Of a DNA stretch of 64,000 nucleotides, positions 1 to 64,000 are shown one piece after another (position 1 is the first letter of the stretch; each line of letters begins with the position of its first letter). Both the position numbers and the translations under genes were made by a program. The notes beneath the pieces are model-generated. The model saw only the letters and a program-made list of their open reading frames with translations, was not told the origin of the DNA and did no database searches. The DNA is from Margaritifera margaritifera (Eukaryota; Mollusca; Bivalvia; Unionida; Margaritiferidae), in NCBI GenBank assembly GCA_029931535.1, contig JAQPZY010001190.1:827001-891000 (forward strand). The letters run 5' to 3'.

Positions 1-36
1 AGGGTATACTGCAGATATTACTGACTCCTCTGCACA

Positions 37-214
37 CCTAAAGGAAGTCTTCAAAGAACCACCTATAGTCACTTACCCACGATTAAAAATTCTCAAAGAC
101 AACCTTGTGCGTTCCCAGTTGAGATCAAACCATAGTCCGGAAGCAGGAACATATGGTTGTAAAGACATACGTTGTCTTGCACAGATACATTACCTACCAG
201 ACAGGGTCCTCTAC
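37..214 (+). pseudogene. Penelope-like element fragment (region before the GIY-YIG domain)
   Basis: One open frame here reads ...EVFKEPPIVTYPRLKILKDN, then LVRSQLRS and a Gly-Thr-Tyr-Gly-Cys stretch with a second Cys six residues later. In Penelope-like retroelements a segment of this kind (a 'xxYxRxxxLKDxLVRS' block followed by paired cysteines) lies between the reverse transcriptase and the GIY-YIG endonuclease. No reverse transcriptase or nuclease core is visible on either side, and the frame closes near 230, so this is a relic. The family call is from remembered motif style only. Confidence 0.4.
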
Positions 215-369
215 TTCATCTCATGATTATATCGCATCCAGGGTTTGTAGAAACACATATCATCTGCATTCCCACCGCAATGATCGATCATGATATACTG
301 GCTATAAACACTCTACTCTGACCAATCCCACCCCCACCCCACCCACCCCAAAACCAACAACTAACAACA

Positions 370-2440
370 AAAGAACGGTGTTTAAATGCAAGCAAGCGAA
401 GTGGGACAAAAAATCAGGAATCACTTGTCATTTTCAGGGACTATGAAACAGCTAACACATATTCCTTGAGAATAAATCTGTGGAAGACAACTGGAATAGT
501 TTTAAAGGCGGCATCTTCCAACGCATGGATAAACATATCACATAGAATAAAATCAAGAGTAAGCCAAATTTACCATGGGTAACATCAGAGATTAAAAAGC
601 TAATAAAGAAGAAGAAGAGATTTTACAAATGGAGTAAGAATATCAATTCTGAGGAAGACAGGAAAAAATGTCAAGATCTTCGCCGTTCAGAAAGGAATAA
701 ACTACATGCATCGTATTACCGCAATCTAAATAACCTACTGGATCCAGAGTCAAAGACTTTTTAAAAAATATTTTAAAAAACTACAAAAACAAGACACAAT
801 GAGCGTTGGAACTTTTAAAATCAAATGGCAGAGCGGTAGAAATTGCACAGGACAAAGTAGATATGTTAAATGAACCATTCACATCTGGTTTTACAATGAA
901 GGCTACGCATAACATCCCAAGTAGTGGTGACTCCCCATGTGAACCTATGCCAAAGATCCATATTTATATCAGACGAGTGGAAATATGCGTTAGAAGATTA
1001 AATCCCCAAATGGAATGTGGTCCAGATAAGTTACCAATATTAGTCCCGAAAGAGGCTAAGGAAGTAATAGTACCAATCCTTGCATTCATCTACCAGAAGA
1101 CTCTTGACACATCAGAGGTACCATCCGACTGTGAAGAAAAAAAAAACGCTAACATTGTACCTATCTTCAAGAAAGGAAATAGATCCAAATCAGATAATTA
1201 TCGCAGTGTATCACTAACTGGTGTTACATCAAAAATGCTGGAACAAATCATAGTACTCCATATAATGGACCATATAAATAACCAAAACGTCCTGCATACA
1301 ACCCAGTATAGATTTACAACCAAAACGTCCTGCATAAAACCCAGTATAGATTTACAACCAAAACGTCCTGCATAAAACCCAGTATGGAATTACAACCAAA
1401 ACGTCCTGCATAAAACCCAATGTGGATTTATAACTAAAACGTCCTGTATACAACCCAGTATGGATTACAACCAAAACGTCATGCATAAAACTCAGTATGG
1501 ATTTAGAGACAAAACGTTCTTGCATAAAACTCAGTATGAACTTAGAGACAAAATCTCCTGCATAAAACCCAGTATGGATTTACAACCAAAACGTCATGCA
1601 TAAAACCCAGTATGGATTTACAACCAAAACGTCCTGCATAAGACCCAGTATGGATTTACAACCGAAACGTCCTGCATAAAACCCAGTATGGATTTAGAAC
1701 CAAAACATCCTGCATAAAACCCAATATGGATTTAGAACCAAAACGCCCTGCATAAAACCCAGTATGGATTTAGAGCCAAAACGTCCTGCATAAAACCTTG
1801 TATGGATTTAGAGCCAGAACATCCTGCATAAAACCCAGTATGGATTTACAACCAAAACGTCCTGCATAAAACCCAGTATGGATTTAGAGCCAACACGTCC
1901 TGCGAAACACAGCTCCTCGTGATAACTGATCACACTGCCAGGAACTTCGACAAAGGCACTCAAGTCAATCTGGCCATATTATATTTTTCCAAAGCCTTTG
2001 ACAAAGTTCCACACCAGAGATTGTCAAACAATTTATCATATTATGGAGTCCCATGAGACACCCAGAGTTTGGTTGATTCATTCCTACAAGGCCAAAGGCA
2101 ACATGTTGCACTATATTGTGCCGTATTTACATCCTCTTCCGTATCATCTCTCCTTGGGAGACAGTACTTGGTCCAGATCTGTTCCTAATCTACATAAATA
2201 ACATTGCCGACAACCTACATGCAACTACCTGCCTCTTCAATGATGACTGATAACTGCATAGTGTACCAACAGATCAACAGCTACAATGATCACCTGCTTC
2301 TACAGAAAGATCTTGAAACGTTTGTTAAATGGAGTCACACATGGTACTTGAGTTTGACTTCAAGATGTGTACCATCTCGCAGATCTCTAGTAAAATATCC
2401 AAGCAGTTTACCTACATAATGGAAGACCAAATTCCTAGTG
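370..2440 (+). pseudogene. Decayed LINE (jockey/CR1-like) reverse transcriptase ORF
   Basis: This is a non-LTR retrotransposon ORF2 remnant in several frames. About 480-750 encodes the linker between endonuclease and RT (LPWVTSEIKKLIKKKKRFYK, then a basic helix). 806-1320 encodes the RT N-terminal part with the motif NIVPIFKKGNRSKSDNYRSV followed by SLTGVTSKMLEQI. About 1960-2050 encodes the motif-A region FSKAFDKVPHQRLS, with the catalytic Asp. About 2230-2300 encodes a damaged active-site box (FNDD in place of FADD) followed by CIVYQQI. The ORF is broken by stops, by indels and by a 38-bp tandem array at 1285-1915. It ends at a GT/AC tract at 2440. No poly-A tail or target duplication is visible. 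Confidence 0.8.
1285..1915 (+). repeat. 38-bp minisatellite inside the LINE RT coding region
   Basis: About 16 head-to-tail copies of a 38-bp unit containing AAAACGTCCTGCATAAAACC and CAGTATGGATT. The unit is the RT stretch that encodes a 'Q-Y-x-F-x-x-K-T-S-C' type sequence, so the array grew from a piece of the retrotransposon's own coding sequence. Because 38 is not a multiple of three, each unit shifts the frame. Units differ at a few positions (GTCCTG/GTCATG, TTACAACC/TTAGAGCC). Confidence 0.93.
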
Positions 2441-2443
2441 TTG

Positions 2444-2446
2444 TGT

Positions 2447-2481
<35 letters not shown>
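2444..2481. repeat. Compound (GT)n(GC)n(AC)n dinucleotide tract
   Basis: A self-complementary run of GT, then GC, then AC steps that abuts the left end of the hAT-like MITE. AC repeats resume on its far side, so the MITE was inserted into this tract. Confidence 0.9.
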
Positions 2482-2483
<2 letters not shown>

Positions 2484-2771
2484 GTGGCGGCGCGAGGGTT
2501 CGAGGCGCCAGGGGGCAATGTTCTTTAGTGGCGCCCATACTTTGCTACAGAGAACAGATTTGTATGTCAGTTGCCAACCTCCATCCTGCCCCCCCCCCCC
2601 CCCCATCTAAATATTAGTTTTATTAAGAATTGCACCCGTTACACTAAGGTGAGGTGAAATACTATGAAAATTTCAGCTGCAAAAAAAAAAAAAAAAAAAA
2701 ATCCCGACGGTGCCCCCCTTCGCCTGGCGCGCCTTGGGGCAATTGCCCCCCCCCCCCTCGCGCCGCCACTG
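2482..2771. mobile_element. hAT-like MITE, CAGTGGCGGCGCGAGGG termini
   Basis: The left end reads CAGTGGCGGCGCGAGGG and the right end is its exact reverse complement, ending CGCCGCCACTG. The subterminal regions are also related (GGCGCCAGGGGGCAAT against its complement on the right). It is about 290 bp with no coding capacity, and has internal poly-C and poly-A runs. CAGTGGCGG-type ends are typical of hAT-superfamily elements. Both flanks are CA repeats, so an 8-bp target duplication is compatible but cannot be proven here. Confidence 0.85.
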
Positions 2772-2782
2772 CACACACACAC

Positions 2783-2784
<2 letters not shown>

Positions 2785-2849
<65 letters not shown>
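2785..2849. repeat. (TA)n microsatellite
   Basis: Uninterrupted TA dinucleotides directly after the CA tract that follows the MITE. Confidence 0.97.
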
Positions 2850-2850
<1 letters not shown>

Positions 2851-2871
2851 TTTCACTGCGCAAGAAATACT

Positions 2872-4440
2872 TTATAAAAGTTCGCCGATATGCCCTCTTT
2901 TATGTGTAAAAGACAAGGCAACTAAGCTTTTGAATAGCTAGACCGCACTACTTATCAAAGTCAGGCAAACATACAACCTTTAGATCCAACCTTGAATTTC
3001 ATAAACCTCCCCGACCCTCTCTCCCCGAGCAGACAAAACACATACACACAGTGCCAAAAATAACAGACATGGCGAAAGCATATCTGCCAGTTAGGATCGA
3101 ACCCACGTCCGTTTGCACCAAAGTCACACACACATACACACACACACACCTAGAGTACAAAGTATGGATCTGCTAATCCAGTCAGTAGGTCGCTTTATCT
3201 ATGTAGTTTTTCTATCCGCCCAGGCCAGCCCACGTCGGGTGCCTTGGTGTGTCCCTGGGGAAGACACTAGTTGCAATAACGAGGTTTCATAAATGAGAAA
3301 GTGTCTCTTAGTAAAGAGAAATTGTCCCTAAATAACGATAATATTTTTCGTAATTAGGAGAAATAAAATTGTTCGCTTTCAGTTTTTGTTCCAATAGGCA
3401 TTCGTAAAAGCACGATGTGAACCACATACCTTTTTTTTTAGGAACACTAATTAAATTTTAATAATGAACAAAATATACTTTTTTCAATAATATTACCTTT
3501 AATGTAAAAAAAGGGATATCTATAGAACTGCCGGGATTAATTAGCATAATTAGCCTGAGTACATCATGAACATAACATTGCTCAAATGAATGCATTCTTC
3601 TTGGTCGAACCCGCTTTTAGACAAAAACGATTCACAAGTGTACTTTCCTGGCGGCGTCAGCGACGTCAGCAATACAATTTTGTTCTGAGAGTTTGTTTTT
3701 TTTTTTTTTTAATCGCATGCAAGCATGGTACATTACGGCACAATTCTCAGTTGACCGTCTTGGAATTCGCGTTCCATTCTCTCTATAGGTTCGCGGTTGA
3801 CACATAGCGTTCCACGGAACCCTATATCTATTGTTCTTTGTTGTGACCTAATTACCCGAAAAAAAGAAACATGTTATAATAGCAATGACTTCTACGAATT
3901 TTTTTCATTAAATTCACGAGGAATGCATCAGAATATTAAATCACGGGTCGGGATCTCCCTCTTATTGGATTAACCATAGATGGGTTTTCTGCAGGCTGAC
4001 CGCGTGTACGGATTTTTCCGCATTGTGTGGATTTTTCGTTATAGTTTCTGTTTTTCATGCAAAATTTACAAATAATTGTAGTGGACTTAATAAGGACTTA
4101 CTTGAATATAGTATAATTGACTCCCCACTTTGTATTTGGAGCGAAATATGTGAAACTTTTATTTTCTCGCTTCTCCATGGAATGTAAACGTTATATTGTG
4201 CAACGTAGAAAATTAATCCTATCTTTGAATCAGCTTTTTCCTATAACAGTTTATCTGCTCTCTTTGTTTTATCTTTGTTATCATATTGTGTACTATTCAC
4301 CTGTGTACAAAATTTTATCAAAGAGACAGGTAGATAATTAGAAACGATTTATGTTCACCTAAATATATATTATATTTTAGTGTACACATGACTGTAGAAC
4401 TATCACTAACATGGTCTTTTCTTTCTCTGCGTCTTCGTGT
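2872..4440. other. Upstream non-coding DNA, no gene seen
   Basis: No coding exon or RNA gene was recognised. The stretch contains CA repeats near 3128-3150 and a SINE-body fragment near 3205-3262. A possible reverse tRNA B box (GGATCGAACCC) lies near 3094, without a convincing A box. The rest looks like unique AT-rich sequence. Confidence 0.5.
3205..3262 (+). mobile_element. SINE-A body fragment
   Basis: The stretch containing GTGCCTTGGTGTGTCCCTGG matches the post-tRNA body of the SINE at 14549-14728 (CTGCCTTGGTGTGTGTCTTT). The tRNA-like head is missing. Confidence 0.5.
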
Positions 4441-4444
4441 ATTT

Positions 4445-4504
<60 letters not shown>
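4445..4504. repeat. (TG)n microsatellite
   Basis: TG dinucleotides with one TT interruption near 4459. Confidence 0.97.
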
Positions 4505-4507
<3 letters not shown>

Positions 4508-5929
4508 CTAAGTTGGAGAACTTGTTGCCCAAACCATATTGCTTTTTTTGTTTGAAGGAAATAAAATCAGTTTAATTTACCATGGATAATTTATACTGGA
4601 AAGAACAATGAGAAAAGGAATAGTCTGGTCCTTTTTAAAAGCAAAGGTTCCGCGAAAAACTGTCTTGTTTGTGAGCTGTGCACTGAAGTAATTAATGTTA
4701 TATGTGTTTCAGGAACTTAATCACGCAGTCTTAAAACGGTTGACTACGACAAAATAATGACATGGAAGCCGGGATAGTCGCAAAAGTGATGCAATATACA
4801 TGTCTAGATACATGCTAAAACAGAACAGAAAATTATGCCGCGAATTTTCATATTATTGGAACATAACAACAACAACAAGAAGCCCTTACACTATCTAACA
4901 AGAGATGGTGGAAGCTATCACAAATATCCACATATAAAAAAGCTTCCCCCCCCCCCCCACACACACACACATTAGAGAACTGCATCCAGTTTCCAAAACC
5001 TTAGTTGCCATCTGTTCACCCCAGTGGAACATCATAACAAATATAATTACAGCACCATCCCATCGCACCACCCTAAGACCACGCACCCACACAAACGGTG
5101 CAGTTCAGATGGAGTTTAGATTTAGTTTACAAGAAAAGCCCATATTACCTACGCAAATGTTATCTTTTACACCACCTAGGATTCGAAACACTTGTTTCAT
5201 CATTTTGAAACATTATACCAAATAAGCTCGATCTTCCTCAGTCGGTGTAGATGGAGTTCAGGTTACAAGTAAAACGGTGACGGACAGATGGTCAGTCGGA
5301 CGGACACATGGACACATGGGTTGACAGGCATCACCATTCACAATATATCCTCAATTTAAGTATGTATGTAACAACGTGTACATTTTTAAGTTATTAATAA
5401 ACCCGTCACTCTAAACCTAATAGAACCCCTAATTTAATCTTGTTAGATGGAAAACATTAGATTAATTTGGAAAAAATCATAAACTCGAAACTTTGTTTTT
5501 AAATAGCCTTCTAACCAAATGCTTGAGAGATTTTCGGAGATGTATTGAGCCTATTTTCTTTAAATTGACTTTCTGAAAATTTATATTATTCAAATTTCAG
5601 TTATCCATGTGTTTGTTTAGTAAAAACAACGTATGGCCATATATCTAAATTGTTGTTTCATAAAGAACAGCAAAATATATGTTTTAAAAGATTATCTTCA
5701 AAATGTATTTAGAAATCAGTCCCATATATGCAGAAAAAATGAATTCCGCGTTTAGCTACGGAAAAAGCGAGGATGGTAAGCCTGCACACTACAGAACAAA
5801 CCAATGTTAAGATTTTAATCACGTTTTCTCTCATCTAAATCCAACTAAACTTTGTTTTTTTTAATTTGTTAATTATATATATATATTTTATTTTATTTTA
5901 TTTTATTTTTTTCTCCCAGTAATAAGGAT
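4505..5929. other. Upstream non-coding DNA, no gene seen
   Basis: No coding exon, RNA gene or clear mobile element was recognised. There is a poly-C/CA tract at 4947-4972, a short TA run at 5876-5886 and a TTTTA repeat near 5887-5910. This is the distal 5' flank of the PPP4R4 gene. Confidence 0.5.
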
Positions 5930-6203
5930 TACATTCAGTTGAAGGAAGGCATCACGTCATGTTGAAGTATTTTAATCTTCCCGGGTAACAAAATCTCGCG
6001 AGACGTATTTGCCACACGAGTTTTCACGCTAGGGAAAGCATCATGGCGGATTGTGTTGTCAAGTGAAGCCAACTCGTGAACACAAGGTGATAGCGCTTTT
6101 TGGAAGCTTGAAATATTACTTTGTTTTTTAATCATGTGGCCTAGTTGTTGATTCAAAATGCAGGAATATGTGATTGCCAAGAAATGACATCCTGATGCAC
6201 GCA
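5930..6203 (+). promoter_or_regulatory. PPP4R4 promoter / 5' leader
   Basis: This block is richer in CpG than its surroundings. It contains TCTCGCGAGA at 5994-6003, a CRE-like CACGTCAT near 5953-5960, and ATGGCGG at 6043-6049, which resembles the YY1 core often placed near start sites of TATA-less genes. No TATA box is evident. The leader has short upstream ORFs: ATG at 6043 closing at TGA 6064-6066 (seven codons), one from 6134, one from about 6158 and one from 6184. A first in-frame ATG at 6195 lies in poor context, whereas the ATG at 6204 has G at -3 and G at +4. The transcription start was not determined. Confidence 0.55.
5994..6003. promoter_or_regulatory. TCTCGCGAGA core-promoter palindrome
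   Basis: A perfect 10-bp palindrome 201 bp upstream of the favoured ATG. This motif is known as an orientation-independent core element of many TATA-less animal promoters. Its position in the only CpG-rich patch near the first exon fits that role. Confidence 0.6.
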
Positions 6204-6293
6204 ATGGAGATTTCAGATCCGTCGACCACATCGCTTGCCGATGACTTAAAGGAGCTCAGCCTTGATGAACGACCTATTCCTAAAACTCTTAAG
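6204..6293 (+). CDS. PPP4R4: PPP4R4 orthologue, first coding exon
   Basis: Encodes 30 residues, including DLKELSLDERPIPKTLK, and ends at a phase-0 donor (AAG|GTAAATTG). It corresponds to the start of vertebrate PPP4R4, where an 'EDLQEL...ERPVRRSLK' sequence occupies the same place. PPP4R4 is a HEAT-repeat, mostly cytoplasmic regulatory subunit that binds the protein phosphatase 4 catalytic subunit. The residues seen here lie before the HEAT repeats, so no functional domain can be checked. The start at 6204 is chosen for its strong context. An in-frame ATG at 6195 would add three residues, and an in-frame TGA at 6171-6173 bounds the frame. A CpG-rich promoter-like block lies directly upstream. 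Confidence 0.85.
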
Positions 6294-6381
6294 GTAAATT
6301 GAAGATATCATTTTAATGTTTTCATTTCATCTCGGGGCTACTATTTTGTATTCATTACTTTTATTCGTATTCATATTTCAG
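6294..6381 (+). other. PPP4R4 intron 1 (88 bp)
   Basis: GT-AG intron with donor GTAAAT and acceptor TTCATATTTCAG. Removing it joins the two exons in frame and restores the conserved PPP4R4 N-terminal sequence. Confidence 0.85.
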
Positions 6382-6455
6382 TCAAATGAAGAGCTTGAGC
6401 AGCTTACAGTTGACGAGGAACTCAGTGATATAGAGAGAGCAGTGTACTTGTTGAG
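6382..6455 (+). CDS. PPP4R4: PPP4R4 orthologue, second coding exon
   Basis: Encodes SNEELEQ, then LTVDEELSDIERAVYLL, plus the first two bases (AG) of a split codon at a phase-2 donor (TTGAG|GTAAGT). Vertebrate PPP4R4 has 'LTVDEDLSDIERAVYLLS' at this point. The match is nearly residue for residue, and the split AG is the start of the expected serine codon. This is the strongest homology evidence in the window. The next exon should begin with the third base of that codon and encode a 'GQDVQ'-like sequence leading into the HEAT repeats. I did not find it downstream, so the gene is partial here. Confidence 0.9.
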
Positions 6456-7734
6456 GTAAGTTTACCAACCCACCCACCCCCAGTACTGACGACGAAGATA
6501 CATGAGATTGGTGGGGTATTATTTGAAAACAACATTTTCTACTTTCAGCTAGAAAATCCACAAATCTTTATTTAGAATGCATGCAAGAAAGTAAATTCAG
6601 TTTAATAAGGTCACAATAAATTTATGTGTTTTAGTCATTGTACATCACATTCCAGGAAGATTCATTGTGGTGTTTCATATCCATTTAATAACTTTAAGAT
6701 ACAGGGTTTGAAATCCGGTTTTAGTTAAGTGAAAATACTGGGTTTACTCTGCCATCATCCAAATCTTCTTTAAATATTCAGCATTTTCAGTTTTATTTTC
6801 AATAAAGCTCAAACTTTATTGGGGGAGGCAATTTCATATTGATTTTTGCTTAAAAGAAAAACATTGCCGATTCAGGATTGTATTTATAAATGAAACATAA
6901 AGAACTATAGGAACAACTGTCTCATACCCATTCAGAAAATTTTAACATGCAGTGGTTGAAACCAGGTGCAAGAGGTGAAAACATTTTGTTTTCTCTGCTG
7001 TTATCTAAGTCTTGTGGTAGAATTCTCAACATCAGTAATTTCTGTATTATTTGCAATAAAGCTCAGAATAAATTGGGAGAGGCAATTTCATAGTGTTCTT
7101 CTTTATAGCACTAATATGTCTTTAAAAAAAACATTGCTAATTCAGGATTATATTTATAAATGAAATTGAAACTATTGTGGCAATTTTTAAGGAAATCTCC
7201 TCTTGGTGAATTATCTTTTGAAATAGCTGGCTCAAAGTTTAAAAAAGTACAAGGCAAAGTCAGTGCAACAATATAACCAAAAATGTTAAAGTTTTTTTTA
7301 AAGTTTATAACTTAGCTGGAAAAGTAGATGTTAATTTAGCTGGTGGCCGGTTGATAATGGAAAATCTGTGGGATGGCATTGATGATACAGTTATGGCTTG
7401 TGATTATTTATTGTTAAAAATGAAATTGATGGTTGTTGGTAACAGCCACAGGTTTGTACTTTTACCTGCTTATATATGTGCGTGTGTATATATAAATATA
7501 TATATATATATCCTTGCGGATTGTAATTTGGCATCTGAATTGTTTTGTTTTTTTAATAAATTTGTGTAATCTCTCTAAAATGACTACCAAGGTATATGTT
7601 TTTATTTTTATTTGAAGTGTTTAATTGGAACAGATACAGTATATATCTGTTGATGTTGCAGTTGTTCATTGCATTGTTGATAACTCTGATTTAATTTTTC
7701 TCCAAGCATATGTCTTTGCTGGTTTATATAGAGT
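6456..7734. other. Intronic sequence, no gene seen
   Basis: Unique-looking AT-rich DNA. Two similar stretches near 6780-6880 and 7040-7165 (both with CAATAAAGCTCA, a GGGAG/GAGGCAATTTCATA block and an ACATTGC...ATTCAGGATT block) form a diverged direct repeat about 260 bp apart. A short TA run lies at 7485-7510. Confidence 0.5.
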
Positions 7735-7920
7735 TGGTTCGTAATGGCACTTTCGTCACTTTTATTGGCAATATGATGCAGAGGAAATAGGAGCTAAATG
7801 CCTTTCCGAATGACATATAGAAGTACTAGGTGACCTGGACTATCCTAGGCAGGTATCCAACCCAGTAACTCTTAGATTAGGAGTCTAATGTGCAACCAAC
7901 TGAACTACTTCAGCTACCTT
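7735..7920 (-). mobile_element. SINE-A copy, tRNA-derived
   Basis: Read on the minus strand, a diverged A box (TAGCTGAAGTAGTTCAGTTG, 7896-7915) is followed by a B-box-like GGGTTGGATACC near 7850-7863. A body with a 'TAGGTCACCTAG' stretch then runs to a 'GTGCCATTA' end. The layout is the same as in the copies at 14549 and 48153. RNA polymerase III promoter boxes are present but diverged. Confidence 0.7.
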
Positions 7921-10612
7921 ATTTATTTAGAGAAATAATAAGAAAATACAAAATATTTTTAAATTATATGTTAATTGTTGTTGCATTGAAACATTTCAAA
8001 CCACAGAAGACTTACAGATCTCAGTAATTGACAATTCATCAGATTATTAGCTGTAAGATTATACAGTGTTTATATGGAAAGGTCCTGCATTTTTAATAAA
8101 ATCAGTTAGTGTGCTTATGATGTAACATTTAGAGTACTGTTTTACTATGTTTACTTACAGATTATTCATAGCATAGGATGATACTTTGATTCATCTCAGG
8201 TCTATGTTTGTCATAAAAAAAACTGTTTACTACCAGGTGTTACCTACTTGTTTTTAACATTTATAATAGTATTGTTGCAGAAGATGACTTGAAGTTTGTA
8301 CAAAGTTTACCAAAACTGTTTACATATATACAGTCCACTTGTGTATATATCGAGTGCATAGCTTGTATTGTTAATCAGTTTTTATTTCATATTTGTTGCT
8401 TGAATAATGATCTTGAAGTACCAGTCTGTAGGCTCACAAAAGTCTCACATGAAGAAGATTGCAAGAATGTTACAGATCTTTAGCTCTTGTAACCAGTGAA
8501 AAACTCTTATATGGGGTTCCCAAGATGAAAGATTGTAACGAATGCAGGGAAAATCCTCACCTGGTCACTTTGCCCGTCTGTTAAAGGTGTCATTTTAATT
8601 TGTACATGATACCTATGCTTTGATTAAACTGTTACTCACTATGTAGTGAGATCTTCAAAAATGGCCTTCAAGTCTCATCATAGGATTAATATTTAATTTT
8701 ATGAAGGTTCAGTATTTTGCTGTAAAAATTCAACAGTGTATACTTGTTCAGTCTTGCAATCAATAGTAATTAAATCTGACTTAACCAGCACTTGTCTGAG
8801 ACAGTATTGACAAACAATTAACTTGCTAAGATTGATAAATGTTTATTGCTAAGAATGAGCTGCTGCATTGTTTCATCAATACTGCAATTATTGGGTACTT
8901 CCTAGATACAAGTGTTGATCTTAACAGCATATCAACTGCAGAGGCTAGCCAGGAGCAATACAAGTTCAATAATTGAATCAGTATTATACTGGAGATTGGT
9001 CAAAGGTGTGTCTAGTTTGACATTTGATAACAAGAAATTAAATAAACCAGTATCTTCTGTGATGTTATGCACAATTGCATGTTATTTTCTTCATGAAAGA
9101 TTGCCATATTCAGAATGTGCAAGACTGCCATTTTTCATGTGTCTTCTACAATTTGTAATTTTGAAAGCAAATCCTATTATTTCTTCAATTATCTGAACAT
9201 TGTTGTTGGGGCAGCAACATGTACCAGATTTTAGAAGTGGCAATCTAAACTCAGGCTCTAGTACTCGAATATGTGGTCACCAACAGCACTAGCTCTAGAT
9301 GCTTCTGAGAACATGTCTACCCACCCACCCCTTCCTGGACAGTTTAATATATGTAGATTTTCTCATGTTTACTCATACATGTACACATGCACTAAAAACT
9401 GCACACCAGTTAGATCAAAACATTATTCCATTCAGCACATTTTAATATTTTATCTAGCCAGTACAATGATGGCTGTGGGTTGGTTTGACGTAGGGAAAAG
9501 GTTGGCAGTATTAGATGGTAGAAAAGTAAGCAGGCTCTGCTGTTGGCATGAAAAGTAAAATATTTGTGCTAAAAAAAATGTAGCTTTTATTAGGGCACAA
9601 GTAATATAGCTTGTGAGATCGTTAGATTAAAATTAGGTCATGTGGAAGCATTCGCCCAAGAGTTTCTAAAACAGTAGTGTTTACGGACCTCACATATACA
9701 TGATATACAAAAAAGAATTGGAGACCCAGTGGTTGCTGTAAGGCAGATTTAACTTAAATGAGAAGAAAATCGGAAGTAAAATTGTCAGCAGGAATTGTCT
9801 TGTTTGTGTCAAGTACTTGAGTTCCAAATTTGGACTTGAGTCTAAGATGTACCCAACTTGTATTTGGGTACTTAAGTACTTCTTGCAGTTCCAACTGTAG
9901 TAAAGAAATACATTTGTATAATATTTTTAAAATGATAACTTTAAGGTTTGCAAGGCTATGTGTTCAAAGTAAGATCCTTGACTGTGAGTGCTTTCTTTCA
10001 AAATTCTTGGTAGCAAAAATTTTCTACTAGATTTTTCACCATGTAGCAAAACCTTAAAACAGGTAGTAAATTTGCTGATTTGCTTGTGTGTATTTCTAAC
10101 CAGTCTTTTCAATATCCCAATGTGAATATATTGATGGGTTAGACATGTTGACATGTGACATGTTACCTGTGGTTATTTCACAATCAGAGACATGAATAAA
10201 TAAGCAAGGGGATTAGTTTATATGCACTCCCTTTCCATTTCAAAGGATGGATTATGCTTGTCTATTCATCCTGAGACATATTTACTCCTTAGTTTGCATT
10301 ACAAACAGACTTGCATAGGACGGTCTGTAATGGGAAATCAAGATATACAGTGTGTGCAAGCACATCATAGAAGTGTGATTTTATTCCATTAAAGGTTCTA
10401 TTTCTTAATTGTTTGGATGGAGTTTACTCATTTTTGTAAAAGAAGTCATATATTCATAATATGTCTAACATGTTATTGTTACAATTTTTGAATTTATATT
10501 TAACACAAGGATGTATACTTTTTCGGAAGACTTTTGTTCATGATAATTTTGAATTGACATCTAATGCAAGGAGGTACAGTATCATCGACAAATCTAGTAG
10601 ATGTGATCATTA
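7921..10612. other. Intronic sequence, no gene seen
   Basis: No coding exon, RNA gene or classified repeat was recognised in this AT-rich stretch. Open frames up to 95 codons (for example 8912-9196 and 9271-9558) resemble no family I know and have no splice-site support. Confidence 0.5.
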
Positions 10613-10745
10613 CCATATATACTCGTGTATAATCTGGGTCCAAATGCAAACAACAAAGACCCTGATTTGCCAGCGCATTATGCGATGGCAGATCTGGGTC
10701 TATGCAGTTTGCAGTTGGTATTGGCTTATACATGAGTATATACGG
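10613..10745 (-). mobile_element. 217-bp MITE family, 133-bp short form
   Basis: Flanked by TA on both sides. Ends read CCATATATACTCGTGTATAA and its complement ending TATATACGG. Relative to full-length copies, 84 bp between the two internal hairpins is missing. The left arm of one hairpin (AAAGACCCTGATTTGCC) is joined to the right arm of the other (GGCAGATCTGGGTCTATGC). Confidence 0.9.
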
Positions 10746-11703
10746 TAATCTCTTTATTACATGAATTTATAGTTATATTGTGGAAAATTAGTTATTTCTT
10801 ACTAATACATGTATTTAAGAAAATAATTGGTCATAGACTAAGCTCATAGCCAGTGTTATATAAGAGTATTGGTAATAAACCACTCAGTAGCTTATTTAAG
10901 AACAAAATTTAAAAGCTTAGATAATGTAATCTTCTTGACAGTTCCATTGGTATCAGATTGAAGGACATTACTAGTTCAAGTTTTGTTCCGTTGGTATTAT
11001 TACTGTATGAATAATTTAAAGTTGAAATTATAGTGGTAAAAAAGATGTAAATACCTGAAAGTATATGACTGTTTACTTACACCAAATATTATAGAGGTCT
11101 TAATGTGAGGAATTTCAGAAAATTCCTATTTACTATCACAATAATTGCAGTCTTTGTTCAAATTTGAACAAATGAGCTTTAGATGTTGACAATTTCTTTT
11201 GAAAGCCAACACTTTTACACCATTAGAAGGTTACAACTTTCATTTATATGTGAACTCACTTCTCAAAACCTAGGCCTACATAATATACCGGTAAACATAA
11301 TATTTCACCAGAACTTTTGGTAGGCATATTCAGTGTATGCAGGGACAACTACAGTTAAGTGTGATTCATCTATTCATCAATGAGCAAATCTATCTGGAAC
11401 CAATTACATGTATTATGACCTTTATGTGGTAATTAATATGTTATGAATAGATTTTTTCTGCAAGATTGTAGTGAGAGCTGCCTTATTTAAGCTATTAGGT
11501 ACAGATATTGTTCAAAATGCTGAAACCTAGCTGGGAATCCATTCAGTATATTATGACCTCCTTTTTATTCTCTCCAGTTTATGTGTTAGACTTTGTGAAC
11601 ATGCATGCGAATGAATCATTGCTTGGGAGCAAACATGTTTCAGATCAGTATTTTGCTCCATCAAGACAGTCTGACAAATTTTTGTGCCTGGAGCCTTCAT
11701 AGG

Positions 11704-11957
11704 GGCTGCCAAAATTCTGGATTTGGGCTAACATGGTGAATAGTGGGCTACCAGAATTATGGGTCTAGGCTAACATATTGAATAATGAGCTACCAAAAAT
11801 AATGGGTCTGGGCTGACATGTTGAATAGTTGGCTACCCAAATTCAGGGTTTGGGCTAACACAGTAAATAGTGGGCTACAAGAATAATGGGTCTTGGCAAA
11901 CATACTGAATAATAGGCTACTGAATTCTGGCTCTCTGCTAACATGTTGAATAGTGGG
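11704..11957. repeat. 42-bp tandem repeat, about 6 copies
   Basis: Diverged head-to-tail units built around GGGCTACCAGAATTATGGGT, then CTGGGCTAACAT and TTGAATAGT. The period is 42 bp. Confidence 0.9.
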
Positions 11958-12062
11958 CTATTACATGATGTCATCACATGTTCTACATTTTTTCAAGACT
12001 TGAAAAAGATGACTAATTATTAATGAATTATGGCAAGGAAATTTATGGGGAAGTCAAGTTAT

Positions 12063-12243
12063 AAAACTGCATATATCCTGATCTGACATCATGCAGTGTA
12101 CCAGCAGATCTGGGTCTATGCAGTTTTGTTAAATTAATCAATCGTACAAAGAACATAGACCCTAATCTGCCAGCGCATTATTTCATGGGAGATCAGGGTC
12201 AGTGTTTTTGCAGTTGATTCTGACATACACGCAAGATATATGG
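12063..12243 (+). mobile_element. 217-bp MITE family, left-truncated copy
   Basis: Begins inside the first hairpin (AACTGCATATATCC) and keeps both hairpins in degraded form (GCAGATCTGGGTCTATGCAG, GATCAGGGTC). It ends at a decayed right terminus, ATATATGG, followed by TA. The left terminal repeat is absent. Confidence 0.8.
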
Positions 12244-12307
12244 TAAATGTCCTCTCAGGGATACCAAATTTTAGCTAGACTAACATTTTGGTGGGGGTGG
12301 GGGCTGA

Positions 12308-14461
12308 TTTTTATCTCTACTGGTCATCGACCAGAAGAGCTTAAAGGATGGTCTTTCATCCTTTGTCCATCCATCCATTAGCACAAGTTTGTCATCGCTA
12401 CTCCTAAACTACTTGGAGGATTGCCATGAAACTTTACACACACATTCATCGCATGATCTAGTTGGTCCTAAATTAAAATGGTGGTGCTTGGACATTCAGT
12501 ATGGCCACCACAGTGGCCAACTTGAAATTCTTGTTATTGTTACTCCTCCTGATTGGATGGCATATCAACAACTAAAAGACTTCTTATGATCTCTAGTTGG
12601 ACCTAAATGAAAATGATGCCAATCTGACATCCAATATGGCTGCCATGGCACACATCTTGAAAATTTTGTTATCACTACTTTTCCTGAATGGACGGTCATA
12701 TCAGCATGGGTTTTTCACTAAGGTTGTGCTCTACTGTTTTGTACTTTGCATAGGGTTTAAATTTTAAAGAAAAAGAATTACCTATATTTTCCTTGCTGAT
12801 TATCCTGGCTATTTAAAAAAAAGACCTTGGATATCTTAGGTATTGTTAAAAGAACTTTTAATTCCCTTTATTTTGGTGTATGATTGATGGGTGTAATTTG
12901 GGTTATAGAATATACAGCTTGGTCTTACTTCAGATGTGCACCTATAAAAAAAATGCTAGCTCTTCTTGATCATTATCACTTCCTGGACTTCAAAGGTAAA
13001 TTGTACAAAAACGAGCTGATAACTTTTGTTACTTTTTATATATTTTAGAATTCATTCATTGCCCTTACAGAAACTAGTATTGCCTATTCTGGCAAAATTT
13101 GTTGTCCCTATTGTAATAATGCTAAAGTTTGTGTACTAGTTCAGGCTCATTTTTCGAGCACATAGGAGCAGCCATTTTATCAGCTGTCTGCTTTAGGTAG
13201 TGCATAGCTTCCATAATTACCACATGTCAAGAAGTTTCAGTCACAGTACACGAAAGTAGCATAGAGGTATGCCAACATTCTTTCATTGTGCATGTTGCAA
13301 ATGCAAACAACTTCGCTTTACACCTGTCACTCTGTCAGAAGTATGTAATATCTGTAGAATGCAACCTAAAAGACTTCTTATGATATCTAGTTGTCCTAAA
13401 TGAAAATCATGCAAATCCGACACAATAGCAGCCATCTTGAAAATATTATCACAACTTCACCTGAGCAGTTAGTCATAATGACATGGAGTTTTTACCAAAA
13501 GACTTCTTTTGTTCAGTTGGTCTTAAATGATGCCAATTTTACATCCAATATGGCCAACACACTGTGGCCATCTTGAAAAGCTTGTTATCGCTACTCCTCC
13601 TGAATGAATGGACATTTCAATGTGAGGTTTCCACTAAAAGACTTCTTATGATGTCTGGTTTGTCCTAAATGAAAATGGTGCTGATCTGATGTCTAATATG
13701 GCTCCCACAGCAGCTATCTTGAAAATCTGTTTATAGCTACTCCTCATGAATGAAAAGTCATATTGACATGAGGTTCTCAGAAAAAGACTTCTTATGATGT
13801 CTAGTTGGTCCTAAATGAAATGGGTGCCAATGTGAGGTTCAATGGCTGCCATAGGGACCATCTTGAAAGATATGTTATCACTACTCCTCCTGAGTGGAAA
13901 GTCATATTGAAAGACCTCTTATAATGTTTTGTTGATCCTAAATTAAAATGGTGCTGATCTTACATCTGTTATGTGGCCATGTTGAAAATCTTCTTTTCTC
14001 TACACCTCTTAAATGGAAAGTCATTTTGATATGGTGGTTTTCATCATTTTCATTTGGTCCAATACGGCCACCATGGTGACTATTTTCTTATATTGTTATC
14101 TATACTCCTCCCAAATGGATGGCTATATCAAAATGGGGTTTTCACCAGTAGACTTCTTATGATACCTAGTTGGTCTTAAATGAAAATGGTGCCAGTCATG
14201 CATTCAATATGGCTGCCACAATGACTGTTATGACATGGGCTTTTCACCAAAAGACTTCTAATGATGTCAGCTTTGTCCTAAATGAAAATGGTGCCAAGCT
14301 GACATCCAATGTCCACCACAGCATGTAATTTGAAAATCTTGTTATCACTGAAGAATATCAGCGATGGTTTCAAGACTTAGCAGTTAAAAGAAAGAAATGG
14401 TCTTATCATGAATTCCTGGAAAATCTTGTTGTCAGTGTCAGTCCATTCGAGGGAAACATAA
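12308..14461 (+). repeat. Head-array-tail element 1 ('pearl'-like)
   Basis: The head has a hairpin (CTCTACTGGTCATCGACCAG, then AAGAGCTTA). After it come diverged units of about 135-150 bp with recurring blocks: AGACTTCTTATGATGTCTAG, GGTCCTAAATGAAAATGG, TGCCAATCTGACATCCAATA, GGCTGCCATGGCAGCCATCT and TTGAAAATCTTGTTATC. The tail reads GGTTTCAAGACTTAGCAG and ends in a decayed GTCCNTTCGAGGGA hairpin. About 650 bp of other sequence (12722-13369) interrupts the array. There is no coding capacity. The layout, conserved ends around a minisatellite with a hairpin near the 3' end, recalls bivalve pearl/Helentron-associated elements. That classification is inference. Confidence 0.75.
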
Positions 14462-14548
14462 ATGTATTGGACCCTGGTTGATTATCAACTTATATAATGA
14501 TCACATCTTTATATGATTTAATTGCCAGATATTAATGTGAGAGACAAC

Positions 14549-14728
14549 TGTGTTAGCACAGTTGGTGGAGCATTAGACTCCTAATGTAAGAGTCATGGGT
14601 TTGATACCTGCCTTGACCAGCCAGGTTTGGCTGCCTTGGTGTGTGTCTTTGGGAAGTACACCAAGCACCCATTTCCTTGGCATGATATAGCGAAATAAAG
14701 TGCCATTAAAAACCAACCAACCAACCAA
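14549..14728 (+). mobile_element. SINE-A copy, tRNA-derived, near full length
   Basis: A box TTAGCACAGTTGGTGGAGC (14553-14571) and B box GGGTTTGATACC (14597-14608) sit 26 bp apart as in a tRNA. The anticodon-loop region reads ACTCCTAA. The body follows (GCTGCCTTGGTGTGTGTCTT), then a conserved end (ATGATATAGCGAAATAAAGT) and a short (AACC)n tail. Confidence 0.88.
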
Positions 14729-15028
14729 GAATGTTTTTAAACATTTTGTACTTGATTATTATGATCATTGGGACTTTCAACTAATCAGGATTATTACAGT
14801 GTTTTGGAAATTATAAGGTATCAAAAAAAGAGCTTTTAGTAGTGTTTTTGTATTTTCTTTTTCTAGTATAAATTACTGTATATTGTAATATTTGTTATAG
14901 AAATTAAAATTTTATGAATAGTAAATATTTGTCATATTGGTGACATACAATTTTACTCAACTACACTCAACAGTGTATAAAATACTGATTTATGAATAAT
15001 TATTTTCGCAAATTTGATGTATTCATGA

Positions 15029-15292
15029 GGGACCACGGGTGGCCAAGCGGTGTAAGGCGCTCACCTTTACTGGTCACTCACACATCTCACCTCTCTCCAC
15101 ATTTGTTAGAGTCTTGGCTTGGGCAATGTGGATGTTTGAGAAAGCTTGCCAGTATCTTTCTGTGGGTCTGTGGTTCTTCCTGGGATCTTTCCATGTTCTT
15201 CCTCAACCAGATATACTGGCCGCCATGTATGGCCTATCATGTGCTGAAAAAACGGTGTTGAACCCCACAAAACAAAACCAAACTAAATTCAT
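15029..15292 (+). mobile_element. SINE-B, class II tRNA (Leu/Ser-type) derived
   Basis: The head GGTGGCCAAGCGGTGTAAGG matches the A-box region of tRNA-Leu/Ser. It is followed by a body with CTTGGCTTGGGCAATGTGG and an A/C-rich tail (CCCCACAAAACAAAACCAAA). A convincing B box is not visible, so this copy is diverged or rearranged. It is distinct from SINE-A. Confidence 0.6.
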
Positions 15293-15649
15293 GAATAAAC
15301 TGCACTTTATACAAATTTTGTTTTAAAGTCGACTGTCTTTATATAGGTGCCATCTCGCGAAATATCCTGTTCAATATCAACTGAAATTTTTACAAAATAA
15401 TTAGGAAACATCATTTGATAAGAAAATCAAGTTTCTCTCTCTTGTAACTGAGTTGATACGTCCTTCTGATACAACACTGACTGTCGGCTGTGTTGTGTCT
15501 GTTATCAAAGTAATTGAATTTTTTGCAAAAGAGATTTTAGTCTTGATTTATTTTAAATTCATCGTGATGAATTTCCAATTTCAAATCAGGGTTGCCAAAG
15601 ATCAGAGATATTTCTATCAGTCATCTTAGTCTGTAAGTCCTATTGATCA
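15293..15649. other. Intronic sequence, no gene seen
   Basis: Unique-looking sequence between SINE-B and the 69-bp satellite. No exon was recognised. Confidence 0.5.
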
Positions 15650-16276
15650 AAGATATTAAAGTTATAATGAACTGATAAGAGATTGTGAGATCTTTTTTTT
15701 ATCAGCAGTCTTATTATATAAGATATTAAAGTTATAATGAACTGATAAGAGATTGTGAGATCTTTTTTTTATCAGCAGTCTTATTATATAAGATATTAAA
15801 GTTAAAATAAATTGATAAGTGATTTTGAGATATTTTTTTTGGCAGCAGTCTTATTATATAAGATATTAAAGTTATAATAAATTGATAAGAGATTTTGAGA
15901 TCTTTTTTTAGCAGCAGTCTTATTATATAAGATATTAAAGTTATAATAAATTGATAAGAGATTGTGAGATCTTTTTTTAGCAGCAGTCTTATTATATAAG
16001 ATATTAAAGTTAAAATAAATTGATAAGAGATTGTGAGATCTTTTTTTAGCAGCAGTCTTATTATATAAGATATTAAAGTTATAATAAATTGATAAGAGAT
16101 TGTGAGATCTTTTTTTATCAGCAGTCTTATTATATAAGATATTAAAGTTATAATAAATTGATAAGAGATTGTGAGATTTTTTTTAGCAGCAGTCTTATTA
16201 TATAAGATATTAAAGTTATAATAAATTGATAAGAGATTTTGAGATCTTTTTTTAGCAGCAGTCTTATTATATAAGT
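15650..16276. repeat. 68-70 bp satellite array, 9 copies
   Basis: Unit anchors (GTTATAATAA or variants) start near 15661, 15731, 15801, 15871, 15940, 16009, 16078, 16147 and 16215. The spacings are 70, 70, 70, 69, 69, 69, 69 and 68 bp. Each unit carries GATAAGAGATTGTGAGATC, a T tract of variable length and GCAGCAGTCTTATTATATAA. The first two units are identical over their whole length, and the period drift is due to the T tract. Confidence 0.95.
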
Positions 16277-16378
16277 CCTGTAGAACTGAGATATAAACTT
16301 GTAAAGAATTTCTTAAGAGAGTGGATTATAAAAGAGATTTATAAAGCAAGATGTGTTAATATCAGATTTTACATTTTA

Positions 16379-16598
16379 CCGTACACATACCATTAATATT
16401 CGTGTACAAGTTAGATCCAATTGCAAACTGCATAAACCCAGATCTACAATCACATAATGTGCCAGCTGATCTGGGTCTATTCAGTCTATTAGGAGTAATC
16501 AGTAGAACAAACAACTAGATCCAGATAATAATGCACTGGCAGATCAAGGTCTATGTTATTTGCAGTTGGACCTGACTTATTAGTAGGTATATATACTT
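16379..16598 (+). mobile_element. 217-bp MITE family, old diverged copy
   Basis: Both hairpin regions are recognisable (CATAAACCCAGATCT...GATCTGGGTCTATTC and a degraded second one). So are the linker AATCAGTAGAACAAACAAC and a right end, GTATATATACTTG. Substitutions and a small insertion at the left end make it one of the oldest copies. Confidence 0.8.
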
Positions 16599-16599
16599 G

Positions 16600-17725
16600 T
16601 GTGTCTTCCCTCAAATTTATCACCGCATATTACCCCACCACCTTTAATCAGAGGGAGGGTATTGTAATTGTATGTCAGTGTGAGTGTGTGCATGAATGCA
16701 TGTGTGTGTGATACTTCATGTCAGCATAATTCCTGGGGTGGAAAAATACAGGTGAGCAGGCAGAGTTTGCACCTACAGATCGCCTTCTGGTTACCTTGTG
16801 TCATATTAATTGCTTGCTATTTTTGTTAACAGAGCTACCCTCAACAAACCCAAATTTATGAAGTAGGTCATTAAAGTTTATAGTTGTATCAAGGTCAGTA
16901 ATAATAATTTTTTTAAAAATAATTTAGTTTTGAAAGGATACACCGAGACTTGCCATCATGAAATTTACTGGCAAAATCTGGCCCAGTATTTTCTAAACTT
17001 CTTGATGATGAGATTCAAGCTCAGAGATTCCGAAAACTTTGATGGTCTGTATTTAAAATTAGGATTTTCTGAACTTGAGTCCTTTTCCTAGACTCCTAAA
17101 TTTCACTGACCTAGATATACTCAAGTATCGTATGTAATTTTGGGGTTTTAAGCTTCAGTACGTGTTTTGTATGGGGCCTGGGTTTATGATCTCTTTGTTT
17201 GACATCCTAAGTACAAACGATCAACGTAGTCCATGATCTGCCTAATTGTACGCAATTAATTAACTGTAACCAGAAAACCTATTGTGACACTGTTAAGGGA
17301 TAGAAAATTCCTTAAGCCCAAGGTCCGGGACCCACTTTTGTTAACTTTGGACCCAGCAAATTTTACCCCGAAAAAGCCATATGGTCTCAGTCTTAATTGA
17401 ATCATATCTAGTATATTAAACCCTGTAGATAAATATATAGGTAGAAATGAGCAGTGGGATCTAACTGTTAAAATAGGAAAATATATACTGGTAGGCCATT
17501 TGTAACTAAGTACAGCACAAATATATACTGTATTACATGCTTAGACTTAAATCGAATGTTGGGACCCAGGTGCCTAGGGACTGGATCCAACATGAATTTG
17601 ATTCAGAAGTTCTGGACCCAGGGATCAATAATAAATTGTTCAGTCGCTGCAGATATGGCTTCTGCTGCTGTCAGCGTTAGTGATCTCTCTTTCTCCTGAA
17701 TATTCAAATCTTGGAAAATAATGGT
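16600..17725. other. Intronic sequence, no gene seen
   Basis: No exon or RNA gene was recognised. Short matches such as GGACCCAG recur at 17350-17620 and may be an old repeat, but I could not define its ends. Confidence 0.45.
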
Positions 17726-18645
17726 TTTTAACTCTACTGGTCATGGACCAAAAAAGAGCTTATGGGATGGTGTATAATCCATCATCCCTCTGTCTGTAGG
17801 ACAAATTTATTTTCGCTACTCCTCCTAAACTATTTGGAGGGTTGTCATGAAACTTTACATGCACACATTCTTCCCAAGGTCTAGTTGGTCCTAAAAGAAA
17901 ATGGTGCTGCTCGGACAGCCAGTATGGCCAACCACAGTGGATATCTTGAAAATCTTGTTATTACTACTCCTCCTAAATGGATGGTCATATCAGCTTGGGG
18001 TTTTCACTAAAAGACTTTTCTTCTGATGCCTTGTTCGACCTAAATGAAATGGTGCCAATCTGACATCCAATATGGCCACCATGGCAGCCATATTGAAAAT
18101 CTTATTGCTACTCCTCCTGAATGGAAAGTCATATCAATATGAGCTTTTCGCCAGAAGACTACGTATGATATCTAGTTGGTCCTAAATAAAAATGGTGCCA
18201 ATCTGACTATCTTGAAAATCTTCTTGTCACTACTTTTCCTAATTGAAAGCCATATCAACAAGTGGTTTTCACTAGAAGACATTTTATAGTGTCTAGTTGG
18301 TCTGGAATAAAAATGATACCCAGCAGACATGCAGTATGGCTGTCACAATGAACATATTGAAAATCTTGTTATCACTAATTCTCCTGGATGGTCATATTGG
18401 CATGTGGTTTTCACCAAAAATCTGCAAATAGTGCCTGTTTTGTCCTAAATCAAAATGGTGCCAATCTTACATCTAATATGGCCACTACAGCAGCTAATTT
18501 GAAAATGCTATCGCTCAAGAATATCAGATATAGTTTCAACACTTGGGAGTTAAAAAGAAAAAAAGGTCTTATCTTGAATTCCTGGATTTATTTTTTTGGG
18601 ACAGTAGAAGAGCATCAGTCCCTTCAAGGGACTCTTGTTTATGGT
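17726..18645 (+). repeat. Head-array-tail element 2 ('pearl'-like)
   Basis: Same family as 12308-14461. Head hairpin CTCTACTGGTCATGGACCA near 17732. About five diverged array units with GGTCCTAAAAGAAAATGGTG and AATCTGACATCCAATATGGC blocks. The tail (AATATCAGATATAGTTTC) ends in AGTCCCTTCAAGGGACTC, a perfect GTCCCTT/AAGGGAC hairpin at 18618-18632. Confidence 0.8.
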
Positions 18646-19909
18646 AATTGTTTGTACTTTTTTTAGTTTTCATACACCATCAAGCCATACAAATCATTAT
18701 TTTTTGATTCATGTGTGAGATGGCTTTTTATTGGTTGAAACAACATCATGTTATTTGCAATTATTGATCATATTAAACTGTTGTAATATCATTGACTTTT
18801 ACACATCAGAAGTAAATGAGTACTGAATGCAGCCAGATATAGCATATTTATTGTTCTGAAACAAGGTAAAGCACACAATCGTGTAATTGATGACAGCTTG
18901 GTTTCAGTGAAGATTAAGTTTTATAAACTAGTAAACTATCATATTGACCTCACTTAGCATCGGTCAGTTACGAAATCATAAAACTATTTACTCAAACAAG
19001 GTCTATAATTGTATACATTTATTTTTTGTCCTGTAATTTTTTGTACAACGAACCTTTTTCTTATTAAAATTGTGCTTGTTTTAGGTAGCTTACAGAATCA
19101 TATTATTTTTTATGCAACTGGGAAAATAATTTTTAGAAAGTGTCTGAAGAATTACAACAGAATAAACTTAGATGTTTTAAGACAAAATTATTCTGGCTTT
19201 ATGTTTATGCTTATAAATTTACAAATGCATTTATATTAAAAAATAAAAATTAAAAAAAAGACAATTTACTGGCAACAGGTTTAGTATGTAACCATATGCT
19301 CATTTTTTAATCACCTTAAAAAATAATTACTTTATTAAATCAAACACTGATCACTATTTACCATCCAGGCAGTACACACTTTGGTCCCTTGCAGGCAAGA
19401 TTACCTGATACTATTTTCATTGAGGGCTAGAAATAGTTGTCAGTTTTATTACCCTCAAAGTGTAAACATGTAACCAGAGGCTCACTGCTCAGAAACCTGA
19501 TATTGACAATTATGAGTCAACCACTCAGTAAATTGATTATCCAGGAGTTTGACTTTTTATGACTCTCATAAATTTGTCAAATCATCCCCTGTGAAGCAAA
19601 GGGAGGACTACATCTTACTTCCCAGTTTGTCACCTTTGTTGTACAGTAACTTCATGGATTTTATATTAGCTGGTCTCCTGGTTGATTTAAGAATGTGTCC
19701 AATTTTTTTTTTTGATAAAAATTTCTGTTCCTATTTCCAAATCTACCTATTCCCTCCAAAAAAGGTTCAAATGGTCTAACTTTGATTCCATTTCCTATTT
19801 TGTTTATTTCTATTTTTACTGTAAATTCATTCATTATTTCTGTTTTCATCCTTTATGTCGATTAAAAATGTACATGATTATTTTTTAAACACTGTGTAAT
19901 AGAGTATTA
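18646..19909. other. Intronic sequence, no gene seen
   Basis: AT-rich unique-looking sequence. The open frame at 19009-19239 has no recognisable homology or splice support. Confidence 0.5.
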
Positions 19910-20125
19910 CTGTCTATACTTGCGTATAAGCCGATACCAACTGCAAAATGCATAGACCCAGATCTGCCATCGCATAATGTGCCGGCAGATCTGTGTCTAT
20001 GCACTTTGTAAGGACTTATAAATCGAACAAACAACATAGATCTGATCTGCCGGCGGATTATGCAACGGCAGATCAGGGTCTATGTTGTTTGCATTTGGAC
20101 CCAGCATATACACGAGAATATACAG
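19910..20125 (+). mobile_element. 217-bp MITE family, full-length copy (216 bp)
   Basis: TA flanks. Ends are CTGTCTATACTTGCGTATAA and its diverged complement ending ATATACAG. Hairpin 1 (CATAGACCCAGATCTGCC and complement), the linker and hairpin 2 (CATAGATCTGATCTGCC and complement) are all present. Confidence 0.92.
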
Positions 20126-20610
20126 TAAGCTACCCTTTGCAATATAAACCATCACAAAAAGTTTGGCTTGCATTGTCAGCTCTTCAGATCATGCTTTTTA
20201 TTAGTTTTTATAAACTTCTTACATTGAAGCAAGATAGATTTCTATAAAATGTAAAATAAACCCAAAATGTGCAATAAGACACATTAAGAAATCATCCACA
20301 CGTTCACCTTTCTTTAATGCCCTATCACAATAATGATAGGGCTTTTGATGTTACGTACCACATCTATAATATTGTGCAAAGTTGGTTAAATATTTCTTCT
20401 TCCTTTTCTTTGTCACTCATGGAAAGCTACCTGACATAACAATCGATCCATTTGAATGACAAGCTATCAATTATCAATTCTGTTATTTGCCAGCTATTAT
20501 TTTCTTTTACTTTGTTTTCATAACTCATTCATGAAAGCCTGAAAAGATTCAGCTGTTGAGGTAGATTTACATTATTTGTAATGCTCTTGTGTTTGGATGT
20601 TTAAACCTAT

Positions 20611-21520
20611 ACAGGGGTCAAATTTAACTTTTTTTTAATACATGCATTTTTTTAGAGTAGAAAAAATATATACTTAATTAATCATATTTCTACTGGCCAT
20701 TTTTTTTTTTACTAGTTACTATTATTAATCTGTACTAGCTCGGAGTTTTGAAGTAAGAAGGAACTTTGGTAGTTTGCTATCAGTTTGAATTATAATTGTT
20801 ATCTTTATTTTCAATATAAAAAAAACTACATGTAGAGCTAAATTGTTTTTTCTTGTTTATAACTGGTCTAATTTTAAAATTAACCCAAAAATGGGATCTA
20901 CAATTCCGACTACAAAAATGCAATATAATGCAAACAACAAGTAAAAATCTAATCAAATTAGTATGTTTCTTGGAAGATACATGTACTTTGTTAGATAATC
21001 TGAACCAAATTAACTATTTAGGCTTCACAGTTACCAGTGATCTGAAATGGAACCTTCACATTCAAGAAATATGCACCAGGGAAAATTATAATTTAGGGTT
21101 ATTTAAGACCTGTCTAATTATCTTGCCAACAAAACGTGAAAGAATTAGTTTTTAAATTTTTAGTTAGATCTATTTTAAGTTATACTTTTTACAGGATGAA
21201 CTTAAAGTCCAGAAGTGAGCACCCAGATTTGTCAGATCCAAATATGACTACACACCAGGAAGTATGTTTTTTTTTAATTATTAATCTGCCTTGGAAACTC
21301 TTAAACCAACACAGATTGGAAAATGGATTAATAACTTTTTAAAAATATTTCAATTTGACCAGATCAAAAGTTTTAGTAAAAATAAGCATGAATATATGTA
21401 CAAGATACATGTTGCTTGAGCAGATGGTTACAAATTTAATTTTTTTTTGCAAGAACTATGAAAGATTGAAATGTTATTTTACCACGGCTGTTAATCCTGG
21501 GCTCAAACTAGGGACATAAA
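20611..21520 (+). mobile_element. Composite block: repeat end plus LINE 3' half
   Basis: The block starts CAGGGGTCAAATTTAACTTT. From about 20870 it encodes the C-terminal part of a non-LTR RT: KCNIMQTTSK; YLGFTVTSDLKWNLHIQEIC; then about 21140, in another frame, FKFLVRSILSY; and about 21420-21475 FFARTMKDWN, the typical end of LINE ORF2. The frame is broken at least twice. The whole block, including the non-LINE leader at 20611-20850, is matched in inverted orientation at 59490-60470. Confidence 0.75.
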
Positions 21521-22980
21521 AATGAGAATAGTGGCAAGTGGCTTCTATCTCCAGACAAAAATAGAGAAAAAATAGAGAAGTGAGAGAGTTTGAGGGAGAA
21601 TTGAGAGAAATAAAGTATAAATATAATTTTTATTTGCAAATGTATACTTATTGAATTGAAATGTTAATAAGTCAAGTCCCCATATTTTGGAATTAAAGAC
21701 TGCAGTGCTGCACACTTATTTCATAATGTATAAATACAACAGTCTTTTGAAAAAGAACATTCCTGATGCTGGTGAAAAACCAGGCAATATCTGCACAGAT
21801 CTTATAAAGAATATTTAAAGGCAGCATTTTCATAAGCAATTTACAACAGTATTAAAATGTAATTATCTCCTTTTTTTTAATTCACTTGTTAGCTTGTTAA
21901 TCAATAGTTTCTTATATGTATCATTCCGGAACCTGTTCAATTCTAATAAAGAAATAAAGTTGTCCTATTTGGAATTCCTTGAATGTTACCCTACAGACAA
22001 CTTGGCAAATGTGTAGCTATTCCTGTAGGTATTTCATCACCTTGTCGTTTGGAATTAATCCTTTAAAGTCAGTTGTAATCTACTCAAATTAGTCAATAGG
22101 TCATCTTGCCACAAGAAATAACCCATGCAAGGCAAGTGGATGATTATGTAATGGGCTAGTAATTACATTCATCAGGAAAGCTTTGAATGGGTCAAATTAC
22201 AGGGGACAGATAAAAGGGTGTCTTTTTGCCACATGGGTCCCCCACTAAGAATGTACACACTAGAGTCCTAACCAATGTTCACTCATGTGTTAAAACAGAT
22301 AAGTTTTTACAAGAACCTCATAGGATCAATGATAAACTGGTAGAAAGTAGTAGGGTAGGGCACAGAGTCATGTTTCAGTGGAGGTCATCTCCAGTCAGTG
22401 GGTGAAGTGGAAATCACTCATGGTCACAGGCAATTAATTATTTTATGAACTCTGATTCCAGCCTGTATGTGGTGATATATTAAATACTACATTTAAAAGA
22501 AAGAAGATCACTCATTGGCTGAAAATAATTGCCAGAAAAAATGAATGTAATTTTTCAGAAAAAGCCTGTATATGGGTAAACTGTACGCATTAGTAGGTTT
22601 GAACCTACAGCTGTTCAACCATTTTTATTTTATGGTCTGTGGGAATTGAATTAGTTTTGTGTGCCTTCATATACATTAAAAAGACGACTTCTGGGCCTCA
22701 GTAGTGATACTAGTCACTTTTTCGCCTTCTGGTTTGAGCCCTATTAATCAAAACTGTTGAATCTTCGTAAAACCAGATTAAAGCATTTTCAAAAATAGTC
22801 ACATTTTTTTAAAAATATTTTTTTTTACACTACATGGTGTATTAATGTCATTATTATGTAGCATCAAACTGATCAAGATCTCACATTTTTATTCCATGAG
22901 GGGTTCATGAACAATCAGCCTCAACAGATTGAACAAGAACATACAGTATTAGGGACAACTATATCATTTTTAGGGGTAGT
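21521..22980. other. Intronic sequence, no gene seen
   Basis: No exon or RNA gene was recognised. A purine-rich patch of GAGA/AGAGAAA motifs lies at 21555-21620. Confidence 0.45.
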
Positions 22981-23630
22981 TAGATAATATGTGACAAAAA
23001 ATATCTGCAATCGGCTGTCCTACAAAAAATTACTAGCAGAACAAGTTCGAAAGATGGAGATGTCGGTGGAGCTGCTGTTGCAACACCGCACAACACCATC
23101 TCCAGGCAGTTACCAAATACAGTCTCCATCTTTACTACAGAAGTTACAGCCATATTTAAATCAATGCACTATATTGAAACCTCTCAAAAAACTAATTTCA
23201 GTAGCTTTTTGGATTCATTTTCCACACTGAAAACCTTTCAAAAAACTAATTTCAGTAGCTTTTTGGATTCATTTTCCACACTGAAAACCTTTCAAAAAAC
23301 TAATTTCAGTAGCTTTTTGGATTCATTTTCCACACTGAAAACCTTTCAAAAAACTAATTTCAGTAGCTTTTTGGATTCATTTTCCACACTGAAAACCTCT
23401 CAAAAAACTAATTTCAGTAGCTTTTTGGATTCATTTTCCACACTGAAAACCTTTCAAAACCTTAAATTTGACAATCCCTTAATATCCCAGGTCTTAAGCT
23501 TGTACAGTCTGGAAAAAGTATACTGTACTGTTGGCCATACAGTCACACAGGTATTAAGAGTTTTGAGAGAGCACATAAAGCAGTGCAGCAGGATCCTGTT
23601 TTGGAATGGAATATCCCATATGGGGATTTT
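22981..23630 (+). repeat. Dispersed repeat related to 58440-58620
   Basis: The stretch around the 54-bp array shares AAACCTTTCAAAA, TTTTGGATTC, CCACACTGAA, CTTAATATCCCAG and a GAAAAAGT...TACTG end with 58470-58625. The copy at 58 kb has one version of the segment that is amplified here. Confidence 0.6.
23177..23450. repeat. 54-bp tandem repeat, 5 near-identical copies
   Basis: Units of 54 bp containing AAACTAATTTCAGTAGCTTT and TTGGATTCATTTTCCACACT are identical except for CTCTC/CTTTC at one position. Because 54 is a multiple of three, the array stays open as an 18-residue repeat, but nothing indicates that it is translated. Confidence 0.95.
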
Positions 23631-23631
23631 A

Positions 23632-23764
23632 CTGTATCTACTCACATATAATCAGGGTCCAAATGAAGACAACATAGACCCGGATCTGCTGGCGCATTAT
23701 GCGACGGCAGATCTGGGTCTCTGCAGTTTGCAGTTGGTATCGGCTTATATGTGAGTATAGACGG
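23632..23764 (-). mobile_element. 217-bp MITE family, 133-bp short form
   Basis: TA flanks, ends CTGTATCTACTCACATATAA and complement. It has the same length and apparently the same internal deletion as the copy at 10613-10745. One chimeric hairpin remains (CATAGACCCGGATCTGC paired with GCAGATCTGGGTCTCTG). Confidence 0.92.
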
Positions 23765-24399
23765 TAAATATTATATAAATCAAAATTCTCCATGTACTTG
23801 TCAAAGCATGTGGATTGAAAACTCCACAACAAGCATTGAAACATCCAAACCTTCCAGGGAAAGTGGCAACATTCATAAAGAAGAAATCACAGAGTTGAGG
23901 TGGTGTTGCGTTGCTCATGTATATGACAAACATACCTGATGTATGCATACCTCGAGATGGGTGAATCTCGACCAGAACGCATACCACGCCAGTGTCCACT
24001 GACAGTGGAGCACATTCTTGTCAAGTGTATTGACTTCAAAACAGAAATTGTATGATTTCAACTTGATCAAGTAGCTTTTTGATGATGTTTTTCCAGAAAT
24101 CTTTGACTTTTTAAAAGAATTCAGTTTATATAAGAAATGTTGATCCTCTTTTTATAGGACCATACCATTTTAACCTGTTCAGGTGTTTTTTTAAAATATA
24201 CTTTTAAAGAACTTTGGCATGTTTTACCTCTGATCTTTTATCTTGTATGAGCAAATGTTTACTTCTACATGTATTTGAAAGGGTTTATCTTCCTGAAGAT
24301 TTTAGCACTTTTTATTGCCAGCCATAAGATGGAGTGTTGTATGTTATGATGTTGTCCATCTGACTGTTACCAGGTTGGTTTATGCACAAGAACATTAGT

Positions 24400-25084
24400 T
24401 GTCCACCATGTACAGTTACCATACTTTGTGGATGGTTTGCACTTGGGGTAAGGAAGAAACCAATGATATTGGGTTCAAAAACTCAAAGGTCAAGGTCACT
24501 GTGACTGAGAAAAAAACTAAAACTGTTTATGCACAATAACTTGAACTTTTCGACCATCTACATTTACCAGACTTTGTGGATAGCTTGTAATTGGGGTAAG
24601 GAAGAACATTATTGATTTCAGGGCCAAAAGGTCAAGGCCATTTTGACTGAAAGAAGAAAAATGGCTTCTGCACAATAAATCGAGTTCTCCACCATCTACA
24701 GTTACCAAACTTTGTGGATGGCATTAATTTGGGGTAAGAAAGAACTAACAATTTTGGGCTAAAAAGTTCAAAGGTCAAGGACACTCTGAAATAAGAAAAA
24801 TAGTTTCCGCACAATTAGCATGAGTTCTCCATCATCTGTGGTTACCATACTTTTTGGATGGTTTGCGCATGTTGTGAGAAAGAACCCTATTGATTTTTTA
24901 GTAAATAGGTCAAAGGTCAAGGTCACTTTGACTAAAAGAATTTAAAAAATGGTTTCTGCACAATAACATTTGTTCAACATGACATACCTCAACCAAACTT
25001 TGTGGATGTCTTTCACTTGAAATAAGGAAGAAAGCTATTGATTTTGGTGTCAGAAGGTCATGGTCACTGACTGAAAGAAAAATA
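24400..25084 (+). repeat. GTCAAGGTCAC-type array, left part
   Basis: Diverged tandem units of about 135-145 bp. Recurring blocks are CAAACTTTGTGGATGGC, GGGGTAAGGAAGAA, AAAGGTCAAGGTCACTGTGA, GAAGAAAAATGGTTTCTGC and ACAATAAC. The array is interrupted at 25085 by a hAT-like element and resumes at 26770. Related units occur at 57540-58260. This repeat type is one I associate with bivalve genomes. Confidence 0.85.
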
Positions 25085-25281
25085 CAGGGCTCAAAATTAA
25101 CTTTTTTTCAGTACTAGCAGCATTTTGATAGTTGTAATATTTCCAACTAGCAAAAGTCAATTTACTGTATTTTCAGTGTCCACTAGCATATTTAATAAAA
25201 CTGAAATTTTAATATCATTAATATGTTACCTGTTGCTATTGCATAGCTTACTCTTTCCTGGACAGAAATTACCCTCATCCA

Positions 25282-26205
25282 TAGGTCTATGATGCCAAGT
25301 GGAGAATCTTTTGCGATTGGGGCAGTAGGAAGCATGTTAATCCTAGCTGTCCCTTAATGAGCGCAGTTGCTGATTTTCTTCTTTTCCTTTTTGAAGAGAG
25401 ACAATGCTCAGTTTCTACTATCAAGGGCTATAGGGAAGCCCTATCCAACATTAGCAAATTTTCAATTGGGTTCTCATATTGCTGACCTGATCAGGTATTT
25501 TGAGCTGCAGAGACTGGTGTCTCGCTCTCAACTGCCTATGATGGAATCTCTCATGTGTCTTTTGGTTTTTAACTAAAACCCCCTTTGAACCTTTGGATGA
25601 AGCTTTTTTTGACTTCCTTATCCACAAGACTGTTTTCTTGCTCTCCTTAGCATCCATGAGACAAAGGAGTGAACTTCATGCCCTCTCCATAGAACCAGGC
25701 TGCTTACAGTTCAGTGGAAATTATGGGTCTGTTTCTCCTTTGCCTAGCAGAATTTGTTAGCAAAAAACCCCACCTTCTATCGGTAGTTCCACTCCCTATA
25801 CAGATCCCTAGTCTTAGTTGTATCTGTGCTAGGGATGATCAGTATCAACTTTTATGCCCAGTTAGGGCTTTACATTTCTATATTGACAGCCTCTTAATGG
25901 AGAAGAAAGCGTAGGAAGCATCATTTCATTCCACTAAAGGGCTTGGCTAATATTTTGGCTTCCACTATTTCGAGGTAGATTGTGACATCAATCAAGAGAG
26001 CTTATCAGTTACCTACTGAGAGGGATCTTTCATTCATGAATATTAAATCCCATGAGGTTTGAGCCATTGCAACCTCATCATGGGCCTGTCTATCTCATTC
26101 GTCTTTGGAGGATGTGATTGAAGCCGCGTTTTGTAGATCTCGCACTACTTTCTCCTCCTTCCACCTTCGTTCATTGATGCACTTAAGTGAAGGATACTTT
26201 CTCTA
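25282..26205 (+). pseudogene. DIRS tyrosine recombinase, C-terminal pseudogene (copy 2)
   Basis: Starts at the deletion junction with a YDAKW-like stretch and continues through the core-binding region (VSTIKGYREALSNI after frame correction). The first catalytic-arginine block reads SMRQRSELHALS, near 25650-25680. The second block, expected to be H-E-V-R-A, reads CAT GAG GTT TGA at 26051-26062, so the arginine is a stop codon. The final block TTFSSFHLRS has His where the nucleophilic Tyr should be (CAC for TAC). Several frameshifts are present. The enzyme class joins the circular DIRS intermediate to the genome; this copy cannot be active. Confidence 0.82.
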
Positions 26206-26329
26206 GGGCCCATAGTTGTGACACAAAAGTGACCCAAGCAGATACCATCTCACAGTAGTGGACACTTCTATCATAAGGGTGAGTGTTTCCTTGTTTTTCT
26301 ATTCATCAGCCTCCCACCAAACTGGCCTA

Positions 26330-26395
26330 TTCAGCTGCACAATAGCAACAGGTAACATATTACTGATAATGTAGTTTTTGAGGGGAAGGGGGTAA
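26330..26395. repeat. DIRS copy 2 internal complementary region
   Basis: The stretch with AATAGCAACAGGTAACATAT and GATAATGTAGTTTTTGAGG is the reverse complement of the left outer end of the element. This is the layout expected for a DIRS internal complementary region. Confidence 0.7.
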
Positions 26396-26769
26396 ACTCT
26401 CCTCACACCCAGCACTGATGTCCCACTGGGGGTCTATATCCTTTGAAAAAGACTAGGACGACTGCGCATGGACTAGTGATGCAAGGTCAGCTTCAAGAAA
26501 TTTCTGCAAGTCACTCTTTGGGAGGATGAATTCTCATCATGTGGACGAGGATAATTTCTATCCCGGAAAGAGTAAGTTATGCAATAGCTGCAATAGCAAC
26601 AGGTACATATTACATCACTATTATTACATGTAGTTTTACCCCCCCCCCCCCCCCAACTACATTTGAATACAAAATATTGTTAGCAAGAAAATTTTAGTTT
26701 TTTTCACCTAGCAGTTTACAAATTGTAACTAGCAAAATGCTAGCTTGCTAGCATTAATTTCAAGCTCTG

Positions 26770-26925
26770 AAAATGGTTTCAGCACAGTAACATTAGTTCT
26801 ACATCACAGACCTGACCCAGACTTTATGGATGGCTTTGTGGATGGCTTGCACTTAAGTTAGGAAGAAGCCTATCAATTTAATGGTCTTTTGAACACCATT
26901 CAATAAATCAGTTAATCTTCATATC
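26770..26925 (+). repeat. GTCAAGGTCAC-type array, right part
   Basis: AAAATGGTTTCAGCACAGTA, GGATGGCTTTGTGGATGGC and AGGAAGAAGCC continue the unit that was interrupted at 25085. Confidence 0.75.
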
Positions 26926-27316
26926 TGTTGACACCTTATAGGAAGATCTATACACAGATTGTATTCTGTGTGGTGAAATTATTTTCATAATAATTGGCAC
27001 ACTTCTAAGATTTGTAATATACAGGTTTATTATTATAATCATAACTAGATGCTATTCAAAATGTCATGCCATGTTTCTAACAGCTCTTGCTTGCTGATTT
27101 GCCCCCAAAAGTGACCAGAGGTAAATATTTGTCAGACACTTCACATACTGATAACCTTGGCTAGATATGGGAGTCAGCTCTTTACATGTTTAAAGTTAAG
27201 CATATTTCCTTAATGGAAAAACTACTTGTGGTTACACTTGAACTACAAAAGATGGCAGTAAGAGTTAAGTCAGTATGTGGCAGTTGAAAAACAATCTATT
27301 AAATCAGGTTTTTATC
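26926..27316. other. Intronic sequence, no gene seen
   Basis: No exon, RNA gene or classified repeat was recognised. Confidence 0.5.
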
Positions 27317-27318
27317 TA

Positions 27319-27506
27319 CCATATGTACTCGCATATAAGCCGATACCAACTGCAAACTGCATAGACCCAGATTGGTCTATGCAGTTTGTAAGGACTAATC
27401 AGTAGAACAAACAACGTTGACCCTGACCTGCCGGCGCATGATGCAATGGCAGATCAGGGTCTGTGTTGTTTGCATTTGGACCCGGAGCATACGTGAGTAT
27501 ATACGG
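27319..27506 (+). mobile_element. 217-bp MITE family, hairpin-1 loop deleted (188 bp)
   Basis: TA flanks, ends CCATATGTACTCGCATATAA and complement. Hairpin 1 is reduced to CATAGACCCAGATTGGTCTA, having lost its loop and most of its distal stem. Hairpin 2 is intact. Confidence 0.92.
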
Positions 27507-27796
27507 TAGCCTGCTAAAGCAGATGGCAATAAATAGGTTTGACTTTTCAGGATTTTTTATGGGGTCCTCATTTGCTGTTAATGACCCTCAGTCCCAATGC
27601 AAATTATGTCAGAATCATGCTGAATTTCTGATTTTAGCAATTTACCTCTAAAATAATAGTTCCCAAAAAGACAATTTTTCTCCAAAATATCGAGCCCAGA
27701 CCCTATTCCCAATCACCCTAGAAAAATTTCCAATGGCAGTGATAATGCCAGTAATATTAAGATTTGATGTTCAAATTTTTGAAGTCATATAAAGTA

Positions 27797-28013
27797 CCGT
27801 ATATACTCATGTATATACCGATACCAACTGCAAACTGCATAGACCCAGATCTGCTGTCGCATAATGCGCTAGCAGATCTGGGTCTATGCAGTTTGTAAGG
27901 ATTAATCAGTAGAACAAACAACATAGACCCTGATCTGCCAGCGTATTATGCGACGGCAGATCAGGGTCTATGTTGTTTGCATTTGGACTCGGATTATATG
28001 CAAGTACTAACGG
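27797..28013 (+). mobile_element. 217-bp MITE family, full length
   Basis: TA flanks. Left end CCGTATATACTCATGTATAT; right end ...AGTACTAACGG. Both hairpins are nearly perfect: CATAGACCCAGATCTGC and complement, CATAGACCCTGATCTGCC and complement. It lies only 290 bp from the preceding copy, in the same orientation. Confidence 0.95.
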
Positions 28014-28784
28014 TACATCAAAAAGCTGTTGCTGATGAGTCTAATTAAGTTGTTCTGTGGAGCCCAAGTAAAATTTAGGAGAGTGTGTAAGTAAACACTT
28101 GTAAGGTTATTGATTGTAGAGTACTTACTTATCACTTATCAGATTTGTATTTGTCAAACTAAAGGCTTCTTGTCATAAATTTTGTCAACACTAAAATAAG
28201 GAAGAAATAAATCATTATCACTTTTGTGTATTCAGTTTGAAGAATTAATACCATACATGTTTAGTCTTTTATCTACTAGTTCATATAAAATAAGCATTAT
28301 GGTTCATAATGCCTTTTTTTTCTTTTTTTGTAAAAGCACAAATAACAAAATAGAAAAATGAACTGAATTCATTATCAGTTCACAAGAGTTTTTCACAGGA
28401 TACCGTATAATACTCTGAGGCATACATAAAGAAACAAATTATGAGACATATCAACACAGGTCAAGGCAACTGGTTGAAGATAATTGCAACACATTGTGTC
28501 TGTGTTGAGTAATATTGAATTTTTGTTTGCAGGAAAGTATTCTATATTTGCTTTAATACAGAAATCTTGATGGTTTCAACATGGTTAGAATCAGATCAGT
28601 CTTTAAAGAGAAAAGTTGCAGTTTTTAATGTTTGATACAGTTCATGAAGATGATCAGTTTTTACTGTTGCATTGTTCAAGTCCATCAGTTTACTGAGTAT
28701 TATTGAGTACTTGGGTCAGGTGTTCTCATATTACTCAGAAAAAGGTGTAGGGTGGTATTTGAGCTTAATGATTCTAGAGAATCA
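28014..28784. other. Intronic sequence, no gene seen
   Basis: AT-rich unique-looking sequence with no recognised exon. Confidence 0.5.
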
Positions 28785-28915
28785 TAGTCGAAAAACCACA
28801 AACCTTGGGTAAATTACTATTGACCCTTGCATGGACTGGTCCTGAGGATTGAACCAGTGAGCACAGAGATGCAAATCAAGTGTCTGAACCACACGGCTAT
28901 CCAGACACCCACAAT
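28785..28915 (-). mobile_element. SINE-C, tRNA-derived
   Basis: On the minus strand the A-box region TGGATAGCCGTGTGGTTCAG (28884-28903) is followed, about 28 bp later, by a canonical B box GGTTCAATCC (28846-28855). Spacing and order fit a tRNA head. The sequence differs from SINE-A and SINE-B. The 3' body is short or lost. Confidence 0.7.
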
Positions 28916-29059
28916 CTGTAGCAGTAACAACTGTATCAGCAACTTTTTTCATCAATGTGTAATTGCTTGTGTGACTGGTCACCCGGAAACTGTACAAGGC
29001 AGTTAAGTTGCAGTGCAGGTCTAAGATAGATTACTAAGCAATATTGTGTTGGCAGTATA

Positions 29060-29276
29060 CCATCTATACTCGCTTATAAGTCGAGTCCAACTGCAAACAA
29101 CATATATCCTGATCGGCCATTGCATAATGTGCCAAAAGATCAGGGTCTGTGTTGTTTGTACTACTGATTGCTCCTAACAAACTGCATAGACTTAGGTCGG
29201 TCAGTGTATTATGCATTGGCAGATCTGGGTCTGTGCAGTTTGCAGTTGGACTGGACTTATAAATGAGTATATATAG
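29060..29276 (-). mobile_element. 217-bp MITE family, full length but diverged
   Basis: TA flanks and exactly 217 bp. The TGTTGTT-type hairpin comes first on the + strand and the CTGCATAGAC-type second, so the element is reversed relative to most copies. Substitutions are frequent (for example GATCGGCCATTGCATAATG). Confidence 0.92.
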
Positions 29277-30166
29277 TACTGGGTAATGCCCAAATGGATT
29301 ATAAAACAATCCTCCCACATTCTGTAAACAGACTTTATACTGGAGTCTACTTCATATAGTCAACTTGACCTAGAAAATGTTTGTTGTTGTGACCAATCGG
29401 TAATTGTAAATGTTACGGGTGTGTGTGTCACAGTTGGAGAGCTTTTTGACCGCTTTTAGTGTGTGACTAGATTCTGTGATATTAGGAGGTGAATGTCAAA
29501 GAAGTAGGAAGGGGAGGAGTGCAATTGACCACTTACTGACCACCAAAATCGGGTTCGCCAGACATTAACTCATTGTACCTCGGGGATTATTTTCATTTTC
29601 ACCTGAAATGGGGGTAGGAGACAAAGTTTTCTTGTTACTTCCAATTGAATCCAAGCACATCTGATTCATGGAGACTTTCATATTGCCAGGTGCTTAGGTA
29701 ATTAAAGGAACTTCTTTTCAATTGGCTATTTCATGTACTCATGAGCAGATTGGTGAAAATTGGTCTTCTTTTCTTTTCTTATTGGATTCACAATTTTAGC
29801 CTCCGTGCCCTTTTTTCTCCAAATCTCAAACTCACTCAACTTCTTGAAAAGCTTTGTCTGTCCATGGCTTTTTTGGACCGGTCTGTTTTAAGTCTAACTA
29901 TATAACACATTTATAGATATAGATCCTATTATACTGGCTGAATTCTATTTTTCAATATAATGTACTCCAGTATAAGGTAACCTCACACATACATGTATCG
30001 CTTATTCTTTTATTGCCTCCCATGAACAGGAATATTGTGAGGGACCACTTTGAGATTTGATATTATAATAACACACACACACACATGCACATACACACAA
30101 GTATTACTTAATAAAGCTCAGATTTTGAAGTTAGCTTTCTTCAAGTAATAAGCATGAAAAATTTTA
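29277..30166. other. Intronic sequence, no gene seen
   Basis: No exon was recognised. A short (CA)n run lies at 30070-30085. Confidence 0.5.
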
Positions 30167-30168
30167 TA

Positions 30169-30385
30169 CTGTATATACTTGCGTATAAGCTAATACGAAC
30201 TGCAAACTCCATAGATCCAGATCTGCCATCGCATAATGCGCCGGTAGATCTGGGTCTATGCAGTTTGTAAGGACTAATCAGTAGAACAAACAACATAGAC
30301 CCTGATCTGCCGGTGCATTATGCAATGGCAGATCAGGGTCTATGTTGTTTGCATTTGGATACAGATTATACGCTAGTATATACAG
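30169..30385 (+). mobile_element. 217-bp MITE family, full length
   Basis: TA flanks, ends CTGTATATACTTGCGTATAA and complement, both hairpins well conserved (CATAGATCCAGATCTGCC and CATAGACCCTGATCTGCC with their complements). Confidence 0.95.
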
Positions 30386-31612
30386 TAATCTCTGTTCAGT
30401 TAGGAAAGATTTTCTTATTCATGTATTCATAAGCATTGGTGGGGCTTAAAGCAAATATTTGGACTATCAATACTTGTTCTAAATTATTGTCTGGTAGCTG
30501 TTATCAATGATCTTTGTAAAATTATACCTTTTGCTTTTATTGCATTAATGCTTGCCCTTGGGTCATTGCCAAAGGTGAATCAAGGATAAAAGAAATGCAT
30601 ATAGTGTAGATGTGTGAAGGTCACTTGAAATATTCTTAAACGAAATTACAGCAGAGTTTAAGACTTTTTACCATTGTGTGAACCACTAGCAGTGTCATGG
30701 TTGTCATTAGTAACTAAATATAAGGCATTAAACACTGAATGTCATCATAGAAAAGTAATCAGATGTCATAGCATTAACTGCCTGAGTATTCAAAGGATTT
30801 TATCAGTGATAGATTACATGTAAAAGTAGAAGACTGAAAAATATAAAGTTATCTATATTAACATTTGAAAGGAGATACCTTGTTCTTGGTACTTGAACGT
30901 CATTTGGTACTCTGAAGGTGTCTAAATCCTTACAGCAAAAGGCATCTACCTATAAACTTTTTTAAAAAAAAAAAAAAGAAACCCACAACATTCAGCAGAA
31001 GATGAATAGCAATATCTTACTTTGAAACTTCCATGTGACTCCAAAGGTTGTATTTAAACAAAAAAATTGACCACTTCATATATAAGGGAAGCTACTGCAG
31101 CTGATCTATTAAAATGCATCATTGAAATTGGAGTTGCCTCCCTTAATCAAGTGTTTCTTTTACTTCTGCAGTTCCCTTTATTAGCATCATGATACAGGTT
31201 CAAAAATCTGTGTTAGTTTACATGTTATATGGCAAATTACTTTGACTCTCATAAAATATCAGTGAAGTACAGCTTATATATGAAATTGACCTTCATAATA
31301 GTAAGTTATTGATAGCAGTAACTGTGTCCAGTAAATGGTTTTTGGTAAGTTCACACTTTCCAAAAATCTGACCATATTGATATTAAATGAAAATTGTCAA
31401 CGAGTTTCTCATAAAAGACATGGGGCAAATGAAATATTTTAATCCATTTATTTTACATTTGTTTACAAATGAAAGTATATTTATTTGAAGAAAATTAGCA
31501 TTTCTAGAATAATGAAATGAGTCATTATAATTATGGAAAAAGGGCACCTGTTCTTTACTGTACTTCAGGAACAGGGATACTTTTTTTTCATTTTCCAGGA
31601 GATTTTGCAAAA
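30386..31612. other. Intronic sequence, no gene seen
   Basis: No exon, RNA gene or classified repeat was recognised. A poly-A run lies at 30963-30976. Confidence 0.5.
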
Positions 31613-31614
31613 TA

Positions 31615-31746
31615 CAGTGAAACCCCACATAACCGAAAACCCTTGGAACCCCCCAAAAGTTTGGATTTGAGAGGTTTTAGGTTTATAGAGGTTTTTGCAG
31701 AAGTGGAAAAATGTAGTTTTCAGAGTGCTTATTTTTTGATTATTTG

Positions 31747-31814
<68 letters not shown>

Positions 31815-32848
31815 GGGACCAAGATTGGTCCAAGCTTTGCTTAACCTTTGCCACACAAGATCATTCAGTTTGTCAGATTTGCAGACATTGTTGAAATGAT
31901 GCTACAGTAGTTTGCATTACTGTTGTTTTCAAACTGATTTGTGTAGAATTCCATTTTCTTTAGAATATCGGAAACAGTAGATGCTCCTATGCATGATATT
32001 TTTCCCTAGCTTCTTCAATGTAAGTTTTGGCATAAATTCATGCGCATTGATCAGACTAATTTTACGGACAGTTCAGTCCTACGACACTTAGCTGGTCGTT
32101 CTGACATCTTGACATGTGAGTGAAGATGAATCACAGTCATGGCTACTTAAATATATGTACGTAATGATTTTTCTCCATTGAATATCAGTTGTGTAAATCT
32201 GGCATTTAGAATACTGTTTTGTCGGTTTCCATCAGCAAAACCTCAAGAGTGAGGCCACATGCCTGGTTAATAAAGCCCTGATATTTAATTAAAAAACAAA
32301 CAAAAAATGTTCTATTGATCATGTATACAAATGAACAACATTAATAACAATCAGACAATAAGCAGATAAACATAATCTTTCTAAATTGGCTTAACCTCAA
32401 GCATTTATTTTGTAATAAATCGCCTTAAAAGCTGGCTCTTTTTATGGTGCAAAGACTTCAGATTAGCCTATTGTCAGCCCTAATCTGTGCCTGCACATGT
32501 GTCAAGTATTGTTTTAACCCCGCGTGCCCTTGGGACATTTTCCGGGTCTTTGTCTCACAGATAAGCCTACTTACAAGTAACTGTAATTGTTCTGTTGGAG
32601 CATGTCATAACTTTAGCAGCTAAAATACATTTTCAAGTTTGAAGTTTGTTTTGGTTTTATGGGGGTTTTTTTTAGTGTAAAATTGAAATTTGGGATGAAA
32701 ATTTGTTTTGGTATTCAGAGTTGAGGGTTTTTAGTTTAATGGGGAAAAAAATGATGATATAAAGGAAGGAAAAAAATCTGGACTTCCAAAAAGTTTGGTC
32801 TTGAGGGGATTTTGGTATACAGAGGTTTCGGTTTTGAGGAGTTTCACT
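31615..32848. mobile_element. TA-inserting element with CAGTGAAAC ends (pogo/Tc1-like)
   Basis: The left end reads TA|CAGTGAAACCCCACATAA and the right end reads GGAGTTTCACTG|TA, with related inner stretches (CCGAAAACC against GGTTTCGGTTTTG, and AAAAGTTTGG on both sides). CAGTGAAACC-type ends with TA flanks are typical of pogo/Tc1-mariner MITEs. The 1.2-kb span has no transposase. The left end itself carries an inverted inner copy, so two short MITEs flanking unrelated DNA is an alternative reading. Confidence 0.55.
31751..31807. repeat. (GA)n microsatellite
   Basis: Uninterrupted GA dinucleotides, about 28 repeats. Confidence 0.98.
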
Positions 32849-34390
32849 GTATATACAATAAATAATTAAATTCTTCATTAATTTTTTGAGGAGATTTCCA
32901 GTTTTTCTTGCCTTTATTGGCCAAATTTTGGGGTCTTCATTCAGATGATCTGTGAGGTATCACATATATGTGGGATAGACCTTTAAATGTCAAAAGGTTA
33001 ATTTGCCATTTTTATCTTGCTTGTCACAAAAGGTGGGACACAGCATCATAATGTCCTTATGTCTGTCTGCCCCATCTGGTGTCAAGTTTTGGCTCAGGTG
33101 TCTTTAAAGAGCAATATCCTGTTTTGATCAGGGGATCGTCATCAGACTTGGCCCATAAATGCTTCAGGGGAATGAATATTGCTAGAGATTGATGGCTAAG
33201 GAGCTCAGTGGTCAAGGTCACAGGAAACAATTGTTTCAAATTTGGGTGTGTGGTTAAATGGTTGAAGTTTTGGATCTGGCAGTACTATCTTTTATTGCCT
33301 TGGATGAATTGACATTATACAAAGTACATGTAAGGATGTTTACCATTGGATATAAATATTGCTACTAGTGCAAGATAAATAGCTGCCATTAATTTCCATT
33401 ACATAAAGACTAACACATATCTGCAATAAGATTGTCCACTTGAAATTAGAATATACATCAGTTGATTGGCAGCTTCTTGTAGACTACTGAAGTAATTGAC
33501 AATGTATCAGTTATGACCTTGCTTTAGTTCCGAAAATTTGTCTCAGATCAGGATTAAATAATCCCTAGTAATGAAAGATAATGAGAATCTTTACTGCTCC
33601 GATGCTGCATAATTTTAATCAAGGACATGGGCATTGAATTTCACCATGCATCCTCAAAACCTTTTGAGAAAAAACCTCCAACGTTAGCTAAAAATCTACA
33701 TATCATATTGGAGTATATAGTCATTTATGTTTTTGAAATTAAGCAAGAAAAGAGAAGATTCAGAGATTATTCTTGCTTTAATCTGGATGTAATTACAGTA
33801 TGTGTCAAAACGTTTAAATATTGACCTTCATTTATTTAATGATTAAAAGCTTCCAAGATGCAGGCTTTAAAATGATCTGCCATACTAGTTTGCATGTTTA
33901 CATGACATAGAGAGATATACTGGTAGTCATTTATCTCTGGCACCTCACATATTGGACTTGGCACATCCCATTCAGTCATTTTTGCTTGGTTTCAGAAAAT
34001 TTGGGTGTGAAACAGGAGACTGCTAATCTTGTTAAATACATTTTTCACTGTGAAAGATTGCCAAGATTAGGAATTCTGTTTCTGAAACATGAATTCCCTG
34101 CTGACCAATCTAAATTATAAATACTAATCACATTGGAGTGTGTTCAGTTGCATTTCTTGAAGTGTAATATAATGCTGTTTGAAATTTTAGCAACTATTTT
34201 ATAGCAACAAATTGCTTTTGTTAGGAGGCAGCACACATAATGAACTTATCCAATTGATGCATTTTTAACAAAAGGAGAATGAAATTGCTTAAAATTATCA
34301 TATATAAAAATTATACTTGCCAGGATGATGTTGCATTTCTTTAATTGCAGTGTCAAGGTAATTGCATGAATCTTAAGCAACAAATTGTCT

Positions 34391-34391
<1 letters not shown>
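32849..34391. other. Intronic sequence, no gene seen
   Basis: No exon was recognised. 33040-33240 (GTGTCAAGTTTTGGCTCAGG, GGTCAAGGTCACAGG) looks like a single diverged unit of a bivalve-type dispersed repeat. Confidence 0.45.
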
Positions 34392-34448
<57 letters not shown>

Positions 34449-34455
34449 TAATAAA
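34392..34455. repeat. (AAT)n microsatellite
   Basis: About 20 trinucleotide repeats with one A-rich interruption near the right end. Confidence 0.97.
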
Positions 34456-35438
34456 GTCTTTATTTCAGAGGGTAACCTGATTAGTTTACAAAACTAGTCT
34501 CCCTTGGGGCACTCTGATATATAAAAATGTTTTGAAGTAAATTTACAAAGATGCAGTATCATTGCCGACCCTAGCACTTTTTTCCCAAATAGTTAAAAAA
34601 AAAAAAAAATCATCCATCTACGGTAACTGAGTCAGTTTTGCCTAGTACTTTGAAGCGCTTGAAATATTATTTGATATATCTATATATAATGTTTAAAAAA
34701 AAATTACAAAAATACCTGCTTCCCTCATTTTAAAACCAGTGCAATAGGAAACATATTTTTTTGTAGTTGGCCTAACAGCATACAAATCTGTGTTTGCCTG
34801 TTGTGTCAGACCGCACAGTCAGAGGTATATAGTGAGAAAATGATGTTTTTTCTGCAGCAGATGGCCAACAGTTTATAAATGCACAAGTATGTTTCTAATT
34901 TTTTTCTGCATTTCGTGTGTGGAAGAGCTATGCAGTAGTGCATCATCCATTGCCTACTTGTCCTCTAAAACTTATAATTCTTTATGCAATAATTATTTAT
35001 GCAATAATTATAATTGGTATAGTTTTACATCTCCATCCACATGGAAGCTTCCCCTTACAGGAGTTTACTTTGACTTTATTTATTTTTGTGGGTATCAATT
35101 TGTGTGGATTTGCAAAAAAAATTAAATTTTCATGGGTTTTTGAATTTATGGATTGGGAAATGGGTTCTGTCATCTCTTCATATTGATCATAGTTCATTTG
35201 GTCATTTTATCTATTTAGCAGCAACAAAATCCCAAACAAGAGATTTACATATTGGTACCCCATGGAAAAAAGTGAATTCATATCATTTTACAAAAAAAGG
35301 CAAAAGCATGGGGAAGCTAATCCTTCTGGCATAATGCTACAGATGACTTTCATGTAATAATAAAAAAAAAAATTAAAAATATGAATGGCCTTAATTGTGA
35401 TCCATAAGTTCATGAAGAATATTGATTGATTTGTTTTT
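34456..35438. other. Intronic sequence, no gene seen
   Basis: No exon was recognised. The overlapping open frames at 34889-35334 have no recognisable homology. A tandem duplication of TATGCAATAATTAT occurs at 34983-35011. Confidence 0.45.
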
Positions 35439-35439
35439 G

Positions 35440-35615
35440 TTGGTTTGAATGGCACTTTTAACACATTAAGGCTGTATCATGCCAAGAAAATGGTAGCTAA
35501 GTGCCTTTCCCAAGGACACACCAAGGCAGCCAACCTGGGCTGGCCTGGGTGGGTATTGAACCTGTGACCCTAGGATTACGAGCTTGACACTCTATATTGA
35601 GTTAATTGGTAATGA
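35440..35615 (-). mobile_element. SINE-A copy, tRNA-derived
   Basis: Read on the minus strand, a decayed A box precedes a B-box-like GGTTCAATACC (complement at 35552-35562). The shared body follows (complement of TCCCAAGGACACACCAAGGC), then an end with TGATACAGCC. It matches the copies at 14549 and 48153. Confidence 0.75.
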
Positions 35616-35819
35616 AAGCAATTGAATGCCTCCAGTTTACCAATTATATAAATATGAAAAATTAAAAATACTGGGGACTCTTTTGTACCGGTAGCACAAG
35701 TCCAAATCCCAGAATGCTGGTCATTTTCTGGGAGTACCGTCTACATTGTGGTACCATGTGTTGATGAATTACCATATTGTATTGAAATATATACATGTAT
35801 TGTTAAGCCACACAAAATC

Positions 35820-35852
35820 TGTTGGTATTGGATTATACACGAGTATATACGG
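35820..35852 (+). mobile_element. 217-bp MITE family, solo right end
   Basis: GTTGGTATTGGATTATACAC and GAGTATATACGG followed by TA match the terminus of the MITE. The rest of the element is missing. Confidence 0.75.
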
Positions 35853-36525
35853 TAGCTTTATGAAGGAACAAAATTTCATTTTTTGTCTTTTAAAATGTTA
35901 AATTTGGAAATTATGATGATACTCAGGAACCTATATTGCACGTAGACCCTGAAAATCGCAGTGTGGTCATTTCCTTGGAGCAGCCGCACTTTCATTAGGG
36001 CACCAATGGTTCTGATCAAGATGAAGTGTCCTTTTTTTTTTAGTTATAATCAACTATCCGACACATGTGTACTAATAAGTTTTGTTGCACATTGGGAGAG
36101 CATGTTCAATTGTAACAAGAGATTTACAAGTTAAACTGGTGGAAATCTTCCAAGTTCCAGATCAGAAACATTGTTTTTATCCTCTGTACATGAACATTGT
36201 CAGTAATCTTATGTTGCTCAATAAATTAGTTTTAATTGAAGAAATTGTAATTGTCACTAATTTCCAAATAAAATCTGCAAAGGTTACAAATGCTAGAGAC
36301 CCTGTCGCAAGGTCAAATCCCTGAGTGCTGGTAATTTTCTTGGAATTTAATCAGCATTTGGACACCATATGTCCTTAGCTAGATCAAGTACCATCTTTTT
36401 AAACTATACTCAGTTAAGCTCCATATTTTAGCAAGAGATATGTGGTTGTATGTACAAGATAATAGCTAATATTTGATATTCTAGAAACAATTTTTCCCAC
36501 TGGATTTGGAAAACATTATTACTTA

Positions 36526-36736
36526 CAGTATATACTCGCGTAAGCCGATACCAACTGCAAACTGCATAGACCCAGATCTGCCATCACATAATGCGCTGGC
36601 AGATCTGGGTCTATGCAGTTTGTAAGGACTAATCAGTAGAACAAACAACATAGAGCCTGATCTGCCGGTGCATTATGCGATGGCAGATCAGGGTCTATTT
36701 TGTATCTGGACCTGGCATATATGCGAGTATTTACGG
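36526..36736 (+). mobile_element. 217-bp MITE family, near full length (211 bp)
   Basis: TA flanks. Hairpin 1 is perfect apart from single changes. Hairpin 2 has lost a few bases of its right arm (GATCAGGGTCTATTTTGTAT). Confidence 0.93.
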
Positions 36737-37216
36737 TATATGAAATTCAGTTAAGTGCTGCTGGATGTAAAATTGTCTCCACTTCATACAAAGGTTGAAT
36801 GTGCTGAAAACCCTATAATACTCCAAAGCACAATTCAAATCCTTCAGGGGATCAGTGGTCATTTTCAGTGTGCCATATCATCCCTCATTTGTGGAATGGC
36901 GCCAGTGTCCAGGAAAAGATGAAATAAGCTGTTCCTTATTCGATTATACTCAATGAAACAGCACTGATTATTTAATTATACTCATTAGGTTTGCACAAAT
37001 CTTATTTTATTTTGCAATCCCCCAAAATAATGGTCAATTCTTTTTTTTCTTCTCTCTCCTAAGGTTACAAATACTGAACAGTTGTGCACCAATTATCTGT
37101 GCTGATTAGTGTGGGACTGCCGGTAATATAGCACGAGTTCACTGTTTTTTCTGGATACCAGTTTTTCATTGATTGCCAGGTTGCTAAAATCCATGCATAT
37201 AAGTAGCCAGTGAGTA

Positions 37217-37406
37217 CCGTATATACTCGAGTATAAGCCGATAGAAACTGCAAACTGCATAGACCCAGATCTGCCATTGCATAATGCGCCGGCAGATCTT
37301 GGTCTATGCAGTTTGTAAGGACTAATCAGTAGAACAAACAGCATAGATCTTGATCTGGGTCAATGCAGTTTGCAGTTGGTATCGGCTTATATGCGAGTAT
37401 ATACGG
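37217..37406 (+). mobile_element. 217-bp MITE family, symmetrised copy (190 bp)
   Basis: TA flanks. Both ends are of the same half-type: the left reads GCCGATAGAAACTGCAAACT and the right is the complement of GCCGATACCAACTGCAAACT. The left arm of hairpin 2 is joined at a GATCTG motif to an inverted copy of the left terminus. This gives terminal inverted repeats of about 55 bp. Confidence 0.9.
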
Positions 37407-37514
37407 TAATTCAATAATTTGTGAAGATGGTAGGACACCATTACTAATCAATTTATTTAAGTACCCGTTAAAATGGTATTTGTTGAAAATTCAAACAAGT
37501 TGATGAATTCACAT

Positions 37515-38357
37515 TGTTACGACTCTAGGGGTAATGTAACAGAATAAAAGACACAAACAAGCTTTCAAGATTAAAATGCAAATCTTTAATTTCCTAAAAT
37601 ATTAAAAGAATTAAAATAGTTCAACAAACAATCAAAGTGAAAGAATTAAAATAACTTACAGTATAGAATATCCTAAAAAGTCCTCAATTGTTTTAAAGTT
37701 CACTTCCTGATGTTAATCCGAGTAATCCGGATGAAGTATTCCGAATGAAAATAACCTGCAATGTGCTGAAGTTGATAAGTTATGATTAAATCCAAAATAA
37801 TCCTTGCAAGTCTGGAATCTCACAAGTTTTAGAATAATGTCCGATAATTCCACGGAGCTGTATAGTAATTCAGATGAATTACTAATTAAATAAATTCCAC
37901 TCTGAACTGAATAATTTCAATAACCTCTCTTCATTCAAGCAATTGTAAATAATGATTTATCACTGGACGAGTTGCTATATATACAAGTGCGCAGATATTG
38001 AATTGTAAAACCCTTTCTCCATCTTTAATAATATGGTATTACAAAATAACACAACCCTCTAAGAACCAATCAGGAACTAGGTTACACGTCATTTACCCAA
38101 AGGTCTAGCGTACTGAAATCTTAAAGAGTAAACACAATGTTATTATAATATGAAATGTGACCTTTCAATGTTGATTTCTAAAAGTACAGAGCTAGGTCGA
38201 CGTCATTTTCCCACGCAATTGATCATGTGATCACTTATTGATCGAAAGGATGTCGTATATACTCATATGACAACCGCAGTTCAGACAAAAAACAGAGATC
38301 GTTAATTAATAAATTCAATCATTATAAAAAAATTAAAGGAGGCATGATTCCGTAACA
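37515..38357 (-). mobile_element. Solo LTR (843 bp) with ACAT target duplication
   Basis: The sequence begins TGTTACG and ends CGTAACA, and is flanked on both sides by ACAT (37511-37514 and 38358-38361). TG...CA ends and a 4-bp duplication fit an LTR of a Gypsy-type element. On the minus strand there is a TATA box (TTGTATATATAGC, complement near 37974-37986), which suggests that transcription runs on that strand. No internal retroviral sequence is next to it, so the body was lost by LTR-LTR recombination. Confidence 0.8.
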
Positions 38358-38361
38358 ACAT

Positions 38362-39702
38362 TTATGAATTAATTAGACGGTAATGATCATACATATACAT
38401 GTATTTAGCAAATAAACTGTAAAAACATGGTTCTATGAGTATTATCAAACTTTGGCAATATACTGTTCTTTCAGTCTGATTAAAAACAAGATCTACGTAT
38501 AAGAAGTAGATCTGGAAGGCACTGATAAGGGTTCAGATTTTGCCAGCCTTTGGAATTCTTGGTCCACTTATTTTTACTAACCTATCAGAATTAGGATTAC
38601 ATTTCATGTTATGACAAGTTATTGTTAGAAATGACATGTTCTAAATTAAGTTTTTCAATTTTATAAATATGGAAGCTGTAATTTGATTGGTGAATCGAAG
38701 GATCAACATAACATGACCTCTTATCAGTGTCAGTCAAATCTCAGTTATGTCTGAGAACTTGATTTAAAACAAAATTGCTGTTCTTTGCACCTCTTTGGTC
38801 AGGTGACCTTTCCTGGTTCCATCATATGTAGAGGTCAGAGGTTTTGCATACACTGTATCCATTGTTGATTGGGGTTGCGTCAGTGTATGTACAATATGAA
38901 AGATTGTTGTAGCATCAACCTTAGAGAGTATTTTATACATGTGTAAGTTATTACAAACTGCTCTACTATCAAAGCAGAAAAGATACATGTACAAAGATCA
39001 GACTCTTTAGCGATATATGCAATTATATTTATTTCATATCCAGAATTTATTATTTTCACTTGACAGACAATTAACAGCCAAGGAATATTCAGTTATTAGT
39101 GCTAATGGAAGTAATATTGTATTCATTTCACAAATTGACCCTGCAGAGGTTAAAAGTGTCAAAAACCATGTTACACACTTAAATGCATATTGCCAAATTC
39201 CTCAAGAATGTTGTTTGTTTCCAATGAACCCCATCAACAATTTGATTCCGCATGTCCTGGGCTTAGTAAAAAAAATCTTTTATGCCCCACCAAGACAATG
39301 GAAGGAGCATTTAGTGTCACTTTTGTCTGACCATCTGTCCATCCATTACACCTTGGTTAGGTCTTGCATTTACGTTAGTTTGCAGGCACTTTAGCAGGGC
39401 TTCCGTGTTGAACAGTTCTGGCTTTTATTATGCCCAATTAAGCCACACAGATATGCATTACTAATAATTGTAATATTTTCAACTTGCTCAATCATGGCAA
39501 AAGATCATTTATGGAATTTTTTAACTGAAACATGAAAAAATCATCCTGTGTCATGAGGATGCAGATTATTTTGGGCTTGTGGGCAGTGGCTTTATGTTTA
39601 AGCCAGTCACAACAATCAAAGTGTTTAAAAATCTGAGCCTATCAGGCAAGAAAACCAGTCAAAAATAGCTAGTACTTAAGTCTCTTTACTAGTATACAGT
39701 AT
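38362..39702. other. Intronic sequence, no gene seen
   Basis: No exon was recognised. The 125-codon frame at 39017-39394 resembles no family I know and has no flanking splice signals that I trust. Confidence 0.45.
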
Positions 39703-39893
39703 ATTAAAAACCTATTTAATAGCAGCAATAACTTACCATCGCTATTGCGTAGCTTTTACTTTTTAGTGTTGAAAAACCTCGTCTGTTCGATGTGAATAGA
39801 TCCTTCCACAGACTGGAGAATTGTCAATAAGACACAGTTCACTCATACACCTTGCATGCCCATGTGCAGAACAGTCATCTTTTGTAAGGCTGC
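39703..39893 (+). repeat. DIRS copy 1 left inverted terminal repeat
   Basis: Blocks ATTGCGTAGCTTTTACTTTT, TTCGATGTGAATAGATCCTT and TGTGCAGAACAGTCATCTTT recur in the same order as complements at 45011-45175. Confidence 0.9.
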
Positions 39894-40539
39894 CATATTA
39901 GTGGTTGTGTCATACATATCTTGACCAAAGAAATTTTTTTTGTCGCGAGTTTAAAACCTCATTGCGTTTTTCCATTCAACAATATTCTATTTAGTGTTAC
40001 AATTCATCCGTCTCATCTTCCATTTACATGCCGGTAACCCCTGCTCCTTTTTAGAAATTAGTTCTGGAAAGGACCTCTTAGGTTACCACATTGTATCCAA
40101 CCCTTTAGGGGTTAGGGTACACCCCTCTTATTTTCAATATACGATTCGTTACTGGTAAGTTTTGTGCGTTTTGTAATAACGCAACATAGGCCCTACCTCA
40201 GCTTAAAAGGAGTTCGTATTCCCTTGTTTTAAATAATTGATTAAACATCAGTTGGGTGTTTTTTGCATTTCACCATTGTATATTAATAACAGTTGGCATG
40301 ACTTGTGTCACATTGTTATTGTGTGTCGCATGGCTCCTAGAGAACAATAAAGGTTTAACAATTGATCGTCTTCTTTATAAAGAAAAGACAGGAAATTCCT
40401 CATGAGTGAATCATTGTTTACCTTGTGCAAATACACTCGAGTGTATATAGCACACACTGTATACAAGCAAGTGAGTCTCACATGTGACATAGTACATATT
40501 GTCATTATTATTGTTCTCTTTCAGATAATTTTTTTTTCA

Positions 40540-42540
40540 GAGAGCAATGTTGGGACAGTCTGTGGGGAAAGTGTGGCCACAAGAAGGGCCCTTGGGACAC
40601 TCACCCAGACTGTCTCACATATTCAAAGTACACACATAAGAATCATTGTACTTTTTGCACAGTATGGATTAATGAAACCTGGAATCTAGCCGATTCCAAA
40701 TGTGCTTATAGAGGGCGGATGAAACATCAGTCCCCCTCATCATCAGATTTTCAGGTTTTTCTCTTGCAGAGCCCCAGGGAGCCCAATGTAAGACAACTAG
40801 TTCTTCAATCTGGAAGAACACTCCTGGGTCTCAGGAGCTTATGGAACCAGTCTCTTCGGAAACAGGCAAGGCCCCTCCTGTAGGAGGGAATGAATGTTCA
40901 AGGAGTAGATCGCCTCCTCCGAAAGGGAGAAGTCGAACACTGATCATGTTCACAGCATTGTGTTGCTGCCTTCCGCGAAGAAGGAAGTGCACCACTTGTC
41001 TCACTCCCTGGTTAGTGTGTCGCACCCTCCCATGAGGGAGGAGCTGCACCTTACTCAACACTTCCGGATAATGTGTCGCACCATCCCGAATAGGAGGAGC
41101 AGCACCGCACCTTGATGAGTGATGAAGATGAACTAGGCTCTGACATATCTATGTCACCTGACCAGTCACTGACCAGTCAGTTCATCAAAGTGACTGGTCA
41201 ATTATAGTGACCGGTCACTGGTAAGTTTGTCCTGGTGACTGGTTAGATCATATTGGCCACTGGTCATCTCATGCTGGTCGGCGTCTTTCCACCAGTCATT
41301 ACTCATAGGCCTCGTGTTATGGGGATAGGGATCAGACTGAGTTTCCCCCTCTCCCCACTCTACCATCACACTCTGTACTAGATTGGGAGTCTGCCCAACA
41401 GGTCCAGACTAAGGAAGGGGATCAGATCGGTATACTCCCACCCCTTTCCTATTACCCCATTGAATCCGTATGGGATGTGGGACCCTCCACCTCTGGGTAA
41501 TTGGTCCCATATGCACCCTTGGGGTACTGAACCCTGGACCCAGAGTAGAGGTGCTGCCGTTGCTCATGTCTTGCGATCACATCCTTGCCAGGTGGCATCC
41601 ACCAGAAAGGCTGGAGGCATAATATCATCCAGGAAAGACAAGCCATCTCATCTTCCTCCTAGAACTTCTAGCACACATAGGGCCCCTACTCACCATGATG
41701 AGATACAGGAAATGGTGCAGAGTGCTCCTGTGTCACTTCCACTGAAGGACATAGTGATGCCCAGCCACTCGCCTGGTCGGAGTGCACTAGATGATGATAT
41801 CCTCATTGACTCCAATGAGTTCAAGGTAGAAACAGTTCGTTTGATGCCTCCTATGAAGCCCACCAGCTCCTGTCAGTTTGATGAGGAGGAGGAGTTCTGG
41901 TTGTTTGATAAGGTGGTAAATGAAGTTTACCACCACTTACCCATGGACTTGTGCCCGAAACCATCTGGTACACAGACCAAGAAGATCCTTTCCATCTTGG
42001 AAAAGATCTGTGGGACCCAACCACATCTCCTGCTTCTTCCTCATTCCTCCACAATTGAGGAAATATCACAGAGATTTTCCACAGGCAAAGACATCACTTG
42101 GCGATGCAGAGGGTGGTACGTTCCACCCTCTACCTTGAGACTTATGATCTCTGCGTCGAGTTACCTGGTACATTCCCCGAAAGTGTCCCAATAAACCTCC
42201 CCAGTTGGATGCAGGTGCATCCCAAGTTGGTATCTCAACTGCAACCTGGGCATGCCTCCCATTAAAATAATTGAAGCCATAGAACAGAAAGCCTGGCTTT
42301 TGGTCGTCATAGTCTCTCATGCTGACCTCTTTTCAGCTACTTCATTTAGTATGCTGAAGGAGGCCACACTGAATCCAGCTGCATTACGATGCATGCTGGA
42401 AGCTGTGGCCAAGACATCCTGGCAGGCACTTTCTGTTGCAATGGCTTTATTGGTGGAACTTCTGCATATCCGCCATGATGTTGCGCTGGACTCCTCGAGA
42501 GTCTTACTTAACCACAGTAGAAACCTTCTAAGGGCTGCTC
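40540..42540 (+). pseudogene. DIRS gag-like ORF, disrupted
   Basis: The longest surviving frame is 41460-42194 (244 codons), with an acidic block (DEEEEFWLFDKVV) followed by NEVYHHLPMDLCPKP, as in DIRS gag proteins. The frame continues after a break at 42252 with a helical, Ala/Leu-rich segment (about 42350-42540, LEAVAKTSWQALSVAMALLV). The 5' part (40540-41460) is broken into several frames and includes a short repeat of TGACCAGTCAC motifs and their complements at 41157-41230. Gag packages the RNA. Homology is by style and position, so the exact limits are uncertain. Confidence 0.65.
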
Positions 42541-42584
42541 TGTTAGAAGCCAAGAACCTCTTCAAAAATACCTCCAGTTTTGTT

Positions 42585-42930
42585 TCGACCAGGAAGTTTT
42601 TCAATTCCAGGTTCTGCCATTTGGAATTGCTTTCACACCTAGAGTCTTCACCTGAGTTATGGGAGTAGTAGCATCTTACCTCCAATTACTGAAAACCCAG
42701 ATTCTCCAGTATTTCGATGACTGGTTAATCCACAATGTTCAGGTCCTGTCCCTCCATCAGGATCTGCTCCATTGTTGGTCCACAGGAACTTGGTTGGGTC
42801 TCTTAACCAACTTTAAAAAGTTAGAGCTCATTCCATCTCAGGACTTGGTTTTACGTGGGAATGAACTTCCTCATGAACCAGAACTTAGTCTGGGTCCCAG
42901 GGGATTGCATTGATCGAATCCTGGCACTTC
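42585..42930 (+). pseudogene. DIRS reverse transcriptase fragment (copy 1)
   Basis: Gag sequence runs straight into an RT segment reading (in part) FQFQVLPFGIAFTPRVF, then the catalytic box YFDDWLIHN at 42710-42736, then GLLTNFKKLELIPSQD. The RT N-terminal motifs are missing, so an internal deletion fused gag to mid-RT near 42575-42590. The aspartates of the FDD box are intact, but the domain is incomplete. Confidence 0.85.
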
Positions 42931-43099
42931 TAGAGGCGCTATGAGCAAAAACATCATTGTCTGCTCACCTTTACCTATCCTTACAGGGAACCTTGAATGC
43001 CGCTGCCAATCAGGTTCCCTTAGGACATCTCCATATGCGCCCTCCACAGTTCTCGCAAGGTGGAAATCACACAGAGATTCTCTATCAGCTCCGATTCCT

Positions 43100-43640
43100 C
43101 TAAGACAAGATTTTCATCACCATTTATGCTGGTGGATGAATCAGGACAGATTTCTGACTGGGGTCCCCATGCATGCACCTGACCCCCACTCCTGTCTATT
43201 CGCCAACATGTCAGATTCCAATTGGGGCACTCATTTAGAGCCAGAGGGCATAATTCTTCAGGGTCAGGGTGAGAAGAAAAACGTATTAGCAGACAGTGTC
43301 CAGGACAGGCAAAGCAGTCCTCATGGAATGGTCTCTTCACCGCTCCATAACAGAGTCCCTTTTCTCACTGTGGGGAAAGCCTCTAGTGGACTTGTTTGCA
43401 ACTGGGCTCAACAACAGACTTCCCTTCAATGTTCCTTCAGTCCTGTACCAGAGAGCATGGGCAGTGGACGCTTTCAGCTTCCAGTGGCATCATTGGTTCA
43501 CATATGCCTTCCCACCGTTCCGACTGCTACCTCAAATTCTACAAAAGGTCAGAACTTCCACTGCTCACATCATTCTCATAGCCCCACTGTGGCCCCAATA
43601 ATCGTGGTTCAGTGATCTTCTAGACCTCTTGATAGGTCAA
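43100..43640 (+). pseudogene. DIRS RNase H domain (copy 1)
   Basis: The first catalytic strand reads LFANMSDSNWGTHL at 43196-43237. Copy 3 has LFADTSDSGWG, so the first aspartate has become Asn here (GAC to AAC). Downstream, after a frameshift, are NVLADSV, MEWSLHRSI, VDLFATGLNNRLP and AWAVDAFSFQWHHWFTYAFP, then HIILIAPLWPQ, the usual DIRS RNase H to recombinase connector. This domain removes RNA from the RNA:DNA hybrid. Confidence 0.82.
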
Positions 43641-43739
43641 CCGAGGTCTCTACCTCACAGGAGGGATCTTCTGTCGCAACATGGGATCCCTCCTACACAT
43701 TCTCCACCTTTACACTTGGCTCATCTCAGGTGATCTATC

Positions 43740-44770
43740 CACCAGAACTAGTTTTTGGGCCGGATTGCCAGTTGCATCATTCAGGCCTAGAGAGCTTCAA
43801 CATCCAAGTTCTATGATGCGAGGTGGAGAAAGTTCTGTGATTGGTGCAGTAGGAAACAAGTTGATCTTAGCTGTCCCTCCATAACTTCCATTGCTGATTT
43901 TGTTTTGTTCCTTTTCGAGAACAAAAGATGTTCAGTATCAACTATCAAGGGTTATAGAGCTGCCTTTTCCAATACAGTTAAATTCTCTCAGGGCTCAGCA
44001 ATTGGTTCTGACTCGCACCTTGCTGATCTCATCAAGTATTTTGAGCTGCAGAGACCAGTGTCCTGCTCTCACGCCAGATGGAATATATCTTGTGTTTTCT
44101 GGTCTTGAACCAAAAACCCCTATGAACCATTGAGTGAGGCTTCCTTTCAGGGATTCACATTCAAGATTGTGTTTTTACTTGCTTTATCATCTGTGAGAAA
44201 ACACAGCAAGATTCATGCATTGTCTGTTGACACTGGCTGTCTTCAGTTAATGGGAATTATGAGTCCGTTTCTCTCCTTTGTCAACTGGGATTTTTAGCCA
44301 AAGATCAGTTACCTTCGGGAGCTCTATTACCTGTTGAGTTTCCACTCTCAGTCAAATCTGTGCTGGAGATAATCAAGATAGGCTTTTATGCCCAGTTAGG
44401 GCACCATGTTTCTATCTTAATGCCTCGAAAGGGAAAAGGATACATAGGAAATGTCTTTTCCTTCCTCTTAAGGGCTCTGTTGATATTTCGGCTTCCACTG
44501 TCTCATGGTGGATTGTCACCACAAGCAAAGAGCTTATCAGTCCCTTACCGATAGAGACCTCTCTTTTATGAAACTAAAAGCCCATGAGGTTCAAGCCTTT
44601 GCAGCTTCATGGGCCTATCTAAATCATTCTTCCTTGGAGGACGTCATGAAGTCAGCATTTTGGCAATCCCATACTACCTTCTCCTTCTACCTCCACTCGT
44701 TATTATACAACAAAGCACAGGCATTTGCAGGAGAACATGTGTCCCAGAGGGACACCAACATTCTGTAAGT
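43740..44770 (+). pseudogene. DIRS tyrosine recombinase (copy 1)
   Basis: Core-binding part SVSTIKGYRAAFSNTVKF near 43930-43985. First arginine block LSSVRKHSKIHALS near 44185-44225. The second block HEVQAFAASWAYLNH has CAA (Gln) at 44592-44594 where the family has Arg (HxxR). The final block TTFSFYLHSLL keeps the Tyr (TAC). Several frame changes are present. Loss of the HxxR arginine is expected to abolish strand cleavage. Confidence 0.85.
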
Positions 44771-44844
44771 GGATCTCTCCCCTCTAATGGTGAGTATATT
44801 CCATTTTTTCTCTGTTTTTGATCAGTTTAACACAGCAGCCTACC

Positions 44845-44995
44845 CACATAACTGGCAAATTCAGCTACGCAATAGCAACGGGTAAGTTATTGCTGCTATT
44901 AAAATGTAGTTTTTTTTGGGGGGGGGGGGGTAAAACTAATTTTAATTATGCAATACTTACCCATCGCTATTGCTGAATGCCCTCCTACCACCCTG
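44845..44995. repeat. DIRS copy 1 internal complementary region
   Basis: 44851-44905 (CTACGCAATAGCAACGGGTA and on) is the reverse complement of the outer left end near 39703-39760. 44935-44990 (TTAATTATGCAATACTTACC) is the reverse complement of the outer right end near 45165-45215. The two halves meet at a T/G homopolymer (TTTTTTTT then about 12 G). Confidence 0.88.
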
Positions 44996-45004
44996 CTCTG
45001 ATGT

Positions 45005-45222
45005 CTTGGTGTAAACTTCGTCTATGAAAAAGATGACTGTTCTGCACATGTGCATGCATGGTGCATGAGTGGACCATGTCTTACTGACAATTCGTCACTG
45101 TGGAAGGATGTATTCACATCAAACGAACAAGGTTTTTTGACATGAAAAAGTAAAAGCTATGCAATATCAACAGGTAAGTATTGCATAGTTAAAATTAGTT
45201 TTACCCCCCACAAAAAACTACA
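45005..45222 (+). repeat. DIRS copy 1 right inverted terminal repeat
   Basis: Reverse complement of 39703-39893 over about 165 bp, including GGAAGGATGTATTCACATCA and AAAAAGTAAAAGCTATGCAA. It ends in TTTTACCCCCCACAAAAAAC, which mirrors the homopolymer junction in the internal complementary region. Confidence 0.88.
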
Positions 45223-45660
45223 TTTATTTGCAGAAAATTATGTGGAAAAGATTGCTTTGAATCAGATGCTCCCATCTTAAAAAATTCATTTAATTAATAA
45301 GTTTTTGCCTCAAATTTTACTATAAACAAAATTGTGTGAAAACATTTAGTGTACCAAACATAGTAAAGTAACAGCTATTTATCTTTTTTTTTTTTTTTTG
45401 GCCCCCCCCCCCCCCCCCCCCCCCCGAGTAGCTTTGATATTTAAGGCTAATATAGCAACGCCTAAAGTGATCCAAATGTCTTTGACATAGGATAGTGAGT
45501 TTGAAATCTTTTTCTAAGTGACAACAGGACATGTTCTGTATAGTATGATTTTTTTTATCTTCATAATAGCAGTGTTGGCACCACTTCACATTGAAATGAA
45601 ATCTGTAAATGTTTAATTGATGGACATTAGACTGAGAGGTAAGATCCTTAAGTGACATTA
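45223..45660. other. Intronic sequence with poly-T/poly-C tract
   Basis: No exon was recognised. A run of T (45384-45400) followed by about 24 C (45403-45425) is the main feature. Confidence 0.5.
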
Positions 45661-46203
45661 TAGTGTCCCTGGTGGTTTCATTACAGTCATTATCATATCT
45701 TGTTTATGTAATGACACCAAATGTTAAAGAATGGATATCTTCAGTTGCACCTTATTCAATTAGACTGAATAAAACTGCACTAATCTTGAATTTATTTTTC
45801 TTTTGGAAATTTAATGAGGATAATGATTTTGTAAAAATATAATATGCATTCATTTTAAAATACAATGTGTAAAAAGATAGGTACATGTTTAATATCCAAG
45901 CAATTTAATATTGTTGTCACCAAATGTACCATTAACAGCTGAGGATATTTTGTTTAGTGATGATAGAATCAAAATTAATTCTCTAATTAAAATGGAATCA
46001 ATTAAATTGCTGGAGACCCTTTCACATGCTTAGCACAAGGTCAGATCATTTTGGGACACATGGTCATTTCCTGAGAGCTGTGTAATATCTTGTCTGTATA
46101 ATTGCACCAGATGTCCAGAACAAGATGAGATAAAGTGTACCATTCTTTATTGAATTAAACTCAGTAAAACTTCCATTAAGTTTCTGTGATATTCTGGAAT
46201 AAA
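45661..46203. repeat. Copies of the low-copy repeat seen at 35660-37080
   Basis: Two diverged copies (45661-45780 and about 46010-46190) with GTCCCTGGTGG/GAGACCCTTTCACATGC, a GCACAAGGTCAGATC block, CACCAGATGTCCAGAACAAG and AACTCAGTAAAACT. Confidence 0.55.
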
Positions 46204-46205
46204 TA

Positions 46206-46422
46206 CCATATATACTCGCGTATAATCCGATACCAACTGTAAACTGCATAGACCCAGATATGCCGTCACATAATGCGCCAGCAGATCTGGGTCTATGTAG
46301 TTTGTAAGGATTAATCAGTAGAACAAACAACATAAACCCTGATCTGCCAGCGCATTATGCAGTGGCAGATCAGGGTCTATGTTGTTTGCATTTGGACCCA
46401 GATTATATGCGAGTATATACGG
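46206..46422 (+). mobile_element. 217-bp MITE family, full length
   Basis: TA flanks, ends CCATATATACTCGCGTATAA and complement ending GAGTATATACGG. Both hairpins are nearly perfect. It sits directly after the low-copy repeat. Confidence 0.95.
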
Positions 46423-46935
46423 TACATATTTTTTATTTGTACTTTTCAGTCTTCACCCATTATACATTTGCCTATATCCATAACATTCTTTATTTGATGT
46501 CCGCAAATCAACACATTAAATTGTATGCAACAGTTTTTTTTCTACAATTCAGGGGAACCATTGTTTCTTTTTTCTTTTTTTTTTCGTTTTAAAATTACCA
46601 ATGTCTAATGTTTAAAATTGTTTAAGATCATGCAGCCAGCAAAGAAAAAAGGAAAAGAAACAAATTACCTATTGATCTAACAACTTATTGTACAATTTAT
46701 GTCTTATGGGATAGCAAACCTGGAGATTTTATATGATTGCCTGCGACAGTTTATATTGATTATTTACATTACAGGCAGATTCATTACATCAATTAAAGAG
46801 CGATAATAATCTTAGGAGGAGAGGGTACTGATATTGGAAAGCTCTTAACAAGCCAACAAACATCTGGATCTGTTTTTTTCTTTCCCCACTTAGCTTGTCT
46901 TTTCTGAATGATATCATGCCCAGTAGTTTGCAACA
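46423..46935. other. Intronic sequence, no gene seen
   Basis: No exon or classified repeat was recognised. T-rich runs lie at 46565-46585. Confidence 0.5.
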
Positions 46936-47052
46936 TACATGCATACTGTACTTTGCAATGTGGATACTACAGTATATACATGTATACTGTACTTTACACT
47001 ATGGATACTATAGTATATACACTGTACTGTACAATATATATATATATATATA

Positions 47053-47119
<67 letters not shown>

Positions 47120-47395
47120 TACAGTACATACACTGTACTGTACAATGTGGATATTACAGGATAGACACTATACTGTATGATATGGATACTACAGTACATA
47201 TACTGTATTGTACAGTATGGATACTACAACATATACACTGTACTGTACAGTACGGATACTATAGTACATACACTAGTGTACAATATGGATACAATAGTAC
47301 ATACACTGTACTGTATAATATAGATAATACATACACTGTACTGTACAATATGGATACAACAGTACATGCACTGTACTGTACAATATGGATATTAA
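46936..47395. repeat. About 35-bp tandem repeat split by a (TA)n tract
   Basis: Units with ACTGTACTGTACAATATGGA and TACTACAGTACATAC repeat at about 32-37 bp spacing on both sides of an uninterrupted TA run at 47033-47118. Confidence 0.9.
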
Positions 47396-48152
47396 GCACA
47401 TTTGTGAAAAATAAGTTTGTACGAAAAATAGTGCACATGGGCTCTCCAGTATTTTTGTAGCAAAAAAAAAAGCATATTTGTATTTATAAGAAAATAAATG
47501 TCCAAGACTAAATATTTGTTTTACTGATGACTATTCTCCCCTTATTATGTGATTAATGTGACTATTTACACAAGTCATTTACATATAGTGGATCTACTAT
47601 CTGGACTCTGTTACCTTAGGAATCAGCTACCAATTGATCAAGCTAATAACCTTCGGGTTCAAAGCAGGATGTTGCAGCTACATGTACCTAAGCATGTGAT
47701 ATCTATCACAGTTTTCCTTTTGCTCTTATATGTATGCAATAATCAGTTTTAAACATGATACAGTAATGTACATTAATGTACAATATGTACATTTTTAGTG
47801 AAATATTTGTGCGATATCAACCTACAAATTAATTCCTTCCTACATTTTTAAATATTGTGTACATGTACGGCTTTCATGGGAGATTATGTAATATTTAGCT
47901 CAATTAGTTGTACCTTCTGAAAATAAAGTATTATTATTATTTTATCTATTTACAGCACCCAGTTTTGTTACTGCCTTTCTTATATTTTGAAATATCTTTA
48001 TGTAATACACTGTAAAATCTTGTTGATAACCTCCGATATGGAAATTGTGCAAATACTTTTATTGTGGTACATTTCACTCTCAACAAGTGCATATGACCTT
48101 CACTACAGTAGTGTAGTAATAATGGAGCCTGGCCCATTATTTTGGTAGGAAA
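47396..48152. other. Intronic sequence, no gene seen
   Basis: No exon, RNA gene or classified repeat was recognised. Confidence 0.5.
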
Positions 48153-48316
48153 CTGCGGTAGCTCAGTTGGTAGAGCATCAGCCTCATAATTCAAGGGTCA
48201 CTGGTTCGAAACCTGCCCGGGTCAACTGCGCCATTGTGTCCTTGGGAGAGGCACTTAGCTCCCATTTCATCAGTATGATATAGCCAATAATGTGTTAAAA
48301 GTGCCGTTTAAGCAAA
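48153..48316 (+). mobile_element. SINE-A copy, tRNA-derived, best-preserved head
   Basis: A box TAGCTCAGTTGGTAGAGC (48160-48177) and B box GGTTCGAAACC (48203-48213) are canonical. The anticodon loop reads CTCATAA, so the head resembles tRNA-Met. It is not a tRNA gene: the acceptor arms do not pair and the SINE body follows (GTGTCCTTGGGAGAGGCACT, then ATGATATAGCCAATAATGTG and AAAGTGCCGTTTAA). The preserved boxes make it the most likely recent copy of this family here. Confidence 0.9.
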
Positions 48317-48789
48317 GAATGAGACCAAATTGGAAGCAAAATTTTTCACTGACTACTGTCACACTTTTGGTAGCTGCAAGATCGCAGATAACTATTACCC
48401 ACAAGCTTTAAAAAGGGGCAGAATTTAGTACTTTTTAGTTATCATGCATCACACCAATGTGACGCTACATGTACCAGCTAATCACTACAATTCTGAAAGG
48501 GTGGTGGTGGTGATGTTCAAACTAGCCATTATGGGAATGAGGTCACTGTTCTGTGAATGATGTCAGGAGACAGATTTTACTATTTGCTGGCCTATAATAT
48601 TGGCTTGCCAATTTAGGTTGTTTGTCAGCTAGACAGTGTTCTGGAGTAAATTACTTAAACTGGGAATTTTGCATGATTTTGAAATCTTTCACAATTGGAC
48701 AGAGTCCCATTTTTGGCCTCTGATGCCCCTCCCCAGTCACTGCACTAATTTAAAAACTAAGCTTATGCTTTCCCAAAGGTTTAGTAAGG
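48317..48789. other. Intronic sequence, no gene seen
   Basis: No exon or RNA gene was recognised. Confidence 0.5.
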
Positions 48790-49599
48790 GCCAGGACTTT
48801 TCTTGACAACGCAATGGGTGGTCTAGTCCCCCCCCCCCTCGCCACATGAGACCCTTGGTCTCTGCATCAAGCCATAAGGTTCATATCCATTCCTGGCCAA
48901 TTAAATCTCCCACTTTGGATACCAAAGTGACTCAAGTATGTATTTCCACGGGGACCTGGGCCTGCCTCCCAGTTTAAACACTGGAAACTTTAGGAAAAAA
49001 GGTCAGGTCACTAGTAGCCTTAGCCTAGCATGCCAACCACTTTTTAGCAGTGTTGTTCAGCCTGCTAAAGAGGAAACTGTGTCATCATTTGCCCTTCATC
49101 AGTTGTTGATAGTAGTTTGAAAACATCTTGTCATGTGTTATTGTTGACCATGCCTTATCAGCAGAGCTTCTCCACTTCCGTAGGGATGTTGCTATGGACA
49201 CATCCAAGGTCTTACTAGAGCACAGTAAGAACTTTATGAGGCCTGCTCCCCTGGAAGCAGAGACTCTCTTCAAGGGCTTATCCTCTTCTTGGCTTCTCAG
49301 TATCTCAGAGATCAGCAACACCAGTCCTTTGCATCTGTTCGTGACCCATCGAACCGGCCAAGAAGCGAAATCATCCTGACTGACCACAGGGTCCATTGGT
49401 GAATTTCTTTAAAGCCATGCAGCCCAATTCAAAACAACACCCAAATTTTAGAACTCCCTTTCAGTAGTTGGGCCCCAGATGGGCACGTTACAAAGGCCCA
49501 GGGAGGAAGTTGGCGGGCCCTTCTGTCTGTCCTAAGGACAAGGGTGGGCAGCCCTAGAACTTGCTCCCTCTCCTGCAGAGTGTTCCTCTTCCGTTGGTT

Positions 49600-50080
49600 C
49601 CTGTAGGTGCCAGGCTAAGCCTCATTTCAGGGACTTGGTCTGGCATAATGGTTGATGGCTGGGTCCTTTCAATCATAAAGGTGGATACCGGCTTCAGTTT
49701 CAGGATCTTCCTTCTCTAGTTAGGTCCCCCATGTTCTTCCACGAGTTGAATCTGGTGCAATTAAGGAAGAGGTGCACAACCCTTCTTCAAAAGGGTGCAG
49801 TAGATAGGTTGTTCAGCCTATTTAAGGTCACTAGGTATCCCAATCTTCCATTTTCGATGATTGGTTGATCCACAATGGCTGGCTAGAGTCCCTCAGACTA
49901 GTTCTGTCTCGCTTTTGGTCCATAGTGACCAGACTGGGTCTTCTAACCAACCTAGAGAAATTGGAGCTTACTCCATCTCAAGATTTCATTTATGTGGGGT
50001 TGAATTTCCTCACAAAGAGGATTAACTGTGTCCCTCGGGACAGAGTAGTCAAGATCCTGTCCTGTTGGAGGTGCTGAGAG
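49600..50080 (+). pseudogene. DIRS reverse transcriptase, middle deleted (copy 3)
   Basis: The N-terminal part is present (LISGTWSGIMVDGWVLSII, then a KVDTGFSF stretch, 49620-49710), as is a KGAVDRLFSLFKVTR-like stretch near 49790-49830. The sequence then jumps to IFDDWLIHNG at 49850-49880 and GLLTNLEKLELTPSQD, so the part between the RT start and the FDD box is missing. This is roughly the reverse of copy 1, which lacks the N-terminal part and keeps the segment just before FDD. Confidence 0.82.
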
Positions 50081-50990
50081 CAATGACCACGTTGTCGGCT
50101 TGTCCTTTTCTGTCTCTGCTGTGGACCTTGTACTCCACAACAGGCATGGTTCCTCTTGGCAGATGGTACTTGCACCCTCTCCATTTTCTCCTTTTGGTGA
50201 ACTGGAAACCACACAGGGATCATGTGAATGCACAGATTTCTTTAGGTGTGGATTTCCACCATCATCTGATTTGGTGGTCAAATTGGGGCCAGTTTCTGAC
50301 CAGAGTCCCCATACATGCCTCAGAACCCCAATTCTATCTGTTTGCAGACACATCAGATTCAGGGTGGGGCAATTATCTGGAGCTGAAAGGACTGATTCTT
50401 CAGGGTTCATTTTTCAAGAAGAATCTATCCTCTAAATCAACAATTTGGAAATGAGGGCAATGTTCTTAGCCCTCCAGGGGTGCATCAATAAAATAAGAGT
50501 TTTCCTCTGATGACACTTTGGTAGTTTCGTACCTCAGGAGACAAGGAGGCACACATGCCTCATCTGTCTGCATGGAGGTTTGGAACCTCCTTTGCTGGGT
50601 GCCTTGGAAGGCATTACCCTCTGAGCTAGCCTTATTTCTCGTAAAAAGATATTTTTGCAAACAGTCTGTCAAGGAAAGGGAAGATAGTCCTCATGGAATG
50701 ATTCCTACACCAATCCATTGCGGATTCCCAGTTCCAACTTTGGGGGACACCATTGGTGGACTTGTTGAAGGCTAAACAACAAGCTCCCCTTTTTTGTTTC
50801 CCCAGTGCCCATCCAGAGGACTTGGGCAGTGGATGCTTTCAGCCTGAAGTGGGATCGTACTGTTTGCGTAAGCCTTTCCATCCTTCAGGATCATCCCTCT
50901 GGTACTTCACAAGTAAGGAACTCCACTGCTCAGTTCATTTTGATAGCCTCTCTGTCCCCCAACTGATTGTGGTTAAACAATCTTTTCCTC
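50080..50990 (+). pseudogene. DIRS RNase H domain (copy 3)
   Basis: The frame 50065-50454 ends with FADTSDSGWGNYLELKG (50341 on), which keeps the first catalytic Asp lost in copy 1. Further blocks (TLGDTIGGLVE, a WAVDAFSL-like stretch near 50828, and FILIAS) are recognisable only in shifting frames. The sequence continues into the recombinase. Confidence 0.8.
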
Positions 50991-51109
50991 CGGCTGGTGG
51001 ACCATTCCAGGACATTATCCTGGAGGAGGAATCTCCTGTCACGGCACAGGGGCTCACTCCCACACAACATCCCCTAAATTCTCCACCTTTTTGCTTGGCT
51101 CATCTCAAA

Positions 51110-51985
51110 CAATCTCTCCACTAGAACTGGTTTTCGAACAAGTTGCCAACTTCATTATTTAGTCCAGGAGACGATCTGTGTCTAAGGTCTATGATGATAA
51201 GTGGAAAATCCTTGGGGATTGGTGCAGTAGGAAACGTGTCAATCCTAGCTGTTTTTCAGTGAGTGCATTGGCTGATTTTTTCTCTCTTCCTTTTGAAGAG
51301 AAACAATGCTTGGTTTCTACTATCAAGGACTATAGCCCTGTCCAACACACTTAAATTTTCTATAGGCCTGGCTATTTGGATGGACTCTTACTTAGCAGAC
51401 ATGCTCAGGTATTTTGAGCTTCCAAGTCCGGTGTCTTGCTCGCTATTGCCAAGATGGAATCACTCTTGCATCTTGCGGTATCTAACTAAAACTCCCTATG
51501 AATTTTTGGGCGAAGCTTTCTTCAAGAACCTTACCCTCAAGCCTGTTTTCTTGCTCTCATTAGCGTCTTTGCGATGATGGTGCAAGCTTCATGGCCTATC
51601 CATAGAGCTGGACTGTATAACGTTAAGTGGAATTATGAGTAGACTTCTCTCTTTTACCAACCAGGTTTTTAGCAACACCAGCTTCCATCAGTTGTTCCAC
51701 TCCTGATTGAGATCCCCAGTCTCAGCTGTATCTGTACTGGTGATGATCCAGTTAGACTTTTATGCCCAGTTACGGCTTTATGCTTCTGGTTGCCAGCTTC
51801 TAAAGGGAGAAGAAAGGGGTAGGAAACATCTTTTCCTCACCCTTAAGGGTTCGGCTGATCTTTCAGCTTCCACCAATTCAAGGTGGATTGCATATACTAT
51901 CAGGAGAACTTATCACTCTCTTCCTGAGAGGGATCTTTCATTCATGAAATTAAAGCGCATGAGGTTCAAGCCAATTCAAACCTCC
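51110..51985 (+). pseudogene. DIRS tyrosine recombinase (copy 3)
   Basis: Core-binding region SLVSTIKDYSPVQHT-like near 51300-51350. The first arginine block reads LASLR followed by TGA and WCKLHGLS near 51560-51600, so it is broken where copy 2 has RQRSELHALS. The second block reads HEVQA at 51958-51972 with CAA (Gln) at 51967-51969 for the family Arg. The copy ends shortly after, before the Tyr block. Confidence 0.82.
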
Positions 51986-52069
51986 AGTCTTCATGATTAA
52001 GTTTTTAATCCACTGGCACACTGGAGCAGCAAACTTCTAGAATGCACTGGCCGGAACTAAATTTCAATT

Positions 52070-52711
52070 GGTCACAGAAAAATCAAAATATTAAGCTTAC
52101 CATAGTATTTTCTCATAACAACCTTAGACTGACTTTAAACAAATATATATTGTGTTAAAAATGAGAAAAGCATTGTATTTTTCTTCTTATTTATTCCATC
52201 ATAAAAGTATATCATAGAATTAATGAGTTTTGACTACACTTTATATTTCATTGTTTTTCAATAAATAAGTTGATAGTCAGCATTCTGACATTGATTTCAA
52301 GGTCAAAGGTCTTGACTCACTGTTGGCTTGTGAGCATGACAACACACAAAAGCATCAATGCATTTTTATCAAATCAAGTTTTGTGAATACATTTGAAGAA
52401 TACACTAAATGATGGCAGTTAAATAACTTGTGTTTTTTATGTAAGAAATATTAATTATGGATTAAATCAAACTTATCATGTGAGTATATATTGACAGTAT
52501 CTGCGACAATTTCAATATGATGTATAAGGTCAAAGGCAATGCCAGAAATTTTTGTAGTGCACTTATCTTGTGAGTGTTAACTTAAGAAACTATTTTTGTT
52601 GCAAAATCTGTTATGTAGGTGTTTATCAAGATTTTCTTAGATGATTTCATTTACTCAGCAAATAAAAAATATAAATATTAAGAATGCTAAAACTGATGTC
52701 TTAAATAGATT
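52070..52711. repeat. First copy of a direct repeat with 53040-53460
   Basis: From about 52250, AGTTGATAGTCAGCATTCTG, AAGGTCAAAGGTCTTGACTC and a GACAACACACAAAAGCATCA-type block recur about 780 bp downstream as AGTTGATAGTGAGCACTCTG, AAGGTCAAAGGTCTTGACTC and a related block. Confidence 0.75.
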
Positions 52712-52916
52712 TTTTTTAGCTCTACTGGTCATAGACCAGAAGAGCTTATGCTATGGCCTGGTGTCTGTCTTTTGTCCATCTCATCTTATGATACCTAATT
52801 GGTCCTAAATAAAAATGATGGTGAACAAAAGTGACCTGTTTGAAAATCTTGTTATCACTACTCATCTTTAATCTATAGTCCTATTAACATGGAGTTTTCA
52901 CTAAAACACTTCTCAC

Positions 52917-52948
<32 letters not shown>

Positions 52949-53577
52949 TGTATGTATGTATGTATGTATGTATGTATGTATGTATGTATGTATGTATGTA
53001 TGTATGTTTGTATGTATGTATGTATGTGTATATATATATATTTGGTCTTAATGAACAAGTTGATAGTGAGCACTCTGAGGTTGATTTTAAGGTCAAAGGT
53101 CTTGACTCAGGTTTTTAGCTTGGAAGCGTAACAACGCAAACATGCATGAATTGATTTTTTATCAAAACCAGTTTGTGGATATATCTGATGAATAACTTGA
53201 ATACTTTAACTTTTTTGTTCTTTCCCAAATATTATAGATTTAACAAAACTTAGCATTTGTGTATATTTGGACATTGTCTCAAATTCAGTGATTTTTTTAG
53301 TCCATGATATCAAGTCCAAGATCAAAGGCCATAACAAAGAATTTTGTTCTGCACTTACAGGTGTCTTGTGAAGTTGTGTAATGATAACTTGGACATGTAA
53401 GAAAATATCTTTGTTACTAAATTTGGTATGTTGGAGTTCTCAAGAATATCAGAGACAGTTTAAATGCTCACCAGTGAAAAAAACAATAAAAGGACCCAAG
53501 AAATGGTCTTAACTTGGAATCCTGAGAATTCTTTTCCTCCTTTAGAGTGTCAGTCCCTTTGAGGGACCCTTGTTTCC
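52712..53577 (+). repeat. Head-array-tail element 3 ('pearl'-like)
   Basis: The head keeps a clean hairpin (AGCTCTACTGGTCATAGACC, then AGAAGAGCT) at 52718-52746. About one array unit follows, then a (TATG)n tract, then a segment shared with 52250-52680. The tail (AAGAATATCAGAGACAGTTT) ends in CAGTCCCTTTGAGGGACCCT, with a GTCCCT/AGGGAC hairpin at 53552-53567. Confidence 0.8.
52917..53027. repeat. (TATG)n microsatellite
   Basis: About 27 tetranucleotide repeats with one TTTG variant, followed by a short TA run. It sits inside the array of the element above. Confidence 0.98.
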
Positions 53578-53596
53578 AAATATTGACTCTATCAAC

Positions 53597-53955
53597 AGAT
53601 GTTCTGTTAAGTGACAATAGGATATTATAGCCTGTACTTCACAAATTACTGTATATACTCGCGTATAATCTCATATCAACTGCAAACTGCATGGACTCAG
53701 ATATGCCATCGCATAATGCGCTGGCAGATCTGGGTCTATGCAGTTTGTATGGACTCATCAGTAGAACAAACAACATAGATCCTGATCTGCCGGCACATAA
53801 TGCGCCGGCAGATCAGGGTCTATGTTGTTTGCATTTGGACCCGGGTTATACGTGAGTATATACAGTAAATTTGAAAAGGTCAAACAGATGTTCTGTTAAG
53901 TGATAATAGGGTATTATAGCCTTTACTTCACAAATTAAATTTGAAAAGGTCAAAT
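53597..53955. repeat. Short direct duplication, one copy split by a MITE
   Basis: The sequence ACAGATGTTCTGTTAAGTGA through CACAAATTAAATTTGAAAAG occurs twice. The first copy (53597-53647 plus 53866-53880) is interrupted by a MITE. The second (53882-53950) is continuous. Confidence 0.93.
53649..53865 (+). mobile_element. 217-bp MITE family, full length, with empty site next to it
   Basis: Left end CTGTATATACTCGCGTATAA, right end GAGTATATACAG, flanked by TA at 53647-53648 and 53866-53867. The uninterrupted duplicate downstream reads CAAATTAAATTTG at the same site, so the element ends are defined exactly and the target duplication is TA. Both hairpins are conserved. Confidence 0.97.
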
Positions 53956-54879
53956 TGTTTTCAACTCCTTTGGGTGTTTTTAATTTCCTCAGAAGGTCTT
54001 CTTTTCCATCTGTGTGATTGCTACAGATGTCCCTGAAGGAATAATCAGTTTATTGATGTAACTAGGGAGTTCTGGTGCTCAGATCTTGGATTGATATATT
54101 CTACAGGATCCTCAAAAGCTCTCATTTATTGTATTCTCAGTAATGACAAATGCAGTAAAATCTGCCTTATAGTGGACACCTTTATAATGAACAGACAATA
54201 GTTATTGGTCCATGTCTTATATTTATGATTTTTCCAAACATCTGTATTATGGACATATATCCATTAGGGACACATTTGTATGTCCATTGAGTCTCCTTTA
54301 TTGACAGGTTTCATTCTAATATGTACCTGGCTAACTGCTAATGTTCAATTGAAAAATGTGAAAATCAGAAAAATTCTGGAGTAAGCAGCTTTCCAGAAGA
54401 TGCACTCGGGATTTTTTAAAGACCTTTTAAGATCAATTTTATCAAAATGGGACATTTTCATTTTGTTATATATAGTCTGCAGTGAAGAATGGCTTGTAAA
54501 ATGATATAATGTACAGAAAACATCTTGTTGATAGAATATATGTTGTTTTATGTAGAAAAGAAACAAAACACAACTTTGTTTGGTTATTGGCCAATCTTTT
54601 CCCTGAAAATTTCATAACCATGTCATTTCCACTGCATATCTGTAAAACTGACTGAAATTTCACAATTGGCAAATGAAAATCTGCAAGTGTAATCATGCAT
54701 CCAGATGTACTTTGCTTTGGCATTGATTTCTGATCTTGTGAATTGTTAATCAAACAGGACTGATCGTCTTGGAAAGGAGATAGGAATTGTCGAATATATT
54801 TGAATATACAGCATAGAATGCACAAAAATGTTCACATGTACTACTTGATTTCTGCCCTGTTTCCATCTTTACATCACTG
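53956..54879. other. Intronic sequence, no gene seen
   Basis: No exon, RNA gene or classified repeat was recognised. Confidence 0.5.
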
Positions 54880-55420
54880 TTTCATCAACTCCATTTTGAA
54901 TAGAGTTATTGGCCTTGACAACTTCAAATCTTCTGATGTGATGTTGCTTGTAACCAGCATAGCTCTGCAACCCTTACACATAATTGGATGCCATTTTTTG
55001 GATGAATTGCCTATTGCATGTAGATGTGCCTTTTAAAGGCTTTGTCTTTTCAGGTCCAGTTTTGATGGAGTTATTACCATTTTTCTATCAGTATTACATT
55101 TCCAGTACAGCAGAACCTTGTAACAAGCAAAGCTCAATTCAACATATTCTGGTGCAATTTGGTGTGCAGATTGTCTTGTAGCATTAAATGTGCCTTTTAT
55201 GGGTGTTGTCTTATTAACACCATATTGGATAGAGTAAACATTATTTTGGATAGAGTTATAGCCCTTGATAATTAACTTCACATCTTCATATGGGATGTTG
55301 CTTATAACCAGCTAAGTTCAAGAACCATTCAACATATTCCCATGTAATTTGGTATGAACATTGTTGCATAGACCAAGCTGTACCTTTTTATTGGGTAAGC
55401 CTAGTTTGGATGAGTTATGC
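54880..55420. repeat. Diverged about 180-190 bp tandem repeat
   Basis: Two to three units share TTGGATAGAGTTAT, GGCCTTGA(C/T)AA, CTTC...ATCTTC...TGTGATGTTGCTT, GTAACCAGCATAG, CAACATATTC and TGTGCCTTTTA blocks. Confidence 0.65.
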
Positions 55421-55432
55421 CTACCTGATTGC

Positions 55433-55618
55433 TCATCCTGCTGACTGCTCATTTTCATCATCATAATTCCCCTAACTGCTGATTTTCATCATCATAATTC
55501 CCCTGACTGCTTATTTTCATCATCATATTTCCCCTAACTGCTGATTTTGATAATCATAATTCCCCTAATTGCTGATTTTGATAATCATAATTCCCCTAAC
55601 TGCTGATTTTCATCATCA
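55433..55618. repeat. 31-bp tandem repeat, about 6 copies
   Basis: Units of AATTCCCCTAACTGCTGATT followed by TTCATCATCAT, with one T-to-G and C-to-A variant sub-type (TTTTGATAATCAT). Confidence 0.92.
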
Positions 55619-57535
55619 AAAAGCAATATTTTTTCAATAGAAGGCAATAAAAGCAGAACATTACACCGTCTTATTAATATTACTAAATGCACAAAGGAAA
55701 CAAGAATAACATTGATACATATCACTGAAAAATGTAAAGCTGATTCCAGGTATCAGTGTAATTAGATTACTAAATTCCTAATGGCCATAAGAAGTACCTT
55801 TTTTAAAAGTCTATTTAATTTAGTAAGACTCCCTTTAAACTTGAATTTCATATATCAATCAGTCCACTCAAATTTCATTACTCATGATCCAACTATAGAT
55901 AACAAAAGTCCATTAACTTCTGAAACATGTAAACACAAAATTATTTTCTTTTCTTCTTTATCTGAACAGACTGTCCTTTCTAATGAATAGAATGCCTCTG
56001 GTAAAAGAAAATTTAAAATGTTTATTGATAAATTGTGATGTTTATAAATGACAAAATATTTATAGCAACTAACATTGACAATTGTCACCACATTAAGACA
56101 AGTAAATCAATAGTTGTACTGTATAATGATGCTATTATCTGTTCACAACAGTGGCTGACAGTGTTGATTGTTGTGCATTAATGTTATATTCAACGTAAAT
56201 GTCACAAAACTTTCTTGATTATTATTTGAGATATCTTCTGTTAAATATCTTTATTCTAATGACCCCTGTAACTTAATACAAATTTGCTAAAAACTGTTTC
56301 AACCGGTTTTTTTTTTCCTCTATGAAGTCTAACTTTATCTGTATTATTTCCCTTTTTTTTCCCTCCCTACTGAAACTTTTGGTAATAGGATAACTTTTTG
56401 ATTTTTTTGTATGATCATCAATTATAAATTTCAATGACAGTAATTCTGAGCAGGAAAAATTATAACAGTTTCTGCATGGACTATCAGGTATTGGTTCCAT
56501 TTTTACGAGTTTATTCAGCAGGAACATGACAATATTTTGTATTAGAATGTCTCTTTACATTTCTTTAATGGGATTTGAAACAAAGTCAGATTTTGAGTAC
56601 TTTATTTCAGCTTTGAACAACCCAAACTTGACTGTTTCACAATGGTGTACCTTAACCCCCTCCATTCAGTCAATCAAATCATGCAATGCACCTGTATGGA
56701 ACCATCACATGCATGATTTGGTGATGCCTTAGACACAGGGTTCTGTGTCACAAGTGATGGATTGCCGACTCAGCCTACTTGTCAATCAATCGTTACTACA
56801 TTGCAACTAACAATTGTTTGCTGAGCAGTCATATATGGACATTATATTCCATATTATTTACTTCAAGAAATTTCTGCCTTCAATAAGGAACAAAAAGAGA
56901 AAAGAAAATTACAGCTCAAAGAAAAATTCCAGCCCTTCCTGACCCAAGATTAAATGGTGTTGCCAATACTATCTGACAACCCTGACAGTTTTGTCACTTG
57001 AGGTAATAAAAGCCCTAAAGTGTATTGAACATACTTTTAATTAGATGTCTACAGGTGAAGTACAAATGGGGTGAACCATCAAATGCCTGGCTGGGGCAGT
57101 CATTAAATCCAAGAGCAGGCAGGCAATGGCCATCACCAGGTGTTTAAATGTTGTTTTTTAAATATGATACAGACCTCATACTGTGTGAACAAATGGTGAA
57201 TAGATGTTAATTGTCTGATTGTGATATTTTGACTCTCTTAGTTATTGATTGTTCACACCACTTTGATTTTAGCTATTTATTTTCCTTCAGCAGCAATAAA
57301 CCAAATTAAATTTAATCTGCCTGTACAGCAGAGAGTAAGATCTTGTTAGGATTAGGTCAATGAAATATAAGCAAGCAAGATGCAGCTACAACAGCTTCCA
57401 TATCAGCACTGCACACAAATAGCTATTAACACTTGGAAACAGCTGCTGCTGCCTCATTGTGCAATATACTGTATATATTCAGATAGCAGCAATATATTGT
57501 TCATATTGCCAGTTTTGTTTCTGCACAGTAACTCA
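55619..57535. other. Intronic sequence, no gene seen
   Basis: No exon, RNA gene or classified repeat was recognised. Open frames at 55781, 56526 and 57380 have no homology that I can name. Confidence 0.45.
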
Positions 57536-58260
57536 GGTCTCCAGTTACCAAACTTTGTGGATGGCTTACACTTGTGGTAAGGAAGAAGCCTATGGATTTT
57601 GGGGTCAAATGTCAAGGTCACTGAATAAAAGAAGAAAAATGGTTTTCACACAAGTTTAGTTCTGCATCACAGACCTAGGCCAAACTTTGTGGATGGTGTG
57701 CACATGGGGTATGGAAGAAGTCTATTGATTTTAGGGTCAAAGAGTTAAAAGGCAAGGTCACTGTGACTGTAAGAAGAAAAATGGTTTCTAAGTTAAAATT
57801 TTTGTTCTCAAACATGTGCCTTAATGAAAATTTGTGGAAGACTTACACATTCGGTTAGAAAGAAGTCTATACATTTTGTGGTTAAAAGGTCAAAGGCCAA
57901 GGTCATTGATTAAAAGAAGAAAAATGGTGTTTGTATAATAACTCTAGACCACGTACCTTAACAACAGTTTGTTGAATGTTTGCACTTAAGGTATGGGACA
58001 AGCTGGTTGATTTGTGGTGAACAGATCAAACGTCAGGGACATTGTGACTCAAAGAGAAAGGGTTTTGCAGAATGACCTTTCTCCTTGAGTTAGTTTGTTG
58101 ACCAACTTTGTGGATGTCTTGCACTTTGGCTAATTAAGAAACCTAAAGATTCTGGGGTCTGAAGGTCAGAGTTACAGTCATGATAAGTCTAATAAGAAAA
58201 TAAAGGTTTCTGCAAAGTAAGAATAGTTCAAGACCATGTACCTTGACCAAAGGTCCAGTT
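57536..58260 (+). repeat. GTCAAGGTCAC-type array, second locus
   Basis: About five diverged units with CAAACTTTGTGGATGG, GGTAAGGAAGAAGCCTAT, GATTTTGGGGTCAAA, TCAAGGTCACTG and GAAGAAAAATGGTTT. It is the same family as 24400-25084 and 26770-26925. Confidence 0.85.
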
Positions 58261-58439
58261 ATTGAGACCCATTGGCCAATAATCCACAGTAGAGGACTGT
58301 TAAATACTGGGCAGGCATATAATGTGCTGTTCATGGTACTCTTGCTGTTTCTTTTCATGAATTACATATTTTAAAAAATTTTAAACATTTGACAGTGCCA
58401 TATAAATTCCTGCTAATTGTAGAAAAAATCAGTCACATC

Positions 58440-58625
58440 ACAGCCATACTCAGATTTTTGAAGTACATCAAAACCTTTCAAAATACAAATTTTCATATTC
58501 TTTTTGGATTCCCTATCCACACTGAATGCCTTACAAAGCCATAAATGACAACCCATTAATATCCCAGATGTTACATAAACATGATTTGCTCATAAAATCT
58601 GAAAAAAGTGTTCTATACTGTTAAC
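58440..58625 (+). repeat. Dispersed repeat related to 22981-23630
   Basis: A single-copy version of the segment amplified as a 54-bp array at 23177-23450, followed by the same downstream sequence (CATTAATATCCCAG, GAAAAAAGTGTTCTATACTG). Confidence 0.6.
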
Positions 58626-58732
58626 TGCCTAATCGGTAGAATAAACAACATAGACCCTGATCTGCCGGCGCATTATGCAACAAGGTTTATGTTGTTTGCA
58701 TTTGGACCCACGTTATACACGAGTATATACGG
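58626..58732 (+). mobile_element. 217-bp MITE family, right half only
   Basis: Keeps the linker (CCTAATCGGTAGAATAAACA), a hairpin 2 with part of its right arm lost (CATAGACCCTGATCTGCC then AAGGTTTATG) and the right end ACGAGTATATACGG followed by TA. Confidence 0.85.
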
Positions 58733-59489
58733 TAGATAAATCAAGGGTGCTTTAGCTTTATAACTGGTATCACATGAGAGTATTGTTTGACTGTTTTACT
58801 GTATGACCTTGGTTTTCTGTCCATTGTTTTATATGTAAGACTCCAATTTAATGCATGCACACTTACAAAATACGAGTTGGTTATGGAAAATGTGAGTTGA
58901 GTTTTTAAGCTCTTGCATCCTTTTGGTGGTGCTTAATTTTCCAGTGATATATAGCAAATCATTCAGCAAAATATACATGTATAATTCCAAATATTAAAAC
59001 AAGGCTTGCTTTGGCATTCTTTCTTTAGGGGTGAGAAAAGCTAATTAGCATGTAGCCAGATACTATGGTTGTACATGATTATGCACAGTGGAGTAGGGTA
59101 CAACCATTATATTTTCAAAAGGAAGCAAGCTATCTCTTTGGCACCCAACAATTTTATTCACAAATATGGAAATATTTCTCCGATATTATCTTGATTTAGG
59201 TAAAATGTGTAACTTAGTCTTCTGTTTTGACTTGCTTTGCAAGTATTTTTGTAGGATAGTCAATCATAGATATTTTGTGAAATGCTTGTCACTGATATGT
59301 TCTTATTCAGTCTGGTGAGGCTGATTGTTTATGAACCTGTCATGACACAGAAATGGAAACTTGGACATGGTGTGATCTTGATTAATTCAGTGCGGCATCA
59401 TGATGACATTAATGCAGCAGGCAGTGTTCCAAAACATTGTTTCAGAAAAAACTTTTTTGAAAATGCGTCAATTTGATTTTACAAAGATT
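58733..59489. other. Intronic sequence, no gene seen
   Basis: No exon, RNA gene or classified repeat was recognised. Confidence 0.5.
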
Positions 59490-60470
59490 CAGTCCTTGTG
59501 ACTAATAATTGTGGTAAAAAAAACATTCCAAGCTCCGGTGGTTCTTGGAGAAAAAAAACTAAATTTGTAACTATCTGTTTTGAGCAATTAGTATCTTGTG
59601 TAAATATTCATGTTGATTTCTTACCAGTTCTTTTTGATTTGGTCAAATTGTAGCAGTTTTTTTTTTTCAGTGTTTTTTAAATCTTTGTAAAAGTTATTAA
59701 TCTGTTTTCCAATCTATGTAGGTTTTAGGACTTCCAAGAAAGCTTATTCAATATGGAGGTAACACTTCCTGGTGTGTAGTCATAAATGGATGTAACAAAT
59801 CTGGCTGCTCACTTTTTTTTCAAGTTCATCCTGTAATATTTAGAATTGGGGGTCCCAAACTGTACAAGCATATTTTGAAATAGGTCTAATTAAATCTTTG
59901 AAAGCTAATTCTTTCACAGTTCATGGACAAGTTAAGTCTTAATGGGCCTTAAGAATGATTTGCCTTCATGCATATTTCTTGAATGTGAAGGCTATATTTC
60001 ATATCGTTAGCAATTTTGACACCTAAATATTTTATTTGGATGCGATTTTCTTAAGTAGTTCCTTCCAAGGAACATGCCATACTAATTTTATGAGATTTCT
60101 TTTCATGTCATTTACATTATTTTGCATTTGTTGAGTTGGAATCGCATACCCCATTTTTTGTGCTCATAAAAATTGGACTTCATTTATAAATAAGAAAAAA
60201 CAATTCAGCTTTCATGTAGGTTTTTGTTTTTATTCAGTATGATAATAAAAATTAAAATTGAAACTGATAGAAAAGTATCATAGCTGATAGAAAAGTATCA
60301 TAGTTTCTTTTTACTCCAAAACTCCTGGCTTGCAGTATAGATTAATAAAAGTAACTGGTAGATGAACAAAAAAATTGCTGGTAGAAGTAGAATTTTGCAT
60401 GTTGATATTTTCTCTACTTGCCCCAAAATACAAGTAGTAAAAAAAGTTAAAATTCGGGCATCCCAGTTTA
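59490..60470 (-). mobile_element. Composite block: repeat end plus LINE 3' half, inverted copy
   Basis: On the minus strand it begins GCCCGAATTTTAACTTTTTT (near 60460). It then follows 20611-21520 through the non-LINE leader (CAGTTACTTTTATTAATCTA, GGAGTTTTGGAGTAAAAAG, GAATTGTTTTTTCTTATTTA) into LINE ORF2. Readable pieces of the RT C-terminus include a QLNKCKIM-like stretch, HSRNMH, and AARFVTSIYDYTPGSVTSIL followed by NKLSWKS near 59740-59830. It is disrupted throughout. Confidence 0.75.
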
Positions 60471-61072
60471 TTTTTTTTTGTATATGTTGCATTTTCAATT
60501 AAGATAAATGTAGTTAAGTTGTTTTCAACTGCAGACATGTTCATACTCACGTCTTCCAAGTCATCAACATGTCATTTGTATATTCACATTAGACAGTGCT
60601 GTGATGCTGGATGAACAAGACTGTTGTTGTACATTACTTTGTGACATGTTTCGGACCATTTTAAAGGCAGGGTTGGAGTCGAAGACATTAGATGTAGTTA
60701 AAGGATCTTCAGTGAAAGTGTACCCCATATTTAAGGAAGATTTTTAGACAGTTTGACTTGTAAATTTGACTGCTTCTTGATGACTTTCCACTGCTAAAGA
60801 AAAGTACCATTACTTCATCTGCTGAAGGAAAATTGACTTTAAAGTGCAAAATTTTCACAGTCCAAACTAAATGTCCTTGGAAATATTACATGTCTATATT
60901 TTCTTGAATATATTCATGTTGTGAATGAATTTTAGCAGAATTTATATCTGCAAAATAATGCCAAAATATGACACTGAATATACGGACAACTATACTATAG
61001 TATATTTTGGGATTTCATTTATGGAGTAATGGTTCAGAAGGTTTGTGATGCTTTTTTCCTCATGTTAAGTCA
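60471..61072. other. Intronic sequence, no gene seen
   Basis: No exon, RNA gene or classified repeat was recognised. Confidence 0.5.
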
Positions 61073-61265
61073 TTTTTAACTCTACTGTCATAAGCCAGAA
61101 GAGCTTATTTGATGGTTTTTCATCCATTGTCAGTCCGTTAGCACAAGTTTGTTATCACTACTCCTCCTAAACTACTTTGATGTATCCCTATGCATTTGTC
61201 TGAAGTCCATATCCCCTTGAATATGTCTGAAGTCCATATCTCTATGCATTGGTCTGAAGTCATGT
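61073..61265 (+). repeat. Head-array-tail element 4, head only
   Basis: TTTTTAACTCTACTGTCATA and AGCCAGAAGAGCTTAT match the head of the elements at 12308, 17726 and 52712. After ATCACTACTCCTCCTAAACT it switches to a short local repeat of GTCTGAAGTCCATATC (61199-61260). Array and tail are missing. Confidence 0.7.
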
Positions 61266-62316
61266 TTGAACTTCCTCTTCTCCTGGAGGGGAGCTGCAAG
61301 TAGCTCTGTTGGTAGTGTGTATTTTGTCCATGATTTTTAATTGATCATTGTGTTGATTCAGAGGCTGGTGTTCCTGCTGTGGATTCAATGAGGCATCTTT
61401 TAATTTAAACTGGCAGGACAGTTTGTATTAGGCTAGGGGTGCTGGGGGCAACTGTTTGGGGAGATGGCAGTAATTAATGAATCATAACTAGGGTGGTCTG
61501 GATCAATTGCTGACCTGTCCAGTGCTTTTAACATCAATCATCAGTACTTTATACAAAGCATAAATGCTATACAAGACAGATGCAGCTTTTACATAGAATA
61601 GATAGAAGATATTACTTTAGTGTGTATCATACATTACATTTATGAAAATTAGTTTCAATAGTAATATATGTGAATTTCCTATTGCATTTTGAAATTAGTG
61701 TGGATATTTGCAGATATTTTACACAGAGCCATTACAAGTTTTGCTTAAAAAATCCTGATGTCCATTTCTTCGCGTTTTAGGCAGTATTATACAGGAAGGA
61801 ATTGTTTCGAATGAAAGATCATTTTCTCTTCTCCTGTTGACCTTACAGTTTCTTCAATCATTAATCATCGGGCAGGGGGGTGGTTAGAGAGAAACTATAT
61901 GTACATGTAGTATCATTTGTTAACCTGACATATTAGGTCAGTTTTCTTATAATTCATAGATAAGCAATGAAGTTATCACATTGATTTAAAAAAATAGTTT
62001 GATGAAACTGAATAAAGTTGCAACAGAAAAAGAGGGTTAGGATTATGGTAGGCATTAGTCCCCCATTAATCAGTGTAGTCGTGACATTTATCAATCTTCC
62101 TTTTTTTAAAATTTTTTTGGTTAAAGGTGAGAGACACCACTCATCCCTATTCTGCTGATATCCAGCTCTGTCAAGTTAATCAATTCAGACAGAACTCTGA
62201 TAACTTCTAGGCTATTTATCAAATGATTATGGGTTTAAAATGGTGACTTTTTTTACATTGAGGTTGTCTTTGTAAGACTGTCTCTGTGCATGCATAATTT
62301 TAAGGTCCAAATTGCT
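61266..62316. other. Intronic sequence, no gene seen
   Basis: No exon, RNA gene or classified repeat was recognised. Confidence 0.5.
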
Positions 62317-62742
62317 GTTTGCTGTATATAGTAATTTTGTTATATTTGTGTAAGTTTTCAGGGCTTGAAATAGATGTTAGTAAGCTAGCATTTTGCTAGT
62401 TACAATTCTGATATGCCAGTAAATTGCTCGCTTGAAAAAAAAGGAACTATTTTGTATTTATAATATGATATGTGCTACTGTAGTGGAAATTGAAAAAAGC
62501 CTGTTTCTATTTTAAAATATTAAACTATCGTTTGCTGTATATAGTAATTTTGTTATATTTGTGTAAGTTTTCAGGGCTTGAAATAGATGTTAGTAAGCTA
62601 GCATTTTGCTAGTTACAATTCTGATATGCCAGTAAATTGCTCGCTTGAAAAAAAAGGAACTATTTTGTATTTATAATATGAAATGTGCTACTGTAGTGGA
62701 AATTGAAAAAAGCCTGTTTTTATTTTAAAATATTAAACTATC
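62317..62742. repeat. 213-bp tandem duplication, 2 mismatches
   Basis: 62317-62529 and 62530-62742 differ at only two positions (GATATG/GAAATG and TTTCTA/TTTTTA). The unit covers 42 bp of flank plus the left half of the hAT-like MITE. Confidence 0.97.
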
Positions 62743-62775
62743 AAAATGCTGTCAATACTGAAAAAAATTTAAATT
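62359..62775 (-). mobile_element. hAT-like MITE (CAGGGCTT ends), internally duplicated
   Basis: The left end CAGGGCTTGAAATAGATGTT and AGCTAGCATTTTGCTAGTTA match the right end of the element at 25085-26769 in complement. The right part (CTATCAAAATGCTG, ATACTGAAAAAAATTT) matches that element's left end in complement. The last bases of the right terminus have decayed. Confidence 0.75.
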
Positions 62776-63419
62776 ATTATATTTTTTTTTCTCGGTTCAT
62801 ACAGATATTAACAAAAGAAATTCAAAAGGGCCTGGCCAATCAGATTGCTGGAAATCATAATGAAGAAAGAACAATTTAATTATTTACAAAAGAACTGAAT
62901 ATTATAAATTCTGTTGGTACTAGTGGTCACTAAAACCATCAAAAAAGCTGCAATGTTTACCAAAATTTCTACATGTGTACACAGTTTACAATAACTGAAA
63001 TTATGCTGTTTAATTGAAATGATTAGAAATGAACCATTTTCCCTGTCCACTAGTTAGGCTTACTGAACAGCTGACAGCTATTATAATGTGCATGCAATAC
63101 CTTGCTCAGCTGTGATTATTCCATTTGATGTACATCTTTTACCTCTTATGGTGATAGGAATCAGCTTGTAACACATGGCTACTGCAACATATATGTACAT
63201 GAAGAAAAAAAAACAATGATGCAATCAGATGTACTGCCTGGACATGTGCATAAGATGCTTTGTAGGATCTACAATTAATAAGGAGGTATGCAACTATGCA
63301 GTGGCTTACAAACTTGAAACAGTCTTTCTCAAAAATAAAATTGTACTCTGTTGTTCAAAGGTAAATAATGGAATTTAAAGAAATGTCAGCATTATCAGTA
63401 AATCAACCTGATATGTAAC
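62776..63419. other. Intronic sequence, no gene seen
   Basis: No exon, RNA gene or classified repeat was recognised. Confidence 0.5.
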
Positions 63420-64000
63420 GTGGGGTTTTCACTGCAAGACTTCTTATGATGTCTTTAGCTCCTAAATGAAAATTGTGCCAATCTATATCCAGTATGGCTG
63501 CCAAGGCAGCTATCTTGAAAATCTTGTTATTGCTACTCTGCCTGAACAGAAAGACATACTGACATTGGGTTTTCACTAGAAGACTTATTATGATGATTGG
63601 TCCTCAATGAAAATGGTGCCGATCTGATGCTTAATATGGCCACCACAGTGGCCATCTTGAAAATCTTGTTATTGCTACTCTTCCTGTATGATAGTCATAT
63701 CAACATGGGGTTTTAACCAAAAGACTTATTATGATGTCTAGTTTGTTCAAAATGAGAATTGTGCTGATATGAGGTCAAAATATGGCCACCATGGCAGCCA
63801 TCTTCGAAACCTTGTTATTGCTTCACTTACTGAACGAAAGGTCATATTGATTTGGGATTTTCACCAGAAGACTTCTTATGATGCCTAGTTAGTTGTAGAT
63901 GACGATTTGCTACAGTGGCCATATTTAAAATTTTGTTATTGCTACTCCTCCTGAACAGATGGTCATATCAGTATGTGGTTTTCACTGAAAGACTTCTTTT
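63420..64000 (+). repeat. Head-array-tail family, array portion running off the window
   Basis: About four units of the family seen at 12308 and 17726 (GGGGTTTTCACT, AGACTTCTTATGATGTCT, CTAAATGAAAATTGTGCC, CAAGGCAGCTATCTTGAAAA). No head hairpin precedes it, and any tail lies outside the window. Confidence 0.85.

Follow-up and report, generated by a model that had tools for sequence, protein, structure and literature searches.

The repeat at 53649-53865 of the window (the whole 64-kb stretch of DNA that was analysed, from a host assembly of 2.45 Gb in 1696 contigs) looks like a palindrome made of palindromes, and it raises the question whether such a structure is kept by selection for pairing in its copies, or whether the hairpins are passengers of a mobile element. 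An earlier note on this DNA had described it as a MITE that is an inverted dimer of hairpins, with changes in one arm of a stem matched on the other so that pairing is kept. The parts of the given copy are as follows.

53649..53865, plus strand: full-length two-hairpin MITE (the given copy), 217 bp
53647..53648, no strand: TA, left copy of the target duplication
53649..53668, plus strand: left terminal inverted repeat
53683..53747, plus strand: hairpin A
53748..53766, plus strand: spacer between the hairpins, 19 bp
53767..53831, plus strand: hairpin B
53846..53865, plus strand: right terminal inverted repeat
53866..53867, no strand: TA, right copy of the target duplication
53883..53954, plus strand: empty site (duplicate of the flanks without the insertion), matching the joined flanks at 69 of 72 bases

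The element is a MITE with a Tc1/mariner-type insertion, as its TA flanks and an empty site show. TA stands on each side of all 11 window copies that have both ends; among 37 other genome copies with placeable ends it is found on both sides in 31 and on one side in 6. When the flanks of the 53649 copy are joined with a single TA, 69 of 72 bases are identical to the adjacent duplicate, and insertion at TA with duplication of TA is characteristic of Tc1/mariner. The copies are short, non-coding and uniform in length (217 bp in five, 216 and 211 bp in two others), which is too short for a transposase gene. With TA on both sides, a near-identical empty site, a length of 217 bp and a high copy number, the claim that this is a MITE holds, and the five copies named for it (27797, 29060, 30169, 46206 and 53649) are all present and all 217 bp long. 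In the window, family members amount to 15 copies or fragments (2678 bases, 4.2% of the 64 kb), and besides the given copy they are the following.

10613..10745, minus strand: single-hairpin copy, 133 bp, A left arm plus B right arm
12064..12243, plus strand: degraded copy without left end, boundaries approximate
16390..16595, plus strand: degraded copy, boundaries approximate
19910..20125, plus strand: two-hairpin copy, 216 bp
23632..23764, minus strand: single-hairpin copy, 133 bp, A left arm plus B right arm
27319..27506, plus strand: two-hairpin copy, hairpin A partly deleted, 188 bp
27797..28013, plus strand: two-hairpin copy, 217 bp
29060..29276, minus strand: two-hairpin copy of the older subfamily, 217 bp
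30169..30385, plus strand: two-hairpin copy, 217 bp
35821..35852, minus strand: solo left end
36526..36736, plus strand: two-hairpin copy, 211 bp
37217..37406, plus strand: copy with hairpin B partly deleted and a right end of the left-end type, 190 bp
46206..46422, plus strand: two-hairpin copy, 217 bp
58629..58732, plus strand: right-hand part of a copy

A sample of twenty 10-kb stretches (200 kb), placed at round positions on large contigs already named by the best-match search, contained 8 copies, all within 4 of these stretches, and the reversed-sequence control had none. This gives a rough genome estimate of ~98,000 copies (Poisson range 42,000-193,000). The genome as a whole has 8283 exact stems of hairpin A, defined by 28 fixed bases, and 7144 of hairpin B, with 0 in the reversed controls. 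The family looks clustered in the genome. In viral collections the stem motif has 0 matches, and the 16 that it has in prokaryotic ones do not continue into the element; 11 viral matches to the end motif were set aside as chance, since only ~14-15 end bases match. No eukaryotic two-hairpin inverted-dimer MITE was described in the titles and abstract openings, mostly of non-subscription journals, that were searched, and among the papers listed by a literature text search with the end strings, none names a transposon in its title. The family may already be named in Repbase or Dfam. It is an ordinary kind of element with an uncommon dimer-of-palindromes design.

The window itself has a GC content of 36%, 28 tandem-repeat rows and, at 15 members in 64 kb as against 8 in 200 kb, a density of the family several times that of the sample. 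We take the DNA to be eukaryotic on account of the assembly size, the GC content and the tandem repeats. Minisatellites lie at 1280-1903 (38-bp unit), 15650-16275 (69), 23177-23459 (54) and 62317-62742 (213), and a separate pair of inverted arms of 49 nt, 90% complementary and 187 nt apart, at 44925-44973 and 45161-45209. A 190-codon frame at 803-1375 resembles, by eye, part of a LINE reverse transcriptase. Two decayed retroelement-like frame stretches (41382-44133 and 49116-52000) are presumably DIRS-like; of 8 pieces searched with Pfam, one has a match that we trust, to an integrase, which is weak and below the cut-off, and a protein search with one DIRS-like piece in collections without eukaryotes gave no match at E 0.001. 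Among the window frames of at least 90 codons outside 38-53 kb, no transposase was recognised by eye.

As regards what moves the MITE, a pogo/Tigger-type transposase supplied by another element is the most likely candidate because the ends are alike, which makes it probable, not firm. DDE_1 genes, which we take to be of the pogo/Tigger type, are abundant in the host genome: 150 places were scored of 2534 candidates, and the matches listed exceed the cut-off. Several dozen of the listed genes share one score, mostly with 597-aa open frames (for example C420:6693086-6693625), and this shared score and frame suggests a young burst of the DDE_1 transposon. In one 597-aa element the inverted ends read CAGTGGGACCCCGCTATAACCCG and are flanked by TA. 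An apparent end of a 545-aa element resembles them, and a third sequence that was read stopped short of the end. These elements resemble the MITE in their TA target and in the similar layout of their ends (CAGTGGGACCCCGCTATAACCCG as against CCGTATATACTCGCGTATAAGCCG in the MITE), and they differ from it in encoding a transposase (the 597-aa frame) and in having ends that are not the same. The alignment score of the 597-aa element's end with that of the MITE is reached by 7 of 5000 shuffles; the two are similar in layout, not identical, and the MITE is no deletion derivative of that pogo/Tigger element. Of the 27-base MITE end the genome has 169 exact occurrences (control 0), and a comparison of 100 listed ends of these 169 with the listed DDE_1 genes found no such gene near an end. 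Among these listed places no transposase linked to MITE ends was found. Two further loci may be mentioned: a TA-flanked piece of 1.53 kb (L059, 6813-8342), whose ends nearly match those of the MITE while its interior is different and shows no long frame, and C421:1259732-1260824, where two exact MITE ends, facing one another, delimit 1.09 kb; this may be a larger relative and is known from coordinates alone.

In the consensus, which is 217 bp in total, an end repeat of ~20 bp is followed by hairpin A (65 nt), a 19-bp spacer, hairpin B (65 nt) and the second end repeat. Each stem is 25 bp long instead of the about 23 bp first given, with an apex of 15 nt inside which 3-4 extra pairs are possible. 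The 53649 copy starts CTGTATATACTCG where the consensus has CCG, and the terminal inverted repeats, taken as the consensus ends of the main copies, are identical at 28 of 34 positions. The right half read in reverse complement does line up with the left half: in the five 217-bp window copies each half makes up one of two inverted arms, which are 102-108 nt long and 74-82% complementary and stand 17 nt apart. The dimer form stands as described; because each hairpin is itself nearly palindromic, it is only by the apex and flank sequence that the dimer can be called inverted and not direct, the B apex being the reverse complement of the A apex.

The predicted fold of the 53649 copy as DNA (-77.8 kcal/mol) consists of two hairpins and a terminal stem, and it is far more stable than that of its shuffles (-24.5 kcal/mol, sd 3; 0 of 200 fold as well; z -17.75). 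This agrees with the structure proposed for one strand, but the consensus RNA prefers a different one: a single 217-nt hairpin is predicted at -157.6 kcal/mol, as compared to -144.7 for two hairpins plus a terminal stem. The long RNA form is favoured in 6 of 7 near-full-length window copies (36526 being scored with its left end misaligned), and the 53649 copy is the exception, by a margin of 0.7 kcal/mol. Folded separately as RNA, hairpins A and B give -55.4 and -49.2 kcal/mol.

The few matched stem differences that had been noticed between the two hairpins are real. At 22 of 25 stem positions all four arms are the same, and at the other 3 (positions 6, 7 and 17) A differs from B with both arms changed, so that in the consensus each difference is matched on the opposite arm. 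Of the next three positions toward the apex, two follow outer versus inner arms, as expected of the global palindrome, and the third, at a CpG, is changed in one arm only. As the A/B pattern occurs in copies of both subfamilies, it probably dates from a common ancestral master.

Whether pairing is also maintained in the copies is a separate matter, for which the earlier note had proposed to look for an excess of compensatory over single-arm changes. The alignment used here had 54 rows, of which 3 badly degraded ones were removed to leave 51 copies; no row was given to the solo end, to the two monomers or to L028, which is the query. The 51 comprise 41 copies of the main subfamily and 10 rows of an older group with CAGTTGG beside the right end, among which 37217 is counted although it carries this mark only through its replaced end; the 30 genomic loci are the best matches to the query, which biases them to young copies. 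Over 48 stem pairs, we counted 179 single-arm changes, 2 Watson-Crick doubles (one of which belongs to 37217) and 1 broken double, that is, 3 doubles as against 5.3 expected if the arms are independent, and thus no compensatory excess in these 51 copies. A separate count on the long-hairpin structure gave 7 double changes, with 5.3 expected. A stem-breaking C to A at column 55 is common to 5 copies.

At one C-G pair of hairpin A followed genome-wide, 8283 stems are unchanged, 1096 have a single-arm change and 50 are compensated doubles where 36.3 were expected, which taken alone is above expectation (p=0.017). The control at non-partner sites gave 46 doubles with 38.6 expected (singles 1096 and 584), and paired and unpaired doubles at this one stem pair do not differ (p=0.48); a mild rise of both would fit copies of mixed age. 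The 12 window copies gave a mildly positive count, with 19 cells changed on both sides as compared to 13.3 in shuffles (reached by 15 of 500) and a covariation score reached by 25 of 500 shuffles; 8 of the 13 pairs concerned belong to the terminal stem, where CpG decay may turn C-G into T-A. For the tested sites and copies, pairing is not maintained after insertion, and the absence of a compensatory excess among copies points to neutral decay without selection on pairing. The claim that matched changes keep the pairing is thus true of the difference between the A and B consensus, but not of the copies, be it the 51 aligned or the one pair followed genome-wide.

The rate of change along the element gives a similar picture. 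With CpG columns set aside, the 41 main copies diverge by 2.2-3.2% in each of the arms, 3.0% in the spacer, 4.5-4.7% in the ends and 7.5-9.8% in the regions adjacent to the ends, while apex A stands at 1.7% and apex B at 6.2%. A separate count of CpG columns found a change in 24-30% of the cells, for the four parts in which CpG cells number 50 or more. The arms (2.7%) lie below the pooled ends, end-adjacent regions and spacer (5.5% per column) with p=0.086 by column, and when the test is made base by base, their lower divergence in the same 41 copies is significant for C, G and T. We read this gap as variation beside the ends and not as a constraint on the stems, given that the spacer diverges no more than the arms do. 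Conserved arms had been considered as a sign of stem constraint on the strength of the window copies (p=0.005 with 7 copies, 0.0002 with 12); the value is p=0.20 once shared variants are set aside, and in the 41 main copies the divergence of the arms is that of the spacer and falls short of that of the end regions, so that this idea was abandoned.

The number of hairpins and the identity of arms and ends are not fixed. The two 133-bp copies, which the earlier note does not mention, are the dimer minus 84 bp, which is the hairpin-to-hairpin distance, with the A left arm joined to the B right arm in a chimeric stem. Such chimeric stems occur 975 times genome-wide, and some of them sit 84 bp from another stem (as in C20) and hence are not monomers. 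A tandem array of the MITE hairpin unit lies at C45:605447-605741, where four hairpins that share one stem variant follow each other at intervals of exactly 84 bp. The right end of the 37217 copy has 3 mismatches in 50 to the family left end, as compared to 8 to the family right end and 5 to its own left end. A B-apex change in 53649 had appeared, among 12 copies, to be a conversion private to it; once more copies were aligned, two of these changes turned up also in L029, L030 and (in part) 16390 and others disappeared against the newer consensus, and the claim was dropped. As the variant is shared with L029 and L030, the B-apex change is weak evidence for recent arm copying.

Dimer, monomer and array are thus observed forms, from which we infer the following mechanism. 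Since the palindromes A and B are nearly the same, their four arms would allow DNA synthesis or recombination to jump from one to another. Such jumps could give both arms of a hairpin the same sequence, which is how the matched A/B differences most likely arose, in an ancestral master; they could also swap ends, and remove or add whole hairpins by 84 bp, giving the 217-bp dimer, the 133-bp monomer and the tandem array. Once inserted, the copies tested have decayed by ordinary point mutation, with strong loss of CpG. Template switching, reported in excerpts of three papers to make the arms of imperfect palindromes alike and to invert loops, and documented there for RNA genes, yeast coding genes and yeast reporters (PMC8794818, PMC8604942, PMC3820800), might be the process at work in the MITE family, and unequal recombination is an alternative source of the 84-bp steps. 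On the whole, we consider it rather likely that this is a Tc1/mariner-type MITE mobilised by a pogo/Tigger-type transposase, with hairpins that are passengers and decay neutrally, and with occasional arm copying or recombination and gain or loss of hairpins by 84 bp.

A first competitor is that the hairpins are under selection for pairing as small-RNA precursors, either miRNA-like or hairpin-siRNA-like. The predicted size and stability of the 65-nt hairpins do agree with the earlier suggestion that they are of pre-miRNA size, the matched A/B differences and the arms varying less than the end regions would be expected, and MADE1, a palindromic MITE derived from Hsmar1 and named in excerpts of PMC1784062 as the source of hsa-mir-548, is a precedent. 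Rfam gave nothing at cut-off in the 64-kb window, so that no family backs the suggestion; 9 sub-threshold matches lie around the 53649 copy, weak miRNA matches among them (best 39.3 bits as against a cut-off of 100). What makes this explanation quite improbable is that the compensatory excess is absent from the copies and the stem pair tested, that the stems vary as much as the spacer, that the consensus favours a single long hairpin and that single-hairpin copies with mismatched chimeric stems occur.

The hairpins might instead serve transposition, a role that has been suggested for the REPINs of bacteria: single strands could fold at the replication fork, for example, or the transposase could bind to the hairpins. 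Two inverted palindromic units between ends are indeed what REPINs, mobile inverted doublets with reported compensatory changes (PMC3116915, in excerpts), look like. The MITE lacks such an excess, however, its TA duplication and inverted ends indicate ordinary DDE cut-and-paste, and damaged or single-hairpin copies (27319, 37217, 10613 and 23632) are TA-flanked too, even though damage may postdate insertion, and hence we hold a role in transposition to be very doubtful. One could also turn the order of events around, taking the 133-bp form as ancestral and the dimer as the product of an 84-bp duplication. Single-hairpin copies do have both ends and TA on each side, and hairpin units are able to multiply at 84-bp steps. 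Yet the monomer stem consists of an A arm and a B arm, the already diverged outer arms of the dimer; plain duplication would not yield a B apex that is the reverse complement of the A apex; and 8283 A and 7144 B stems far exceed the 975 chimeric ones. There is thus little to recommend a monomer-first origin, and we keep to the reading of passenger hairpins with occasional exchange between arms.

A bolder version, which we regard as unlikely, is that the nested palindrome is self-perpetuating, that is, that arm copying re-matches the hairpins of the master and also yields monomers, dimers and 84-bp satellites, without selection on each copy. If true, a transposon family would keep and multiply its own secondary structure by means of replication errors. 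In any case, the 8283 exact A and 7144 exact B stems are natural palindromes in which arm re-matching, swapping and deletion can be measured against point mutation. Moreover, matched differences between two consensus hairpins are no proof of selection for RNA structure, as the tested copies show none.

Among known systems, MADE1 is alike in being a tiny MITE of the mariner type, close to a single palindrome, whose RNA would fold as a stable hairpin; according to excerpts of PMC1784062 it is 80 bp long with one hairpin made from its own ends, whereas the element described here is 217 bp with two internal hairpins apart from the ends. REPINs share the mobile inverted pair of short palindromic units, but those in the excerpted text of PMC3116915 are bacterial, depend on RAYT tyrosine transposases and commonly show compensatory changes, while the present family is eukaryotic, inserts at TA and has no such excess. 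The MITE-related satellite DNAs of bivalves (PMC11136912 and PMC5139131) are comparable, as far as their description goes, in that transposon units become tandem arrays, and one 84-bp hairpin array was seen here. Finally, the template-switch events in excerpts of PMC8794818, PMC8604942 and PMC3820800, with matched quasi-palindrome arms and inverted loops, are single events, and what we invoke here would be the same process in a transposon family.
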